This document shows, one piece after another, positions 1-64,000 of a stretch of DNA of 64,000 nucleotides. The DNA is from Candidatus Poribacteria bacterium (GTDB lineage: Bacteria > Poribacteria > WGA-4E > PCPOR2b): the NCBI GenBank assembly GCA_028819845.1, contig JAPPKS010000027.1, forward strand, positions 418,744 to 482,743, given 5' to 3'. Below the pieces are notes generated by a model. That model had not been told where the DNA came from and searched no databases. It was given only the letters and a program-made list of their open reading frames with translations. A program made the translations under genes and the position numbers. Every line of letters starts with the position of its first letter. The stretch's first letter is position 1.

Positions 1-364
1 CGCAAAAAGATTGTCTGAACTGTGACTTGTGGGACTAAATGATGGGCTATTTTTAGAGGATCAGGAAATCATCAGGTGGTCGCAAGATTTTTATGCTGAA
101 GACTATCGCCGAAGAGTTCTATCGCACTCCTTATACGGTCGCTCGATCTATTCGCTCAGTTGATCGTTGGGTTTCGCTGCATCTTGGAAAAATTTCAAAC
201 GCGTTCTCACCTCGACACGCATACAACGCATATACTCTCTTTCGTCATCACCGCTTAACCCAACCTACAAAAGCTGCGTTTAAAAAACCGAGTTTTGAAG
301 AAAAAAACTCGGTTTTAAATTAGGCTCGCGATTCGGAGATGGCTCCTACCGAAACTACAAGAGT
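1..364. other. Gene-free left edge of the window
   Basis: No convincing gene lies here. The first ~90 bases (a GTCTGAACTGTGA stretch, then AGGAAATCATCA) look like a decayed copy of the intergenic palindromic repeats that start with TCTGAA and are scattered through many FCB-type genomes; this comparison is from memory and weak. A clean hairpin follows at 284-316. The only open frame (93-323) runs through that hairpin and has no recognisable domain. Confidence 0.4.
284..316. repeat. Perfect 13-bp hairpin repeat, copy 1
   Basis: Arms AAAACCGAGTTTT (284-296) and AAAACTCGGTTTT (304-316) pair perfectly around a 7-base loop. The same core recurs at 63012-63043 beside another gene, so it is a dispersed element of this genome rather than a one-off terminator. 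It lies 48 bases past the stop codon of the minus-strand gene ending at 365 and could also terminate its transcript. Confidence 0.7.
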
Positions 365-1831
365 TTATTGCGAATCTTTGTTATCTAGGTTGGCGATGGC
401 TTCCAAATAAGCCTTGACTTGTTCCCGGTATTTTACGGGTATTTCATCTCTTTCTATGGCTTGCGCGTAGGCTTGTTGGGCGTGGAGATAGACTTCGCGG
501 TAGGGCATGTAGGTAGGCTCGCCTTGACCGGTGGGGTCTTCGTCAACGTAGACCTGCGTGAACGCCTGCGAGTCTGATGGGGTGGCTGTGAGTTCAAGGT
601 CGGTTAAGGAATTGTCCGATGGGGGATTGAGCGGCTGGGGCTTTGACCCACTCATCGTGTCTTGTGATTCCTCTGCATCCGAATCTTTGCCGGATCCGCT
701 TCCGCTGCCCGCAACGCCCGATGCTTTTCGATCCAACTCGATCCCGGCTAGCGCAATGTTACGGCGATTCGTCCTTATCTGTTGCAATAGCTCATCCAAC
801 TGGGCAATTTCGTCTGTACTTTGAAGCAATGCCTGCGCGATTCGCTGAAGCATTTCGGCACTCACCGCTTCTGTCTGAAGCTCCGCCAACTGATTCGTCA
901 GATTTTCCATCGCGGGGTTATCACCGAGACTTTGGGCAATCTTCTTCAGCAACGCCTCCAACTCCGCCCGTTGCCCGGGGGGAAGTCCATTCATCTGCGC
1001 CGCGAGTTTTTCTATGTCCGAGGCGATTTCGCCCGCGGTGTTGCCTTTGAAATGTTTGGATAACGTGTCCGCTTCGGAAATTGTCTTTGCAATACTAGTT
1101 ATTCCACTTTCAACCAGGCTTTTTTTGGCTCGGATTTCATCACGCAGTGCGCTCAACTCGGCTTGCGACCGATTGGCATCAATGTCACTATGGCGTAATT
1201 CACCGATGGTATCGCGTATTTTTCTGGCGAGTTCAGTATCGGGAAACGCGTTCAGCTCTGATTCGAGCGTTTCTGCCGCTTGATCTATGGCTGCAATCTC
1301 GGCTGCGGACAGCGGAGGAGGCGGTTCATACATTTGGGGAATCACAAAAGCGGAGGTGATGAGCAGGAGGGCGATCGGGGTCCACTTGAGCGACGGTGGG
1401 AAGGTGTACGGAAAGGACGCGGCAGGGACGATTGCCCGTGCAACATGAGCTGCATCTTTAATTTGCAAGGGGACAAAGTCATCGTCTGGCTTTCCGCGTT
1501 GGATGGCTTCAAAGGCGGTACTGAGGCGTTCCTTTAGATTTAGACGGGTGTCTACGGTGCGCGCAACGGCGAACAGGTTGGATTTTCGAAGCAGGCAAAG
1601 GCACAGCGCGGCGGCGAATCCGACGGCGAGGGGAAGCGGTGCAGCAAGACTGACTGGAATTGGCAGCGGGATGAGCCGATTGAGGATGAGCAGGATTCCG
1701 GCAAGGAGAAGCCCCCAGAACCCAAAACGCGCAAGATGGCTCAAGAACGAGTTCAAGTGCATACGCCGCCGAATTTCAACGAGGCGGCTTTCGATAATGT
1801 CCTCGGGTTGGTTTTGAATTGCAGTGCGCAT
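365..1831 (-). CDS. Membrane-anchored coiled-coil protein, DUF4175-like
   Basis: A 488-residue protein of uncertain function. Two hydrophobic segments near residues 35-52 and 58-82 and a third near 150-165 anchor it. A long, charged, heptad-like region (about 175-365) follows, then a Ser/Gly/Asp-rich linker, and a C-terminal block with a YREVYLHAQQAY and a KYREQVKAYLEAI stretch. This layout resembles the large helical membrane proteins found next to MoxR/DUF58 (Bat-type) genes, whose C-termini end in a similar Y-R-x-x-V-x-x-Y motif; that likeness is from memory, and no MoxR or DUF58 gene is visible here. A GGGGAT Shine-Dalgarno precedes the ATG. It starts 30 bases after the glycosyltransferase gene on the same strand, so the two are probably co-transcribed. 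Confidence 0.6.
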   Translation of the reverse strand: MRTAIQNQPEDIIESRLVEIRRRMHLNSFLSHLARFGFWGLLLAGILLILNRLIPLPIPVSLAAPLPLAVGFAAALCLCLLRKSNLFAVARTVDTRLNLKERLSTAFEAIQRGKPDDDFVPLQIKDAAHVARAIVPAASFPYTFPPSLKWTPIALLLITSAFVIPQMYEPPPPLSAAEIAAIDQAAETLESELNAFPDTELARKIRDTIGELRHSDIDANRSQAELSALRDEIRAKKSLVESGITSIAKTISEADTLSKHFKGNTAGEIASDIEKLAAQMNGLPPGQRAELEALLKKIAQSLGDNPAMENLTNQLAELQTEAVSAEMLQRIAQALLQSTDEIAQLDELLQQIRTNRRNIALAGIELDRKASGVAGSGSGSGKDSDAEESQDTMSGSKPQPLNPPSDNSLTDLELTATPSDSQAFTQVYVDEDPTGQGEPTYMPYREVYLHAQQAYAQAIERDEIPVKYREQVKAYLEAIANLDNKDSQ

Positions 1832-1861
1832 GACATCCCCTTTTTATCGTTGCCTTTGTCA

Positions 1862-2845
1862 TTAGCGATCTGCCGTAGACAGGTGTTTCTCCGCTGCTAA
1901 CAGCACGTCATTGACGGCAATCTCGTCCATACTGTTTCGTGCGATTATTGTATGTCGATTCCAAAACGGTCCCCACCGCGACGGATCTGACGACCCGAAC
2001 AATGCAATTGTCGGTGTTTTTACCGCGGTACTCATGTGCATCGGACCGGTGTCGTTGCTGATGAAAAGACGGCACCGCTGAATCACGGCACCCAGTTGCA
2101 TGGGTGTTGTGCCTGTGAGAACAATCGGTGAACAACCCATCATATCCGCCAATTCGTATGGGAGCGAACCTTCACGAGGTCCCCCGGTAATTATGATTTG
2201 TGCATTGTAGTCCCGATGGAGCAGATTTCCAATCTCCGCAAACCGCTCTTTTTGCCAGCGACGCGAAACGGAGCCTGTGCCCGGGTTAAGCCCAATTAGC
2301 GGGTGATTGGAGTCAATTCGGAATTTCGCGAGAAATCCGCCAGCCCATCGCTGCGCACAGTCATCCACGAACATCTCCGGTTCGCCGCTATCCGGCTGGA
2401 TGCCGATGCCGCGCACTACATCAAGATAGCGATTGGTTTCGTGCTGCGCGGTGTTATTGGGAACGGCGACATGCAGCAATCTTCCGCTGCAACAGTTGGT
2501 CTCGAAGCCGACTCGAAACGGGATGCGCGCAAGGAATATGTGCAGCACCAAGCGAAACGTGGGTTGTAAGACGACCGCCATCTGAAACGCCCGTTTCATT
2601 ATACCATAAACCAACTTAGGTACGCATATATCGTACGTAATGACCTCGTCGAGATACGGATTGGCAGAGACAAGCTGTTCTCGAGCCGGTGCGACCATAT
2701 AAGCGATGTGCGCGTTTGGGAAACGGATGCGCAGCGCCCGAATTACCGGCGTCGTCAGGATGGTCTCTCCAAGCGGGCCCATACGGAGAATCAAGATACG
2801 TTGAATGTGTTCGAGATCTATTTGCGCTTGCGGATTTGCGTTCAT
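1862..2845 (-). CDS. Glycosyltransferase family 9 (heptosyltransferase-like)
   Basis: Member of the ADP-heptose:LPS heptosyltransferase family (GT9), which adds sugars to lipopolysaccharide core or related glycans at the inner face of the cytoplasmic membrane. The N-terminal strand ILILRMGPLGETILTTP is the family signature. The C-terminal half has the nucleotide-sugar-binding NPGTGS and SNDTGPMH motifs and a LFGSSDPSRWGPF stretch. I chose the ATG at 2845 (327 residues); an in-frame TTG at 2866 would add seven residues, and neither has a clear ribosome binding site. The acceptor cannot be predicted. It is upstream of the coiled-coil membrane protein gene on the same strand. Confidence 0.85.
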   Translation of the reverse strand: MNANPQAQIDLEHIQRILILRMGPLGETILTTPVIRALRIRFPNAHIAYMVAPAREQLVSANPYLDEVITYDICVPKLVYGIMKRAFQMAVVLQPTFRLVLHIFLARIPFRVGFETNCCSGRLLHVAVPNNTAQHETNRYLDVVRGIGIQPDSGEPEMFVDDCAQRWAGGFLAKFRIDSNHPLIGLNPGTGSVSRRWQKERFAEIGNLLHRDYNAQIIITGGPREGSLPYELADMMGCSPIVLTGTTPMQLGAVIQRCRLFISNDTGPMHMSTAVKTPTIALFGSSDPSRWGPFWNRHTIIARNSMDEIAVNDVLLAAEKHLSTADR

Positions 2846-2955
2846 TATCGATTCAATCCGCGCCAAAGCTGTGGTTCAGCACTCAGTTGAGTGGGTTTTG
2901 AAGCTAAGGCACTCTTGGGTCAGGTTTGAAATTTGTTCCGAAGCCGATTTTTGTG

Positions 2956-2984
2956 TTGAGAAAATAAGAACCATTTGATATAAT
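2956..2984 (+). promoter_or_regulatory. Sigma-70-type promoter of rpsU
   Basis: TTGAGA (2956-2961), a 17-base spacer and a consensus TATAAT (2979-2984) point toward rpsU. The predicted start near 2991 leaves an untranslated leader of about 140 bases. Confidence 0.6.
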
Positions 2985-3059
2985 ATGGCATCTAATGTAG
3001 ACAACAAAATTTAAGCTTGGAATTTCGTGCTAGGTCGTCTGACAGCGCGGCTATTGAAT

Positions 3060-3093
3060 AGTACCATTCGCTGCGCTATTGCGCCTAGGTACT
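3060..3093 (+). promoter_or_regulatory. Structured rpsU leader element
   Basis: Within the long leader, AGTACC (3060-3065) pairs with GGTACT (3088-3093) and encloses an inner GCGC-TATT-GCGC hairpin (3073-3084). This could be a site for autogenous or stress control of S21. No known leader family is matched; the evidence is base pairing only. Confidence 0.25.
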
Positions 3094-3129
3094 GAAGGCT
3101 GAGTGTCGAAGGAAGGGTAGAACAAAAAT

Positions 3130-3327
3130 ATGATTCAAGTTACGGTTGGACCAGACGAAACATTTGACAGAGCCCTCGCCCGATTTAAAAAAATGTGTGG
3201 CAAGGCAGGTATTGTCACGGAAATCAAGAAGCGCAGCTTCTATGAAAAACCGAGCGAGAAACGGCGGCGGCTCGAATTGAAACGGCAGCGAAAACTCAAA
3301 TCCCGCAGCTATTATGACAATCGCTGA
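3130..3327 (+). CDS. rpsU: 30S ribosomal protein S21
   Basis: A 65-residue, very basic protein with the S21 pattern: an acidic/neutral N-terminus (VGPDETFDRALARFKK), then a central C-x-K-A-G-I segment and an Arg/Lys-rich tail (KRRRLELKRQRK). S21 sits on the 30S platform and helps initiation by base-pairing of the Shine-Dalgarno region. The length is normal. It stands alone, with its own promoter, a long leader and a terminator-like hairpin after the stop, so it is probably a single-gene transcript. Confidence 0.92.
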   Translation: MIQVTVGPDETFDRALARFKKMCGKAGIVTEIKKRSFYEKPSEKRRRLELKRQRKLKSRSYYDNR

Positions 3328-3416
3328 GCGGCAGTTCAAATACCGATGACTCACCCATTCGCTCGGTCGAAGGACTCAACGGACTGACGAAATCGTGTAA
3401 GTAAAATGGTTTATTG

Positions 3417-3503
3417 AAAGGCGTCTGCGTGGCAAGGCGTGTGCGGCTCTCAAAAAGGGAGCGCAGAAAATAATTCGCCGTGACAATCGTAGATGCCTTT
3501 TTT
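3417..3503 (+). terminator. Terminator-like compound hairpin after rpsU
   Basis: AAAGGCGTCT (3417-3426) pairs over ten positions (one G-U) with AGATGCCTTT (3491-3500), and a T-run to 3503 follows. A second hairpin, with GCTCTC paired to GGGAGC around an A5 loop (3446-3462), is nested inside. The long distance between the outer arms lowers the certainty. Confidence 0.4.
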
Positions 3504-3556
3504 ATTGGCGGCGATTCAGATTATGCGGCCGAAATCTTTCGCGTATAAACTTGCAG

Positions 3557-4177
3557 CTATTCCGCGGCCGCCGGAACTATGTTCTTCTGCTCAAGGAAGT
3601 CAAGCACCCGTTTTGTGCTTTCTGCGATGCTCTGTGCGTCCGTATTTAATGTGATTTCCGGATGAATTGGCGGTTCATAGGGAGCGCTGATTCCGGTAAA
3701 TTCCTTGATTTCACCGGCACGCGCGCGCTTGTACAGCCCTTTCGTGTCCCGTTCCTCACAGACCTCAATGGCACAATCGACAAAAATTTCAATGAACCGG
3801 CCTTCACTCACCAGCGCTCGTGCGTTATCCCGATCCGTGCGGTAGGGTGAAATGAAAGCTGTCATTACGATGACGCCGGCATCGACAAATAACCTGGAAA
3901 CTTCGCCGATGCGCCGGATATTTTCAGCCCGATCTTCGGGTGAAAAGCCGAGATTTTTGTTCAAGCCGTGGCGGACGTTATCACCATCAAGGACGTAGGT
4001 TAAATGTCCGCGCTGGTACAGTACATTTTCGACTTCAATGGCAAGTGTGGACTTTCCAGATCCGGAAAGCCCTGTGAACCAGAGCACGCACCCACTCTGA
4101 TCGAGAAGGTTTTCCCTGGCGTTCTGCGTGACAATACCTTCAAACCAGGTGACATTTGTTGCCTTTTGTTGAACCAT
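3557..4177 (-). CDS. cysC: Adenylylsulfate (APS) kinase
   Basis: Phosphorylates adenosine 5'-phosphosulfate to PAPS, the sulfate donor for sulfotransferases and for assimilatory reduction. The P-loop GLSGSGKST is at residues 36-44. The DGDNVRHGLNKNLGF block, the FISPYRTDRDNAR block and the GLYKRARAGEIKEFTGI segment are all typical. The 206 residues match the stand-alone enzyme. AAGGTGAG precedes the ATG. It follows the histidine kinase gene by 63 bases on the same strand. No sulfurylase (cysDN or sat) is in view, so whether the PAPS serves assimilation or sulfation of glycans cannot be told. Confidence 0.93.
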   Translation of the reverse strand: MVQQKATNVTWFEGIVTQNARENLLDQSGCVLWFTGLSGSGKSTLAIEVENVLYQRGHLTYVLDGDNVRHGLNKNLGFSPEDRAENIRRIGEVSRLFVDAGVIVMTAFISPYRTDRDNARALVSEGRFIEIFVDCAIEVCEERDTKGLYKRARAGEIKEFTGISAPYEPPIHPEITLNTDAQSIAESTKRVLDFLEQKNIVPAAAE

Positions 4178-4240
4178 AGATTTCTCACCTTAGCGGGCGC
4201 GGCCTCTTGGGCGGCTTACGAATTCGGCGGCCGCCCCGTC

Positions 4241-5662
4241 TCAATGCGGCTTTTCGCGCTCTTCCACGCCCTGTGTTTTGTTGTTTGTTAGCGGCATCCG
4301 CAAAGATACCGTAGTGCCGCTTCCAACGACACTCTTGAATTTTATGTCCCCGCCATGCTGCTCAAAAACCCGTTTCGCATTTACGAGTCCAAGCCCTGTG
4401 CCCTGGGGTTTCGTTGTGAAGAACGGCTCGAACAGCCGATTTAAATCTTCTGGCGGGATGCCGCCGCCTGTGTCCGCAACATCAATATGAACGTCGTCCG
4501 AGTCTCGCAACGTTACGATTGTGAGACTGCCGCCGTCAGGCATGGCATCCATGGCGTTCAACACGATGTTCATAAACGCCTGTTTAATCTTATCCAAATC
4601 GAACGAAACAGCGGGAAGGCGGGTGTCGAATCTTTTTTTCAATGCAATTTGATGGTGATTGAGGTTGGCTTCCATGAGGTTCAGCACCGCTTCCAAGGCT
4701 TGATTTAGGTTGTGTGGGGCGCGTTCAAGCGAAGCTGGACGCGCAAAATTCATAAAACCTTTGACAATAACATCAATCCGTTCAATCTCTTCCAAAATAT
4801 GCGCCACGGACTGCTGTTGTTTCTCCTTCGCTGGTTCCTGTTTTCGCGACAACATTTGGGTGACCATGCGCATTGATGAAAGCGGATTCCGGATTTCGTG
4901 CGCAAAAGATGCCGCCATTTTTCCCGCCGTAGCGAGACGTTCCGCACTTATCAGTTCAACTCGAGAATTCCTTAAATCGCGGGTCATCTGATTAAATGCG
5001 GTCGCCAAATCGCCAATCTCATCATGCGTCTTTACTTCACACTGCCCATCTAAATCACCCTCGGCAACCTGCTTTGTGAACCGTACCAGCGACTTGATTG
5101 GAGTTGCTAAATTTTTCCCAATAAAATGGCTGATGATTGCAACTAATAAGACGACAAGGCCTGTGATTCCCAACATCAACATCGTGGCGTGACGTTTTGC
5201 CGCGGCAATCTTGTCCATTGGACGCATCAAACAGTAAAGGCGATTATGCGGCAGCAAATAATAAATTGCTTTGTGCGGCATTCCGCCAACGGTCACATTC
5301 TGGATAACCAGGTCGGCGTCTGACTCCTGAATGAGTTTTCGGGCTTCGCGGAGTTTCATATTCACGGTTAAATTAGCCAATTCTTCATCTGACAATTCCT
5401 CCGGCAACGTTGTGGCGTTTAGGACATTATGCGAACTGAACACTATAACCTCTGCACCGTATGCTTCCTTAACCTTATTAGGATGGTCAATATAACCGGT
5501 GCCCACAATTACCTTTAACCATTCTCTAGTCTCCCGGCTAAATTGCTCATCGTAAATTCGATTGAACTGATTCATGGTTATGAGCGCTACACCGAAAACA
5601 ACGACGGCAGAGAACACCATGAAAGGCAAGATGATTTTGGTTTGGATGCTATATCGCCGCAT
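4241..5662 (-). CDS. Membrane sensor histidine kinase
   Basis: A 473-residue orphan two-component sensor. TM1 lies near residues 10-30, an extracytoplasmic sensing region of ~125 residues follows, then TM2 near 160-182, a HAMP linker (~183-235) and a HisKA domain whose phospho-accepting His is residue 255 in FAHEIRNPLSSM. The HATPase part has the N box (NIVLNAMDAM), the G1 box (DTGGGIP), the F box (FEPFFTTK) and the G2 box (GTGLGL). The sensing region has no named domain I can recognise. No response regulator is adjacent. The nearest regulator is the divergently transcribed ECF sigma factor gene. Confidence 0.92.
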   Translation of the reverse strand: MRRYSIQTKIILPFMVFSAVVVFGVALITMNQFNRIYDEQFSRETREWLKVIVGTGYIDHPNKVKEAYGAEVIVFSSHNVLNATTLPEELSDEELANLTVNMKLREARKLIQESDADLVIQNVTVGGMPHKAIYYLLPHNRLYCLMRPMDKIAAAKRHATMLMLGITGLVVLLVAIISHFIGKNLATPIKSLVRFTKQVAEGDLDGQCEVKTHDEIGDLATAFNQMTRDLRNSRVELISAERLATAGKMAASFAHEIRNPLSSMRMVTQMLSRKQEPAKEKQQQSVAHILEEIERIDVIVKGFMNFARPASLERAPHNLNQALEAVLNLMEANLNHHQIALKKRFDTRLPAVSFDLDKIKQAFMNIVLNAMDAMPDGGSLTIVTLRDSDDVHIDVADTGGGIPPEDLNRLFEPFFTTKPQGTGLGLVNAKRVFEQHGGDIKFKSVVGSGTTVSLRMPLTNNKTQGVEEREKPH

Positions 5663-5913
5663 GATATAGATGATTCAGTGGTGCGAGCCGCATTTCCGGA
5701 ACCTGCGCCGCAGAATATTGTAAGTCTTCCGAAGCTAAGCAGTTGCAGCTAATCAATCTTTAATTTTTTCGCCGTGGGAACACTAAATCAAAAGATATGG
5801 AACTAATTGAAGAGAGTGTAGTGTATAAACTTAAATACAGCGAAGCAGTGTGCGCGCCACAGTTTTATTGCGAGGTAAGCCGTGTCACATAATTCCTACG
5901 GGAGGAGACCGAA

Positions 5914-6555
5914 ATGGTTAATGAATTTGGCGGCATCCCATCAAATGAAATGAGAAATGCATCCATTAACGAAAGCGCACTAATCGACCGGTTTCAGAAG
6001 GGCGAGAAGGAAGTTTTCAACGAGCTAGTTTTGCGGTACCAAGGAAAAATATATAATGTCGTTTACAAATATGTCTCCAACCCTGAATCAGCGAACGATC
6101 TCTGCCAAGATATATTTATCAAAGCCTTTCAAGCGCTACCCCAGTTCAAGAAACAGGCGGCATTTTATAGCTGGCTTTATCGAATCGCGACCAATCAGTG
6201 CATAGATTTCATTCGCCAACAGAAACGTGTCCAGATATTGCCGATTGACACATCGCCGGCTGCTACCGATGAGGAGTGGACATTTAACGATTCCAATCCA
6301 CTGCCGCAGGACCAAGCGGTAACGAAAGAACTCGGACAGATTATCGGCAGAGCAGTCAGGCAACTTCCGCCCGGACAACAACGCGTCTTTAATCTCCGTT
6401 ATCAGGAGGGGCTGCAGCTAAAAGAAATCGCCGCCCGGTTGGACCGATCGGAAGGTACTATCAAGGCGCATTTGCACCACGCTCACCGCCGTCTTCAAAT
6501 GCCGCTCTTGCCCTACCTGAAAAACGAACAACTCGAGTGGGGGTTGAGTGTCTAG
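5914..6555 (+). CDS. ECF-type RNA polymerase sigma factor
   Basis: A 213-residue sigma-70 family protein of the ECF class. Region 2 (about residues 25-95) carries YQGKIYNVVYKYV, the DLCQDIFIKAF stretch and SWLYRIATNQCIDFIR. Region 4 (about 150-200) carries LPPGQQRVFNLRYQEG and the helix-turn-helix LKEIAARLDRSEGTIKAHL. Region 3 is absent, as expected. A strong GGGAGGAG Shine-Dalgarno supports the ATG. There is no adjacent anti-sigma gene with a zinc-binding HxxxCxxC domain, so its control is not visible here. It is divergent from the histidine kinase gene. Confidence 0.9.
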   Translation: MVNEFGGIPSNEMRNASINESALIDRFQKGEKEVFNELVLRYQGKIYNVVYKYVSNPESANDLCQDIFIKAFQALPQFKKQAAFYSWLYRIATNQCIDFIRQQKRVQILPIDTSPAATDEEWTFNDSNPLPQDQAVTKELGQIIGRAVRQLPPGQQRVFNLRYQEGLQLKEIAARLDRSEGTIKAHLHHAHRRLQMPLLPYLKNEQLEWGLSV

Positions 6556-6704
6556 CGGAAAAGAGATGAGGCTCGACCGTCTATTTTGCGCTCGCATCAT
6601 GTAGATTTACGCGTGCGGTTTCGCTTCTTATAAGCCCATCGGTATACTCCTTAACCACGTTGAAATTCAACGACGCCGGATGGCAGACCGACTTGGAAAC
6701 GCGC

Positions 6705-7049
6705 TCAACTAGACGTTAATGCGTCAACTGCTTCCGCTTCCGATTCGAAACGCTCCAGCACTGAAACCAACTTGGCAATTATCAATATGCTCTGCGCGCC
6801 CTCCGCAACATTGATAATACCGATACGCCCGCCTTTCCGCGACGCCGACAGATGAGAGCCGACCAAGGTTCCTAGACCGGTACTATCTAACATTGAAACG
6901 CCGGATAGATTGAACAACAGTTTCGGTTTTTCCGATTCCTCTATTGATTGGTCTATAGCTTGCTTGAGTTGATTGCTGTCGGCGCCGATAATCCTGCCAC
7001 TGAGGTCAAATACCGTAACGCCTTGACTTTCACGAACATTTATCTCCAT
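6705..7049 (-). CDS. STAS-domain anti-sigma-factor antagonist
   Basis: A 114-residue single STAS domain. The phosphorylation-site region LSGVSMLDSTGLGTLV fits the SpoIIAA/RsbV family, with the target Ser in MLDSTGLG. Such proteins release a sigma factor or other partner by binding an HPK-like anti-sigma kinase when they are not phosphorylated. I chose the inner ATG (7049), preceded by a GAGGAGAG Shine-Dalgarno, over the longer frame beginning at 7097. No RsbW-like kinase is adjacent, so the partner is unknown. Confidence 0.88.
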   Translation of the reverse strand: MEINVRESQGVTVFDLSGRIIGADSNQLKQAIDQSIEESEKPKLLFNLSGVSMLDSTGLGTLVGSHLSASRKGGRIGIINVAEGAQSILIIAKLVSVLERFESEAEAVDALTSS

Positions 7050-7265
7050 AGAATTCTCTCCTCTCGAATGATCTGCCAAAAAGCCATATAATTTCACAGG
7101 TCGCCTGAATTGTCAAGAGAAAAATGTAAACGGCGCAGTTACCTGATGCGCTAACAGTGGTTTTGTTCAAACTGTAACAGCGGCACAACCTGCGGCCGTG
7201 AAGTTCGGCGGATTTTGGTTAAAATGGACTTGATGTTGCATTTAAAGCCATGCAGAGCATTGCTC

Positions 7266-7294
7266 TTGACCGGATTCAAGAATAGTGCTATAAT
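7266..7294 (+). promoter_or_regulatory. Sigma-70-type promoter of the GH116 gene
   Basis: TTGACC (7266-7271), a 17-base spacer and TATAAT (7289-7294) lie 65 bases upstream of the GH116 start codon. The predicted transcription start is near 7301. Confidence 0.65.
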
Positions 7295-7359
7295 CGCCTC
7301 ATACTTAATCTAAGAAATAGCGCAATTTTATTGAACAAAGACGACCACGGGAGATAAGT

Positions 7360-9756
7360 ATGAGCCCCTCCTCTACCGTTGGGAACCCGCACCATCACGA
7401 ACTATTTCCCACTGACTTGCCCGAACGGCAATGGCAGACATTTGACGCCCAAGGATACGCGCAACCGGTGGTGGGTGTGATTTACCGTAACGGCGGCGGC
7501 GTGCCGTATACCGGATTCAGCAATCCCGAAGTGACGGCGTCGCACATAGCGCATTGGCCTTTAATTCGAGAATGCGGCGTACCGTTGGGAGGCATTGGCA
7601 CCGGTTACGTAACGCTGCGTCTGGACGGTCGACTTGGCGGCTGGTCTCTCTACAACAACTTGGCTAACCCGGATACCGGGGCGAAATTGAACTGGTGGAC
7701 AACGCCGGTGCCGCAGACTCGTAACGTTGACCTGCCATTCCTCGGTCTGGCGTTGGGAGACAAAAGCTACGTGCTATGTCTCAATGCCCCGGACGGCGTA
7801 AAGGGTGCGCAGCAGATTCACTATTGGGGGCACTACCCGGTCGCCGATTTGGAATACGAACTTGGTGCACCCATCCGTATCGGATTACGTGCGTGGACGC
7901 CCTTTATTCCGGGAGATTCGGTAAAATCGAACATTCCCGGCGCTGTCTTTGAGTTACGCCTGAGAAACACGAGCAATCGTGCGCAACGCGGCACGGTTGC
8001 GTTCAGCTTTCCGGGTCCGGACGAGGATGAAACGCGAGGCGCCTCCGATGTTCAGCGTGAGGATGTCACAAGCCCTTTTCGCGGGGTGGCGGTTACTGCT
8101 TGGTCTGGCGGTTGGCCCGGCCCCGATCCGGACGCTAAATTTCCCGGCGGATATCCGGTTTCTGAGAATTGGGTGCCGAACGGATATGCTTTGGGCGTCC
8201 TGAATGCCGATAACGTCCGTGCGGGCGGACCGCTACGTGACAATGGATGGGCTAACATCGCAGAAACCCTGCCGCAGCCGCAGCGCGGGGATTTAGGGAG
8301 TTCCGTGGCAGCGGACATTACACTCAATCCGGGCGAAACGAAAACAGTTCGGTTTGTGCTGTCTTGGTACGCACCGTATTGGCCAAAGACTCGTACAATC
8401 AACATGTACCATACACATTTTAGGAGTCCGCTTGAGGTTGCCCAACACTTAGCGAATGAACACTCGTCCTTGCTGGCGAATGTGCTCGCTTGGCAGGGGG
8501 AAATCTATTCCGAAGAGACATTGCCGGATTACTTGCGCGACGCACTCGTGAACATCCTTCACCTGATCACAAAAGACAGTTCCTACATACGCCTACCGGG
8601 CGCGGATCCGCGAGACGGGCTGTTAACCCTTGTGGAAGCTGCGCGGACGATGCCGCTCCGAGAAGTCATCTGTCAAGCCGTTTGGGGCGATTTTGCCATC
8701 ACCTATTTTTTCCCCGAACTCAGGCGAGGAACACTTCGCGCGATAGCAGCCTATCAACTGGATGACGGACGGATACCTTTGCAACTCGGCATAAATGAGC
8801 ACGACATGCCTGCTTACGCGCACCCTTTGGTTAACGGCTTCCTGTTTACTGAAATGGTGGATCGGCTGTGGCAGCGGACTGGCGATGACGGAGTGGTGCG
8901 TGAATTTTATCCGACTATCAAGCGCGCTATGCGTTTTCACATGACGCAGTCGGTCTACGATGACGGGTTGGTTTCATATGATCCGATTACCGCTCCGCGG
9001 GGCCAGCCTTACGATTCTTGGGATTGGCGCGGCAACGCCTCGTATACGGCGGGGCATTGGCTATGCGCGCTGAGAGTTGCTGAGCGGATGGCGGAGCACC
9101 TTGGCGACAAAACCTTCGCCGAGACGTGCCGGGATTGGATTTACCGGGGAAGCCGGGCGATGGAGGAGACTTTGTGGAATGCGGATGCGCAATCCTACTA
9201 TACGTATAACGCACCGGGCACGGAATACCGATCGGATACCGTTTTTTCCTACCAGTTGGAAGGGTCTTTCAGTTGCGCGCTCCTCGGACTGCCGGAGGTG
9301 TTTCCTGCGGATCGATTGAACGCCGTGCTGGATACCATTGAACGGCTGTGCGTCAAACCGATAGCGGTAGGCGCTGCGAACTCAATGCGTCCGGATGGGT
9401 CAATTGATAGCTCCGGGTCGGTGGATTCAGAAGGTATATTTCCGTCGCACAACGCATTGCTTTCAGCAGAATTCGCTTATCAAGGGCGTCCAGAAGCGGC
9501 GGCGGAAATTATGGAGCAGATGCTCCGCAACTTGGTGTTAGAACATCTTTTTGCCTGGGATTTTCCGCAAGGTTTCTTCAAGACGGACGGCGCGGTGCCG
9601 CGCGCTTGCGATGATTACTTTGGAATGGCAATATGGGCGGTGCCCCCGGCGTTGTTCGGGCAAGACATTCGAGAATTTTGCGCCCCCGGCGGATTTGCGC
9701 ACCGAATCATCCAAGCCGGCAATAAAGAGGATTCCGCCAGCGAATCCTGCGAATAA
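7360..9756 (+). CDS. GH116-family glycosidase (GBA2-like beta-glucosidase)
   Basis: A 798-residue protein of the non-lysosomal glucosylceramidase / GH116 family, retaining enzymes that act on beta-glucosides and beta-xylosides. The N-terminal domain starts with the family hallmark GVPLGGIGTGYVTLRLDGR and has a WSLYNN segment. The C-terminal (alpha/alpha)6 barrel shows a GDFAITYFFPELRR block, a GRIPLQLG segment and YDSWDWRGNASYTAGHW, whose Asp corresponds to the family acid/base position. No signal peptide is evident, so it is probably cytoplasmic. A GGGAGA ribosome site precedes the ATG. It is followed by a PhyH dioxygenase on the same strand and a Gfo/Idh/MocA gene, which suggests catabolism of an unusual glycoside. 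The substrate is not predictable. Confidence 0.85.
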   Translation: MSPSSTVGNPHHHELFPTDLPERQWQTFDAQGYAQPVVGVIYRNGGGVPYTGFSNPEVTASHIAHWPLIRECGVPLGGIGTGYVTLRLDGRLGGWSLYNNLANPDTGAKLNWWTTPVPQTRNVDLPFLGLALGDKSYVLCLNAPDGVKGAQQIHYWGHYPVADLEYELGAPIRIGLRAWTPFIPGDSVKSNIPGAVFELRLRNTSNRAQRGTVAFSFPGPDEDETRGASDVQREDVTSPFRGVAVTAWSGGWPGPDPDAKFPGGYPVSENWVPNGYALGVLNADNVRAGGPLRDNGWANIAETLPQPQRGDLGSSVAADITLNPGETKTVRFVLSWYAPYWPKTRTINMYHTHFRSPLEVAQHLANEHSSLLANVLAWQGEIYSEETLPDYLRDALVNILHLITKDSSYIRLPGADPRDGLLTLVEAARTMPLREVICQAVWGDFAITYFFPELRRGTLRAIAAYQLDDGRIPLQLGINEHDMPAYAHPLVNGFLFTEMVDRLWQRTGDDGVVREFYPTIKRAMRFHMTQSVYDDGLVSYDPITAPRGQPYDSWDWRGNASYTAGHWLCALRVAERMAEHLGDKTFAETCRDWIYRGSRAMEETLWNADAQSYYTYNAPGTEYRSDTVFSYQLEGSFSCALLGLPEVFPADRLNAVLDTIERLCVKPIAVGAANSMRPDGSIDSSGSVDSEGIFPSHNALLSAEFAYQGRPEAAAEIMEQMLRNLVLEHLFAWDFPQGFFKTDGAVPRACDDYFGMAIWAVPPALFGQDIREFCAPGGFAHRIIQAGNKEDSASESCE

Positions 9757-9843
9757 ATATACATAACTATCGCATCAGACAGTAATTGACAGTTTCGTTG
9801 GTATAGGGCGCGTGAGATGCTACTCTAACATCAGAATGAGAGG

Positions 9844-10644
9844 GTGAACCCGGTTATCGTGGATCCTGATACCGCGCTTGAGAAGCGCAACCAGTTAATC
9901 AAGGATGGGTATTGCGTGGTGGAGGAGGTATTGTCCGATGATTTTCTTGACGAGTTGCGGCGGGAGACCAACCGGTTGCTTGATTCTGTAGCGCACCCTC
10001 CGGAATGGAAGTACCAGGGATCTGATCTGTCGGTACGGGGCACCGCGGAACCGGTAATTGACCGGTTAATTCACTGGGAACCGACGTGGGAGGTACTTAA
10101 TGCGATGCAACTGGACGATTTCTATTCCCACGGCGGATTCATTATCCTCAGTAAACCGCCGGGTGCGCCGCCGCTCTATTGGCACCAAGACTGGATGCGC
10201 TGGAACGACCCGATAAGCACGGCGCCATGGGTACAGTATATATTCCTATCCTATTATCTGGTGGATACGAGCATAGAAAACGGGTGTTTTCGAGTGATTC
10301 CCGGGACGCATCTCAACCGCATTCCGCTGCACGACCACCTGACTCCCGCTCACGAACAAGGGGCGTATTACGTTTCAGAGAGCGATCCGCACATGTTTTA
10401 CGACCATCCCGACGCCATTGATGTACCGGCGACCGCAGGTTCTCTGGTCATTGGTGAGGGGCGCGTGCTGCATGCGGCGCGTGGTAACCGCAGCACACAG
10501 CGGCGCACGCTGTTGCTGGGCTGGCACGACCGTCCGTGCGCCGCGCCGAGGTATTGGACCGATGAGGTGCCGGAGGCTATCCTCCGACGCGATCCTGAAG
10601 CTGAATATGAACGCACCAGATCGCCCGGGAAATACTTGGCTTGA
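9844..10644 (+). CDS. Phytanoyl-CoA dioxygenase (PhyH) family protein
   Basis: A 266-residue Fe(II)/2-oxoglutarate-dependent oxygenase-like protein. The facial triad is visible as H114-x-D116 (WHQDWMRW) and H210 (RVLHAARGN), with a nearby Arg able to bind 2-oxoglutarate. The N-terminal helix pair (KDGYCVVEEVLSDDFLDELR) is typical. The start is GTG at 9844; the frame is closed by TAA at 9826 just upstream, and no good ribosome site is present. It lies 87 bases after the glycosidase gene, so the two are perhaps co-expressed. The family is greatly expanded in Poribacteria, and the substrate is unknown. Confidence 0.87.
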   Translation: MNPVIVDPDTALEKRNQLIKDGYCVVEEVLSDDFLDELRRETNRLLDSVAHPPEWKYQGSDLSVRGTAEPVIDRLIHWEPTWEVLNAMQLDDFYSHGGFIILSKPPGAPPLYWHQDWMRWNDPISTAPWVQYIFLSYYLVDTSIENGCFRVIPGTHLNRIPLHDHLTPAHEQGAYYVSESDPHMFYDHPDAIDVPATAGSLVIGEGRVLHAARGNRSTQRRTLLLGWHDRPCAAPRYWTDEVPEAILRRDPEAEYERTRSPGKYLA

Positions 10645-10704
10645 GGCTTCATTATCGCTATATTAGAGGTTTTTGAACGGCTGTAAACCAAACTGACAAC
10701 ATGG

Positions 10705-11658
10705 CTATGAGTGTGTCAGCCCCTCCAACTGGTCAACGAGGTGTGATGTTTGTATGACATCGCGTATATCGCTGCAGGGCGTCTCGCCGTTATGAATACA
10801 CTGGACAAAATGCGAGTGCATTTCCAATGTGCCTTCATAGCGCATTGCATCGTTAGGGTCTGTCCCGCAGATTTGTGACCCCGTGAGAATTTCCGGACCG
10901 CTGTTGTCTTCGTAAATTTCCATTCGTTCCGGAATTTGCATATAAGCGGCAACACCTAGCCCATGCAGTTCCGCACGCAAGTACCTGGCTCCAGACGAAC
11001 GGTTCGCAGTGACGATTCCAACCGCATTGCTAGCAAATCGAATCAAACCGTTGTAACAATTCGGCCAAGTTGACACATGGCTGTCCTGATAAGCGTGCAC
11101 TTCGACGACGCTGCTGCCGACCATGTAGCGCACGAGATCCACCACGTGGCAGCCATCATTCCACAATGTGCTGGTGGCGCCTGGCCCTTCGCGTAACAGC
11201 TTGTGAAACTCTCCCACCGCGAGTGTTGCAGGTCCCTTTTCTTTAACTCGCCGCATGGCTTCTTGGGTTACTGCAGTATAACGCCGTTGGTATCCCACCA
11301 TACAGTAGACGTTATTTCTAACGGCAGCATTTAGCAGGTCTTGGGATTCGTTAGTGTTCGCGCCCGGCGGTTTTTCGACAAAAACGTGCTTTCCCGCGTT
11401 CATGCAGTCAATGGCAGGGCGGGTTACAAACGTCTCGCCCATGATGATGTAAACCACGTCGAGGTCCACTTCATTGAGCATAGTACGATAGTCGGAAAAC
11501 GTACGCGGGATATCGTACGTCTCCACAACCTGCTTCATTCGGTTTTCGTCGAGTTCGGCGACAGCCACAATGGTGGCACCGCCGAGGCGATTGACGCATG
11601 GGTAATGGCCGCCCTGCGCGCGGCGGCCTGCGCCGATAAAACCGGCGTTTAGCATCAT
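10705..11658 (-). CDS. Gfo/Idh/MocA family NAD(P)-dependent oxidoreductase
   Basis: A 317-residue sugar or polyol dehydrogenase-like protein. The Rossmann motif is GFIGAGRRAQGGHYP at the N-terminus, and the family's cofactor motif appears as VFVEKPPGAN around residue 95. The C-terminal alpha/beta domain holds a DGCHVVDLVRYMVG segment, which carries the likely catalytic Asp and His. A second Met directly follows the first, so the start may be one codon later. It converges on the PhyH gene. The substrate is unknown; context suggests sugar catabolism with the GH116 enzyme. Confidence 0.88.
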   Translation of the reverse strand: MMLNAGFIGAGRRAQGGHYPCVNRLGGATIVAVAELDENRMKQVVETYDIPRTFSDYRTMLNEVDLDVVYIIMGETFVTRPAIDCMNAGKHVFVEKPPGANTNESQDLLNAAVRNNVYCMVGYQRRYTAVTQEAMRRVKEKGPATLAVGEFHKLLREGPGATSTLWNDGCHVVDLVRYMVGSSVVEVHAYQDSHVSTWPNCYNGLIRFASNAVGIVTANRSSGARYLRAELHGLGVAAYMQIPERMEIYEDNSGPEILTGSQICGTDPNDAMRYEGTLEMHSHFVQCIHNGETPCSDIRDVIQTSHLVDQLEGLTHS

Positions 11659-11855
11659 TGACCTCCAATAAACAGGAATGCGACAACCAGTAGGTTATAT
11701 AGGCAGACGCTCACAATTCTGTTCTTGTCGAGATAATCTATCCTTACCTCATTGCGAGTTGAGAGTGAAGGGTGTTTTTCTTGAATTCGGCATGTATGTC
11801 CTAATGCCGCCGCAAATATGGGATGATTCGTTTTAGTAGTACAGGGCCGGTGTAC

Positions 11856-14687
11856 TTAGTATCCAGTGGTGCCGCTTCTCCATGCGGATGTATGTTCGTG
11901 AATCTGTTGGCGCTCTATATTGGCGAAAGGATTTGTGCGGCGCACAGGACCCGTAATGGATTCGACGGCTTCATCCTCTTTGAATCGCCGGTACAACTTT
12001 TCTTCTTTCGCCGCCATTACTTGATTCTTCAGCGCGCGATAACAGAGCATCATGTTGTAGTGCGCGTCCAAATCCTCTGGATTAACCTCCACGGTTTTCT
12101 GAAATTCAACCAGTGCATCCTCATATTTGCGTTGGAGGTACAGCAGACGGCCAATTTCATTGCGCACTTTTCTGTCGCGCGGAAATTGCGCGGCAGCTAA
12201 ACGCAACTGATGAAGAGCGGCGTCGTACTCACCGTAGGCCTTTTTGACTAAGGCAAAAAAGTAATGTACTTTCGCGCGATGCGGGTTTTCCGGCGGCAAA
12301 TTTTGCTGAATTTCAAAAGCCTTATTGAGCACTTCGTCTGCGCCACTCATGTTCCCTTCCCGAATGCGGCATCGAGCGATGTTTACCCAGCCGTCCAGGT
12401 ATTCCGAATCAATCTCAGTGACCTTCTTGAACACCGCTTCTGCGCCTTTGAGATCGCCTTGAAGGAAGAGGCCGATGCCGTAGTCGTTCCATCGCTCACG
12501 ATCATTTTCTCCAGCGATGACTTTAGGTTCGGACGGTACGGTATCGGCGTCAATCACGTTTAGGGACGCCGTGTCCTCAGCCATCACGACGATTGGTAGA
12601 TTGGGAATAGCTTTGATTTTGCCGGCGACATCTGATGTGTCGCCCGTAAACACCCAGCGCCCATCATCGTACCCTTTACCATATTTAAAATCGGTGTCGT
12701 CAGGATCGCGAACTCCCGCGTACGCCCATTGGGTGTGCCACCAGTTGAACTTGCGATAATTCAGCTTTGCGTGCAGGTAAATCTTGTCCCCGCAATCATC
12801 GGGAATGGAAAGCCTGTAGTGAACCGTGTCAGCCGCGCCGGGTGGAATGGTGCGAGCGTAGAGAACCGTCCGGGTCGCCCACGCATTACGTTTATTGATA
12901 AGGTTTCCGTGCTCATCCAACATGTAAGCGCGGTAGAAATGCGCGCTTTCATCAACAGGGCCGTTTCCGTCTTCTGCCTCAATCATACCGCTCCAGAAGA
13001 GGATCTTGCCGTTTTCGTCGGTCGCCTTCAACTCCACCCAGACATCGAAAGCATCAATTGTTCCGGCGGGGAACCGGTGTCCCACGCCTCTTGTGCGTAC
13101 CACGACATCGACGCGAACCGAATCGCCGCGTTTGACGGCTGCATTAGATTGGTCAATTGGGGCAACAATCTTCGCGACGTCTGTCACAGTGCCTACCGCT
13201 CGGCCTACGTCACTCTCTTCCCCCGTCATACTGAAGACGGAGGGGCCGCCAGCGGCGCTGGAATCGCCGTATAGTTGAATCGGCGTCGCCGGACTCAAGG
13301 CAAAGATATCGACCGTTACTTGATTATCTTGCAGAAATTCGGTAACTAACTTGAGCTGCTCGTCATGTTTGTTTACTAAAGGCAATGCCGTATTTGCGCC
13401 CGGAAACCGGTGATTGTGAACTTTACCGTTTATGTTTCCAGCATCATTTGAAGCGACAAGCGGCATGTGGCAGTCTGTGCACTTCTTTGCTTTCTCAGGA
13501 TAGTAAAACGACAGCGCCCCCTGATGGGATACGCCGCTGGATTGCCATTGGTCGTAGTCATTAAAACCGCGGAACCAGCGGAAATTGTTGACGGGTTCGT
13601 CAAGGTGTACTTTGTGGCACGTCGAGCAAAATTCCGCGGTGTTATCGCGGTGGAAAGGCTTGAGAAAACTCTTTTTGTGCGGTTCCGGGTCGAGGCGGAT
13701 GAGGTAATTATGGAGTTTACGGACTATTGGATTATCGCTAGCGGCGATGTCATGCAGGGGCGGATATTTGATAATGTACCCATTATTGCCCATTGTGTCC
13801 TTCACCTTCTCCATCGAATGGCATGCAGTACACGAGAGCCCAGCTTGGGCCGCTGGGGTGTGCAAATTCTCACGGATTGGGAAGTCCATCACGCCGTTGA
13901 GCAGTATGGCGGGATCGTGACACCCGCCGCACCATTTGGACGGCTGAATCCCGTTCATATCTTGCATATACATTATTGATTTTCGGTACCACTGATTGTT
14001 GAAGGAAGCGAAATGGTGCGCCGACTCGTTCCACTGCTCATAAATGTCGGGATGACATCCGCTCTCGGCGCAGGAGTCAGATGTCAAGAAGAAGTCAGTT
14101 GGGATAATATCGCCGGAGTATGTTTCGACAGAGCCGGGGAAAAATGGACCGTCGGTACCGCCCCCTTCCTCATACATGCTGGTTGGCGGCGACAGCGGAT
14201 TCTGGACCAGGTAGTCCGGGTTTGGCAGGTAATGCTGGATAATTTTCGCTGCGAATGGAAAAAGCAAGACGATTCCGAGGACAACTACTCCCGTGTTCGC
14301 TGCCTTCTTGAATTGAATCGTAGCGGCGTTCAGTCTTGAACGGTAGAACAGGTCGCCGATAAACAGAATCGTGCCGAGCGTCACGGTGATAATGTGGAGC
14401 ATGAGCAACCAACGATAGGGTGTCGTCGCGCCGACATTCATCAAGCATCCGCCCGAAACTGCTCCAAGCCCAAGCAAGACTACCGCGCTTTTTCCAGCTG
14501 CAGTCAAAGCGGTAAAATGCCTGCACGCATAGATGACGAATGGGATAATCAAGGCAACCCCAAGGAGAATGTGAATTAACCCATTCGCAATGTAGAATTT
14601 TGTCGGTTCTCCGAAGCTTATCTTGTAAGTGCTGTTAATTAACAAGGCGAGAAACGCGGCATAGCATAGCTTTGACCAGAATTTCAT
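11856..14687 (-). CDS. Membrane multihaem c-type cytochrome with TPR domain
   Basis: A 943-residue protein from the chosen ATG at 14687, which has an AGAGGGA ribosome site; an ATG 33 bases upstream has none. About five hydrophobic segments fill residues 5-155. A c-type cytochrome domain follows with five haem-binding motifs: CAESGCH (an unusual CX4CH) near 206, CGGCH near 253, CTACH near 286, CSTCH near 354 and CTDCH near 403. It resembles the cytochrome c554 group. The middle region (about 470-700) is beta-rich. The C-terminus carries three or four tetratricopeptide repeats (about 745-900), with segments such as AEAVFKKVTEIDSEYLDGW and ALVEFQKTVEVNPEDLDAH. It probably moves electrons at the periplasmic face. 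Neighbours do not reveal the pathway. Confidence 0.85.
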   Translation of the reverse strand: MKFWSKLCYAAFLALLINSTYKISFGEPTKFYIANGLIHILLGVALIIPFVIYACRHFTALTAAGKSAVVLLGLGAVSGGCLMNVGATTPYRWLLMLHIITVTLGTILFIGDLFYRSRLNAATIQFKKAANTGVVVLGIVLLFPFAAKIIQHYLPNPDYLVQNPLSPPTSMYEEGGGTDGPFFPGSVETYSGDIIPTDFFLTSDSCAESGCHPDIYEQWNESAHHFASFNNQWYRKSIMYMQDMNGIQPSKWCGGCHDPAILLNGVMDFPIRENLHTPAAQAGLSCTACHSMEKVKDTMGNNGYIIKYPPLHDIAASDNPIVRKLHNYLIRLDPEPHKKSFLKPFHRDNTAEFCSTCHKVHLDEPVNNFRWFRGFNDYDQWQSSGVSHQGALSFYYPEKAKKCTDCHMPLVASNDAGNINGKVHNHRFPGANTALPLVNKHDEQLKLVTEFLQDNQVTVDIFALSPATPIQLYGDSSAAGGPSVFSMTGEESDVGRAVGTVTDVAKIVAPIDQSNAAVKRGDSVRVDVVVRTRGVGHRFPAGTIDAFDVWVELKATDENGKILFWSGMIEAEDGNGPVDESAHFYRAYMLDEHGNLINKRNAWATRTVLYARTIPPGAADTVHYRLSIPDDCGDKIYLHAKLNYRKFNWWHTQWAYAGVRDPDDTDFKYGKGYDDGRWVFTGDTSDVAGKIKAIPNLPIVVMAEDTASLNVIDADTVPSEPKVIAGENDRERWNDYGIGLFLQGDLKGAEAVFKKVTEIDSEYLDGWVNIARCRIREGNMSGADEVLNKAFEIQQNLPPENPHRAKVHYFFALVKKAYGEYDAALHQLRLAAAQFPRDRKVRNEIGRLLYLQRKYEDALVEFQKTVEVNPEDLDAHYNMMLCYRALKNQVMAAKEEKLYRRFKEDEAVESITGPVRRTNPFANIERQQIHEHTSAWRSGTTGY

Positions 14688-14735
14688 TTTCAGCCATTCC
14701 CTCTTGTAGGTGCGACGCATGGAGCGCGGGTGAAT

Positions 14736-15485
14736 TTATCCCGCCGTATACCCTCCGTCAATTGGCAAGGTAATTCCGGTAACGAAAGCAGCTTCGTCCG
14801 ACGCCAAGTACAATGCGCCGTAGGCTATATCCTGTGGGGTGGCGAGACGGGCAATCGGGTGTTGTTCTGCAAGAGATTGATATTCTTCCTGTGTTTTTAC
14901 GATGCCTCGAACAAGCGGAGTGTCAGTGAAACCGGGACAGATACAGTTTGCCCGAATGTTATCGGCGGCGTAGTCAAGCGCCATACCGCGAGTCAGATTC
15001 GCAACACCCCCTTTGGAAGCGAGGTAAGCGGCACGGTTCTTGGATCCAACAATTCCGTAAATTGAAGATACATTGATAATTGAACCCCCGCCGTGCTTGA
15101 GCATTTCCGGTATTGCGTATTTGCAACTGAGAAAAATCCCTTTCAAATTGATAGCGATGCAGCGATTCCAATCTTCCTCCGGCAAATCCACAACGGGAAG
15201 TCGCATTGCGATACCGGCGCCGGTGAACAGCACATCAAGCTTGCCGTAAACGCCGCACGTAAATTGCACCATCTCTTCAACGTCCTTGGCTGAAGTTACG
15301 TCGGTGCGGGCGTAAACTGCTTCGCCTCCCGCAAATCGGATGCGCTCTACGGTTTCATGGCTGGATTCCTCGTTCAAATCCGCCACGACAATCTTCGCTC
15401 CTTCCTTCGCAAACAGAAGGGCAGTTGCTTGCCCGATTCCAGAGGCGCCTCCAGTGATTATGGCAACTTTGTTTGCAAGCCGCAT
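14736..15485 (-). CDS. Short-chain dehydrogenase/reductase (SDR)
   Basis: A 249-residue classical SDR. The cofactor motif TGGASGIG is at residues 11-18, and an Asp at the end of strand 2 (VVADLNEES) favours NAD(H). The catalytic Ser lies in NVSSIYG and the Tyr/Lys pair in AAYLASKGG. The C-terminus ends with the FabG/glucose-dehydrogenase-like FVTGITLPIDGGYTAG. The substrate cannot be assigned; sugar or polyol oxidation would suit the neighbourhood. It is upstream of the cytochrome gene on the same strand (48 bases to the preferred start). Confidence 0.88.
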   Translation of the reverse strand: MRLANKVAIITGGASGIGQATALLFAKEGAKIVVADLNEESSHETVERIRFAGGEAVYARTDVTSAKDVEEMVQFTCGVYGKLDVLFTGAGIAMRLPVVDLPEEDWNRCIAINLKGIFLSCKYAIPEMLKHGGGSIINVSSIYGIVGSKNRAAYLASKGGVANLTRGMALDYAADNIRANCICPGFTDTPLVRGIVKTQEEYQSLAEQHPIARLATPQDIAYGALYLASDEAAFVTGITLPIDGGYTAG

Positions 15486-15647
15486 GGCACGTTTTCCCCT
15501 TATGCGTTCGTCGGCAAACTGCTTGAGACACCGTAAGTCTTACTACGGATTATCCGCTTGAGGTTAGGTGTGCTCATAATTTTTTTCAGATAGAATATCA
15601 TATCGGCAAATTGGTGTCAACGGGATTGCAAGATGGAAGGTTTTCGC

Positions 15648-15675
15648 TTGACACAGTCTACACCTATGATATAAT
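15648..15675 (+). promoter_or_regulatory. Consensus promoter of the dcw (cell-wall) cluster
   Basis: TTGACA (15648-15653) and TATAAT (15670-15675), both perfect hexamers, are separated by 16 bases. The predicted start near 15682 leaves a 60-base leader before rsmH. No mraZ gene or MraZ-type TGGG repeats are present. Confidence 0.75.
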
Positions 15676-15712
15676 AGACTTCGCATTAATGATGAAACTT
15701 TAGGAGGGTCAG

Positions 15713-15739
15713 ATGGCCACGCTGGCCGAGGATCACTAA
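15713..15739 (+). CDS. Possible 8-codon leader ORF before rsmH
   Basis: ATG at 15713 is preceded by a near-ideal TAGGAGGG site (15701-15708). The frame reads M-A-T-L-A-E-D-H and stops at TAA, two bases before the rsmH ATG at 15742. The strongest Shine-Dalgarno of the leader therefore serves this tiny frame, while rsmH has only GAGGAT within it. Translational coupling is possible. It could equally be a chance frame. Confidence 0.25.
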   Translation: MATLAEDH

Positions 15740-15741
15740 TC

Positions 15742-16716
15742 ATGTCGTCGGTCGAGGAACCACAGCGGAAAGCAGAGACGATACACGAGTCTGTATTAGT
15801 CCATGAAGTCGTTGAACAATTGCAACCTACGAACAATGGCCGCTATTTTGACGGCACCGTTGGGCTGGGGGGACATGCGGCTGCCATATTACGGGCATGT
15901 AGTCCGGACGGTCGGCTCCTCGGCGTAGATTTGGATTTAGAAGCCTTATCGCTTGCCAAGGAAAAACTCGGTGAATTCAACGATCGATTCACCTTGGTTC
16001 ATGAAGACTTCGTTAATCTGGACGTGATTCTCAAAAGACATTCGTTAAATGATGTTGATGGCGTGTTGTTTGATTTGGGGGTTTCATCTCTGCAACTTGA
16101 CACGTCGACTCGAGGGTTTAGTTTTGCGCGCTCAGGTCCCCTAGACATGCGTATGAACCCAAATCACCCGCTTTCTGCAGAGGAGGTTGTAAACAGCAGC
16201 AGTGAGGAAAAACTAGCCGACATTTTTTGGAATTATGGCGAAGAACGCAATGCTCGAAGTGTCGCTCGCCGAATAGTTCAATCTCGAAGAACCCAACCCG
16301 TTACAACGACACTTCAACTTGCAGCGATAATTGAAGATGCAATTCCTCCAAAAGCAAGACGATCACGAATCCACAATGCAACACGCGTCTTTCAGGCGCT
16401 CAGAATATATGTCAATGATGAGTTGAAGCGTCTTCAATTGGGATTAGATTGCGCCGTGGAGGCTTTAGCGCCGGGCGGACGCATTTGCGTCATTTCATTC
16501 CATTCTCTTGAGGACAGGATCGTGAAACAACAGTTTCAAAGACTTTCTTGTGACTGCGTTTGCCCACCTAAATTGCCAATCTGTGTGTGCCGCCACCAAG
16601 CGTCTCTCCACATCTTGACGAAACGTCCAATAACCCCGCGGATTGATGAAATTCAGAAAAACCCCCGTTCGCGCAGTGCGAAATTGCGCGCCGCAATGAA
16701 GATCTGTGAATCTTAA
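15742..16716 (+). CDS. rsmH: 16S rRNA (cytosine(1402)-N4)-methyltransferase
   Basis: RsmH (MraW) methylates N4 of C1402 in the P site of 16S rRNA using S-adenosylmethionine. The 324-residue protein has the N-terminal HESVLVHEVV segment, the SAM-binding DGTVGLGGHAAAIL loop, DGVLFDLGVSSLQLD and the C-terminal GGRICVISFHSLEDRIVK motif, all diagnostic. It is the first gene of the cell-wall cluster, as in most bacteria, but without a preceding mraZ. Confidence 0.96.
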   Translation: MSSVEEPQRKAETIHESVLVHEVVEQLQPTNNGRYFDGTVGLGGHAAAILRACSPDGRLLGVDLDLEALSLAKEKLGEFNDRFTLVHEDFVNLDVILKRHSLNDVDGVLFDLGVSSLQLDTSTRGFSFARSGPLDMRMNPNHPLSAEEVVNSSSEEKLADIFWNYGEERNARSVARRIVQSRRTQPVTTTLQLAAIIEDAIPPKARRSRIHNATRVFQALRIYVNDELKRLQLGLDCAVEALAPGGRICVISFHSLEDRIVKQQFQRLSCDCVCPPKLPICVCRHQASLHILTKRPITPRIDEIQKNPRSRSAKLRAAMKICES

Positions 16717-16930
16717 ATCACCGATTGAACGTTTATTATCAACGGTATAATAACGCTTCAGGCTCGCTTCACGTGCCGAGATTTGTTACTAGGTTTGTAG
16801 TGAGTAACGATGCGTACCGTCAGAGATTAGGTGATGCCCGACACGGCCCAAGTTACTTACGTGTACTTTACTGAACAGAATCTTGCGCCTGCGCGGAAAT
16901 CAACATTAAGTTCCTTCTTAAAATGGTCCC

Positions 16931-17230
16931 ATGCATCGTAGAAGATTGAGAACATCGAAAAAACTGACTCCAATTGCGTACTTTGTACTGGCGTTGTTCG
17001 TTAGCATGTTTTTGGTGACAGTATGGTTTTCCTCCTACCAAGACAAAACGATTGAAGAGGTGCGCGAGGAACTTGAGCCGCACAAGCATTTTTTGCTCGA
17101 CGAAATCAGCGAACTTGAAAGGCAGGAAGCGAAATTGACTTCGGTGAAGAATATACATAAAATCGCGAAAAAACTAAACATGATTCAATCTTCCGAGCCT
17201 GTCCAGATTCTTCAAGATGACAAAAACTGA
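16931..17230 (+). CDS. ftsL: FtsL/DivIC-like cell division protein
   Basis: A 99-residue bitopic protein with a basic N-terminus, one membrane segment (about residues 12-31, TPIAYFVLALFVSMFLVTVW) and a short periplasmic coiled coil rich in Glu/Leu (about 38-75). It ends with the KIAKKLNMIQ segment typical of FtsL. FtsL joins FtsB and FtsQ to activate septal peptidoglycan synthesis. Identity rests on topology, size and position between rsmH and ftsI. No clear ribosome site precedes the ATG. The 214 bases before it hold a TATAAT-like box (16746) but nothing firm. Confidence 0.78.
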   Translation: MHRRRLRTSKKLTPIAYFVLALFVSMFLVTVWFSSYQDKTIEEVREELEPHKHFLLDEISELERQEAKLTSVKNIHKIAKKLNMIQSSEPVQILQDDKN

Positions 17231-17251
17231 CGATTGTAAATCAAAAGAAAA

Positions 17252-18976
17252 ATGTTCAAACCTGCATATTATTCTCGAATTTTAAAGACGCTCATTGTGT
17301 TAGAAATTTGCATGGTCGCGCTAATTGCCCGACTTTTTCTGGTTCAATATGTTCAACGCGAGTCACACCTCGTGAACCTATGGATTACTAATCCAAAAGC
17401 TCAAGTTAAGCGCGGTAAGATTGTAGATCGGCACCGTAACGTATTTGCAATCCACCAGGACTTAGTTTCAGTCGTTGCGGATCCAAAGGTCATGAAAAAA
17501 ACACCGCACGAGGTCGCCGGCAAACTTGCACCTTTGTTAAAGACCTCAGCGTCCAAATTGCTGCCGGAACTTCGGAAAAAGGACAAAGAGTACGTCGTGC
17601 TCGCGCGGAATTTGGACTACAGTCTGCTGAAGGAACTTCGGGGGATAACGAAAGACATTTATGGATTGGATTATGAGGTTGGTGGAAAACGGCAATATCC
17701 TAGAGATGAATTGGGGTGCCACATAGTAGGGTATACGGATTTTCAGAGCAGGGGGATTGAAGGGATCGAGCATCAACACAATTCTCATTTGTCGCCGAAA
17801 ATTTTGGTATCGAAACCAGATGCGTCGGATGCCGATGACAGCGCAAGTGCTATTTCACATCTTCGTCCAGATCCGGCAGCGTATGGGCACAACGTTGTCC
17901 TTACGATAGATGAGTCCATCCAGTACATTGCAGAAAAGGAATTGATTGCCGGATGTAAGAAGTGGCGCGCCTTATCAGGATCGGTCATCGTCATGCACTC
18001 AAAAAGCGGTGAGATTCTGGCGATGGCGAACTATCCTAACTATGACCCAAACCAGTATTCTCGGAGTCAAGAGTTATCCAAACGAAATCTCTCGATTTGG
18101 GCGCAATATGAACCCGGTTCAGTGTTTAAGATTGTCACCGCTGCGGCAGCAATTAACGAAAACATTATGACAGCTGATTCGGAAGTGTATTGCGAAATGG
18201 GTAAATTCCGTTTGCCGAATGGGCATGTCATCAACGATATTAAGCCAAACGCTTGGCTAACCCTCACGGAAGTGATTCAAAAATCGAGCAATATCGGCAT
18301 CTTGAAGATTGCGAGTAGGCTCGGAAAGGAGCGGTTGGAGGATTATACTCGGCGGTTCGGCTTTGGACAGAAAACTGGCATTGATTTGCCCTTCGAGCAA
18401 GACGGCAGTCTGAGAGGATTTCGCAAGTGGGATGGTTATTCTATGGCAACGGTGCCTTTCGGCCAGGGAATTTCCGGGACGGCAATTCAAATGTTGAATG
18501 CCATGAACGCAATCGCCACGGGCGGAATGCTGCTACAGCCTTACGTGACCCAACAGATTCTCGATAAAGATGGCCGTCAGTTAAAGCGTTTTCACCTGAC
18601 AAAGATGCGCCGTGTGATATCGCCCGAAACCGCGGAGATTATCACAGATATGCTCGTCAAGGTCACAGAACTAGGCGGCGGCTTTCATGCACGGGTAGGG
18701 GGATACCGCGTAGCCGGTAAAACTGGTACGGCACAGAAGGCGGAAAAAGGTAGAGGGTATGTGGATGGCAAAGTCATTACAAGTTTTGCAGGTTTCCTTC
18801 CAGCAGAAGATCCACTGATATCAATTATTGTAGTTGTTGACGAACCCGCAGGTGCACCGCTAAGTAGTCGAGTGGCTGCACCAATTTTCCGGGAGATTGC
18901 CAATCCCGTGATGCGTTACCTGACCCAGAAGGATCTTTTCGCCCAAAGAAACACGAACGGCTATGATACGAATTGA
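17252..18976 (+). CDS. ftsI: Penicillin-binding protein, septal transpeptidase (FtsI-like)
   Basis: A 574-residue class B PBP. One N-terminal membrane anchor (about 10-32) is followed by the PBP dimerisation domain beginning at KRGKIVDRHRNVFA. The transpeptidase domain has S290 in SVFK, the SSN triad at 345-347 and the KTG motif near residue 490 (AGKTGTAQ). It cross-links peptidoglycan at the septum. It lies 21 bases after ftsL. It lacks a C-terminal PASTA domain. Position between ftsL and murE favours FtsI over the elongation PBP2. Confidence 0.92.
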   Translation: MFKPAYYSRILKTLIVLEICMVALIARLFLVQYVQRESHLVNLWITNPKAQVKRGKIVDRHRNVFAIHQDLVSVVADPKVMKKTPHEVAGKLAPLLKTSASKLLPELRKKDKEYVVLARNLDYSLLKELRGITKDIYGLDYEVGGKRQYPRDELGCHIVGYTDFQSRGIEGIEHQHNSHLSPKILVSKPDASDADDSASAISHLRPDPAAYGHNVVLTIDESIQYIAEKELIAGCKKWRALSGSVIVMHSKSGEILAMANYPNYDPNQYSRSQELSKRNLSIWAQYEPGSVFKIVTAAAAINENIMTADSEVYCEMGKFRLPNGHVINDIKPNAWLTLTEVIQKSSNIGILKIASRLGKERLEDYTRRFGFGQKTGIDLPFEQDGSLRGFRKWDGYSMATVPFGQGISGTAIQMLNAMNAIATGGMLLQPYVTQQILDKDGRQLKRFHLTKMRRVISPETAEIITDMLVKVTELGGGFHARVGGYRVAGKTGTAQKAEKGRGYVDGKVITSFAGFLPAEDPLISIIVVVDEPAGAPLSSRVAAPIFREIANPVMRYLTQKDLFAQRNTNGYDTN

Positions 18977-19032
18977 GGGAACGGTGTGAGGTAATTCCCG
19001 ATTTGTCTGTCTGAAACTGCAGGTACCACGAT

Positions 19033-20517
19033 GTGAATCTCCAAAAATTACTCCGCGGTGTGGACGTACTCTCTTCAGTTGGCGATTTCGATCGAGAAGT
19101 TAATTGCATTGTTAGCGATCATCGCAAGGTGCAGCCAGGATGCGCCTTCATATGTTACGAAGGTATTAAAGTTGACAGCCACACGTTTATTCAACGGGCA
19201 ATTCAAAATGGTGCAAATGTAGTAGTCGGTGAAAAACTACCCCCAAAAGACCTTCCGCCAAATGCGACCTACATTCAAACACCGAACGGACGAATTGCGC
19301 TGTCGGTAATCTCAGCCAATTGGCACCATACCCCCGCCGCTAAACTGAAGCTAGTCGGAATAACTGGCACAAACGGTAAGACCTCGACGGCATTCTTCGT
19401 GCATTCCATCTTCAAAACCGCTGGGATCAAATCTGCAATTATGGGAACAGTTAGTCACCGTTACGGCGATGTGACCGTTCCGGCGGCGACTACAACCCCT
19501 GATCCGCTTGTCTTGCATGGGCTATTCGCCAAAATCGTTAATGCTGATATAGGGTATGCCATCATGGAAACGTCATCGCAAGGACTAGCGCAGCATCGGT
19601 TGGCGGGGCTTACGTTTGAAACGGCTGTGTTCACAAATTTGACACAGGATCACCTGGACTACCACCGTACGATGGAAAACTACCTGAATGCGAAGCTCAT
19701 GCTATTTCAGCAGCTTCGAACGAAAAATGGGATGGCGATTCTCAATACAGATGACGAAGTTTATGATTTTATTCGACAGCGAATAAACTTAACCTTAGGT
19801 CACGACAATATCTTGACTTACGGGCTGCAACGCCGAGCCCATCTTACCGCTCGTGACGTGAAATCAACGCTTAACGGTCTCATTTTTACCGCCGTGACGC
19901 CATCGGGCAACATTCGCGTTAAACTGCGCTTGTTAGGCGATTATAATCTTTACAACGCACTTGCCGCAATTGGGGTAGGCTTGCATCACGGATGTTCTCT
20001 TCAGACAATCAAAGAAGGACTAGAATCGACCGTAGTGCCGGGGAGATTTGAGCGGGTTGATAAAGGGCAGGATTTCGCCGTGATTGTAGATTATGCGCAT
20101 ACCCCGGACGGTCTCGAAAACCTTCTGGCGGCCGCACGAAAGATTACTAACGGGCGGTTAATTTGCGTGTTCGGCTGCGGCGGGGATCGAGATTCAGGTA
20201 AACGTCCGAAGATGGGGATGATTTCTACGGCAATCGCAGATTGCAGTGTAATCACCTCCGACAACCCGCGTACCGAAGACCCCGAATTGATTATCGCCGA
20301 TATTGTGAATGGATTGCCAGATGGTGCGAACCATGTTGAGATCGTGAATCGGAAAGCTGCAATCAAGCATGCGATAGAGATGGCTGAACCCGGGGATCTT
20401 GTGGCAATTGCGGGAAAAGGACATGAGTCTTATCAAGAAATTAATGGGCAACGTTTCCATTTCGATGACCGCGAAATTGCCTCCTCGTCTCTTGAACTGT
20501 TGAAGTTGAGCAAATGA
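19033..20517 (+). CDS. murE: UDP-MurNAc-L-Ala-D-Glu:meso-diaminopimelate ligase
   Basis: Adds the third stem-peptide residue in peptidoglycan synthesis. The 494-residue protein has the ATP loop GITGTNGKTST near residues 110-120, the Mur-ligase DHLDYH segment and, near 409, DNPRTEDP. That DNPR motif is the established indicator of meso-diaminopimelate rather than lysine. The start is GTG at 19033; the overlapping ATG at 19031 is followed at once by a stop. Next in the cluster comes an alpha/beta hydrolase, then an unusual MurF. Confidence 0.95.
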   Translation: MNLQKLLRGVDVLSSVGDFDREVNCIVSDHRKVQPGCAFICYEGIKVDSHTFIQRAIQNGANVVVGEKLPPKDLPPNATYIQTPNGRIALSVISANWHHTPAAKLKLVGITGTNGKTSTAFFVHSIFKTAGIKSAIMGTVSHRYGDVTVPAATTTPDPLVLHGLFAKIVNADIGYAIMETSSQGLAQHRLAGLTFETAVFTNLTQDHLDYHRTMENYLNAKLMLFQQLRTKNGMAILNTDDEVYDFIRQRINLTLGHDNILTYGLQRRAHLTARDVKSTLNGLIFTAVTPSGNIRVKLRLLGDYNLYNALAAIGVGLHHGCSLQTIKEGLESTVVPGRFERVDKGQDFAVIVDYAHTPDGLENLLAAARKITNGRLICVFGCGGDRDSGKRPKMGMISTAIADCSVITSDNPRTEDPELIIADIVNGLPDGANHVEIVNRKAAIKHAIEMAEPGDLVAIAGKGHESYQEINGQRFHFDDREIASSSLELLKLSK

Positions 20518-20561
20518 AAAACCTGCCCCGATGGTGCAGTCCATGCCGGTTTTAGCTTTTT
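20518..20561 (+). terminator. Terminator-like hairpin after murE
   Basis: AAAACC (20518-20523) pairs with GGTTTT (20548-20553) around an inner ATGG-TGCAGT-CCAT hairpin, and a five-T run follows at 20557-20561. If active it would split the cell-wall cluster into rsmH-murE and hydrolase-mraY transcripts. Confidence 0.4.
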
Positions 20562-20728
20562 AATTTCGCTAAACCGATTAGCGCGAATGTTACTGGACTA
20601 CTTGCCCGCTTGCAAGATTATGGTGCAACCGAACAAAGGTGATCCAATAACGTTAGGTAGGTGGGCAGGAATTTTTGAAGTTAACGGCAACCCGTTGCAA
20701 GATTAGTACGTTACAATTGAGCGAAAAG

Positions 20729-21487
20729 ATGAATGTCGAGATTGACGGCCTAAATGTTTTTTACGAAGTTGGAGGGTCGGGTGCATCTGTCGTTCTGCTT
20801 CATGGATGGGGCGGCAATTCAGAAAGCTTCAAACCTGTCTTTGATTATCTCATCAACAATTATAAAACCTATACGTTGGATCTGCCCGGATTTGGCAACA
20901 GCGATTTGCCGCCTTGTCCTTGGGGCGCCGATGACTACGCGAGATTAATTTTAGGCTTTTTCGAAAAGCTTCAAATTGATAAAGCGAACATTATAGCACA
21001 TTCCTTCGGTGGACGGATTGCTATCGTGCTAGCAGCCGAACAACCAGAAAAAGTGGAAAAGCTAGTCCTAGTTGGTAGCGCCGGAATAATACCGCGGCGT
21101 ACGGTCAAATACCATGTGCGAGTGTCAATTGCCAAGATGGGAAAACTGTTGTTTGCACCGCAGCTATTCGGAACTTTCGGAGTAAGAGGCAGGAACGCTA
21201 TTTCTAGATTGGTCGGCTCGAAGGACTATCAAGATGCAGGTGAATTGCGCGGGACATTTGTGAAAGTTGTCAATGAAGATTTAAAGCCGCGATTGCCCAA
21301 AATCAGAGCATCGACTTTGCTTGTCTGGGGAGAGAAAGACACGGCGACGCCAATTTCACATGCGAAAATAATGGAAAAAGAGATTGAAGATGCAGGATTG
21401 GTCGTTCTGCAAAATGCGGGGCATTTTTCTTATCTAGATAATTTCCCGCAGTTTTGCCGAATTGTTTCTAGATTCTTGGGAAAATAG
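20729..21487 (+). CDS. Alpha/beta hydrolase in the cell-wall cluster
   Basis: A 252-residue alpha/beta-hydrolase-fold protein. The oxyanion region is VVLLHGWGGN, the nucleophile is Ser92 in AHSFGGR, the acid is probably the Asp of WGEKDTATP, and the base is His in NAGHFSYLD. The ATG at 20729 matches where relatives begin; an in-frame TTG at 20675 would add 18 residues. Two bases separate its stop from the murF start, so the two are surely co-transcribed. It may be an esterase or amidase acting on an envelope precursor, but the substrate is unknown. Its insertion between murE and murF is not standard. Confidence 0.85.
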   Translation: MNVEIDGLNVFYEVGGSGASVVLLHGWGGNSESFKPVFDYLINNYKTYTLDLPGFGNSDLPPCPWGADDYARLILGFFEKLQIDKANIIAHSFGGRIAIVLAAEQPEKVEKLVLVGSAGIIPRRTVKYHVRVSIAKMGKLLFAPQLFGTFGVRGRNAISRLVGSKDYQDAGELRGTFVKVVNEDLKPRLPKIRASTLLVWGEKDTATPISHAKIMEKEIEDAGLVVLQNAGHFSYLDNFPQFCRIVSRFLGK

Positions 21488-21489
21488 TC

Positions 21490-23163
21490 ATGTCCGATTT
21501 TATCAACTATTCTGCGCTGCTTGTAATTCCGGCTATTTTAGTGTGGCTGGCGAGGGCAGTTGTTCGAACCATTCGTGCGCTCCATATTCTCCAATTAGAA
21601 GGATACAAAAGCGGACGGTTTTTGGGTTGGTTAATTAATCACCCGAAACGGTTGATTGATGTCCGGGAGACTGTAGTTATTGGCTGTCTTATCATTCTAA
21701 CACTAATCCTCATTCCCTTTGACATAAAAACGCTAGTTTTGCCTTTTATAATCTTGACTTGGATTGCAATTGAAACATACTTTACCGCAAAAGAGAATAG
21801 ATTCAAAGCGAAGAAGCCTCTGGTTTACACAGCGCGAGCAAAACGGGTATTTGGGCTAGCTTTAATACTTCTCGCCGCCGCGGTCTTATCATTTTTGTGG
21901 TTAAACGGCGGTTTATCCTTATGGCGGCTATCGGCGCTTCAACTTTACCCGCAATTTACGGCATTACTCATATTCACATTTATTTTGAATCAACTCGCCG
22001 CTATCAATCTGACCGCAGCTAATCTCGTAATCTATCCCTTAGAACGTACAATTAACCAAAGTTACCTACGGTCGGCCCGCAGAAAAATGAAAAATCTCCA
22101 TCCGAAGGTAATTGGAATCACGGGCAGTTATGGCAAAACAAGCACAAAGTACATTCTTAACTCGATGCTCTCGCAAAAATTCAATGTATTAATGACTCCC
22201 GACAGTTACAACACTCCTATGGGGATTTGCAAAGTGATAAGGGGTCAACTTGAAGCGGATCACGAGATATTTATAGTAGAAATGGGAGCGTATAAAAGGG
22301 GCGATATTGCGGAATTGTGCCGATTAGTATACCCAGAAATCGGGATACTTACCGCGGTAGGTGCGCAGCATCTGGAACGGTTCAAAAACATTGAAAACAT
22401 TGCACGCACAAAATATGAGCTGATTGAGTCACTGCCTGAAGATGGCACTGCGGTTTTCAATGATGATAATGAATATTGTTCGAAACTTGCGGATAAAACA
22501 TCCATCAAAACCGCCAGGTACGCAGTGGATAGACTCGATGAAAAGGTCGGATTGACGGCGCGTGGAATTGAAAATACTCGAAGCGGACTTACCTTCATTA
22601 TCGAAAAACCTTCGGGCGAAACTTGTAGGGTAGTAACCAAGCTGCTTGGGCGTAATAACGTTTATAATATTTTGGCTGCTGCTACAGTTGCTTTAGAATG
22701 TGGGCTGACGTTGGATGAAGTTAGCCAAGCAACATGCATGCTCGAACCTATTCCTCACAGATTGCAGTTAATCAATGGCGCTGGCGGCGTAACCGTTATT
22801 GATGATGGGTTCAATGCTAATCCGGTGGGGGCTAAAGCGGCGCTTGAAGTGTTAGAAGGGTTTAGTGACGGCAGAAAAATCCTCGTTACACCGGGCATGG
22901 TAGAGCTAGGTAACATGGAATTCGACGAAAACCGAACTTTCGGCCTGGAAGCCGCCAACGTATGTGACTTCGTCATCTTGGTCGGCCCCGTGCAAACCAA
23001 ACCCATCTTGGAAGGGTTAGAAACTGCTGGGTATCCTAAAGAGAAGATTCTGCAAGTTGAAAGCCTGCCGCGGGCATCGGAATCTTTGAAGCAAATCTTA
23101 AAATCCGGCGATGTAGTATTATTTGAAAATGACCTTCCAGACAGCTACAGCGAGGGAGTTTGA
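21490..23163 (+). CDS. murF: MurF-like Mur ligase with N-terminal membrane domain
   Basis: A 557-residue protein. The C-terminal two thirds form a Mur ligase: the ATP loop GITGSYGKTSTKY near 209, the NTPMGI segment, the VEMGAYKRGDI block (MurF-like) and the DDGFNANP segment of the C-terminal domain. The normal MurF N-terminal UDP-substrate domain is missing. In its place are about five hydrophobic helices (near 6-25, 60-78, 79-97, 117-137 and 152-172). It probably adds D-Ala-D-Ala to the UDP-MurNAc-tripeptide (or lipid form) at the membrane, given ddl and mraY directly downstream. Which substrate it takes is inference. Confidence 0.82.
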   Translation: MSDFINYSALLVIPAILVWLARAVVRTIRALHILQLEGYKSGRFLGWLINHPKRLIDVRETVVIGCLIILTLILIPFDIKTLVLPFIILTWIAIETYFTAKENRFKAKKPLVYTARAKRVFGLALILLAAAVLSFLWLNGGLSLWRLSALQLYPQFTALLIFTFILNQLAAINLTAANLVIYPLERTINQSYLRSARRKMKNLHPKVIGITGSYGKTSTKYILNSMLSQKFNVLMTPDSYNTPMGICKVIRGQLEADHEIFIVEMGAYKRGDIAELCRLVYPEIGILTAVGAQHLERFKNIENIARTKYELIESLPEDGTAVFNDDNEYCSKLADKTSIKTARYAVDRLDEKVGLTARGIENTRSGLTFIIEKPSGETCRVVTKLLGRNNVYNILAAATVALECGLTLDEVSQATCMLEPIPHRLQLINGAGGVTVIDDGFNANPVGAKAALEVLEGFSDGRKILVTPGMVELGNMEFDENRTFGLEAANVCDFVILVGPVQTKPILEGLETAGYPKEKILQVESLPRASESLKQILKSGDVVLFENDLPDSYSEGV

Positions 23164-23304
23164 ACAATTTAGGTAACACTGAACACATCATCAGTGTACC
23201 GGGTTTTGTGATAGTTGGGCGTAAATTCACGGCAACGCCAAAGTGTCACCGCTTCCAGAGCCAAGGCGCAGCATTTCGAGCCAAGAAAGGAATCAATTAA
23301 GGGG

Positions 23305-24498
23305 ATGCGGAAAAAAAATGTCGCCGTAATTTTCGGCGGCCGTTCGCCGGAGCACGAAGTTTCCATTGTAACGGCTCATCAGGTTCTTGCCGCTCTAAAA
23401 GGAAGATACAAGGTAACACCCATCTACATTACGAAAACCGGTGAGTGGTTAACAAGCAATAATTTTCTTGAATTGGACACTTTTACGCGCGGGGATCTTC
23501 CGAATGACGCCAACTCGGACAAAGTTATCATAGAATTCGGGCAAAAACCACGGTTTCGGGCATCTAAACGTGGATTTGGGCGATTTCAACGGTGTAAACT
23601 CATGCCGGTCGATGTCGTATTTCCGGTAATACACGGGGCTCACGGTGAGGATGGAACGCTGCCGGGATTGCTGGAACTCATGAATATTCCCTACATTGGA
23701 GCAGGAGTGCTTGGATCGGCGGTGGGAATGGACAAAATTGTCATGAAAGCAATCCTTAAGGAGGAAAATCTCCCGGTTGTGTCATACTTGTGGTTCACGA
23801 AGAAAGAGTTGGAAGCTAATCCGGAACGCGCCGCAAAAAAGGTTGAACATAACCTAAATTACCCTGTGTTCGTTAAACCGGCAAACTCCGGCTCCAGCAT
23901 CGGAGTAAGCCAAGTTCAAAATCAGGGCAATCTTAAGTCGGCTCTTGATCTGGCGTGCCAATACGACATGCGTGTTATTGTAGAAGAAGGATTAGAGGAC
24001 GCAATAGAGATCAATTGCTCGGTAATGGGTAGCTACGATTTAGCTGCGTCCGTATGTGAACAACCGGTGTCTTCCGGTGAATTCCTGAGTTTTGACGATA
24101 AGTACGTTCACGATGAAAGTAAAATTTCTGGCATGGCGGGTGCTGACCGAACGATCCCTGCGCCAATTTCGCCCGAGCTAACTTCGAAAATCCAAGATTT
24201 AGCCAAGCGCACCTTCGAAGTTCTCGACTGCAAGGGTATCGCGCGGGTTGACTTCCTGGTTGGAAAGGGCGAGATACCCATTGTAAATGAAATCAATACT
24301 ATTCCCGGCTCATTTAGTTTTTACTTATGGGAACGCGAAAATGTCGATTTCCCGCTGTTAGTCGACAATCTGATTGAACTCGCTTTTGAAGTGTATGCAG
24401 AGCGAAACAGCGTTTCATATTCTTACGGTGCTAATCTTCTGAGTCGGCTGAATCTCAAATCAGGCAAAATCAATTCGGGCGCGGGCGTGAAAAATTAG
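23305..24498 (+). CDS. ddl: D-alanine--D-alanine ligase
   Basis: An ATP-grasp enzyme that makes the D-Ala-D-Ala dipeptide for MurF. The N-terminal VAVIFGGRSPEHEVSIVTA, the DGTLPGLLELMNIPYIGAG segment and the C-terminal VNEINTIPGSFSFYLWE motif are diagnostic. I chose the ATG at 23305 (397 residues), where homologues begin; the open frame extends 30 codons upstream without homology. It follows murF by ~140 bases. The end of the protein is slightly longer than usual. Confidence 0.93.
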   Translation: MRKKNVAVIFGGRSPEHEVSIVTAHQVLAALKGRYKVTPIYITKTGEWLTSNNFLELDTFTRGDLPNDANSDKVIIEFGQKPRFRASKRGFGRFQRCKLMPVDVVFPVIHGAHGEDGTLPGLLELMNIPYIGAGVLGSAVGMDKIVMKAILKEENLPVVSYLWFTKKELEANPERAAKKVEHNLNYPVFVKPANSGSSIGVSQVQNQGNLKSALDLACQYDMRVIVEEGLEDAIEINCSVMGSYDLAASVCEQPVSSGEFLSFDDKYVHDESKISGMAGADRTIPAPISPELTSKIQDLAKRTFEVLDCKGIARVDFLVGKGEIPIVNEINTIPGSFSFYLWERENVDFPLLVDNLIELAFEVYAERNSVSYSYGANLLSRLNLKSGKINSGAGVKN

Positions 24499-24546
24499 GC
24501 GCCCGATTAAACTTAACATCAAATCTCAATCTCCCAATTTATTACG

Positions 24547-25650
24547 ATGTTTTACTACCTATTTTTTGAACTATTAACAGACGTTTTTTCGCCTTTTAAC
24601 GTCTTCCGGTATATTAGCTTTCGGGCAATCTATGCGACGGTAACGGCGTTGTTGATTGCTTTGGTTTTTGGCCCGCTTGTCATTCGACATCTTCGCCAGT
24701 TGAAGATTGGCCAGTACATCCAGGAGGATGGCCCCCAAAGCCACGTTATCAAGGCTGGTACGCCGACAATGGGCGGTGTGTTAGTTATCTCGTCCGTGTT
24801 GATTTCAACGCTTCTGTGGGCGCGGTTGGATCAACCTTATATCTTCCTGTTAGCGTTGAGTTTACTATGGTTTGGCGGCATCGGTTTTCTTGATGATTTT
24901 CTTAAAATCTCAAGGAAACAGTCGCTTGGTTTGCGGGGCTGGCACAAAATCTTCCTTCAAACGATTGGCGCCTTAGCTATCGCTTTTTATCTTTACCATT
25001 GGGGTCCCGCCCCGAAGGACGACCTGGCAACGAGAACATCAATTATCATCCCATTTTTCAAGCAACTTCGCCCGAATCTTGAGTTTTTATTTATTCCATT
25101 CGCTACAATCGTAATCGTGGGAACTTCCAACGCTGTAAACTTGACAGATGGGCTTGACGGCCTAGCGATCGGTTGTACATTGTTTGTGGCAGCCACGTTT
25201 GGCGCATTGGGATATTTGACGACGCATCAACAGTTGGCAAGTTATTTGGACATTGCACACCTACCCGCAAGCGGAGAGGCGGTTGCAATCTTCTGTGCGG
25301 CGCTCATCGGGGCGGGCTTGGGATTCTTGTGGTACAATTGCCATCCGGCACAGGTCATGATGGGAGATACAGGCTCATTGGCGCTCGGCGGTGCGCTGGG
25401 TACGGTCGCCATTCTGGCAAAAGCGGAGATTCTGCTAGTACTTGTCGGCGGTATCTTCGTTGCGGAAATACTCTCCGTCATTATTCAAGTATGGTCGTAT
25501 CGGACGCGGAAAAAGCGTGTGTTCAAGATGTCGCCTTTACACCACCATTTTGAACAAATCGGTTGGAAGGAATCGAAAATCGTCATTCGATTTTGGATTG
25601 TTGCATTCATACTTATGCTAATGGCATTAAGCACGCTCAAGCTTCGGTGA
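24547..25650 (+). CDS. mraY: Phospho-MurNAc-pentapeptide transferase
   Basis: MraY moves phospho-MurNAc-pentapeptide from UDP to undecaprenyl phosphate, giving lipid I. The 367-residue polytopic membrane protein has about ten hydrophobic helices. It carries GTPTMGG near residue 75, the catalytic LDDFLK, NLTDGLDGLAIG, MGDTGSLALGG and the C-terminal SPLHHHFE motif. It is the last cell-wall gene here; murD, ftsW, murG, murC, ftsQ, ftsA and ftsZ are not downstream. Confidence 0.96.
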   Translation: MFYYLFFELLTDVFSPFNVFRYISFRAIYATVTALLIALVFGPLVIRHLRQLKIGQYIQEDGPQSHVIKAGTPTMGGVLVISSVLISTLLWARLDQPYIFLLALSLLWFGGIGFLDDFLKISRKQSLGLRGWHKIFLQTIGALAIAFYLYHWGPAPKDDLATRTSIIIPFFKQLRPNLEFLFIPFATIVIVGTSNAVNLTDGLDGLAIGCTLFVAATFGALGYLTTHQQLASYLDIAHLPASGEAVAIFCAALIGAGLGFLWYNCHPAQVMMGDTGSLALGGALGTVAILAKAEILLVLVGGIFVAEILSVIIQVWSYRTRKKRVFKMSPLHHHFEQIGWKESKIVIRFWIVAFILMLMALSTLKLR

Positions 25651-26020
25651 CAGGTGGGACCAGCATTCCCATGCGAGATTTACCTGCGATTCTCGGATTC
25701 GCCCGAATTCCGGTTTTGAATTGATGTTTGCCGTTTGGCGCAGCCTTTTCCCGCTATATCTACTCCAAAATTCTTATTCCCATTTGAATCCTTGGGCTTG
25801 CAACGCCATACATGCTGATTTCTGAGCTAAGCCCTGCCCGGTCCAATTACACATCACGCGACGCGGCGGCGCAAGTTAGTGCCGTGTATCACGGCGGGTA
25901 ATTGAGATTCATCGCCTTTTAAGAATTTCGTATTGAATTCCAATGCGCCTGCTTTTTCTGAGATGCATCGACGGCGGCATGGGATGAAGGACTCGTTTTT
26001 TGAGCCTTTTAGGTTAGAGC
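25651..26020. other. 370-base intergenic region between mraY and lnt
   Basis: No gene or RNA is recognised. One small hairpin, GCCGTG-TAT-CACGGC (25881-25895), is present without a following T-run. This gap marks the end of the cell-wall cluster. Confidence 0.4.
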
Positions 26021-27568
26021 ATGAAACGTTATCAGAAATTCGTTCTCGCGGGCTTATCCGGCCTACTGCTAATTTTCAGCCAACCGAACTTTAATCTGTT
26101 TCCTCTCGCGTGGGTGGGGCTTACCCCTCTTCTGGTTAGCTTGAATTCGGCATCCAGTTGGAAGACAGCATTTTGGTGTGGATACGTTGCCGGCGCCATT
26201 TTTTTCTTCGGCATGACCTATTGGATAGCCCTGCTCTATCCGTTTGCGAATATCTTTGTGACATCGTTCGCGTGCGCCGCGCTGGTTGCCTATCTTGCCG
26301 TCTACCCAGCTATTTTTTCTGCCATTATATTTCGGTTTCCTTGGAAATCCGATTTGCGGTATATGTTCATGGTTCCGGTGATTTGGACAGCGTTAGAATG
26401 GGTTCGCAGCTGGATGCTAACCGGGTTTCCTTGGGGAAGTATGGGATATAGCCAATGGAATAACTCATACGCAATTCAAATTGCATCAATAACGGGTGTA
26501 CACGGCGTAAGCTTCATCATTGTTCTCCTCAACGCCGCAATCGCAAACGTGTTTTGTGCGCGTCCATTCTGGCGGCGCCAACTCAAGTCGGCGGCATTGC
26601 CGCTCTTTATTGTTATCGCCTCGTTTGTTTACGGAGTAGTTGCTATGTCCACTCCACGTCAGCCCGCCTCGACGATTAAAATAGCACTTGTACCCGGCAA
26701 TGTGCCGCAGGAAGAGAAATGGCGGGGGAAAAACTTGAATAAGATCTTCAATAAATACGTGAATCTGATTGAACAAGCCGATACTGCCCGCCCCGTTCTC
26801 ATTGTATTACCCGAGACCGCTATCCCCGGCGCCATTTTTTCAGCGCCAAATGACTATCGCAAAAAATTGGAACAGACATTGTCTGACGGACAGATAAACT
26901 TACTCATTGGGGCGCCGCATTATAGCCCCGACTCGAAGGTGTATAATCGGGTGTTTCTGATATCCCCAAACGGCGAGGAAATCGGCAGCTATTCCAAGAT
27001 GCATCTAGTGCCGTTCGGTGAATATGTCCCACTCGGCCGCTACCTCCCGAATCTCATCCAGTTTAAACCGTATGAACCGGGGAAGTCGGTGAATATCTTT
27101 CCAATTCCACTTACCAAAGACGCGCGGATGGGAATTTCCATCTGTTTCGAATCCGTGTTTCCAAATCATTTCCGAATGTTTGTTAAAAAGGGAGCAACTG
27201 TTATGGGTATTCTCACCAATGACGCATGGTTTGATGGGACGGCAGCGCCCCATCAACATTTCTCAGTTGCCCCGTTTCGCGCAGTCGAGAACCGAGTCCC
27301 AGTTTTCCGTTGCGCGAATGGAGGAATTTCATGTATAATTGACTCGTATGGCAATGTAATAACCAAGCCGATTCATCCCAATGCAGAGCAGGATTTCTTG
27401 ATAGCGCAGGTCCCCATAAACGAACAGCAGCGCACCCTCTATACGCGTTTCGGTGATTGGTTGCCAATCATCTGCACGGTCGTTTGCATTGTATTGTTGT
27501 TGTACACTCGTGCTGCCGGAATCGCCTTCAAACTCATCCCCTTTCGCAAACAGATAAAGCAACAGTAG
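26021..27568 (+). CDS. lnt: Apolipoprotein N-acyltransferase
   Basis: Transfers the third acyl chain to the N-terminal Cys of lipoproteins on the periplasmic side of the inner membrane. The 515-residue protein has six N-terminal hydrophobic helices and a nitrilase domain from about 215. The catalytic triad is visible as Glu in LPETAIPG (near 265), Lys in YSKMHLVPFGEYVP (near 326) and Cys in SICFESVFP (near 375). Along with lolC/lolD downstream, it completes a lipoprotein maturation and sorting set. A last membrane helix lies near 485-500. Confidence 0.94.
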   Translation: MKRYQKFVLAGLSGLLLIFSQPNFNLFPLAWVGLTPLLVSLNSASSWKTAFWCGYVAGAIFFFGMTYWIALLYPFANIFVTSFACAALVAYLAVYPAIFSAIIFRFPWKSDLRYMFMVPVIWTALEWVRSWMLTGFPWGSMGYSQWNNSYAIQIASITGVHGVSFIIVLLNAAIANVFCARPFWRRQLKSAALPLFIVIASFVYGVVAMSTPRQPASTIKIALVPGNVPQEEKWRGKNLNKIFNKYVNLIEQADTARPVLIVLPETAIPGAIFSAPNDYRKKLEQTLSDGQINLLIGAPHYSPDSKVYNRVFLISPNGEEIGSYSKMHLVPFGEYVPLGRYLPNLIQFKPYEPGKSVNIFPIPLTKDARMGISICFESVFPNHFRMFVKKGATVMGILTNDAWFDGTAAPHQHFSVAPFRAVENRVPVFRCANGGISCIIDSYGNVITKPIHPNAEQDFLIAQVPINEQQRTLYTRFGDWLPIICTVVCIVLLLYTRAAGIAFKLIPFRKQIKQQ

Positions 27569-27636
27569 CCACGAACGCACTTGAACCAAAATCTAAAATC
27601 ATTCAATGTAAACCGCAAAAATGAAAGGAAGAAAGT

Positions 27637-28738
27637 ATGTTAGCTGATTTGAAACTCAATATCCAAGCGGTCTCTAATCGACTCCTCGATCTCAGGGGGT
27701 GTCTTTGACATTGCGAGTAAAGCGGAAGAGATAGACGCACTTCAAAGGGAGGCGTCAGAACCGGGTTTCTGGAATAACTCTCAACACGCCCAAAAAGTCA
27801 CGCAGCGGCTCGCAAATTTACAGGAAGAAATTGGACAATTTGGGAAACTTTACTCCCAGCTCGAAGATATTCAGATTCTACTTGAATTGGCAATCGAAGA
27901 AAATGATGAGAGTGTAAGCGGAGAAATTAGTAGAAATCTAGATGGTATTGAGGAGCAAATTGAGCAGGTAGAAACCATGCTCCTGCTTAATGGTAAGCAT
28001 GACATAAGTAATGCTATCTTGACTATTCACCCCGGTGCCGGCGGCACAGAATCCCAGGACTGGGCGTTCATGCTCTTGCGAATGTATACGCGTTGGTGTG
28101 AGCGCCGCGGCTACCAAACCGAAACCATAGAACTGATGCCCGGCGAAGAAGCGGGAATCAAGAGTGCGACCGTTTTGGTCTCAGGCGACTATGCCTACGG
28201 TTACCTCAGCGCAGAAGTCGGTGTCCACCGCCTTGTCCGTCTCTCGCCATTCGATTTTAATCACCGCCGCCACACTTCATTCGCCGCGGTTGCCGTTTCT
28301 CCTGAAATCGGTGAGACTGTTGATATTGACATCCAACCCGCCGATCTGCGAATTGATACTTATCGATCAAGCGGCGCCGGCGGACAGCATGTCAACCGAA
28401 CAGATTCCGCAGTCCGGATGACTCACATTCCAACAGGAATTGTCGCCCAATGCCAGAATGAGCGGTCGCAACATAAGAACCGGGAATTGGCAATGAAAGT
28501 ATTGCGTTCACGGGTCTACGAACATTATCAGATGCGCCGCCGCGAAGAGATTACGAAGCTGCAGGGAGAACGCCCGGATATCAATTTTGGCAATCAAATC
28601 CGATCCTATGTGTTTCATCCCTATCGGCTAGTAAAAGATTTACGGACTAATGTTGAAACGGGAAACATTGACGCAGTCATGGATGGCAATTTAGATAATT
28701 TTATCGAAAGTTACTTGAAAAAGAGAAGTCAAACTTAA
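27637..28738 (+). CDS. prfB: Peptide chain release factor 2 (programmed +1 frameshift)
   Basis: RF2 recognises UGA and UAA. The frame opens at ATG 27637 (AAGGA site upstream) and meets an in-frame TGA at codon 24 (27706-27708). Reading then continues in the +1 frame from GAC (27707) to 28738, giving 366 residues. The GGQ peptidyl-hydrolysis motif lies in SSGAGGQHVNRTDSAVR. The frameshift is the classical autoregulatory one: little RF2 favours the shift and more RF2 is made. A gene call starting at 27887 would lose about 80 residues. RF2 shows that UGA is a stop codon in this genome. Confidence 0.96.
27694..27709 (+). promoter_or_regulatory. Programmed frameshift signal of prfB
   Basis: An internal Shine-Dalgarno-like AGGGGG (27694-27699) is followed three bases later by the slippery CTTTGAC (27703-27709). 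Only one base of the 16 differs from the well-known E. coli prfB element (TGT for TAT). Confidence 0.95.
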
Positions 28739-28771
28739 CGCGTATCACCTCTCAGGGTTACCATTTTTTTG

Positions 28772-28800
28772 TTGCCCAAAAGCAAGAGGCGTGCTATACT
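28772..28800 (+). promoter_or_regulatory. Probable promoter of lysS
   Basis: TTGCCC (28772-28777), a 17-base spacer and TATACT (28795-28800) lie 39 bases upstream of the lysS TTG start codon. Confidence 0.5.
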
Positions 28801-28839
28801 AGAACTTGTTACGGTAGCCAGTTCCGGAAGGAATCACCA

Positions 28840-30318
28840 TTGGAAGATTCTAGCGGATTGTTGCGTCAACGCCGAGAAAAATTGGAAGAGATTTTTCAAT
28901 ACGGCGTTCAGCCATATCCATACAACTACTCGCCAAATTTTACTACCCGCGAAATTCACCAACAATTTGCCAACATTGAGCACCAACCTGATGAATCTGA
29001 GCCTGTTTGCATTGCCGGGCGTATTATGACGAAGCGCGACCACGGCAAGAGCGGATTCGCGCATGTGCAGGACATGTCAGGCCGAATTCAGATATTTGTT
29101 CGGAAGGATTTGGTAGGCGAAAAAGCGTATGCAGTATACAAATCACTTGATGTGGGAGATGTCATTGGTGTAGAAGGACTCGTTTTTAGGACTCGAACCG
29201 ACGAAATTACAGTGATGGTCAATGAAATTACGCTTTTGGCAAAATCCCTTCGTCCGCTTCCGGAGAAATGGCACGGCCTTCAGGACAAGGAGACACGGTA
29301 TCGTCAACGGTATGCGGATTTAATCGTGAACCCTGGCGTAAAACAGGTCTTTATCAACCGGACGAAAATCATTCAGGCAATTCGCGAATTCCTCAATAGC
29401 CAAGATTTTATTGAAGTAGAGACGCCAATCCTCCAACCAATTTACGGCGGCGCGTTTGCTCGTCCCTTTGTCACGCACCACAACGCATTAGATACTCGGT
29501 TCTATCTCCGCATTGCGAACGAACTGTATCTCAAACGGCTGATCGTTGGCGGCTTTGACCGTGTGTACGAATTTGCAAGAGATTTTCGGAATGAGGGTAT
29601 GGACCGCGACCACAATCCCGAATTTACGATGCTTGAACTTTATCAAGCCTATGCGGATTACGGGGATATGATGGAGTTGACGGAAAACCTCGTTGCTCAC
29701 ACCGCGCAAACGGTTCTCAACACTACAGAAATTTCTTATCAAGGCGAGGAAATCTCCCTAGCACCTCCGTGGCGCCGAGTCTCAATGATTGAGATTATTG
29801 AGGATGAAACTGGAATTGATATCGAGAATCTGAATAGCGGGCAGTTGGTGGATTTTGCATTAAAGTCCGGAATCGAGCTAGATGGAGCTGAATCGAAGGG
29901 GAATCTAATCGCGCTGTTGTTTGATAAATTGGTCGAGCCCAACCTTGTCCAACCGACGTTTGTTTGCGATTACCCCATTGAAATCTCCCCGCTGGCGAAG
30001 AAGAAACGAGGGAATGACGACTTGGTCGAACGGTTTGAACCGTTTATCGGTCGCATGGAAATAGGAAATGCATTCAGTGAATTGAACAATCCCATCGACC
30101 AGCGGGAACGGTTTATAGAACAAGCCAAGAAGTGGGAGGCGGGAGATCAGGAAGCGTTCATGATGGATGAAGATTATCTGCGTGCTTTGGAATACGGCAT
30201 GCCGCCGACGGGAGGACTCGGTATTGGCATAGATCGGCTCACAATGCTGCTCACCGATCAGAGTTCAATCCGCGATGTAATTTTGTTCCCGCAAATGCGC
30301 CCGGAACGCGAACGGTGA
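28840..30318 (+). CDS. lysS: Lysyl-tRNA synthetase, class II
   Basis: Charges tRNA-Lys. The 492-residue protein has an N-terminal OB-fold anticodon domain (about 50-150), class II motif 1 (FIEVETPILQPIYGGAFARPF), motif 2 (RDFRNEGMDRDHNPEFTMLE) and motif 3 (GIGIDRLTML). The start is TTG at 28840, supported by a GGAAGGA site seven bases upstream and by the usual N-terminal position; no ATG is nearby. Confidence 0.96.
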   Translation: MEDSSGLLRQRREKLEEIFQYGVQPYPYNYSPNFTTREIHQQFANIEHQPDESEPVCIAGRIMTKRDHGKSGFAHVQDMSGRIQIFVRKDLVGEKAYAVYKSLDVGDVIGVEGLVFRTRTDEITVMVNEITLLAKSLRPLPEKWHGLQDKETRYRQRYADLIVNPGVKQVFINRTKIIQAIREFLNSQDFIEVETPILQPIYGGAFARPFVTHHNALDTRFYLRIANELYLKRLIVGGFDRVYEFARDFRNEGMDRDHNPEFTMLELYQAYADYGDMMELTENLVAHTAQTVLNTTEISYQGEEISLAPPWRRVSMIEIIEDETGIDIENLNSGQLVDFALKSGIELDGAESKGNLIALLFDKLVEPNLVQPTFVCDYPIEISPLAKKKRGNDDLVERFEPFIGRMEIGNAFSELNNPIDQRERFIEQAKKWEAGDQEAFMMDEDYLRALEYGMPPTGGLGIGIDRLTMLLTDQSSIRDVILFPQMRPERER

Positions 30319-30483
30319 TTAATGAAATTGTGAATCCATAACAGTACCGCGTGATGTCATGCGCCAGGTGAACAGGTGCGGTTGCAGGGTTATGCCTCAA
30401 ATGCGGAACGGTAGACCGTAGGTAAGGGACACGGATTGCTTTAAAGTGGAAATGTACGTAGTGAATTTAATGTGTTACATATT

Positions 30484-31953
30484 ATGAAGTATGAATGGTT
30501 CATTGGCTCTCGATACCTGCGGTCGCAGCGCAAGCAGTCCTTTATATCCATTATCACCGTAATTTCTATCGGCGGGGTAGCGCTCGGCATTGCAACTGTC
30601 ATACTTGTTATCTCTGTATTGAACGGATTTGATTACGGCTTAAGGCAGAAATTTCTGGCAAATGAAGCTCACATTATCATTCGATCTCCCGACGTTTACT
30701 TTAAGGATTACCAGGAAAAAGTCCAACAGGTCGAATCGGTAGAAGGGGTCGTGGCTGCTTCACCTGTAATTTATACCCAACTAGCCCTTTGGCCCAAGGA
30801 CAGAGACACAATTGAATCGACAATTTACCTCAAAGGCATTGATTTGCGAAAGGAGGATAACGTAACGGGATTCTCGAATTTTGTCGATGGGTCAGTCGAT
30901 TTCAAGAGTGCTCGATTGATTGAAGACGTGCGGAAACGTCTGGCTGGAAAAGAAACGATTGCCGGCGGTATAGTCTTGGGTCACCATGTTGCGAATCGCA
31001 TGCACGTTTCAAAGGGCGATGTTCTTCGACTGATATTCCAAATGCGGCAGTCGCCCGTTCAACCGGACAGTTTTCTTCCTTTAATTCGCAATTTTGTTGT
31101 CATCGGATTTTACGAGTCCGGGATGTATACTTATGACAATGCGTTCGGCTTTATCGACCTAGAGACAGCGCAGAAAGCCTATGGGCAGCCGAACGCAATT
31201 AATATGATTGAGGTGCATATAGATAATGCCGATTTAGCGCCAGCAATCCGTAACCGTATCTTGGAAGAACTTCGTTTTGGTGAAGGGTTGCGGTCTATCC
31301 CTATTGCCCAGACTTGGATGGAGCTTCACGGACACCTTTTTGAGGCGTTTAGGTTGGAAAAAATTGTGACAGTGATTATTGAGGCTTTAATCATTATTGT
31401 CGCCGCATTCAATATCGCGAGTACATTAATCATGATGGTCATGGAAAAAACACGCGACATTGGAATTCTTAGGGCGATGGGTGGCTCCAAGGGATCAATT
31501 CGGAAAATTTTTGTCTTTCAGGGAACTGTCATCGGCATCCTAGGATCGCTATTGGGCACAGGGTTTGGTCTAGTCGTATGTTGGTTCCTTGAGTTGCAAA
31601 TACTCCGTCCCTCACGCTGGTTTGCTTTGCTGATTCTGCTGCCCATTGCGATACATTTCGCGTTGCGGCGAATGAAAACATTGCATATCGGGCTAAAAGG
31701 GATACTCACATTGGTTTGGCTGGCGGCAATTGGTTTGTCTCTCTTCTGCCTAATTCAACCCATCTATCTCGACAGCATATTTGGGCAAGATTTTAGTCAG
31801 GTTTATCAACTCAACCGGTTACCCGTTAAAATCAACTGGTTTTTCGTTGGCTTTATTAACGCCCTATCATTCTCAATCTGCCTGTTGGCGACGATGTACC
31901 CTGCATGGCAAGCTTCGAAACTTAACCCTGTCGAGGCGCTGAGATATGAGTAA
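30484..31953 (+). CDS. lolC: Lipoprotein-releasing ABC permease (LolC/LolE type)
   Basis: Inner-membrane permease that, with LolD, extracts outer-membrane lipoproteins. The 489-residue protein has the N-terminal IGSRYLRSQRKQSFISIIT segment, a large periplasmic MacB-like domain and C-terminal helices ending in the family's [18 protein letters not shown]. It is about 75 residues longer than usual LolC/E: an extra region at residues ~375-430, with two added hydrophobic stretches, sits before the last helix. The ATG at 30484 is preferred over a GTG at 30472; no clear ribosome site is seen. It overlaps lolD by eight bases. Confidence 0.9.
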   Translation: MKYEWFIGSRYLRSQRKQSFISIITVISIGGVALGIATVILVISVLNGFDYGLRQKFLANEAHIIIRSPDVYFKDYQEKVQQVESVEGVVAASPVIYTQLALWPKDRDTIESTIYLKGIDLRKEDNVTGFSNFVDGSVDFKSARLIEDVRKRLAGKETIAGGIVLGHHVANRMHVSKGDVLRLIFQMRQSPVQPDSFLPLIRNFVVIGFYESGMYTYDNAFGFIDLETAQKAYGQPNAINMIEVHIDNADLAPAIRNRILEELRFGEGLRSIPIAQTWMELHGHLFEAFRLEKIVTVIIEALIIIVAAFNIASTLIMMVMEKTRDIGILRAMGGSKGSIRKIFVFQGTVIGILGSLLGTGFGLVVCWFLELQILRPSRWFALLILLPIAIHFALRRMKTLHIGLKGILTLVWLAAIGLSLFCLIQPIYLDSIFGQDFSQVYQLNRLPVKINWFFVGFINALSFSICLLATMYPAWQASKLNPVEALRYE

Positions 31954-32647
31954 TCTGATTCGGGTTGTGGATTTATATAAATCGTATTATGACGGGTTAA
32001 CAGAACTTCCTGTACTCAAGGGGGTGGATTTAGAGGTGGAGTCGGGTGAAATCCTGGCGATTGTCGGCGCGTCAGGCGTTGGAAAGAGTACACTGCTTCA
32101 TCTAATTGGCGGGTTAGACCGTCCAACGCGGGGGCAAATCTTTTACGAAAATCGAGATATTTTTGACTTTAATGACAGACGTTTAGATGGATTCAGAAAT
32201 CAGGAAATCGGATTTGTCTTTCAGTTTCACCACCTATTGGGGGAGTTTACAGCAGTCGAAAATGTAGCGATGGCAGCGTGGATTGCCGGCGAAAACTCAG
32301 AGGCGGGATACGTCCGAGCCAAAGACTTGCTTGACTACGTGGGTTTAGAAGGTCGGCTTGCCCATTACCCCAGCCAACTGTCCGGCGGCGAACGGCAGCG
32401 TGTTGCGATCGCGCGCGCTGTAATCAACCAACCCCAAGCCGTATTAGCAGATGAACCGACGGGTAACCTCGATCGTCGGACAAGTGAAGCCGTGATTGAT
32501 TTATTGTGGGACCTTAATAAGCAGTTGGGTCAAACTTTAATCGTTGTGACGCATAATCAAGCGATTGCCCGGCGAGCAGATCGGCACATTATCCTCGCCG
32601 ACGGAAAAGTGTCAGATTTGGCGCAAATAGACAGCCAGTCTTCATAA
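31946..32647 (+). CDS. lolD: Lipoprotein-releasing ABC ATPase
   Basis: A 233-residue ATPase that powers the LolC-type permease. Walker A is GASGVGKST (about 44-52), the signature [14 protein letters not shown] and Walker [12 protein letters not shown] follow, and a switch His lies in VVTHNQ. Its start overlaps the permease stop (ATGAGTAA), which indicates translational coupling. One permease gene only is visible, so the transporter is probably a homodimer of the permease plus two LolD. Confidence 0.94.
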
Positions 32648-32791
32648 GGAGCGAAATTTAGAGCATTAGCGAAGATTGTATCCCGGTTTAGGAACGAGGT
32701 TCGAAATCTTGGGCAATGCGTATTCAATTTTTAAGCGATAGATTTTACAGGGGAACCCGCACGGTCGCCCGCCGTGCGAAGGAAAATTGCT

Positions 32792-33667
32792 ATGTTAGTT
32801 TATATTAATGGACAATATGTGCCGAAGGGAGAAGCAAAGGTTTCTGTTTTCGATCACGGTCTCCTCTATGGCGATGGAGTTTTTGAAGGAATTCGATCCT
32901 ATGGAGGACGGGTGTTTAAGTTGGACGAGCATCTACAGCGGCTTTACGATTCAGCAAAGGCAATCATGCTGGAGATTGCGGTGCCAATCGAGGAGATGGA
33001 AGCCGCCGTATTGGAAACGCTTCGCCGAAATAATCTTTACGACGCTTATATTCGTCTGATAATCACCCGTGGTGTCGGCGATCTCGGTCTGGACCCGGAC
33101 AAGTGCGGCCAACCCACGATTATTATTATCGCAGATAACATAACGCTTTACCCGCAGCAATGCTATGAGGACGGTCTGGAAATCGTAACGGTTCCGACCC
33201 GCCGGAACTACGCGGAAGCCATAAACCCGCGGATCAAATCGATGAACTACCTCAATAATATCTTGGCGAATATAGAGGGTAAACAGGCTGGAGCCGGTGA
33301 AGCACTGATGCTTAATGCCGAGGGTTTTGTTGTCGAGTGTTCGGGTGACAATATCTTCTTCGTCAAAAATGGTACAGTTGTCACCCCGCCCATTCATATT
33401 GGCATTCTAGAGGGCGTAACGCGCAATTCGGTAATCGACTTAGCGAGGGATCTGGATCTTGTTGTGGAGGAGAAAATTTTCACGCGCCATGACCTTTATA
33501 TCGCTGATGAATGCTTTCTAACGGGCACAGCCGCTGAAGTTATTCCTGTTGTGAAAATAGATAGCCGTGTCATTGGCAATGGGAGTCCTGGTGTCGTAAC
33601 TCAGAAGTTGATTGAGAAATTTCACCAGATTACAGGATTAGTGGGTTCCCCAATTTATCCCGATTGA
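32792..33667 (+). CDS. ilvE: Branched-chain amino acid aminotransferase-like (class IV)
   Basis: A 291-residue fold-type IV PLP enzyme. The N-terminal VSVFDHGLLYGDGVFEGIR, the PLP-binding Lys near 149 in RIKSMNYLNN and the VVECSGDNIFFVKNG segment match branched-chain aminotransferases, which interconvert Leu/Ile/Val and their keto acids. D-amino-acid transaminase or aminodeoxychorismate lyase are less likely alternatives in the same fold. The start at 32792 has an AAGGA site; six further codons lie open upstream. Confidence 0.88.
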   Translation: MLVYINGQYVPKGEAKVSVFDHGLLYGDGVFEGIRSYGGRVFKLDEHLQRLYDSAKAIMLEIAVPIEEMEAAVLETLRRNNLYDAYIRLIITRGVGDLGLDPDKCGQPTIIIIADNITLYPQQCYEDGLEIVTVPTRRNYAEAINPRIKSMNYLNNILANIEGKQAGAGEALMLNAEGFVVECSGDNIFFVKNGTVVTPPIHIGILEGVTRNSVIDLARDLDLVVEEKIFTRHDLYIADECFLTGTAAEVIPVVKIDSRVIGNGSPGVVTQKLIEKFHQITGLVGSPIYPD

Positions 33668-33826
33668 TGCAGGCATTGTTCGGTATACCAAGAGAATCGC
33701 GGAGATAGTTCTCCCATTTGGATTATTAGTTTAGGCGAAAATGCATATTCGACAAAGGTCATCTTTTGGTGGCCGCGTTGACTTATGTCTTGATGGCAGG
33801 ATACACGATAGAAAGGAGAAATCATC

Positions 33827-36205
33827 GTGAACCCGATTAGAACCGTTTTATTTGTTGTGATGCTTACCGTAGTCATGGGTTCAGTTAACCTCTATGCTGA
33901 AGAAACAACACCCGCAAACGATGACGCCTTGACTGTCAAGAAAATCTCGTTTCAAGGAGCGAAAGGCGGTCCGGAGGACATGCTTCGTGCAATTATACAG
34001 ACCAAAGTCGGCGAAGAAATTTCTCCTGACCAATTAACGAAGGATATCAAGAATCTTTACAAAGATACAGGCTTTTTCTCCGACATTGCCGTTGATGTTG
34101 AACCGCTAGATGAAGGCGGACTTGAAGTCATTTATCGATTAACGGAAAGCCCCAAGATTGAAGGCGGCATTAACATTATAGGGAATGAAAAGTTGAGTTA
34201 CAAAAAAATCAATGGCGAGATTACACTCAAACCAGGCGAAATCTACAGCGATCAACGCCGTTGGGAAAGCGAGCAGAAGATTCTTAATGCCTACAAAGAC
34301 GCTGGTTACTATCTAGTTGGTGTGCAAACCCATGCGGATTTGAATCCGGAGAACAATACGATTTCGGTAACATTTGACATTAGTGAAGGTCCAAGAATCA
34401 AAGTCCAAGAAATAAACTTCATTGGCAACGATGAAGTCTCCTCGAAAAAACTCGGGAAGCAGATGAAAATCCGTGTTGGAAAGCATTTTGACGAAAAATT
34501 ACTTAAAGCGGATTTACTCACATTGCTTCACTATTATCAGGATAGGGGATACACTCAGGCAAAAATCAACGACGATTATACAAAACGCTTCACTGATGAT
34601 AAGACAGGGATGATGCTGGACATTACCGTCGATGAAGGCACGCAATACATCGTCGATTTATATGACATTAAACTTCAACAGTCGGATAAACCGGCGTTTT
34701 CCGAAGAAAAGATTCGTGATATGCTAGAGCCGCCTGAGGGCGAAATCTTCAATAGCGGCGAATTTCAAAAATCCCTTGACGAGATTCAAGAAGCCTACCA
34801 AAATAAGGGTTATATCTTAGCCGAGATTGTTCCTCACCCTAATTATGACGAAGAGAGTGGGAGCCTCAAGATTGCATTGAACGTGAACGAAGGGGCTGTC
34901 ATCGTCATTGATAAAGTTAGCATCAACGGTTTAGAAAAGACAAGAGAGAATGTAATACGGCGCGAGCTTAATCATTTAGATATAAAATCGGGCGAATTTT
35001 TTGATGTTGCCTCCTTGCGCAAAGCGCGTCAGCGGCTTTTCCAGATGGGCCCATTCATTCGAGGTGTGGACTTTGTACCAAGTGAATCGGAAGGAACACT
35101 GCGGGATCTTAGCGTAAACGTTGCGGAATCCCCGCGCACGGGTATGTTTAGTTTGGGAGGCGGTTATGGAACTGAAGGGGGAATTTTTGGCGTCGCGGAA
35201 GTCGGCGAAAATAACCTCTTCGGACGTGCCTACCGTATTCACTTGAAGGGCGAGTTAGGCGCCAGAGATCGGCACACCGCTGAACTTCGGTTCAATACAC
35301 CCTGGATTCTCGGGACGCCCACCCGCCTCAATCTGAGTTTGTACAATACCCGTAGGTCATATCGATATAATAGATATTCGCCGTTTACCAGCAATTACTC
35401 AAGCCGGCCTTTGAATACTTGGGGCAATCGGGATGTTTTTACGCGTAAAGGCGGCGCTATAACGCTCGGGCGTCCAATCACTAGAGATATGGATGCATCC
35501 GTACGCCTTAAAAACGAGCGTGTTCATTACACCAATGCCTTTGACCCCGTCACCGGAGAACGTGAAAATATTGTTAGTCGCTTAACTCGTAGCGTGACGT
35601 TTTTCTTGTCAAGGGATACGCGCGACTATTGGCGGAGTTCCTACTACCCGGTATCTGGGCTTCTTAACACAGCCTCCTATGAATACGCCGGCGGAATTTT
35701 TGGCGCAGAAAATCGGTTTCAAAGATATTCTCTGGACTCCAGTTTATTTGTAAATACAGGGCGGCATTTTGTCTTTGCCAGCCATGTGCGAGCCGGATAC
35801 TTGAAAAGCCGCATTGAGGATAGCAGCGTCCTTCGCTATGAACGCTTCCGCCTCGGCGGCGACGACACCATCCGCGGGTATGAGTGGCATGAAATCAGTC
35901 CGAGCGATGGCGCATTTTTCGGTGGAAACAAGATGGTTTACGGGAATTTTGAATATCGTATTCCAATCAGCCCACAGTTAACCGGCGCCGTGTTTTTTGA
36001 TATCGGACATGTGTGGCACGAGAGTACCCCAAATATCTTCAAAGACCTTAATTTTAAGAAAGGTGCCGGTGTTGGCATCCGCTTTGATTTGCTGGGCATG
36101 CTCGCGCGATTGGAATGGGGATATGGATTTGATCGCGATAGAAACGGCGACGGTATTAAGGAGCCGGGGGGTAAGATTCACTTCACTATTGGCCCAGGTT
36201 TTTAA
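33827..36205 (+). CDS. bamA: Outer membrane protein assembly factor BamA
   Basis: Inserts beta-barrel proteins into the outer membrane. The 792-residue precursor has a signal peptide (about 1-24, ending SVNLYA), five POTRA repeats (about 30-430) and a C-terminal 16-strand barrel (surface antigen D15) with the conserved RYERFRLGGDDTIRGYEW segment. The last residue is Phe, as is normal for BAM substrates. The start is GTG at 33827, preceded by AAAGGAG. It leads bamA-ompH-lpxD, a conserved envelope order, and shows the cell has an outer membrane. Confidence 0.95.
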   Translation: MNPIRTVLFVVMLTVVMGSVNLYAEETTPANDDALTVKKISFQGAKGGPEDMLRAIIQTKVGEEISPDQLTKDIKNLYKDTGFFSDIAVDVEPLDEGGLEVIYRLTESPKIEGGINIIGNEKLSYKKINGEITLKPGEIYSDQRRWESEQKILNAYKDAGYYLVGVQTHADLNPENNTISVTFDISEGPRIKVQEINFIGNDEVSSKKLGKQMKIRVGKHFDEKLLKADLLTLLHYYQDRGYTQAKINDDYTKRFTDDKTGMMLDITVDEGTQYIVDLYDIKLQQSDKPAFSEEKIRDMLEPPEGEIFNSGEFQKSLDEIQEAYQNKGYILAEIVPHPNYDEESGSLKIALNVNEGAVIVIDKVSINGLEKTRENVIRRELNHLDIKSGEFFDVASLRKARQRLFQMGPFIRGVDFVPSESEGTLRDLSVNVAESPRTGMFSLGGGYGTEGGIFGVAEVGENNLFGRAYRIHLKGELGARDRHTAELRFNTPWILGTPTRLNLSLYNTRRSYRYNRYSPFTSNYSSRPLNTWGNRDVFTRKGGAITLGRPITRDMDASVRLKNERVHYTNAFDPVTGERENIVSRLTRSVTFFLSRDTRDYWRSSYYPVSGLLNTASYEYAGGIFGAENRFQRYSLDSSLFVNTGRHFVFASHVRAGYLKSRIEDSSVLRYERFRLGGDDTIRGYEWHEISPSDGAFFGGNKMVYGNFEYRIPISPQLTGAVFFDIGHVWHESTPNIFKDLNFKKGAGVGIRFDLLGMLARLEWGYGFDRDRNGDGIKEPGGKIHFTIGPGF

Positions 36206-36264
36206 TTGCCTTCGGGTGAACTGCAATTACCGGAAGGTTCACATACTCTAACAAGGATGAAAGC

Positions 36265-36858
36265 ATGATACGCAACCGGAAATTATATTTACCTTTTAGC
36301 ATCGTTTCATCGGGGTTGTTTCTTCTCCACCTTTGTGCATTGGCGCAAAGCAATTTCAAAATCGGCGTTGTGGACACCCAAGGTGTGTTTGAAAGTTACA
36401 AAAAAGCTGAGCAAGCGATAAATGTTCTGAAATCCGCAGAAAAGCGGCTTAGCGATAAACTGGAAGCACTTAGGGAAGAAATCGTAGACATGGAGGACAG
36501 TCTGACCAAGCAAAAACTTTTCCTTGATGAATCGGCCACACAGACTTTAGAGGGTGACATTCTGCGGAAAAAGCAGGAGTTTCAGCGTGAGCTGGAGGTC
36601 GGCCAAGGCGCGCTACAGGAAAAACAGACGGAACTGTTCCAGCCCATTTTGAATGAGATTCAAGCGTTAATTCAACAGATTGGTACGAACGAAAATTATA
36701 GTATAATCCTCGAAAAACGCCTTGTGACGCTGTATGTTGACCCGAAGCACGATTTAACGAATAACATTATTGAGATATTGAATACAGAATACGAACAAGA
36801 AGCCACTGCTGAGGATGAAAAACCCGCTGCAGCAACTGGCGCCAATAAAGAAGAGTAG
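36265..36858 (+). CDS. OmpH/Skp-family periplasmic chaperone
   Basis: A 197-residue protein with a signal peptide (about 1-27), the family's IGVVDTQGVFESYKKAE start of the mature part and a long helical hairpin rich in Glu/Lys/Gln (about 50-125). Skp trimers escort unfolded barrel proteins to BamA. An acidic, Ala-rich tail ends the protein. It lies 59 bases after bamA and before lpxD, the standard position. Confidence 0.88.
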   Translation: MIRNRKLYLPFSIVSSGLFLLHLCALAQSNFKIGVVDTQGVFESYKKAEQAINVLKSAEKRLSDKLEALREEIVDMEDSLTKQKLFLDESATQTLEGDILRKKQEFQRELEVGQGALQEKQTELFQPILNEIQALIQQIGTNENYSIILEKRLVTLYVDPKHDLTNNIIEILNTEYEQEATAEDEKPAAATGANKEE

Positions 36859-36996
36859 CTGCTGGCACATGTACGGTTTTCAATGTACAGTGGAGTAGGC
36901 TATTGGCGGGTTGTGCGTTCGCAGATGGCCGGGAGTCAAATAAGAGCAGCATAAGGGAGCAAGGTTGATGCGCAGCAATCGTCAACTCGGAGAACG

Positions 36997-38073
36997 ATGG
37001 TAAAGAAGTTGAAGGAAGTCTGTGAGTTAATCGGTGGAGAGTTGTGCGGCGACGGCGAGATTGAAATTCGGGGCGTTTCGGGTATTAAGGAGGCGAAAGA
37101 GCACGAAATTACCTTTGTCGCAAACGCCAAGTATCGGGGGGAAATAGAGCACACACAGGCTTCCGCAGTTATCATCGGCAAGGACTTTATTCCGACGAAT
37201 GGAGAAAATGGCAAGCCGACGATCCGAGCTGATAATCCGTATTTTGCTTTCGTCAAAGTGATGGAGATGTTTGCATGGCCAAAACGGGAAACCGAGTACG
37301 GCATCCATGAAACTGCAATCATCGGCAAAAACGCCCAGATTGGGGAGCAGGTTTCAATCCAAGCCTTTGCCGTCGTCGGCGATAACGTCAAAATTGGCAA
37401 TGGTGCGGTTATCAACCCATTCGTGTATATCGGAGATGACGTCGAGATTGGAAGTGATGTGCTCTTCTATCCCGGTGTCACCATTTACGACGCGGTCAAG
37501 GTTGGAAATCGTGTCATTATTCACAGTAGAGCGGTAATTGGCAGCGATGGATTTGGTTTTGCCGCTGTCAGCGATCGGTACTACAAGATTCCACAGGTTG
37601 GCACAGTAATCGTTGAGGACGATGTCGAAATTGGCGCCAATTCGACAATAGACCGCGCTACGATGACGAATGGGGCGACAACAATCAAGCGCGGCACCAA
37701 AATCGACAATCTGGTGCAGGTTGCTCACAATGTCATAATTGGTGAAGATTGTTGTATCGCTGCCCAATCAGGAATCGCAGGCAGCAGCGAACTCAAAGAC
37801 AGGGTAACGATGGCGGGGCAATCAGGGGTCGCAGGGCATCTCACAATAAGCGAAGGGAACATTATCTTTGCAAAATCCGCCGTTACAAAAGATACACCGG
37901 CGGGAAGTTATGTGTCCGGCTTCCCGGCGCGGCCGCACGCTCAGCAATTACGTATCCAAGCCTCTCTCCGCAAACTACCTGCTATGTTGCAAGAGTTCTC
38001 CCGGCTACAGCAGCGAGTGCTTGAGTTAGAAGATAAATGCCGCCGAATTAATGAGGAATCGACTGGGTCGTAG
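36997..38073 (+). CDS. lpxD: UDP-3-O-acylglucosamine N-acyltransferase
   Basis: Third step of lipid A synthesis: adds an N-linked hydroxyacyl chain to UDP-3-O-acylglucosamine. The 358-residue protein has an N-terminal uridine-binding domain and a left-handed beta-helix of hexapeptide repeats (about 95-310). The catalytic His is expected in VQVAHNVIIGEDC, and GSDGFGFA is a family marker. A C-terminal helix follows. No lpxA or fabZ is next to it; a polysaccharide deacetylase overlaps its end instead. Its presence implies a lipid A-like outer leaflet. Confidence 0.95.
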   Translation: MVKKLKEVCELIGGELCGDGEIEIRGVSGIKEAKEHEITFVANAKYRGEIEHTQASAVIIGKDFIPTNGENGKPTIRADNPYFAFVKVMEMFAWPKRETEYGIHETAIIGKNAQIGEQVSIQAFAVVGDNVKIGNGAVINPFVYIGDDVEIGSDVLFYPGVTIYDAVKVGNRVIIHSRAVIGSDGFGFAAVSDRYYKIPQVGTVIVEDDVEIGANSTIDRATMTNGATTIKRGTKIDNLVQVAHNVIIGEDCCIAAQSGIAGSSELKDRVTMAGQSGVAGHLTISEGNIIFAKSAVTKDTPAGSYVSGFPARPHAQQLRIQASLRKLPAMLQEFSRLQQRVLELEDKCRRINEESTGS

Positions 38074-38887
38074 AAAAGTTTCAAAACACCTAACTCCCCT
38101 CCCAATGAAATGGTGTATTCCTGTTCTGGCTTATCATCAAGTGGACGTTGAATTCGAACTTGGGGTAAACTCTATTTCTCCGCAAACTTTTGAGTCCCAG
38201 ATGCGATTTATTGCGGCGCAGGGGTATACCGCTATCACCCCGGATAGCTTAATTCATTTCATCTCATCTCATTCCGCATTGCCATGTAATCCAATCCTCA
38301 TTACCTTCGATGACGGCTATGAAAGCTTCTATAATTTCGCCTACCCGATCCTGAAAAAATACGGCTTAACGGCAACTGTATTTATGATTGCGGCATACAT
38401 TGGACGGTTAAATGAGTGGGATGTGCAGCGCAGTTTAAAACGCCCTAAACATCTAAGCGAAAGCCAAATTAAATCACTCGTCCAAAATGGGATTGGGTTT
38501 GGGTCCCACGGATTGCACCACCGCTTCTTAACGCATTGCAGCCGGGTCGAGGCAAACGCAGAGCTCGAGGAATCTAAATACCGGCTCGAGCATATTATAG
38601 GCCGCCCCGTTCGGAGTTTCGCATATCCGTATGGAAGTGTGAATGCGGAGACATTGGATTTGGTGAAATCTGCCGGATACCGCATCGCGTTTAGCTTGGA
38701 TCCAGTCCGGGAGTTATCACTTGAAGCGATGTACCGTTTCCCGCGGATGGGAATCTATCGATGTGACACCTTTCGATCTTTCCAGGGAAAACTCGGTTTA
38801 TTGGGAAGACGCCGTTTTAAATTTGAGTGCTTAAAAAACAGACTCATCAATCGTTTTGCATACTTAAACGTACTACGTTACGCGTGA
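38051..38887 (+). CDS. Polysaccharide deacetylase (NodB-like)
   Basis: A 278-residue carbohydrate esterase family 4 protein. The metal and catalytic residues appear as TFDDGYESF (motif 1) and HGLHHRFLTH (motif 2), and FAYPYGSVN resembles motif 3. Such enzymes remove N- or O-acetyl groups from peptidoglycan or other glycans. The frame starts at 38051, overlapping lpxD by 23 bases, or at ATG 38105, which fits the domain start better; neither has a clear ribosome site. No signal peptide is obvious. Confidence 0.85.
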   Translation: MRNRLGRRKVSKHLTPLPMKWCIPVLAYHQVDVEFELGVNSISPQTFESQMRFIAAQGYTAITPDSLIHFISSHSALPCNPILITFDDGYESFYNFAYPILKKYGLTATVFMIAAYIGRLNEWDVQRSLKRPKHLSESQIKSLVQNGIGFGSHGLHHRFLTHCSRVEANAELEESKYRLEHIIGRPVRSFAYPYGSVNAETLDLVKSAGYRIAFSLDPVRELSLEAMYRFPRMGIYRCDTFRSFQGKLGLLGRRRFKFECLKNRLINRFAYLNVLRYA

Positions 38888-38909
38888 TGCGTCATACGCA
38901 AGAATTCCC

Positions 38910-39977
38910 ATGTATTGTGGACGCGGCATCTCAGGCGCAGTCGGATTTGGAATGGGAAATTCACTCACTCAAACTAAGCTGCAACCCACGAAACGCAGCG
39001 CGATACATCTATTGGATTATATAATTGTACTTCGTCCAACACTGCTGCTGCCGGTTTGGACGCTTGTGTTGCTTGGCTATTATGGCGCATTGTCTGACAC
39101 TTCTACATACGAAGGATTGAGGGCAGTACAGCTCTCATTTCTGCCGAAATTTAATATTTTGGTTCGTCCCAATCATGAGTTGCTGGGTACCCTCTGTTTG
39201 TACTCTATGCTGATGGGGGCGATATACATCATCAACCAGATATGTGACAAAGAAACAGACGCAGCAAACAACAAACTCTTTCTCGTTGCGCAGGGACATG
39301 TGAAAATACGGCTGCTTGTGTTGGAAGCCGGCATGTTACTTGTTTCTGCCGTGGTTTGGGCAGGTTTCTGGTTTAGAAACAACCTGAGCTATCTCGTCCT
39401 AATTGGGCTTTCAATCTTACTTGGCGTCGTTTATTCCATTCGTCCAGTTCGATTAAAAGGGAGACCCTTCCTCGACCTTCTAGCCAACGCCGCCGGCTAT
39501 GGCGGCATCGCATTTTTAATCGGCTGGGGGTTAGCAGCGCCGATGAACGGCGAAGCCTTGCGGCGGATAATCCCTTATGCCTTGTGTGTGGGGGCAGCCT
39601 TTGTCAACACGACGCTCCCGGATTTGAACGGCGACAATGAGTTCGGAGATCGTACGACCGGCGTAATGTTAGGCGCCAAGCTATCCTGCTTGTTGAGCTT
39701 GGTGCTATTGGTGGGAGCAATTTTGGCTGCATGGTGGGTCAAAGATATGATACCATTATTTACCGCATTACTCTGTTTACCGCCTTTCATATATATGAAC
39801 TTCAGGAGAGAACGAAGGGTTATAATCTTCGCGGCACGGGCAGGTATACTCATTCTTTCACTTATCGCTTGTGTTCTAGCCCCATTTTACATAATTTTGC
39901 TCGCAGGAAGCCTAATTTTCGTTCGCTGGTATTATTCCGTTAGATTCGGCATCACATATCCGGGCCGCGAAGCGTAA
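38910..39977 (+). CDS. UbiA-superfamily prenyltransferase, first copy
   Basis: A 355-residue polytopic membrane protein with about nine hydrophobic helices. The first Asp-rich motif is NQICDKETDAANNK (N-x-x-x-D-x-x-x-D), and the second is LPDLNGDNEFGDRTTG. Both are needed for Mg-diphosphate binding in UbiA enzymes, which join prenyl chains to acceptors. It differs clearly from the second UbiA copy next to it, so it probably has another acceptor or chain length. The start may be the inner ATG at 38952. It is the first gene of the presumed ether-lipid cluster; its exact role is unknown. Confidence 0.8.
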   Translation: MYCGRGISGAVGFGMGNSLTQTKLQPTKRSAIHLLDYIIVLRPTLLLPVWTLVLLGYYGALSDTSTYEGLRAVQLSFLPKFNILVRPNHELLGTLCLYSMLMGAIYIINQICDKETDAANNKLFLVAQGHVKIRLLVLEAGMLLVSAVVWAGFWFRNNLSYLVLIGLSILLGVVYSIRPVRLKGRPFLDLLANAAGYGGIAFLIGWGLAAPMNGEALRRIIPYALCVGAAFVNTTLPDLNGDNEFGDRTTGVMLGAKLSCLLSLVLLVGAILAAWWVKDMIPLFTALLCLPPFIYMNFRRERRVIIFAARAGILILSLIACVLAPFYIILLAGSLIFVRWYYSVRFGITYPGREA

Positions 39978-40005
39978 TAATCCAACGCATTAAACTATTA
40001 CCCTA

Positions 40006-40854
40006 ATGAATTCAGCTTATCTTGAACTTTCACGTCCAATAAACGGGTTGATCGCTTTTTTCTCCGTCTATCTCGGAGCGATGTTTGCAGTCGGGTTGGG
40101 GGAATGGGTCGTCGCTACTAATATCAATGTGTTGTTGGCAGCGAGTTCGGCGTTTCTGCTCCTATCGGCGGGCAATGCGCTCAACGACTATTGTGACTAC
40201 GAGATAGATCGGATTAACAAACCCGGTCGTCCGATTCCGTCCGCAAGGATTTCCCGACAAGGCGCTATGGTGTTTTCTATAACATTGATGGGACTGGGAA
40301 TCTTGTTTGGGTTTACAGTTAACCTGCATACTGCGGCAATTACCGTCACCGTGTCCGGTTGTCTTGTCTTGTACGCGTTCTGCTTGAAACAAACACCGTT
40401 ATTCGGTAATCTCCTAGTTGGGGTACTGACAGGCTTAACTTTCATTGTAGGAGGAACCTCGGTGCGGACTGTTTCCGGTACGTTCGTTCCAGCGGTATTT
40501 GCTTTCCTGTTTACCACCGCAAGAGAGATAATTAAAGACATTGAAGATGTGGAGGGTGATGTCCGGCACGATGCGCGTACAATTCCTGTAGTTTGGGGAA
40601 AACGGGTTGCCGTGCTGATTGCACTCATCTTTATCGCCGCGGTTATATTGTTCAGTCCGATTCCATATTTTCTGAATTGGTATTCGTGGCATTATCTTTT
40701 AACCGTTATCGTAGGTGTGGATTTGGTATTAATATATCTAGGCTATCGGCTTTGGCGGAATGATTCCAGAGCCAACAGCGCACAGATTCAAAAATGGATG
40801 AAGTGGGACATTTTCATTGGATTGGGGGCAATCTACCTTGGATCCTCCCCATAG
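40006..40854 (+). CDS. UbiA-family, DGGGP synthase-like prenyltransferase
   Basis: A 282-residue polytopic protein of the UbiA superfamily, close to the digeranylgeranylglyceryl-phosphate (DGGGP) synthase branch. That enzyme adds the second geranylgeranyl chain to GGGP in archaeal lipid synthesis. Motif 1 is NDYCDYEIDRINKPGRPIPS and motif 2 is KDIEDVEGDVRHDARTIP; both match archaeal DGGGP synthases well. A GGGPS gene (43284) and a geranylgeranyl reductase gene (42012) lie downstream, which strongly supports this role. Homogentisate or chlorophyll-type prenyltransferases share the motif but not the context. Confidence 0.82.
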   Translation: MNSAYLELSRPINGLIAFFSVYLGAMFAVGLGEWVVATNINVLLAASSAFLLLSAGNALNDYCDYEIDRINKPGRPIPSARISRQGAMVFSITLMGLGILFGFTVNLHTAAITVTVSGCLVLYAFCLKQTPLFGNLLVGVLTGLTFIVGGTSVRTVSGTFVPAVFAFLFTTAREIIKDIEDVEGDVRHDARTIPVVWGKRVAVLIALIFIAAVILFSPIPYFLNWYSWHYLLTVIVGVDLVLIYLGYRLWRNDSRANSAQIQKWMKWDIFIGLGAIYLGSSP

Positions 40855-40860
40855 GCAAAA

Positions 40861-41682
40861 GTGGCGAATCGAGCGGTTATAAATAGTAAGAAGCATCCTA
40901 TCATCTCTGAATTTCGCAAACTTAGCTCACTAAACGGGAGAATGAAGGCGTCCAGATTTGTGGTCGAAGGCGTTACGCTCGTCGATCGTGCAGTTCATGA
41001 CAGGTTACCGGTTGACAAAATCCTTTATACTCCCGACCTGTTGGCGAATGAGCGGGGGGTTGCATTACTGAATAATTCCGCCGCAGCAAAATTCGCCCCA
41101 TTTATGCTTAGCGCCGGACTAATGGGGACCATTACCAGCACGAGACCGGTTCCAGCCGTGATCGCATCGGTTTGGATGAATTACCAGAACGCGGCAGATC
41201 TTCACCTGCCGGCTGAGAGTACGCTGTTAATCGCCGATAGTGTCACCAATCCGGATAACCTTGGCATGGTGCTGCGCACCGCTGAAGCGGCGGCAGTTGA
41301 TTCCGTCGTGTTCATCGGAGAAGGCGCAAACCCTTTCCATAAGAACTGTGTCCGGGCTGCTAGAGGAGCTGTTGGGCGCAGTTCACTGGCGTTTTGCGAG
41401 TCACCGGAAGATTATTTCCCTCAGTTGATTTCGGCTGAATTTGAGATTCTCGGTGCCACCGCCAAGGCGAACACGAGCCTGTATGATTTGGAACTTAGTA
41501 CCCCCTTGGCGATTGTGGTGGGAAATGAAAACGAAGGAATCAGGGAAGAAATTCTCCAACTTTGCACCAACCTTGTCAAGATTCCTATGGCGCCTGGCCA
41601 ATCCTCGTTGAACGTTGCGGTCGCCGCTGGAATAATACTGTTTGAACACGCCCGCTGTCAGCAGTTTCAAGCGGTAAATTAA
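40861..41682 (+). CDS. SpoU/TrmH-family RNA 2'-O-methyltransferase
   Basis: A 273-residue protein with an N-terminal substrate-binding domain and a C-terminal knotted SPOUT domain. The motifs are LLIADSVTNPDNLGMVLRTA (motif 1), IVVGNENEGI (motif 2) and IPMAPGQSSLNVAVAAGI (motif 3). It probably methylates a ribose in rRNA or tRNA. The start is GTG, six bases after the UbiA stop, so it is co-transcribed with the lipid genes, although no link in function is known. Confidence 0.88.
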   Translation: MANRAVINSKKHPIISEFRKLSSLNGRMKASRFVVEGVTLVDRAVHDRLPVDKILYTPDLLANERGVALLNNSAAAKFAPFMLSAGLMGTITSTRPVPAVIASVWMNYQNAADLHLPAESTLLIADSVTNPDNLGMVLRTAEAAAVDSVVFIGEGANPFHKNCVRAARGAVGRSSLAFCESPEDYFPQLISAEFEILGATAKANTSLYDLELSTPLAIVVGNENEGIREEILQLCTNLVKIPMAPGQSSLNVAVAAGIILFEHARCQQFQAVN

Positions 41683-41793
41683 CTTCGATACCAAAAGCAT
41701 AAGAAAAATAGTTGACCATTAACCGTAAAATGAATCCAAATATTAGGAAACTCGCACTGTAGAAATTACGTTCTCAAGCGGGAAAGGCATGCG

Positions 41794-42012
41794 ATGATTC
41801 TTATAGACGAAGAACTTTGTAGTTATTGCGGGGCTTGTGTTGCCGTCTGTCCTGAGAACATCATTGATCTCGTTGATATCTATCTGAAAATAGACCAGCC
41901 CAAGTGCACCGACTGTGCGCGATGCATCAAAGGTTGCCCGGTAGGCGTGCTTGCATTAGAACGAAACGGTAAGGTGTATTACCCAGCGTACGAAGGACGG
42001 GGACTTTTTTGA
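41794..42012 (+). CDS. 2x[4Fe-4S] ferredoxin, likely GGR electron donor
   Basis: A 72-residue bacterial-type ferredoxin. It has two cluster-binding motifs: C-x2-C-x2-C-x3-C in [12 protein letters not shown], and the second as [12 protein letters not shown]. Its TGA stop overlaps the ATG of the geranylgeranyl reductase gene (TGATG at 42010-42014), so the two are translationally coupled. In methanogens a ferredoxin encoded next to the reductase is needed to saturate archaeol in vivo (established for Methanosarcina). I infer the same redox pairing here. Confidence 0.92.
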
Positions 42013-43205
42013 TGGTTCACTCGGACTATGATGTCATTGTTGTCGGTGCCGGCCCTGGGGGTGCAATTGCCGCTAAGGTTGCCGCAGAAAATAGCTTGCG
42101 TGTCTTGTTGTTGGAAAAACGTCAGGAAATTGGCGCGCCGGTGCGTTGAGCGGAGGGGATTGGTACAGCGTCGCTGTGCGAGTTTATTCAGCCCGATCCG
42201 GCGTGGGTTTCGCGCGAAATTAACGGCGCTCGAATCTTTTCTCCCAACGAAACCGCCGCCACAATCCATTTTCCGGGCGCCGGTTATGTTTTAGAACGCA
42301 AGGTTTTCGATCGAGTCTTGGCGGAAATGGCGGCGGATGCGGGTGCCGAAATTATCGTTAAAGCACGGGCGACGACCGTTTCCAAGTCAGATGACGGTTT
42401 CGTCAACGGGGTGGTATTCCGTTATTTCGGACGTGACTACTCATGTAAGGCGAAGGTCGTCATCGCTGCCGACGGAATTGAATCGCAGGTAGCGCGGTGG
42501 GCGGGCATAGATAGCACGCACGATTTACGTGACGTGGACATTTGCGCCCAATACTTAATTTCTAAGATTGACATTATCCCCGATTTCTGCGATTTTTACC
42601 TTGGCCGCGAGCTTGCGCCGCGAGGCTATGCCTGGGTTTTCCCTAAAGGAGATGACATTGCGAATGTCGGCATCGGAATCGGCGGGACAATCTCCGGTAA
42701 GGGCGGGAAGCTCGCCATCGACTATCTAAATGAATTCGTCAAACGAAAATTTCCGCACGGAAAAATTCTTGCGCAGGTCGTCGGTTGTGTGCCGGTAGGG
42801 AATAGTCTGCCCAAGATTGTGGGTGACGGGATTATGCTGATTGGCGATGCGGCGCACCATAGCGATCCTATTTCTGGCGGCGGGGTCGCAAACGCAATGT
42901 ATTCGGGACAATTTGCCGCCAACGCGGCGGTCGATGCTATCCGAATTGGAGATGTGTCCGCAAAGATTTTGAGCGCTTATCAAAACCGGTGGGACAAGGA
43001 AATTGGCAGTAATTTCAAGCACGTCTGCCGAATACGAGATGGTGTGCTTAAGTTCAGTGATGACCTTTTTGACAAGTGTGCGGAGGTGGTGTCAAAGATG
43101 CCGCCTGGCAAGGTCAACATGACTCAGATTTTTAAGACGGTGTTGATGCACCAACCACGCTTGCTACTGGAATTGAGACATCTCATACGCTCCGGATGGC
43201 TCTGA
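42012..43205 (+). CDS. Geranylgeranyl reductase with in-frame TGA (probable Sec46)
   Basis: FAD-dependent reductase of the geranylgeranyl/digeranylgeranylglycerophospholipid reductase family, which saturates isoprenoid chains of ether lipids. The frame codes for 397 residues. It has the FAD motif GAGPGG (12-17) with Glu35, the substrate-site motif GYAWVFPKG near 206, and [15 protein letters not shown] near 278. Codon 46 is TGA (42147-42149), within PVR-x-AEGI, where relatives have PVRCAEG; this Cys lies next to the flavin in archaeal enzymes. The frame is otherwise free of damage on both sides, and a SECIS-like hairpin follows the TGA. I read it as selenocysteine. A nonsense mutation or a sequence error are the alternatives. 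A conventional gene call would start at 42318 and lose the FAD-binding N-terminus. Confidence 0.8.
42163..42179 (+). promoter_or_regulatory. Candidate bacterial SECIS hairpin
   Basis: GUACAGC (42163-42169) pairs with GCUGUGC (42173-42179) over seven positions (one U-G) around a GUC loop. The loop begins 21 nt after the UGA (42149). Known bacterial SECIS elements lie inside the coding region, with the apical loop 16-37 nt past UGA and a G among its first two loop bases; this element meets all of these. The stem is short, so chance cannot be ruled out. Confidence 0.5.
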
Positions 43206-43283
43206 CGCAATCGGTGTAATTCCATCAGATTCAATGGCGGCGAGAGCAGATTTGAAAAAACGAATCTCCAAACACCTAACCCC

Positions 43284-44030
43284 ATGAAATCAGGTTCAAC
43301 CTTAGATTACCTACTGAATGTTCTGTCAAGATGCAGAGCAGGCTACATTGTGCTCTTAGACCCGGATCGGCATTCCATCGCCGATTGCATGCATGTTGCG
43401 CATCAAGCGGAAGAAGCAGGAGTTGATGCACTGTTGCTGGGGAGCAGCCTCTTGACAAATGACCTCAACCCGTTTGCAAAAGCCTTGAAGGACGAGACGT
43501 CTTTACCGGTCATTGTGTTCCCCGGGGACTCTATGCACCTATCCCAGCATGCCGATGCCATATTATACCTAAGCCTAATCAGCGGCCGGAATGCCAATTT
43601 TCTAATCGGCGAGCAGGTCAAAGCGGCGCCATTAATTCACCGTTGCGGTATAGAGGCGATATCCACAGGGTATATGCTTATTGACGGTGGTACCGCTACG
43701 TCGGTTGAAGTTATGAGCGGGACTGCCCCGCTTCCGCGTGATAAATTGGACATTGCGTGGGCGCACGCGCTTGCTGCAGAGTATCTCGGTATGAAGTTCA
43801 TCTATCTTGAGGCGGGCAGCGGCGCAAAAATACCCGTTCCGGAGGAATTAATCGGCGCCGTTCGCAAACACGTTACTATTCCTATCATAGTGGGCGGAGG
43901 AATCACGACGCCGGAGTTGGCTGTTGCAAAGGTAAACGCCGGGGCAGACTTTATTGTGACAGGAAACGTCATTGAACAGCAAAACTCCTTCTCGTTAATG
44001 AATAGATTCGCAGATGCAGTCCATGGATGA
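43284..44030 (+). CDS. Geranylgeranylglyceryl phosphate synthase (GGGPS)
   Basis: Forms the first ether bond of archaeal lipids, between sn-glycerol-1-phosphate and a prenyl diphosphate. The 248-residue TIM-barrel protein has LLDPDR (24-29), a VFPG segment near 79, SLISGRN (97-103), STGYMLID (127-134), YLEAGSGA (174-181) and VGGGI near 203, the full set of phosphate- and glycerol-binding loops. The pattern fits the group II enzymes found in archaea and Bacteroidetes-like bacteria rather than Bacillus PcrB. Chain length is not predictable by eye. No ribosome site is obvious before the ATG. Glycerol-1-phosphate dehydrogenase and a prenyl diphosphate synthase are not in the window. Confidence 0.92.
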   Translation: MKSGSTLDYLLNVLSRCRAGYIVLLDPDRHSIADCMHVAHQAEEAGVDALLLGSSLLTNDLNPFAKALKDETSLPVIVFPGDSMHLSQHADAILYLSLISGRNANFLIGEQVKAAPLIHRCGIEAISTGYMLIDGGTATSVEVMSGTAPLPRDKLDIAWAHALAAEYLGMKFIYLEAGSGAKIPVPEELIGAVRKHVTIPIIVGGGITTPELAVAKVNAGADFIVTGNVIEQQNSFSLMNRFADAVHG

Positions 44031-44166
44031 GTGTGCATACAGATAGGGTGCAGTGTTACTTAAATGCGAGTGGCCGGTAAGGTGGCACAATTTAGACTGG
44101 TCTTCGAGGTGCAGAGAGAAAGGGTTCGTGTCGATGACGCTGGCATGTGACTCTTTTCCTTTTGGC

Positions 44167-44196
44167 TTGACACATCGGTGAGTAAAATGGTATCTT
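44167..44196 (+). promoter_or_regulatory. Promoter of the hrcA-grpE-dnaK-dnaJ operon
   Basis: TTGACA (44167-44172), an 18-base spacer and TATCTT (44191-44196) place the transcription start near 44203, just before the CIRCE operator. Confidence 0.6.
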
Positions 44197-44204
44197 TACC
44201 CGAT

Positions 44205-44231
44205 TTAGCACTCGTATGAGAAGAGTGCTAA
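44205..44231 (+). promoter_or_regulatory. CIRCE operator (HrcA binding site)
   Basis: TTAGCACTC (44205-44213), nine bases and GAGTGCTAA (44223-44231) form a perfect match to the established CIRCE inverted repeat. HrcA bound here represses the operon until heat or protein stress titrates GroEL. The site overlaps the first possible hrcA start codon. Confidence 0.96.
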
Positions 44232-45298
44232 CATTAAGAGAGATGGGGGCGGCGCCATTGACAACCGCTGTGCTGAATGCCCGAAAACGCGAGGTGCTTG
44301 AAGCGATTATTACATGCTATAATCGGACAGCGAAGCCTGTCAGCTCCCGGACGATTGCTCGGCAATGCGACATGAGATTGAGCCCGGCAACTATTCGGAA
44401 TACGATGGCGCAGCTTGGAGAATATGGCTACTTGGCGCAACCGCATACGTCGGCGGGGCGAATCCCAACGGAACTCGGATATCGCGTGTACGTCGACAAT
44501 ATGATGACAACTCAACGGTTAACGGATGAGGAGTGTAGATTCATTCGACAGTGGTACGACTCATCGGAACTCGATATTTTTGAAACCGTCGAACAGACTT
44601 CTAAGATTTTATCTCAAATTTCTCATTACATCGGAGTTGCTTTAAGCCCTCAATTGCATGATGGTATTCTACGGCGATTGGAACTCATTCCGCTCGATAC
44701 CCAGCGGGTAGTAGTCGTATTGATTGCGAATTCAGGGCTTGTCAAGAATCAAGTGATTTCCATCCGTGAAAGCGTATCCAAAGCAGATATCAAACGAATC
44801 AGCCGAATACTGAATGAAAAGTTAGCGGGATTGTCGTTGGGGGAGATACAACGAATTTCACAAAGCCATAAAAATCTAAAAGCGGTTTTCGATCAGGATC
44901 TGTCTGATTCTGTCGCAACGCTGGCGCGCAACACCTTTTCGCTGGATAGGGAAATCCACGTTTATCTAAACGGCACTTCCAATTTTTTCGGCCAGCCTGA
45001 ATTTTTGGAAGTGGAACAAATTGAACCGTTGTTTCGTTTTTTGGAGCAAAAAGAACGAGTAGCAGACCTCCTCTCGCCAAAGAAAGAGAGTCCTGACATT
45101 CAGGTGCTTATCGGCAGCGAAAATAGGTGTGAAGGCATGGAGATGTGCAGTGTCGTCCAGTCGACTTTTAGCGTTCAAGGCGATTTACTCGGCACCATAG
45201 GCGTGATCGGACCAACGCGGATGGAATACTCGCGTGTGGTGTCAATCGTAAAATTTACGGCGCATGTTATCGGTCAACATCTTCAAAAGGCGGTATGA
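44216..45298 (+). CDS. hrcA: Heat-inducible transcription repressor HrcA
   Basis: A 360-residue repressor of class I heat-shock genes. The N-terminal winged helix has KPVSSRTIARQC and LSPATIRNTMAQLGEYGYLAQPHTSAGRIPTE, the latter being the family hallmark. The dimerisation and inserted domains follow, ending with GTIGVIGPTRMEYSRVVSIV. The first ATG lies inside CIRCE, only ~13 bases past the predicted transcription start, so initiation at ATG 44243 (or TTG 44258) is quite possible. It is the first gene of its own operon and thus autoregulated. Confidence 0.94.
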   Translation: MRRVLTLREMGAAPLTTAVLNARKREVLEAIITCYNRTAKPVSSRTIARQCDMRLSPATIRNTMAQLGEYGYLAQPHTSAGRIPTELGYRVYVDNMMTTQRLTDEECRFIRQWYDSSELDIFETVEQTSKILSQISHYIGVALSPQLHDGILRRLELIPLDTQRVVVVLIANSGLVKNQVISIRESVSKADIKRISRILNEKLAGLSLGEIQRISQSHKNLKAVFDQDLSDSVATLARNTFSLDREIHVYLNGTSNFFGQPEFLEVEQIEPLFRFLEQKERVADLLSPKKESPDIQVLIGSENRCEGMEMCSVVQSTFSVQGDLLGTIGVIGPTRMEYSRVVSIVKFTAHVIGQHLQKAV

Positions 45299-45339
45299 TG
45301 AGCCATTAGTGATTGAATCCATTGATACGAGGTGATGAA

Positions 45340-46065
45340 ATGTCAGAAACAATAGAGGTACAAATAGAGGCGGAAGCCGAAGGCACTACATCGGAAGATG
45401 GCGAAAAAGACGCTCAGGCAGATTCGGCGGACGAAGCGCCAGCCTCTGAAGCTGAAGCCTCGGAGGATGCTAGTGAAAGCGTGGACGAAGCGGAATCCGA
45501 GTCGGAAGCAGCGCCTTCCGCCGAAGAATTTGCTCGGATGAAAGAGGAGTTAGATAGCGCACAAGCCAAGAATGCCGAGTTTGAAGATCGGTCTGATCGG
45601 ATGCTTCGTACCATTGCCGACTACGAAAATTCAAAAAAACGCGCGGAGCGTGAGAAAACTGAGTTCTTTAAGTATGCAGTCGAAGGCGTCGTCAAAGATT
45701 TAATTTTAGTCATGGACAGTATAGAAAGAGGTATCGAATCCGCAAAGGAGTCGAAAGATTTTGATTCTCTGAACGAAGGCATTCAACTGATTCACAAGCA
45801 ACTTGGCGAATTACTCAAAAAGCGAGATGTAACGGTGATTGAAGCTCAAGGTGAGCCGTTCGATCCGAATCTCCACGAAGCGGTAATGCACATTGACTCT
45901 GAAGATGTCGAGGAAAACGCCGTAATTGAGGAGTTTCAACGCGGGTATCTGCTGCACGACCGGGTCATTCGCCCATCTATGGTATCGGTCTCTAGGGGAA
46001 AACCACAGACGGAAAACACATCACCGGACGATGAAGGTGAAAAGGAGGAAGAATCGAATGAGTAA
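45340..46065 (+). CDS. grpE: DnaK nucleotide exchange factor GrpE
   Basis: A 241-residue GrpE. A very acidic, Ser/Ala/Glu-rich N-terminus (about 1-65) precedes the long helix with [13 protein letters not shown] and the C-terminal beta domain with [13 protein letters not shown] and [12 protein letters not shown]. It releases ADP from DnaK. I chose ATG 45340, which has a GAGGTGA site, over a frame start at 45313. The last eight bases overlap dnaK. Confidence 0.94.
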
Positions 46066-48022
46066 AGTGATTGGAATAGACCTTGGTACCACAAACTCGT
46101 GCGTCGCAGTATTGGAAGGAGGTGAACCGAAGGTTATCCCCAACACTGAGGGAAGCCGTACTACACCCTCAGTGGTCGCATTTACAAAAGATGACGAACG
46201 AATTGTGGGGCAAGTTGCAAAAAGGCAAGCTGTGACCAATCCCGAGAACACCGTCTTTTCTGTCAAGCGTTTTATGGGGCGGCGTTATGAGGAGGTAACG
46301 CAAGAAATTGAGCGGGTGTCTTATCAAGTCGTAACAGGACCCAACCAGGAAGCAAAAGTTAAAATCGGCGACCAAGAATATGCGCCTCTCGAATTATCGG
46401 CAATGACATTGCGAAAGATGAAAGAGACTGCCGAAGCCTACCTCGGTGAAGCCGTCTCACAAGCTGTGATTACTGTTCCTGCCTATTTTAATGATGCGCA
46501 GCGGCAGGCGACAAAAGACGCCGGACGCATCGCGGGGCTGGAAGTGTTGCGCATTATCAATGAACCGACCGCCGCTTCGCTAGTGTACGGTCTGGACAAG
46601 AAGTCGGACGAAAAAATCGCGGTCTATGACCTTGGCGGAGGGACATTTGACATCTCAATTCTTGAAATCGGCGATGGCGTTTTCGAGGTCAAAAGCACCA
46701 ATGGAGACACGCATCTTGGCGGCGATGATTTCGATCAGTGCATCGTCGATTGGTTGGCGGAAGAATTTCTGAAGGACAATGGCATTGATTTACGCAAAGA
46801 TCCAATGGCGCTCCAACGCCTGAAAGAAGCCGCTGAAAAGGCTAAGTGTGAACTGTCTACGGCGCTGCAGTCGGAAGTTAATCTGCCATTTATCACAGCG
46901 GACGCCAGCGGTCCCAAGCATATGACTATTACGCTTACCAGAGCCAAGCTTGAGCAACTGACCATGAACTTAATTGAACGGACAATTGAACCCTGCCGGC
47001 AAGCCATGGCGGACGCTGAATTGAGTCCTTCGGACATTGACGAAATCGTGCTCGTCGGCGGACAGACCCGTATGCCCAAAGTTCAGGAGATGGTTGAACA
47101 GCTATTCACTAAGGCGCCGCACAAAGGCGTCAATCCTGACGAAGTCGTCGCTATCGGCGCGGCAATTCAGGCCGGAGTGCTATCCGGTGATGAAGGGGTC
47201 AAGGATGTTCTATTGCTTGATGTAACTCCCCTGTCATTGGGTATTGAGACACTCGGACAGGTCTTTACACGGCTGATTGAACGTAATACAACCATCCCGA
47301 CCAAGAAAACGCAAATTTTTTCGACAGCCGCTGATAACCAAGAGGCTGTCAATATTCACGTCTTGCAGGGCGAACGTGAAATGGCGGTCTATAACCGGAC
47401 ACTAGGACGCTTTGATTTGGTCGGTATTCCCCCCGCACCGCGCGGTGTGCCCCAGATTGAAGTCACCTTTGATATTGACGCCAACGGGATTGTGCATGTC
47501 TCAGCGAAAGATTTAGGTACCGGAAAGGAGCAGAAGATTCGCATTGAGTCTTCCAGCGGACTGTCAGATACTGAGATTGAGCAGATGATTAAGGATGGTG
47601 AGGCTCATGCGGAGGAAGATCAACAAAGAAAAGAGACGGTTGAAGTTCGAAACCAAGCCGATTCGCTCGTCTATGGCACGGAGAAATCCCTACAGGAATA
47701 TGGCGACAAAGTCTCTGAAGCCGATCGAATCACCATAGAAACGGCGATTCAGAAACTGAAAGAAAGCTTAAAAGGCGAAGATGTTGAAACAATAAAAACA
47801 GACACCGAGGCGTTGCTGCAAGCTTCCCACAAGTTGGCTGAAGCCATGTATGCCGAGGCGGCGGCTGACGGGCAAAATGATGCTGAAGCGGGGACGGAAA
47901 CGGAGAATCAGACAGAAAATGCGGATGCTGAGGAGAAAATCATCGACATCGAAGCAGAAGATGTTGAGCATACTGGTGACCGCTCTGATGAAAAGGCTGC
48001 GGGCAGTACCGATAAGCAATAG
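46058..48022 (+). CDS. dnaK: Molecular chaperone DnaK (Hsp70)
   Basis: A 654-residue Hsp70 with an ATPase domain starting [12 protein letters not shown], phosphate loops such as [14 protein letters not shown] and [11 protein letters not shown], a linker with [15 protein letters not shown] and a substrate-binding domain with a helical lid. The tail is rich in Glu/Asp. The ATG at 46058 follows an AAGGAGGA site; the longer open frame from 45926 reads through grpE and is not used. Its start overlaps the grpE stop, consistent with coupling. Confidence 0.97.
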
Positions 48023-48033
48023 AGGAGAGTTCC

Positions 48034-49188
48034 ATGAGAGAAAAACGAGATTACTACGAAGTGCTCAGCGTGGGCAGAGGAGCGAGCCAAGACGAGATTA
48101 AGAAGGCGTACCGGAAGCTCGCAATAAAATTCCATCCGGACAAGAACCCCGGCGACAAAAACGCGGAAGAGAGTTTCAAAGAGGCAACTGAGGCGTATGA
48201 GGTTTTGGGTGACGCTGAAAAGCGCAGCCGTTACGACCAGTTCGGCCATGCAGGCGTAGAAGGTTCGATTAGATCTGGCGGGTTCGGGTTTGATTTCGGA
48301 AACTTTGAGGACATCGTCGGCGATATCTTTGGCGACTTTGGAGATCTTTTCGGAACCGGCAGTACCCGCGGGCAAAGAGCGCCGAAACGGGGCCGCAGCC
48401 TGCAATACAACTTACAAATTTCACTGGAAGATGTTATAAATGGAAAAACTGCCCCGATTGATGTCCCGCGCCTTGAATCGTGTAAGGCTTGCCATGGGAC
48501 AAGAAGCGAGCCCGGTTCAAGCCCCCAAACCTGCCCGGATTGCCACGGGCGCGGTCAAGTTACACGTTCACAGGGCTTTTTTTCCATGTCCCGAACCTGT
48601 TCACGGTGCCGCGGTGAGGGTCAAATCATCTCTCGTCCGTGTAAATCATGCCAAGGTCAAGGCGTCGTGCGGGTGACTCGGCAACTGAAAGTGGCAATTC
48701 CAAAAGGCGTTGATACGGGATTCAAAATTTCGTTGCGCGGTGAAGGTGAGGCTGGGGTTAACGGCGGCCCGCCCGGCGATCTCTATATTTTGATTGAAGT
48801 TGCGCCCCACAATCGATTCGATCGGGAAGACAACGACCTAATTACAGTAGCCACAATCTCCTTCACACAAGCTGCGCTGGGCGCGGAGATTGAAGTTGAT
48901 ACAATTGATGGGCCTATCCCGCTTACCATCCCGCCCGGAACGCAATATGGCGGGAGATTGCGCATTCCCGGTAAGGGCGTTCCACACCACAATCACTATG
49001 GGCGTGGGAATTGCATCGTGAAGGTTAGAATAGAAACGCCATCGCGTTTAACCGATCGAGAAAAGGAGATGTTGGCGGAGTTTGCCCGAGTCCGAGGAGA
49101 GCAGGTAGGTGGGGAGCACACCGGGTTTTTCGACAAATTAGGCGATAAGCTGTTTCACCGGCACAATCACGACGACGAGGACCAATAA
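48034..49188 (+). CDS. dnaJ: Co-chaperone DnaJ (Hsp40)
   Basis: A 384-residue type I DnaJ. The J domain has HPD at 34-36, a Gly/Phe-rich linker (about 75-115), four zinc-binding repeats ([23 protein letters not shown] and CKSCQGQG) and a C-terminal substrate domain. The first zinc repeat lacks the last G-x-G (it reads CHGTRSEPG). It lies 11 bases after dnaK, with a GAGGAGAG site. Confidence 0.96.
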
Positions 49189-49272
49189 AATCATGTGTGG
49201 TGCGGAAGGCTGGAACGCACGATTCTGAAAAAGGCGCCTTTGAACAGATCTCAATCGTGGTTCGTTTCTACG

Positions 49273-50745
49273 TTATTTTCCGCCCTTATGTAAGAATTTC
49301 CGAACCGTGTTGACTAACGTGCCTTCCGCAAGCCACTTCGCGGCAACCTGCCAAACGATGCTGGAAAAGGTTGGATAAACGTGTATTACCGAAGTCAACT
49401 TGCGCAACGAAATCCCTGCCTTCATTGCTAAAACAAACTCGTGGAGAATCTCCCCGGCGCGCGGACCAATCAGGTGTACACCTAGAATCTTGCCGGTCCA
49501 CTTTGTCGCAACAATCTTGATAAATCCCTCTGTTTCACCTTCTGCCACTGCTCTATCCACATCTTTAAAATCCACGGTAAAGACATCGACATCACCGTAT
49601 TTCCGCCGCGCTTCTGCTTCTGTCAGTCCGCACCGGGCTACCTCCGGATCGCAAAATGTTGTCCAAGGGACTACAGTGTAATCAATTGATGCAGCCCCCG
49701 GGAAGAAGATGTTGCGAATTATCTGCTGCGCTTGGAATGCTGCGACGTGGGTAAACAGGTAATGTCCGATGACATCGCCGGCGGCATAAATATTCTTGAC
49801 CGAGGTTTGTAGCTTCTCGTTGACTTCAATTCCGTGTTTCCCTACCCGTACACCTATTCGTTCAAGCCCCAATCCTTCGATGTTGGGGTTTCGGCCTGTC
49901 GCTATCAAGATCTGATCTACTGTCAGTTCCCGCTTCTCGCCGCGTGTATCCAGCACAACACTGTAATTCCCATTAGTCGGAGCGCGGCGATTTTCATCGT
50001 GATTTGGTACGGCATCTGTCACTTCGTGGAGATTGGTGTTGAGGAGAATCGAGATGCCTTCTGCTCGAAGGCACTCCAGCATCCGATTGGAGACGACGGG
50101 CTCTTCCCTTGGCAGAATGCGATCACTCCGCTGCACAATTGTGACCGCTGCGCCCAAACGGTGGAAGGCTTGCCCTAATTCGACGCCAATTGGCCCGGCG
50201 CCCGCCACTAGCAGCGTTTGCGGGAGGTAATCTATCTCCCAAACGTTGTGGCTGTCCAAATAGTTGATGGATTCAATACCGGTAATTGGCGGCGCGGCAG
50301 GGCGGGATCCGGTTGAAATTACGTATTTCTTACTAGTCAGGGAAGTCGTATCGTGCTTCTCACTATCTTCGACAATGAAAGACCTCGGTGAGTCAAAATG
50401 CCCGCTGCCAAAGATGACATCAACGCCCAATTCACGGAATCGCTCCGGATTATCGTGTTCGCGCTCAATAGTCCCCTGGGCGCTCCGGACATGCTGCATG
50501 ACACGCTGAAAGTCGATGCCCACGCCTCCAACCGTAATCCCGAAACGTTCCGCCGTATTCATGAGGTGGGCGATGTGGGCGGATTTCAGAAACGCCTTTG
50601 ACGGGACACACCCTGTCCACAAGCAATCGCCGCCTAGTTTATGTTTCTCGACGAGAGCCGTCTTCTTTCCCAGCTTTGCACTCGCTACTGCTAAAACCAA
50701 GCCTGCACTGCCGCCGCCGATAATCGTGAGATCGTATTCGTTCAT
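49273..50745 (-). CDS. FAD-dependent disulfide oxidoreductase (mercuric reductase-like)
   Basis: A 490-residue class I pyridine-nucleotide disulfide oxidoreductase. The FAD motif is DLTIIGGGSAGLVLA, the redox pair is GGDCLWTGCVPSK, the NAD(P) site is VAGAGPIGVELGQAF, and the dimerisation domain ends the protein. The catalytic region reads VIHVYPTFSSIVWQ rather than the HAHPT of dihydrolipoamide dehydrogenase. Mercuric reductase's extra C-terminal Cys pair is absent, so neither activity is assured. This subgroup often occurs with TVP38-type membrane proteins, but none is here. ATG 50745 is preferred over TTG 50760. Confidence 0.87.
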   Translation of the reverse strand: MNEYDLTIIGGGSAGLVLAVASAKLGKKTALVEKHKLGGDCLWTGCVPSKAFLKSAHIAHLMNTAERFGITVGGVGIDFQRVMQHVRSAQGTIEREHDNPERFRELGVDVIFGSGHFDSPRSFIVEDSEKHDTTSLTSKKYVISTGSRPAAPPITGIESINYLDSHNVWEIDYLPQTLLVAGAGPIGVELGQAFHRLGAAVTIVQRSDRILPREEPVVSNRMLECLRAEGISILLNTNLHEVTDAVPNHDENRRAPTNGNYSVVLDTRGEKRELTVDQILIATGRNPNIEGLGLERIGVRVGKHGIEVNEKLQTSVKNIYAAGDVIGHYLFTHVAAFQAQQIIRNIFFPGAASIDYTVVPWTTFCDPEVARCGLTEAEARRKYGDVDVFTVDFKDVDRAVAEGETEGFIKIVATKWTGKILGVHLIGPRAGEILHEFVLAMKAGISLRKLTSVIHVYPTFSSIVWQVAAKWLAEGTLVNTVRKFLHKGGK

Positions 50746-50778
50746 TGCTGTATGGGTCAAACAGCGGTACGGTTGCGA

Positions 50779-51357
50779 TTATACTGTCCAGTGCAGTACG
50801 TCGTGCAGAGGTTTGCGCTTGGGGGTTGGCACGTCAGCCGGATAGCCGACATAACAGAAACCAACCATGTATTCTTGCTCGGCGTCAATACCGAGAAGTT
50901 CGTAAGTTTGCCGTTCCAGCGTAATAGGACCGGTACTCCACTGCATCCCGATGCCCCGTTCCCATCCGGCTAGCTGAATGCAATACATAGCACAGCACGT
51001 CGCCGCATAGTCCTCTCGCTGCTGCTGCTCGCCCCCTTCTTGAAGACACGAAACGGCTACGACCGTGGGTTTGGACATGAACTTGTCGAACCCTTTCTCG
51101 CCTACATTTGCGAGCGCAGCTTCGTCAACATCTGCGCTTTTTGAAACCTTTTCAATCTGAATCTGTCGATACCGCTCTGCCAGCTTCAACTTGGTCTGTT
51201 CACCGATGACGGTGAACCGCCACGGCTCGGTTAGACGGTGGTTAGGCGCCCAGATACCCGCCGCGAGCACCTCTTCAAGTACATCCCGTGCGACCTGTTC
51301 AGGTTTAAAACGAAAAATAGTCCGCCGCGATTGAATCGCTTCTGAGACTGGAAACAT
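50779..51357 (-). CDS. Nitroreductase-family FMN protein
   Basis: A 192-residue nitroreductase-fold protein. The N-terminal AIQSRRTIFRFKPEQV and NHRLTEPWRFTVI segments bind FMN, and the C-terminal GFCYVGYPAD with PKRKPLHDVL is typical. These enzymes reduce nitro groups, quinones or enoates with NAD(P)H; the true substrate is unknown. The ATG at 51357 has a GGAGGAAA site. The downstream oxidoreductase gene starts 33 bases after its stop on the same strand, so a shared transcript is likely. Confidence 0.88.
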   Translation of the reverse strand: MFPVSEAIQSRRTIFRFKPEQVARDVLEEVLAAGIWAPNHRLTEPWRFTVIGEQTKLKLAERYRQIQIEKVSKSADVDEAALANVGEKGFDKFMSKPTVVAVSCLQEGGEQQQREDYAATCCAMYCIQLAGWERGIGMQWSTGPITLERQTYELLGIDAEQEYMVGFCYVGYPADVPTPKRKPLHDVLHWTV

Positions 51358-51477
51358 GTTTTCCTCCGTATGACATAAGATGTGCGACATGATATGTAAC
51401 GCACCCCTCGAATTTCGTGAAAACGAACATTTGTGCTATAAAACCGAATTTCACGCGAAAATGTTTCACAAATCGTA

Positions 51478-53232
51478 TCAACGCGTATCTCCGGTTTTCA
51501 TCTCACCCCATATGGTATTCAGCTTGTTCTGAGGAGTGACCGAGCGCGGGAGAGACGGATCTTGCCAATCCGGGTAACTGGCAGATTCGATGAATAGCTC
51601 AACGGATTCGGTGTCCAAGTCAAGCGTGTATATGCCATGTTCGTCACTGACGAGAATTGTATTCCCGTCCGGTGACCACGAGAGCCCTAGGTTCAATAAC
51701 GTTATCGGCAGGTCCGTCGGGATTATTCGTAGGAGCATTCCGTCAGTATCAATGATGGAGATGCCTAAGCGCCGTACCGGATTGTCGATTGGCTTTAGCG
51801 CTGAAAAGACAATGTCCTCCCCGTCGGGTGACGAATCCAGGGAACTCAGATTCCATACAGGCACATCTATTGAGTGGACTTCTCCTGTCTCCGTATCCAG
51901 AAAGGCGATTGCATTGTTGGTTCGACCAAAAACAATCTGAGACTCATCGTGTGACCAAGCAATTTCGTCAATAGGTTCGAGCAAATCTTCATACAACATT
52001 TGTAGGTTTATCCCATCGGGGTCAACCGTATAAATTCGGTGTGTCGGGTCTCCGCGTTCCGGGAGATTCACAAAAGCCAGTCTGTTCCCGCGCGGGGACC
52101 AGACAGGGTAGAGGTTGGCAACTGGCAAGTCAACCAGTTGAACCTCATTATCACCATCGGAATCAACCGCGTAAATCCTGACGCTGTTGTCCCCCATTAA
52201 CCGACTAAACGCTATTTTTTCTCCGTCAGGGGACCAAGTGGGAAACCCCTCATTCATGCCGCTCTTAGTCAGGTTTGTGATGTGCCCTCCATTGACAGTC
52301 ATTGAAAAGACATCTGAATTCCCGTCTCGGCTGGAAAGGAAGGCTAGCCGTTCTCCATCTGGAGACCAATCGGGGTGCGAATCGTAGCCAAGATGTGTTG
52401 TTAAGCGAGTTAGCTCCTTGGTTTCAAGGTTTAAAGCATAAATGTCCATGTTAAAGTTTCTCTCAGACACAAACGCAATTGACGATCCATCAGGAGAAAA
52501 TTTGGGATGTGAATTTGACTCCCCTTCAGCCACCAATACTTCCAATTCTGTACCATCTGGTTTCACTCGCCAAAGAAGAGTAGTCGACGGTGAGGTGTCA
52601 GACATGTCCGTAGAATAATACGCAATCAGTGACCCGTTCGGTGACCATTTGGGATTAAACGCAAATGATGATGAAGTGATGAGTCTTCGCCGGTTACCAG
52701 CCTGGGAATCAAGCACATAAACTTCTTTTGGGGCTAGACGATCCCGCTCAGAGGTAAATACAATCTTTTGGCTTGCCGGAGACCAGTGAGGCGATCCGTC
52801 GTGCAGAGGGGAATTATCGGTCATATTTATCGCGTTCGTCCCGTTTCTATTCATGATATAAATATCGAAATCACCGTCGCGGTTGGACGAAAATGCGATT
52901 CGTCTGCCGTCCGGGGACCATGTGGGATGAACGTCGTTCTTGGGCGAAAAGGTCAGTTGCCGGCGTTTGCCGGTGTTGAAGTCCAGCACAGCGATTTGGG
53001 ATACCCGATTAATCGTCGTGACATACGCCATTGATTTCCCATTCGGGGATAACGCTGGATGGCCGTCCGGTCCTTCGTCAAATGTAAGCCTCTTGGGTCT
53101 GCCGCCGGGGAAATACCTGTATATCTCACTGTTCCCGTCTCGGTCGGATACAAAGAGGATCTGCTCTTCCGCGTTAGCGTACAACGCAATGCAAGCGAGA
53201 CCTACGGTGAACATGGCAATGCGATAAATCAT
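51478..53232 (-). CDS. Exported TolB-like beta-propeller protein, copy 1
   Basis: A 584-residue protein with a signal peptide (about 1-22, ending YANA) followed by EEQILFVSDRDGN. The mature part is built from repeats of ~40 residues with the core WSPDG-x-x-IAF-x-S (WD40-like/PD40), enough for one or two propellers. Related repeats occur in TolB, but the protein lacks the TolB N-terminal domain and no tol-pal genes are near. The C-terminus bears the shared V-x-P-x-x-K-L tail motif. The ATG at 53232 has a GGAGGAGA site. A role in binding or as an extracellular scaffold is possible; the function is unknown. Confidence 0.85.
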   Translation of the reverse strand: MIYRIAMFTVGLACIALYANAEEQILFVSDRDGNSEIYRYFPGGRPKRLTFDEGPDGHPALSPNGKSMAYVTTINRVSQIAVLDFNTGKRRQLTFSPKNDVHPTWSPDGRRIAFSSNRDGDFDIYIMNRNGTNAINMTDNSPLHDGSPHWSPASQKIVFTSERDRLAPKEVYVLDSQAGNRRRLITSSSFAFNPKWSPNGSLIAYYSTDMSDTSPSTTLLWRVKPDGTELEVLVAEGESNSHPKFSPDGSSIAFVSERNFNMDIYALNLETKELTRLTTHLGYDSHPDWSPDGERLAFLSSRDGNSDVFSMTVNGGHITNLTKSGMNEGFPTWSPDGEKIAFSRLMGDNSVRIYAVDSDGDNEVQLVDLPVANLYPVWSPRGNRLAFVNLPERGDPTHRIYTVDPDGINLQMLYEDLLEPIDEIAWSHDESQIVFGRTNNAIAFLDTETGEVHSIDVPVWNLSSLDSSPDGEDIVFSALKPIDNPVRRLGISIIDTDGMLLRIIPTDLPITLLNLGLSWSPDGNTILVSDEHGIYTLDLDTESVELFIESASYPDWQDPSLPRSVTPQNKLNTIWGEMKTGDTR

Positions 53233-53401
53233 GCTGTATCTCTCCTCCAATAATTGAACTGAACGAGACGCAATGTAGGATTGAATTGGTTGGGGGGATT
53301 AACTGTAACCGAAGGTCGAGTCCAAAGTGTGTCAATGGCGTTATATAATCACTACCCGAATTCACGATCTCTTCGACCGATGACTGTGTTATTATGTATT
53401 A

Positions 53402-55159
53402 TCAGCGCGCTACAGGTTTTTTCATGTCGCCCCACATCGTTTTCAGCTTGTGTTGCGGAGTTACCGGCCGAGGTAGCGTCGGATCCTGCCAATTCGGATT
53501 ACTTGCGGATTCCATGAATAGCTCCATGGCTTCGGTATCCAGGTCAAGCGTGTATATGCCGTCTTCGCGGCCGACGAGAATCTTATTCCCGTCCGGCGAC
53601 CAAGCTAATCCAAGGTAAGTTATAGAACGCCCGTCCGTCATAATTGTTCGTAACGGATTCCCTTCGGGATCAATTATGTAGACGCCATCGCGCGGTTGAA
53701 ATGTTTCAGCCAATTCGGTGACCGCGGAAAAAGTGATGTTTTGACCGTGGCGCGACCAATTGGGGTCCTTGAAACCGATCACTGGTAGTTGCACCGTGCG
53801 AACTTCAAGGGTCACCGTGTCGAGAAAGACTATCCAAATGCCAGCTCGACTGAATATAATCTCAGTTCCGTCACTTGACCAAGTAATCCCTGAATCCCAC
53901 TCTTCCAACTGATCTTCATATAACACTTGTAGGTTTTGACCATCCGGGTCAACCGTAAATATTCGGAACATAGAATTTTTACGCTCTGGGTAATTCACAA
54001 AAGCGACTTTATCCCCTCGAGGCGACCATGACGGATACAGGTTGAAAAACGGCAAGTCGGCCAGTTTGATTTCGTTTTCACCAGTGCTGTCTATCACGAA
54101 AATCTTGGTACTGGTGTCCCCTAGCCGCCGGCTGAAAGCGATTTTTTCGCCGTCAGGAGACCAAGTCGGGTAGCCTTCAGATGTAACGCTCTTTGTCAAA
54201 TTGGTTAACTGCTCTCGTTCAAGGGTCATTGTGAAGATGTCGCGATTCCCGTCTCTGGTGGAAACAAAGGCGATTCGCTCGCCGTCTGGAGACCAATCAG
54301 GGTACGAGTCGTAGCCTAGGTGCACCGTTAAACGGGCTTCCTCATTAGTTTCGACGTTGAAAGCATAAATATCTGTATTTGAGTCTCTAGATGATACAAA
54401 CGCAATCCGCTTTCCATCCGGTGAGTATTTTGGGCGTGCGTTTCTGTCGGCGTCTGTTACTAATCTCTCCAAATCCGATCCATCCGCCTTCATGTGCCAA
54501 ATGGACCACGTTGACGGCTTCGACTCAGGGTATTCTGCCGATACGTAGGCGATCTGGGAACCGTTCGGCGACCATCTGGGATAAGTCGCACGGATGAATG
54601 AGTTTGTGAGTCTGCGTTGAACACGCGTATTTACATCAAGCAGATAGACTTCATCCACTCCTCCATCTCGATTGGAGGTAAACACAATTTTTGGGCCTGC
54701 TGGCGACCAATGCAGCCAACTATCGTCCCAACGGGAATTATCGGTCATGTTTGTCACGTTTTTGCCGTCGGCATCCATGATATATATATCGAAATCACCA
54801 TCTTCTTCTGAAGAGTAAGCGATGCGCTTTCCGTCCGGAGACCATGATGGATGGAAATTGCTCCTCGGCCAGCGCGAAAATGTAAGTTGCTCGCGTTCGC
54901 CGGATTCAAAGTCGAGGACGGCGATTTGATATACCCTATCAATAGTCGTGAAATACGCCATCTTCGTCCCATCGGGCGATAACGCGGGATGGCCGTCAGT
55001 TCCGGCGTTAAATGTGAGCCTTTCGGGTTCCCCGCCGGGAAATTGCCTGTATATCTCGGCATTTCTGATTTCTCCGGAAACGTACAATATCTGCTCTTCC
55101 GCACTCGCCAATAGTGCGGCGAAAGTGAGACCTACTGCAGCTAAAATGTAACGCATCAT
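53402..55159 (-). CDS. Exported TolB-like beta-propeller protein, copy 2
   Basis: A 585-residue paralogue of the neighbouring propellers, almost the same length and with the same plan: a signal peptide (MMRYILAAVGL..., cut after LASA), EEQILYVSG, repeats with WSPDG-x-x-IAF cores such as PDWSPDGERIAFVSTRDGN, and a C-terminal tail PVTPQHKLKTMWGDMK. The start is set by a GGGGGA site before ATG 55159; an open frame of 25 more codons lies upstream. The clear likeness in sequence and length shows tandem duplication. Confidence 0.85.
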   Translation of the reverse strand: MMRYILAAVGLTFAALLASAEEQILYVSGEIRNAEIYRQFPGGEPERLTFNAGTDGHPALSPDGTKMAYFTTIDRVYQIAVLDFESGEREQLTFSRWPRSNFHPSWSPDGKRIAYSSEEDGDFDIYIMDADGKNVTNMTDNSRWDDSWLHWSPAGPKIVFTSNRDGGVDEVYLLDVNTRVQRRLTNSFIRATYPRWSPNGSQIAYVSAEYPESKPSTWSIWHMKADGSDLERLVTDADRNARPKYSPDGKRIAFVSSRDSNTDIYAFNVETNEEARLTVHLGYDSYPDWSPDGERIAFVSTRDGNRDIFTMTLEREQLTNLTKSVTSEGYPTWSPDGEKIAFSRRLGDTSTKIFVIDSTGENEIKLADLPFFNLYPSWSPRGDKVAFVNYPERKNSMFRIFTVDPDGQNLQVLYEDQLEEWDSGITWSSDGTEIIFSRAGIWIVFLDTVTLEVRTVQLPVIGFKDPNWSRHGQNITFSAVTELAETFQPRDGVYIIDPEGNPLRTIMTDGRSITYLGLAWSPDGNKILVGREDGIYTLDLDTEAMELFMESASNPNWQDPTLPRPVTPQHKLKTMWGDMKKPVAR

Positions 55160-55293
55160 GACTATCCCCCTTTTACACAAGTTGTAACGGCAGAGTTGCG
55201 AATCATGAATCTCAATCTGTTTTGGATAATTCATGTAGAAAATTAGTTTTCCGATGAGGCTAGAGTACTGAAAATTGTGCCATGCGTATCATA

Positions 55294-57051
55294 TCAACGT
55301 CCTGCGCCCGTTTTCATATCGCCCCATGTCGTATTCAGTTTATTTCGAGGAGACACTGACCGAGGTTGAGTCGGATTCTGCCAATTGGGGTTGCTAGCGA
55401 ATTTGAGGAACAACGAAACGGTTTCGCTAACCAAGTCCAGTGTGTATAACCCTCCATGCTGACCCAAGAGCATCGCCTTCCCGTCGGGCGACCAAGCAAG
55501 TCCTTCGGCGTCTAATGGATGTGTGTCCACAATAATAGTTCGAACGGCGTTCCCGTCCTGATCGATGATGAAGACGCCGTGGCCCGCGTCAAAGCTTACA
55601 ATTGGCGGAGGAAACGCCGTAAAAGTAATGTCTTGACCGTCAGGTGACCAATCGGGAGAATTTGGCGAGTGCACCGGTATATCAACGGTGTGAACTTCAA
55701 GGGTCACCGTGTTGACAGCGGTGATTGGACTGCGGATAGGACTGAAAATAATCTGAGTCCCATCACCGGACCACGCCATCTGCCTAATCCGTTTGTCCTG
55801 GTTTTTGTGAATCGCTTGTAGGTTTTTCCCGTTTGGGTCAACTATATAAACCAGAGACTTTCGCTCTCCTCGTTCCGGACGATTCACAAAGGCGATTTTG
55901 TTACCTAGCGGGGACCACGCGGGAAAATCGTTGTTGGCGGGCAAAGCGGCTAACTCGACTTCGTTCTCGCCATTGCTATCTATAATGTAAATCCTGGAGC
56001 TGTCGTCCCCCATCCACCGCGTGAACGCGATTTTTTCTCCGTCAGGGGACCAGGTGGGGTGGTATTCAGACAGGCCGTTTTTTGTCAGATTGGTTATCTG
56101 CTGTCCATTGACGGTCATGGTGAAGATGTCCGGGTTGCCGTCTCGGCTGGAAACGAAGGCGAACCGTTCTCCGTCGGGAGACCAACTGGGGTATGAGTCG
56201 TCCCCGAGGTGGGTCGTTAAACGGATAACCTCCCGTGATTCTAGATTCAATGCGTAAATGTCGGTGTTAAAGTCCCGATAAGATTCAAATGCAATCCACT
56301 TTCCGTCTGGAGAGTATCTGGGACTCCTATTGCCGCCGCCGTCAGTCACTAACGGCTCCGCATCCGTACCATCCGCCTTCGCGCGCCAAATCTCTGAAGT
56401 CGACAGCGGGGGTTCAAACGGCTTCGTCGAAAAATAGGCAATCTGAGAACCGTTCGGCGACCAACGTGGATAAGCTACTGGGTTGATCGAAGACGTGAGT
56501 CTTCGCCGATCGCCGGTCCGCACATCAAGTAGATTGACATCTTCCGCGACCCATCCATCTGGATAAGAGACAAATACAATTTTCTCGCTCACCGGTGACC
56601 AATGGGGTGAGTTTTCGTGCAGAGGCGAATCGTCGGTCAAATTTGTCGCGTTTTGTCCGTTTTCATCCATGATATAAATATCGAAATCGCCATCTGCATC
56701 TGAAGCGTAAGCGATTCGACTTCCGTCCGGCGACCAGGTTGGGTGGAGATTGCTCTTGTGCAAGGGTGAAAAAGTTAATTGCTGGCGTTTGCCAGACCTG
56801 AAGTCAAGGACAGCGATTTCGAGAATCCCCCCGATTCTCGGGACATACGCCATCTTTTTCCCATCGGGCGACAACGCCGGATAATAATCACCGCCCTCAT
56901 CGAATGTAAGTCTCTGAGTCCTGACACCGGGAAAATGCCTGTAAATCTCATCGTTCGCATGTCGGTTTGACTCGAACAGAATTTGCTCTTCAGCGTTCGC
57001 TAACAATGCCGCGAACGCAATACCTATCGCAATCACAAGGCAATGTCTCAT
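55294..57051 (-). CDS. Exported TolB-like beta-propeller protein, copy 3
   Basis: A 585-residue paralogue with a signal peptide (RHCLVIAIGIAFAALLANA), EEQILFESNRH after cleavage, the same propeller repeats (for example PSWSPDGERFAFVSSRDGN) and the tail SVSPRNKLNTTWGDMK. A GGGG site precedes the ATG. It lies 13 bases downstream of the lipoprotein gene on the same strand, so those two genes form an operon. Confidence 0.85.
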   Translation of the reverse strand: MRHCLVIAIGIAFAALLANAEEQILFESNRHANDEIYRHFPGVRTQRLTFDEGGDYYPALSPDGKKMAYVPRIGGILEIAVLDFRSGKRQQLTFSPLHKSNLHPTWSPDGSRIAYASDADGDFDIYIMDENGQNATNLTDDSPLHENSPHWSPVSEKIVFVSYPDGWVAEDVNLLDVRTGDRRRLTSSINPVAYPRWSPNGSQIAYFSTKPFEPPLSTSEIWRAKADGTDAEPLVTDGGGNRSPRYSPDGKWIAFESYRDFNTDIYALNLESREVIRLTTHLGDDSYPSWSPDGERFAFVSSRDGNPDIFTMTVNGQQITNLTKNGLSEYHPTWSPDGEKIAFTRWMGDDSSRIYIIDSNGENEVELAALPANNDFPAWSPLGNKIAFVNRPERGERKSLVYIVDPNGKNLQAIHKNQDKRIRQMAWSGDGTQIIFSPIRSPITAVNTVTLEVHTVDIPVHSPNSPDWSPDGQDITFTAFPPPIVSFDAGHGVFIIDQDGNAVRTIIVDTHPLDAEGLAWSPDGKAMLLGQHGGLYTLDLVSETVSLFLKFASNPNWQNPTQPRSVSPRNKLNTTWGDMKTGAGR

Positions 57052-57064
57052 AACCGTATACCCC

Positions 57065-57847
57065 TTAAAACGCTGTCTTGATGCGTCCCCACGTTGACGC
57101 TAGCTTATCAATGGGATTGACTGCAACTTCAAGCTTGATGCCTTCGTTGAATACAAGCATCTCTTGCACGTCAAATGCGTCATCTAGCCAATTGGTAATC
57201 CGCCACTCCTCCTCATGGAATTCAAAGGTAAAACGCGCATCTCCTTCGGCATACCATGCCAGAAATCCGCCTTCTAAAGCGTGGCCATCATTCGCAAACG
57301 CTTGGACACGATAATGCGTCACAGCTTCTATTCGTTCGGGCGTTGCATTTATGATTCGAGCCGGTCGGAAAATCTGCAATCCAATATCTTGGAAATGTGC
57401 AAACACTCTCCTCGCAGATTCGCCTTCGGTCTTGAGTTCATCAAAGATTACATCGTCGAATCGATCGTGGGGGGTTGCCATATCGGAAGTGTACCGGAAT
57501 CCATCAATCCAAAACGCACTCAGATACAGGTGTATGTCTTCCTTTTCGTAACCGTCTCGCATGCGTTCCAATACTCCGTCGATTGCGTCCTGGATAGGTT
57601 CTACACCGGGTTCCACCACCTCTGCCTCTGGGGGCACAATTTCCTCGACTAAATCTGGATTTTGGACATGTTCCTCCACAGGATCAGGTACCGCAATGTT
57701 GTCCTCGTCCGGAACGCCTGCCTCAACTTTAAGACTCTCAGTCGGCGACATAACAACGTCTATTGACGGTTCGTCTTCGTCATCGCCGCAACTCAGTATC
57801 AGACTCATAAGGCATAGGGATACGATGCAAAACATATTCAGTCTCAT
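57065..57847 (-). CDS. NTF2-like lipoprotein with shared C-terminal tail
   Basis: A 260-residue predicted lipoprotein. The signal ends in the lipobox SLILSC, and acidic residues (GDDEDE) follow the Cys. A Pro/Glu/Val-rich linker (about 30-80) leads to a SnoaL/NTF2-like domain (about 85-225) containing LERMRDGYEKEDIHLYLSAF and a FEFHEEEWRITNW strand pair. The last 20 residues hold VNPIDKLASTWGRIK, the same motif as at the ends of the neighbouring propellers, although the folds are unrelated. The ATG at 57847 follows AAGGAGAG. Its function is unknown. Confidence 0.78.
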   Translation of the reverse strand: MRLNMFCIVSLCLMSLILSCGDDEDEPSIDVVMSPTESLKVEAGVPDEDNIAVPDPVEEHVQNPDLVEEIVPPEAEVVEPGVEPIQDAIDGVLERMRDGYEKEDIHLYLSAFWIDGFRYTSDMATPHDRFDDVIFDELKTEGESARRVFAHFQDIGLQIFRPARIINATPERIEAVTHYRVQAFANDGHALEGGFLAWYAEGDARFTFEFHEEEWRITNWLDDAFDVQEMLVFNEGIKLEVAVNPIDKLASTWGRIKTAF

Positions 57848-57921
57848 TTGTGGCTCTCCTTGGATCTGATTGGAATCTCTGTTCTCCTTAGTGGAGTCTG
57901 ATCGCATGAATCATCAAGGCG

Positions 57922-59868
57922 CTAGCGTTTTTTCAGTTCAGCCCATGTTGAAATCCGTTTTCCGCTGGGGTTCACGGCATACACATAGCCCGGCTTGACC
58001 CAATCCGCATCGCCCGCGTCTTTCATCCATAAGCTGGCGTTTTCATTCATGGTATCAATCAGATATAGCCTATTTTCCTGTTGAGTGCCTACCCGTTTCC
58101 GCTCGATTGACAACAAGAGATGTGAGCGGTCTGGCGCCCACACTAACCGGCGAAAATTCCATTCTGATTTAAAATCTAAGTGGTCAATGCCCCTAAGAAA
58201 AATCTCCCTTTGTACCGAAGTATTGGGGTTGGTCAAGTATAGCGCAAGCATTTGATCGGCAAAGAAAGGGCCGTCTTCATTCCTTTGCGCACTGAAGAGG
58301 AGGCTGTTTCCGTCCGGCGACCAAACAGGGCTCCACCAGAATTCTATTCCGTCAGTGTTTAACTGGGTTGGCAAGCCTCCTTCAGTTTGAATTCGCATTA
58401 GACCGACATTATCGTTTGCTTCAGGGTCGACATAAATGAGGTTCTGACTATCGGGCGACCACGCAGGGCGGAACATAGCCCGACCATCAAGTTGATTCAC
58501 TTTCGAACGTAAAATGGGCGTTTCCTTGAGGCCTTGTGGGTCGATGCGATAAAGCCCCCAACTGTCTTTATCGCCAGACGCGAATGCTATCCATTTGCCA
58601 TCCGGCGACCAAGCCGGCGCCCCGACGAATTCGCGTTGGATTTCCGTGATTTGTTGGACGTTTTCGCCGTCGCGGTCCATCGTATAGATTTGCCTCGCGC
58701 CGTCACGATCTGATAGGAAGACGATTTTTTCCCCATCCGGAGACCAGAATGGAGCTGCATTTAATCCGAGTTCAAACGTCAATTGCTGTGGATTTTTACC
58801 GGTCTCATTCATCACGAAGATTGTGCTATTACGCTCTTCGGTTAATCTCGCGTAGACAATCTCGCTTCCGTCAGGCGACCAGTGTGCAGTTCCTTCATGT
58901 TCCGGCGACTGCGTCAAATTTGTCATATTTTTTCCATTGGCGTCCATGACATAGATGTCATTCGATTCAGCTTCTTGATCGAATGGTAAAGCGGCGAACA
59001 GAAATTTCAACCCATCCGGACTCCAAGCCAGCGGTATACTGTGCATCGTTTTTTCAGATGTTAACGCCGCAGCGCTGCCATCAGCCAGGTTCATCGAATA
59101 AATTTGAATCGGATTGGGCGCAGTGCGGTTGATTTCAATTAACGTGACGTAGGCAATTTCGCGCTGACTCGGCGACCATGCAGGGATTGTATTGACGTGA
59201 ACAGACGACGCATCGGTCAAGAATTCGAGTTCTCTTTGCCTTACCTCGATGACGTTGTTCCCCTTGTCGTCAGTAATAAATAGCCTGTCGTGAAGACGCC
59301 CCTCATCTTCTTGGCTAAATATAATGCGCCGGCCATCGGGCGACCAACTGGGATTCGAAATACGAGTCGGTAGGTCCGGTTGAAGAATATGCCGTATGTC
59401 GTGAGTGTTCATATTCACTACGCTAAGGTATGTTTGATCGCCGCCTTGTGCACCTATTGACGTGATAAAGAGGATTTGTTGTCCATCGGGCGACCAATCG
59501 AGATCGGTGAATCTGGCATCCCATTCGGCATTGCCCGTCAGTTTTTCAACTCGATCGGCTGCGATGTGCAATTTGAAAATATCCGATTGTCCTCCCGGTG
59601 GACTGGACACAAAGGCGACCTCAGCACCGTCAGGTGAAATTGTGGGCGAACTTACGAACATATTGCGCGTGAGTTGAGTCGGATTGCCGTCCAATCCTTC
59701 AACTAGAAACATATCGGGTGTTACGCCGAGGTCGGAAACATACACGATTTTGTCGGCGAAATTAATCGCTTGTACCGAACACGGGATGAATAGCAGCACC
59801 GCCGTAGCGATCCTGGTAACGAAACGGATGTAAACAACCTTCGGTCGAGAAATGGGGCGAACGCTCAT
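57922..59868 (-). CDS. Exported TolB-like beta-propeller protein, copy 4 (divergent)
   Basis: A 648-residue protein, the most divergent of the four. The N-terminus has a signal-like segment (IATAVLLFIPCSVQA) followed by INFADKIVYVSDLG. Many repeats with WSPDG cores follow, such as PFWSPDGEKIVFLSDRDG. The tail is VNPSGKRISTWAELKKR. ATG 59868 has a GGAGG site; an upstream ATG would add seven codons. It is first in the minus-strand block, 74 bases before the lipoprotein gene, and may lead one transcript through copy 3. Confidence 0.83.
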   Translation of the reverse strand: MSVRPISRPKVVYIRFVTRIATAVLLFIPCSVQAINFADKIVYVSDLGVTPDMFLVEGLDGNPTQLTRNMFVSSPTISPDGAEVAFVSSPPGGQSDIFKLHIAADRVEKLTGNAEWDARFTDLDWSPDGQQILFITSIGAQGGDQTYLSVVNMNTHDIRHILQPDLPTRISNPSWSPDGRRIIFSQEDEGRLHDRLFITDDKGNNVIEVRQRELEFLTDASSVHVNTIPAWSPSQREIAYVTLIEINRTAPNPIQIYSMNLADGSAAALTSEKTMHSIPLAWSPDGLKFLFAALPFDQEAESNDIYVMDANGKNMTNLTQSPEHEGTAHWSPDGSEIVYARLTEERNSTIFVMNETGKNPQQLTFELGLNAAPFWSPDGEKIVFLSDRDGARQIYTMDRDGENVQQITEIQREFVGAPAWSPDGKWIAFASGDKDSWGLYRIDPQGLKETPILRSKVNQLDGRAMFRPAWSPDSQNLIYVDPEANDNVGLMRIQTEGGLPTQLNTDGIEFWWSPVWSPDGNSLLFSAQRNEDGPFFADQMLALYLTNPNTSVQREIFLRGIDHLDFKSEWNFRRLVWAPDRSHLLLSIERKRVGTQQENRLYLIDTMNENASLWMKDAGDADWVKPGYVYAVNPSGKRISTWAELKKR

Positions 59869-60564
59869 CAGACTTACCTCCGTACTCAATTGGGAAATGG
59901 AATTACTTTAAGGTAGGATTGCTCCGCAACGCTTCGGAGCGGAGATTTCTATTGCTTGGTAAAAAGCAATTTAGATGCCAACGCCAAATCTCTTTAATTA
60001 TCGGGCTATTTCTAGTAGTGGGTGAGGTTATGCAGGAGAGAACTGTTGTAGCAGTGATACAAAGGTGTAGCACACGCGTCACAGTCACAATCGGGAAATT
60101 AGAACGTGTTTGTCCACCGGCGAGATTTCTGATTGTGGGATTAAGGGCGGGGTGTTAATTTCGAACCCTCTAGCTCCCCCTATAACAAGCTTACTATTAC
60201 CCACAAGTCTCTGGAGTGAGACATCCTCTATGTTGGGGCTAAGAACGATTGCTCATTTCGGTATGGTGTAAACTGTGTGAGGGACATCCCTGTCCCGATA
60301 ATCAGGGCTAGGAAGCCCTTCCCACAAGTGCTTCACAACACGGTTACGTCAAGAATAAGGCGAGAAAACCCGTACCATATCCGACTTTGCGGACTTGTGT
60401 GAAATAGTAAGCTTAGCAAGGGGGAGGATGAAATGTTCCATTTGGAAGCGTCGACTTGGAACGCAGGAGTGCTAATCTCGTTCCTTCTAGCTTCCCGTTA
60501 GAAACGTGGAGGAGGTTAAGTGGTTAATTCAAGCAGTAAGCAGCGCCGCCGACCTAGATTTTCA
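59869..60564. other. Repeat-rich 700-base region without genes
   Basis: No coding frame is convincing. The stretch holds a 256-base inverted-repeat element (60172-60427), two nested hairpins within it, and a degenerate direct repeat: the ~40 bases at 60145-60185 resemble 60459-60500 (both have a TTAAT/CTAAT core then TCG, CCTTCTAGCT/CCCTCTAGCT). It looks like decayed mobile sequence next to the recombinase gene. Confidence 0.5.
60172..60427. mobile_element. MITE-like element with imperfect inverted termini
   Basis: The segment 60187-60210 is the reverse complement of 60391-60414 at 21 of 24 positions, including a perfect 12-base block AAGCTTACTATT. Outside it, CTCCCCCT and AGGGGGAG also pair. 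The ends thus form inverted repeats of about 36 bases around a 180-base centre with no gene. Two hairpins lie inside: GGGACA-TCCC-TGTCCC and AGGGCT-AGGA-AGCCCT (around 60283-60321). Size and structure suit a non-autonomous element or a structured RNA. No target-site duplication was established. Confidence 0.4.
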
Positions 60565-60954
60565 TTATTGTGTTGGCTGTTCTCCTTCTAGCATCATCGC
60601 TGCGAAGGTCATGATATCGTTTTGAAAATCTTCGGTAAAGTCATTTGACGTTTTGACTTGGGCAAATCGGTTGAACACCGTTTCTATCGCCTGAATTAAC
60701 TCCTCAGATTTACCCGCGGCAGCCGCCCTTTCCTTCAGCTCATGCAGGATTCTCTGTTGGGCAGCCGCTTCTTTTTCCGCTAGTATTTCTTCGATCGATT
60801 TGCTATAGGTTAAACGAAGCGTTTCAACTATGTGGTATGCCATCGACCTATTGTATCGTTGCGAATCGCGTTTGGCACCTTCGTAAACTTCAATCGGTAA
60901 CAATAGGCTTACCTGTTTCTTTAGTGAGTTTTTTGCCTGTCGATATTCTTTCAT
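60565..60954 (-). CDS. Ribbon-helix-helix-like DNA-binding protein
   Basis: A 129-residue protein not assigned to a named family. Residues ~12-50 (KKQVSLLLPIEVYEGAKRD then RSMAYHIVETLRL) fit the strand-helix-helix of Arc/MetJ-type RHH repressors. The rest is a Glu/Ala/Lys-rich helical region. The second ATG (60954) has an AGAGG site at a good distance. An inverted repeat lies 45 bases upstream and could be its operator. Its place downstream of the recombinase gene suggests a regulator or accessory factor of a mobile unit. Confidence 0.6.
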   Translation of the reverse strand: MKEYRQAKNSLKKQVSLLLPIEVYEGAKRDSQRYNRSMAYHIVETLRLTYSKSIEEILAEKEAAAQQRILHELKERAAAAGKSEELIQAIETVFNRFAQVKTSNDFTEDFQNDIMTFAAMMLEGEQPTQ

Positions 60955-60998
60955 ATGCATCCTCTGGATTTATGCTATTTCCGAAAGTTGAATGAGTG

Positions 60999-61019
60999 AA
61001 ATCACTAAATATGTGATTT
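60999..61019 (-). promoter_or_regulatory. Inverted repeat upstream of the RHH-like gene
   Basis: AAATCAC (60999-61005), seven bases, GTGATTT (61013-61019). A perfect 7-bp inverted repeat in an AT-rich stretch 45 bases before the start codon. RHH proteins commonly bind such repeats in their own promoters; the assignment is inference. Confidence 0.35.
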
Positions 61020-61163
61020 AAGACGGCGCTAATTGCTACAATACAAAAATAATAACATGCAGGGATACATCATGTCAATAATAATTCGAAAGGAATATAA
61101 TAAACATTTACAGTTAAAGAATTTGTAATTCCAAATAATAGGAACGTACTATAATTCGGAATA

Positions 61164-62066
61164 TTACTCCCACGCAATGCTGTCCATAGTCTTTTGTAAA
61201 TCTCGTTCTGTAGGCATTGTATAAATTTTGGTTGTGTTAACACTTGAATGTCCGAGAATTGTTGCGACTCTATCGATAGGCTGTCCAGCATCAATAAGGT
61301 TCTTAGCACAGGTATGTCTAAGCGAATGCGGTGATACATGCTCTATTTTTGCAATATACGCATATTTTTTGATAATATAACGTACGCCGCGGTCGGTCAG
61401 CGGCGTTCGTTTCTGTCCGTAAAACAGGAACTCAGACGCCTCGAGCTGTGTCGCAGTGGTCCGAGTACCCTTGCCGTTTTGTGACTCCAAATAGTCCTTT
61501 AAAATGCGGACAACAGTTGGGTTTAACGGGATTGTCCGCCGCTTCGTACCTTTGCCTTGGCGGACTGTAATCATATTGCTATTCTCAGATATAATAATAT
61601 CAGAAACGTGAAGGTTACAGAGTTCGTTTACGCGTATACCGGTGTGTAACAAGGTCGTGATAATCGCCAGATCCCGAATATTTCCTGATCTCCGAACCGT
61701 CCTGATCAACGCGAGTTGTTGCTTACGTTCTAGCGCGGCGGGGCCAAGCGGCTCCTCAGCCACGGGTCGAACACCTTCAACCGGGTTATTGGGTATCAGG
61801 TCGTTTTCGCGCGCCCACTGGCAGAAGCTGGAGATGCTGATTAAGCGGCGGTTAATGGTTGACGGTTTTCTGCCCTGATCGAGCATATCTTTGCGGTAGT
61901 CGATTACATCTAGCGGTGTGATGTTCTCCGGGTCAATCGATTCTCCCGTCTCTGTCTCGAACCAGTGCGAAAATGAACGCAAATCCGTCATGTAGGCTTG
62001 AATTGTCTTCTCGGACTTGTCTAAATCGTACAGATAGTCTCGGTAGTCTTGTAAATTGTCGTTCAA
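61164..62066 (-). CDS. Tyrosine recombinase (XerC/D-like integrase)
   Basis: A 300-residue site-specific recombinase. The N-terminal SAM-like core-binding domain (about 1-90) has EKTIQAYMTDLRSF. The catalytic residues are all present: R145 (GIRVNELC), K172 (RQGKGTKRR), H247 and R250 (HSLRH), H273 (LGHSSVNTT) and the nucleophile Y282. The start is TTG at 62066, supported by AAGGAG eight bases upstream. It is probably not the chromosomal XerC/D, given its setting beside a palindromic site, an RHH protein and repeats; more likely it belongs to an integrative element or a local inversion system. Confidence 0.9.
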   Translation of the reverse strand: MNDNLQDYRDYLYDLDKSEKTIQAYMTDLRSFSHWFETETGESIDPENITPLDVIDYRKDMLDQGRKPSTINRRLISISSFCQWARENDLIPNNPVEGVRPVAEEPLGPAALERKQQLALIRTVRRSGNIRDLAIITTLLHTGIRVNELCNLHVSDIIISENSNMITVRQGKGTKRRTIPLNPTVVRILKDYLESQNGKGTRTTATQLEASEFLFYGQKRTPLTDRGVRYIIKKYAYIAKIEHVSPHSLRHTCAKNLIDAGQPIDRVATILGHSSVNTTKIYTMPTERDLQKTMDSIAWE

Positions 62067-62531
62067 TTTGTGTTCTCCTTATCGGACGTGTTTTTTCAAA
62101 GCAGTAATTCTACAGTATTCCCGCCGTAGTATATTGGAATTTGAAAAATGGCTGGAAAGTCAGTCTACATCGGGGTTGCCGGCGAATCGGTTTTGCGGTT
62201 TCGCCCGCTGACCCGACGACAACTGTGACTTAAAAAACGAACTTTTTCGGAGAACGTTTCCACTTATCGGACGTTTTCGGGGGTTAAAACGTCCGATAAG
62301 GTTAGTTATCGGACATTTCGACTTCGAGAGTCAGATATATCACCGATATGCCGCTGCGGTGGCTGTAACCGTTTCAAATTTACACATGAATTGGTACGTA
62401 CGTTTGCTGCCACGCCCGCGGACTGGATGAATACCGGTTGCGTCACGAAATCGAACCGGTGGCATGAATTAAGAATATTGGTTTAGCTGTACCAATCCAA
62501 AGATTTCTTTACACCAGTCCTCGGCACACGC
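62067..62531. other. Upstream region of the recombinase with repeated sites
   Basis: No gene is seen in these 465 bases. Four copies of TTATCGGAC occur: plus strand at 62079-62087, 62264-62272 and 62306-62314, minus strand at 62291-62299. The first overlaps the recombinase Shine-Dalgarno region, so binding there could also block its expression. Confidence 0.6.
62263..62300. repeat. 15-bp palindromic arms around 8 bp: likely recombination site
   Basis: CTTATCGGACGTTTT (62263-62277) and its exact reverse complement AAAACGTCCGATAAG (62286-62300) flank an 8-base spacer (62278-62285). Tyrosine recombinase core sites have just this shape: two inverted arms of 11-15 bp around a 6-8 bp crossover. 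It lies ~200 bases upstream of the recombinase gene. Confidence 0.6.
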
Positions 62532-62741
62532 TTAACCGGTGAAGAAATCGAAGATGTTGTCGAGGCGGGATGTATCCGCTTTGTAGATTTCAGTGTATTG
62601 GCATTGCGTACATGACACGGTAGTAAACTTCTTGTTTTGGACATCGAACACCTTGGCGAATGCACCGCCTGTTGCTTGAAATACATCTGTCTCGAATTCA
62701 TTGTTGCTGCATTTGGGGCAACTCCATTTTTCGTGCCGCAT
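62532..62741 (-). CDS. Small zinc-ribbon protein (DUF2082-like)
   Basis: A 69-residue protein with two CxxC knuckles: CPKC near residue 8 and CTQC near 45. The segment between them (ATGGAFAKVFDVQNKKFTTVSC) is characteristic of the short 'nucleic-acid-binding zinc ribbon' family (PF09855-like, from memory). The ATG at 62741 has an AAGGAGA site; the longer frame from 62783 is not needed. Its function is unknown. Confidence 0.8.
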   Translation of the reverse strand: MRHEKWSCPKCSNNEFETDVFQATGGAFAKVFDVQNKKFTTVSCTQCQYTEIYKADTSRLDNIFDFFTG

Positions 62742-63011
62742 ATCTAATTCTCCTTTTCTCAGGTTGAATTCTGAATTTAGCACAACCGGTATGATAGCAC
62801 AAACCGCTCGATCGGCACATAGAAATGCGGAATCGATTTCCTGTTTTTCTGGACGGGTGGAAATGTGCTATGATAAAATCAAGTTTGCACGTGTTATGCT
62901 TTAATCTTTGCCTATACCTGCATCGCATGGCGGAGCAACCGCGTTTTGAAAACCTACTTGGTTTCTAAAGCCAGGGTCACAATGCGATTGACGGCTTTTT
63001 GTAAGTTTTGA

Positions 63012-63043
63012 GAAACCGAGTTTTGGGGAAAAAACTCGGTTTC
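63012..63043. repeat. Perfect 13-bp hairpin repeat, copy 2
   Basis: GAAACCGAGTTTT (63012-63024) pairs with AAAACTCGGTTTC (63031-63043) around a 6-base loop. It shares the AAACCGAGTTTT/AAAACTCGGTTT core with 284-316, 62.7 kb away. It lies in the leader of the PhyH gene, 33 bases before its start codon. Confidence 0.7.
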
Positions 63044-63076
63044 AAAACAGTTTTTCCGTTGACCGGCGGAGGATTC

Positions 63077-63889
63077 ATGACTGTAAGATGTGAAGACGTA
63101 GATTTAGATCTTAAAGTATCCGAGTTCAGGATAAACGGCTTCGCGGTGATTGAGGATGTATTGTCCGCCGCGACGGTAGACCGCGTCCGAGAAGCGTTTC
63201 TGCCGATGCTTGAACACGTCAGAACGCGGGAAGACGGTATCGCGCCCAAAGAGTGGGGCGAGCTGCGTACCGGGTATGGGCGCCAACAGATGGTCAACCG
63301 TTACACACTGACCATCCCTTGGGTGCCGCCGTTCGCGGACCCGGAGGTGTACGAGAACCCGGTTATACTGGAATTCCTCCGGCGTTATTGGGACAGAGAC
63401 GATTTTTACATCAAGTGTTTTCACTCCAACAACCCGTATCCGGGCAGCGAGTTTCAGCCTTGGCATAGAGATGTCGAACTTGCAAAAGAGATCCCGCATG
63501 TCGGGCTTGACACGTGTCCGTCAATAGGCGTTAAGTTTCCGCTCGTGGACACGTCCGAGGAGAACGGCAGTATTGAGGTATTGCCTTCGTCGCAGTATCT
63601 CGCGAATCCCGACCTGGAAGGGCGGTACGATGAGGTGTTGACGCAAGGGAATTTTCCGTCCGCGCAGCGGCTGAATGTGAAAAAAGGTACGATGTGGATA
63701 CAGGATCCCCGCATACTGCATCGGGGTACGCCAAACACTTCCGATTCGCCGCGTCCCGAAATTGTGGTCTGCTATACGTTGTGGTGGATGAGTATCGGCG
63801 GCCCGATAAAGGTGCCGCCGGAGACATACGACGGGCTATCGGAGCGCGCACGTGAGCTTTTTCAATTTTGCAGCGTTGTCGACTACTGA
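63077..63889 (+). CDS. Phytanoyl-CoA dioxygenase (PhyH) family protein, second copy
   Basis: A 270-residue Fe(II)/2-oxoglutarate oxygenase-like protein. The triad is H130-x-D132 (WHRDVE) and H215 (RILHRGTPN), with a following Arg for 2-oxoglutarate. The N-terminal FRINGFAVIEDVLSAATVDRV is typical. ATG 63077 has a GGCGGAGG site; the open frame extends upstream through the hairpin repeat and is not used. It is only distantly like the copy at 9844, so they likely have different substrates. Confidence 0.87.
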   Translation: MTVRCEDVDLDLKVSEFRINGFAVIEDVLSAATVDRVREAFLPMLEHVRTREDGIAPKEWGELRTGYGRQQMVNRYTLTIPWVPPFADPEVYENPVILEFLRRYWDRDDFYIKCFHSNNPYPGSEFQPWHRDVELAKEIPHVGLDTCPSIGVKFPLVDTSEENGSIEVLPSSQYLANPDLEGRYDEVLTQGNFPSAQRLNVKKGTMWIQDPRILHRGTPNTSDSPRPEIVVCYTLWWMSIGGPIKVPPETYDGLSERARELFQFCSVVDY

Positions 63890-64000
63890 CTTCCAGCAAT
63901 GTCGGTAATTCCCAAGCACGTTTAACCCTTCCGTACAGGAATTTCAATCAGTGAGACAGAGTTTAGTGGTAAGTCAGTAAGCAGTTGAATGACCGTAGAC

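Follow-up and report, generated by a model that had tools for sequence, protein, structure and literature searches.

Type IX cargo normally requires a C-terminal domain (CTD) of 70–100 residues. In its type A form (TIGR04183/PF18962) this is an Ig-like domain of that size with motifs A–E, which acts as the signal at the C-terminus of Sec-exported proteins with many different folds, and PorU takes the sorting domain off the cargo after export (PMC10202324). The type B and C domains, of about 100 residues, together with the PorP/SprF-like shuttles, provide a precedent for signal classes with different shuttles (PMC12618676, PMC10202324), and it is established that shuttles differ in the signal class they read (PMC12618676). 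Other C-terminal labels, such as the PEP-CTERM, exosortase, rhombosortase and LPXTG signals, consist of a short conserved signature on large exported families; those of the PEP-CTERM/LPXTG type are tripartite, combining a motif, a transmembrane helix and a basic cluster. Cellulosomal dockerins are C-terminal modules with a 60-residue calcium-binding fold that attach enzymes as well as binding proteins to a scaffold on the surface.

Candidatus Poribacteria, which are uncultured, live in abundance as symbionts in marine sponges. A 2014 single-cell study described TIGR04183 domains in Poribacteria and reported the Por structural genes as absent (PMC3909097), and according to a 2023 review the type IX system is strictly confined to the Bacteroidota (PMC10202324). 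A search of the literature on Poribacteria and type IX secretion found no paper reporting the apparatus in the phylum.

The poribacterial tag described here has 15 residues and a few more. It resembles the type A CTD in its C-terminal place on Sec-exported proteins of many folds in the same genomes, but it contains none of the motifs A–E and is far shorter, and the type B and C domains are unrelated to it in sequence. With the PEP-CTERM, exosortase, rhombosortase and LPXTG signals it shares a short conserved C-terminal signature and large exported families, but it has no transmembrane helix, LPXTG or PEP; only 1–14 residues remain after the motif, and the helix and basic cluster are absent from them. 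If its role is docking, it would be comparable to a dockerin as a C-terminal docking element, although it is a short flexible peptide and not a 60-residue fold. Judged from the sequences, the tag has the appearance of a cell-surface label for sorting or docking that has not been described before.

The window, meaning the whole stretch of DNA analysed, comprises 64,000 nt of contig JAPPKS010000027.1 from the Candidatus Poribacteria bacterium assembly GCA_028819845.1. An earlier note had described five ORFs at 51478-59889, on the minus strand, as sharing the tail V-x-P-x-x-K-[LR]-x-[ST]-x-W-[GA]-x-[MIL]-K, and on re-reading all five match. The first is an exported PD40 beta-propeller (51478..53250, minus strand, with a likely ATG start near 53232) whose tag, VTPQNKLNTIWGEMK (51496..51540, minus strand), is followed by five residues. 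The second propeller (53402..55234, minus strand, likely start near 55159) carries VTPQHKLKTMWGDMK (53420..53464, minus strand) and the third (55294..57051, minus strand) carries VSPRNKLNTTWGDMK (55312..55356, minus strand), both exported and both with five residues after the tag. A lipoprotein-like exported protein (57065..57907, minus strand, likely start 57847) ends in VNPIDKLASTWGRIK (57077..57121, minus strand) and three more residues, and the fourth exported propeller (57922..59889, minus strand) in VNPSGKRISTWAELK (57931..57975, minus strand) and two more. The two to five residues that had been counted beyond the last Lys are therefore found as 5, 5, 5, 3 and 2.

The assignment of four of the five proteins as propellers is borne out by PD40 matches in all four. 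Signal peptides, claimed for all five, are visible in each sequence; a crude signal-peptide rule missed the protein at 57922-59889, in which a hydrophobic stretch ending in CSVQA is plain by eye. The fifth protein had been called an NTF2-like lipoprotein of a different fold, which holds in part: it is considered not to be a propeller because it has a lipobox-like start (LILSC) and no Pfam or NCBIfam match, while its single-sequence AlphaFold model (pLDDT 37) is too poor to confirm an NTF2 fold. Close relatives of this protein were sought in the GTDB contigs, and none was found.

The motif was observed five times in the window proteins against 8.6e-7 expected, and a chance origin of the five tails is ruled out by this excess over about 1e-6 expected occurrences in the window. 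Three of the four propellers are close paralogs, so that the window alone offers about three independent instances of the tag; this concern is removed by the genome-wide and phylum-wide counts given below. No further copy was found elsewhere in the window in any frame. The latter result bears on the proposal that the tagged proteins stay in the periplasm, where the tag would act as a retention, folding-quality or protease-recognition signal for a periplasmic chaperone or protease. Such a role would suit proteins with Sec signal peptides and no CTD, and short hydrophobic C-termini are classical recognition sites of periplasmic proteases. However, a degradation signal would be much less specific than this motif, no other window gene is tagged, including the BamA-like (33827) and Skp/OmpH-like (36265) genes, and copies in front of CTDs are present in type IX cargo (see below). 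This explanation is considered improbable.

A profile of the five tails matched 105 places in the 4.6 Mb genome to which the window belongs. After the matched regions had been fetched, about 124 genes with a C-terminal tag were counted, the gene calls there being a greedy choice of ORFs made without a gene finder. The consensus of 111 aligned tails is V (107), P (89), K (96), L (70), T (67), T (65), W (111), G/A (106), L/I (92) and K (109), with 1–14 residues beyond the last Lys, most commonly three. The strict motif occurs 25 times across all fetched genes, each time at the C-terminus (25/25), and shuffled proteins give about 0.2 matches per set at the same score. Of the own-genome matches away from the C-terminus, each immediately precedes a type IX sorting domain and stands 95 residues before the end of the protein, with the exception of one weak match at 18 residues. 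Tagged genes often stand together, 74 of the 124 being in runs of two or more.

By a simple rule, a signal-peptide-like start was found in 111 of 120 tagged genes, compared with 100 of 402 untagged ones. In most of the nine tagged genes missed by the rule, inspection reveals a signal peptide, and probably one or two of the nine are false tags. The Pfam matches of 122 tagged proteins comprise LamG (73), PD40 (30), DUF1080 (5), cohesin (2) and others. No clear model of the tail itself was found in Pfam or NCBIfam, and NCBIfam returned no sorting-signal model for the 122 proteins save one weak PACE-CTERM match. Common ancestry of the host domains, already set aside in the earlier note, is rejected because the tag sits on several unrelated folds. 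That note had also named random positions, or a spread limited to propellers, as outcomes that would speak against a tag; the matches are not random in position, and LamG, DUF1080 and cohesin proteins are tagged as well.

Beyond this genome, the tag is present in all 85 Poribacteria genomes (E<=0.01), with 29 to at least 105 matches each, and in none of 61 genomes outside the phylum at E<0.05. In line with the support that the earlier note had asked for, the five-tail profile finds C-termini of signal-peptide proteins with unrelated folds in both the own and related genomes; the folds elsewhere in the phylum include kelch, CBM9, F5/8-C and DUF4960. A strict DNA pattern run over all GTDB contigs retrieved 70 stretches, 68 of them titled Candidatus or uncultured Poribacteria, and its in-frame matches reach a stop within 0–7 residues in 78 of 78 cases. 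The name of the phylum is taken from these titles of the records. The two remaining stretches, L207 and L228 (JAFDHL010000343.1 and JACNGQ010000398.1), come from bins labelled Deltaproteobacteria and Planctomycetota. Since the whole genomes of these bins hold only 1 and 2 tags and both contigs are short, they are probably misbinned Poribacteria DNA. The tag is specific to the phylum Candidatus Poribacteria, and it provides a sequence-only route to listing the surface or exported repertoire, which amounts to about 30 to more than 100 proteins per genome.

It is the protein that is conserved at the tag, and not the DNA. For the conserved V, P, K, L, T, G and K of the tag, codons are used at approximately the background frequencies of the genome, and a DNA or RNA element as the cause of the conservation was rejected because codon choice follows the genome. 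In a model of a tagged LamG protein built from 34 sequences, the domain is confident, whereas pLDDT falls below 50 at residues 235-256, where the model shows a marginal short helix; that this alignment has no variation in the tag columns follows from the pattern used for selection. As the tag falls below pLDDT 50 in an otherwise confident model, it is placed outside the fold, and the modelling points to a cause other than the fold for its conservation. In a search of the PDB, the tag matched designed or repeat proteins only in part and over short lengths, and these matches were regarded as spurious.

The relation of the tag to type IX secretion is seen in the cargo itself. The own genome has about 50 TIGR04183 type A CTD matches, most of them over the cut-off, and the tag lies immediately upstream of the CTD in 12 of the 33 sorting-domain contexts examined, for example as AVEPSEKLSTSLGNIKRTALLQ followed by NYPNPFNPETWIPYQL. 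Across the phylum, 41 copies in front of CTDs share a common register (V -10, P -8, K -5, T -1, G +1, K +4). Their Trp position is occupied by L (37) or F (4) and never by W (0/41), in a set whose loci from other genomes were picked by a profile containing L/F and most of whose own-genome loci came from the CTD search, with no L/F profile. In terminal tags, with this position left free in the search, Trp is found in 113 of 113. A kelch protein at L279:10378-11451 may be an exception, with a tag-like end that has L in place of W and ten residues after it.

The tagged proteins as such are not CTD proteins. The five of the window gave no match to TIGR04183; the 122 tagged proteins gave four matches, which were not placed one by one; and the matches of a local CTD profile to tagged genes were weak, with E 0.5 or worse, and fell within a propeller. 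None of the tagged genes carries a CTD of its own or overlaps one, and the tag as a truncated CTD with remnants was rejected on this ground. The earlier statement that the tail is unlike the type IX CTD is correct for a tail of 15–20 residues without a CTD match, but it missed the link, given that the motif abuts the CTDs in a subset of the cargo. Among the sorting-domain proteins, one at L278:4743-6701 combines FGE-sulfatase, dockerin and type IX sorting domains in a single protein.

The terminal tags stop where a CTD would begin, in the same register, which would also be expected of a functionless relic, that is, a preceding linker left behind after loss of the type IX CTD. A relic should decay, yet Trp is constant in the terminal tags and absent before CTDs, and the motif is kept in about 120 proteins of several folds and in all genomes of the phylum. 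An origin of the tag from the linker in front of CTDs is possible; its lack of function is disfavoured, and the relic explanation as a whole is very improbable.

The earlier note had suggested looking for a co-occurring translocon or transpeptidase, and a putative translocon of the type IX kind (SprA-like) and a sortase (PorU) are both present in the phylum. In the own genome (C12), a SprA/Sov-like protein of 2188 aa (L093:9439-16005) matches TIGR04189 with E 5e-47, at 160 bits against the curated 200, and a SprA-like ORF of about 2200 aa with PF14349 matches is found in nearly all genomes of the phylum. Two C25 proteins, of 2092 and 2116 aa, score 426 and 366 bits with the PorU model NF033707 (426.3 bits against a cut-off of 420 for the better one), and both have a CTD-like end. 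There are nine PorV-family genes (L182, L187-L194), eight of them over the NF033709 cut-off; the own-genome matches to the PorV equivalog model NF033710 stay below its cut-off. The family is over cut-off in 30 of 30 relatives. The GldM/PorM motor (TIGR03517) gave one weak match among 118 genomes and none in the own genome. Since tag and apparatus are both nearly universal within the phylum, their co-occurrence carries little statistical weight. Genomes outside the phylum with SprA and C25 peptidases are without the tag, so the tag is not a general requirement of type IX secretion.

The two PorU/C25 proteins of about 2100 aa would also suit a cleavable C-terminal propeptide, with a C25 or other sortase transferring the protein to a lipid or glycan and no membrane anchor involved. 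The strict C-terminal position of the tag agrees with this. Nevertheless, no conserved site of a cleavage type was recognised and the conserved part stops so close to the end that hardly anything would be cut off; a propeptide is regarded as quite improbable.

C-terminal matches, signal peptides, unrelated folds and non-random positions together make a sorting or docking tag the leading explanation. The claim of a sorting, anchoring or docking tag recognised by a common partner is in part sustained by the scans, which identified no partner. In the proposed form, which is given about an even chance of being right, the tail would serve Poribacteria as a C-terminal tag dedicated to sorting or docking, and a shared partner in a type IX-like apparatus would recognise it once outside the cytoplasm. 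The carriers are seen as small Sec-exported proteins, mostly of sugar-binding or propeller type, with the signal peptide at one end and the tag at the other, strictly C-terminal and independent of the host fold. In large cargo, removal of the sorting domain would leave the tag in front of it as the C-terminus of the mature protein, and the short-tag proteins would be made from the start with an end that matches processed cargo. A shared end of this kind suggests one reader for both. Because shuttles read different signal classes, a PorV-family shuttle or the PorU attachment complex are the obvious candidates for that reader, and the cell surface would be the destination.

A bolder version holds that the 15-residue peptide alone sends small proteins through the type IX apparatus, or attaches them via it, with a PorV-family reader and a single Trp setting it apart from the copy in front of CTDs. 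It is put forward only tentatively. Against a type IX-linked tag stands the fact that the short-tag proteins have no CTD of 70–100 residues. If the tag were itself a type IX signal, it would be far shorter than the known signals of this length and a simple handle for surface display. More broadly, the tag connects the surface or exported repertoire with type IX secretion, a system whose structural genes the phylum had been reported to lack (PMC3909097).

A purely post-export role fits the data almost as well as a shared reader. The tag would then be a docking peptide, a kind of mini-dockerin for a surface scaffold or the outer membrane, and secretion would follow another route. The motif is either terminal or just before a removable CTD, and on this account it precedes the CTD because it is needed on the mature protein. 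A flexible peptide outside the fold, with a possible short helix, would be suited to docking; most of the hosts have folds that bind carbohydrate, and cohesin domains occur in two tagged proteins and a dockerin in one CTD protein. On the other hand, docking leaves unexplained how small tagged proteins without a CTD cross the outer membrane, and no scaffold candidate was found. Taken together, this role is possible but rather unlikely.

Regarding the genomic surroundings of the apparatus, several genomes have a C25 gene at about 4 kb from a PorV-family gene. PorV-gene neighbourhoods were dropped as a pointer to the partner, with a tagged gene close by in only 1 of 9. Beside the SprA-like gene of the own genome stand two ECF sigma factors fused to WD40 or leucine-rich repeats (L093:7476-9149 and L093:5859-7436).
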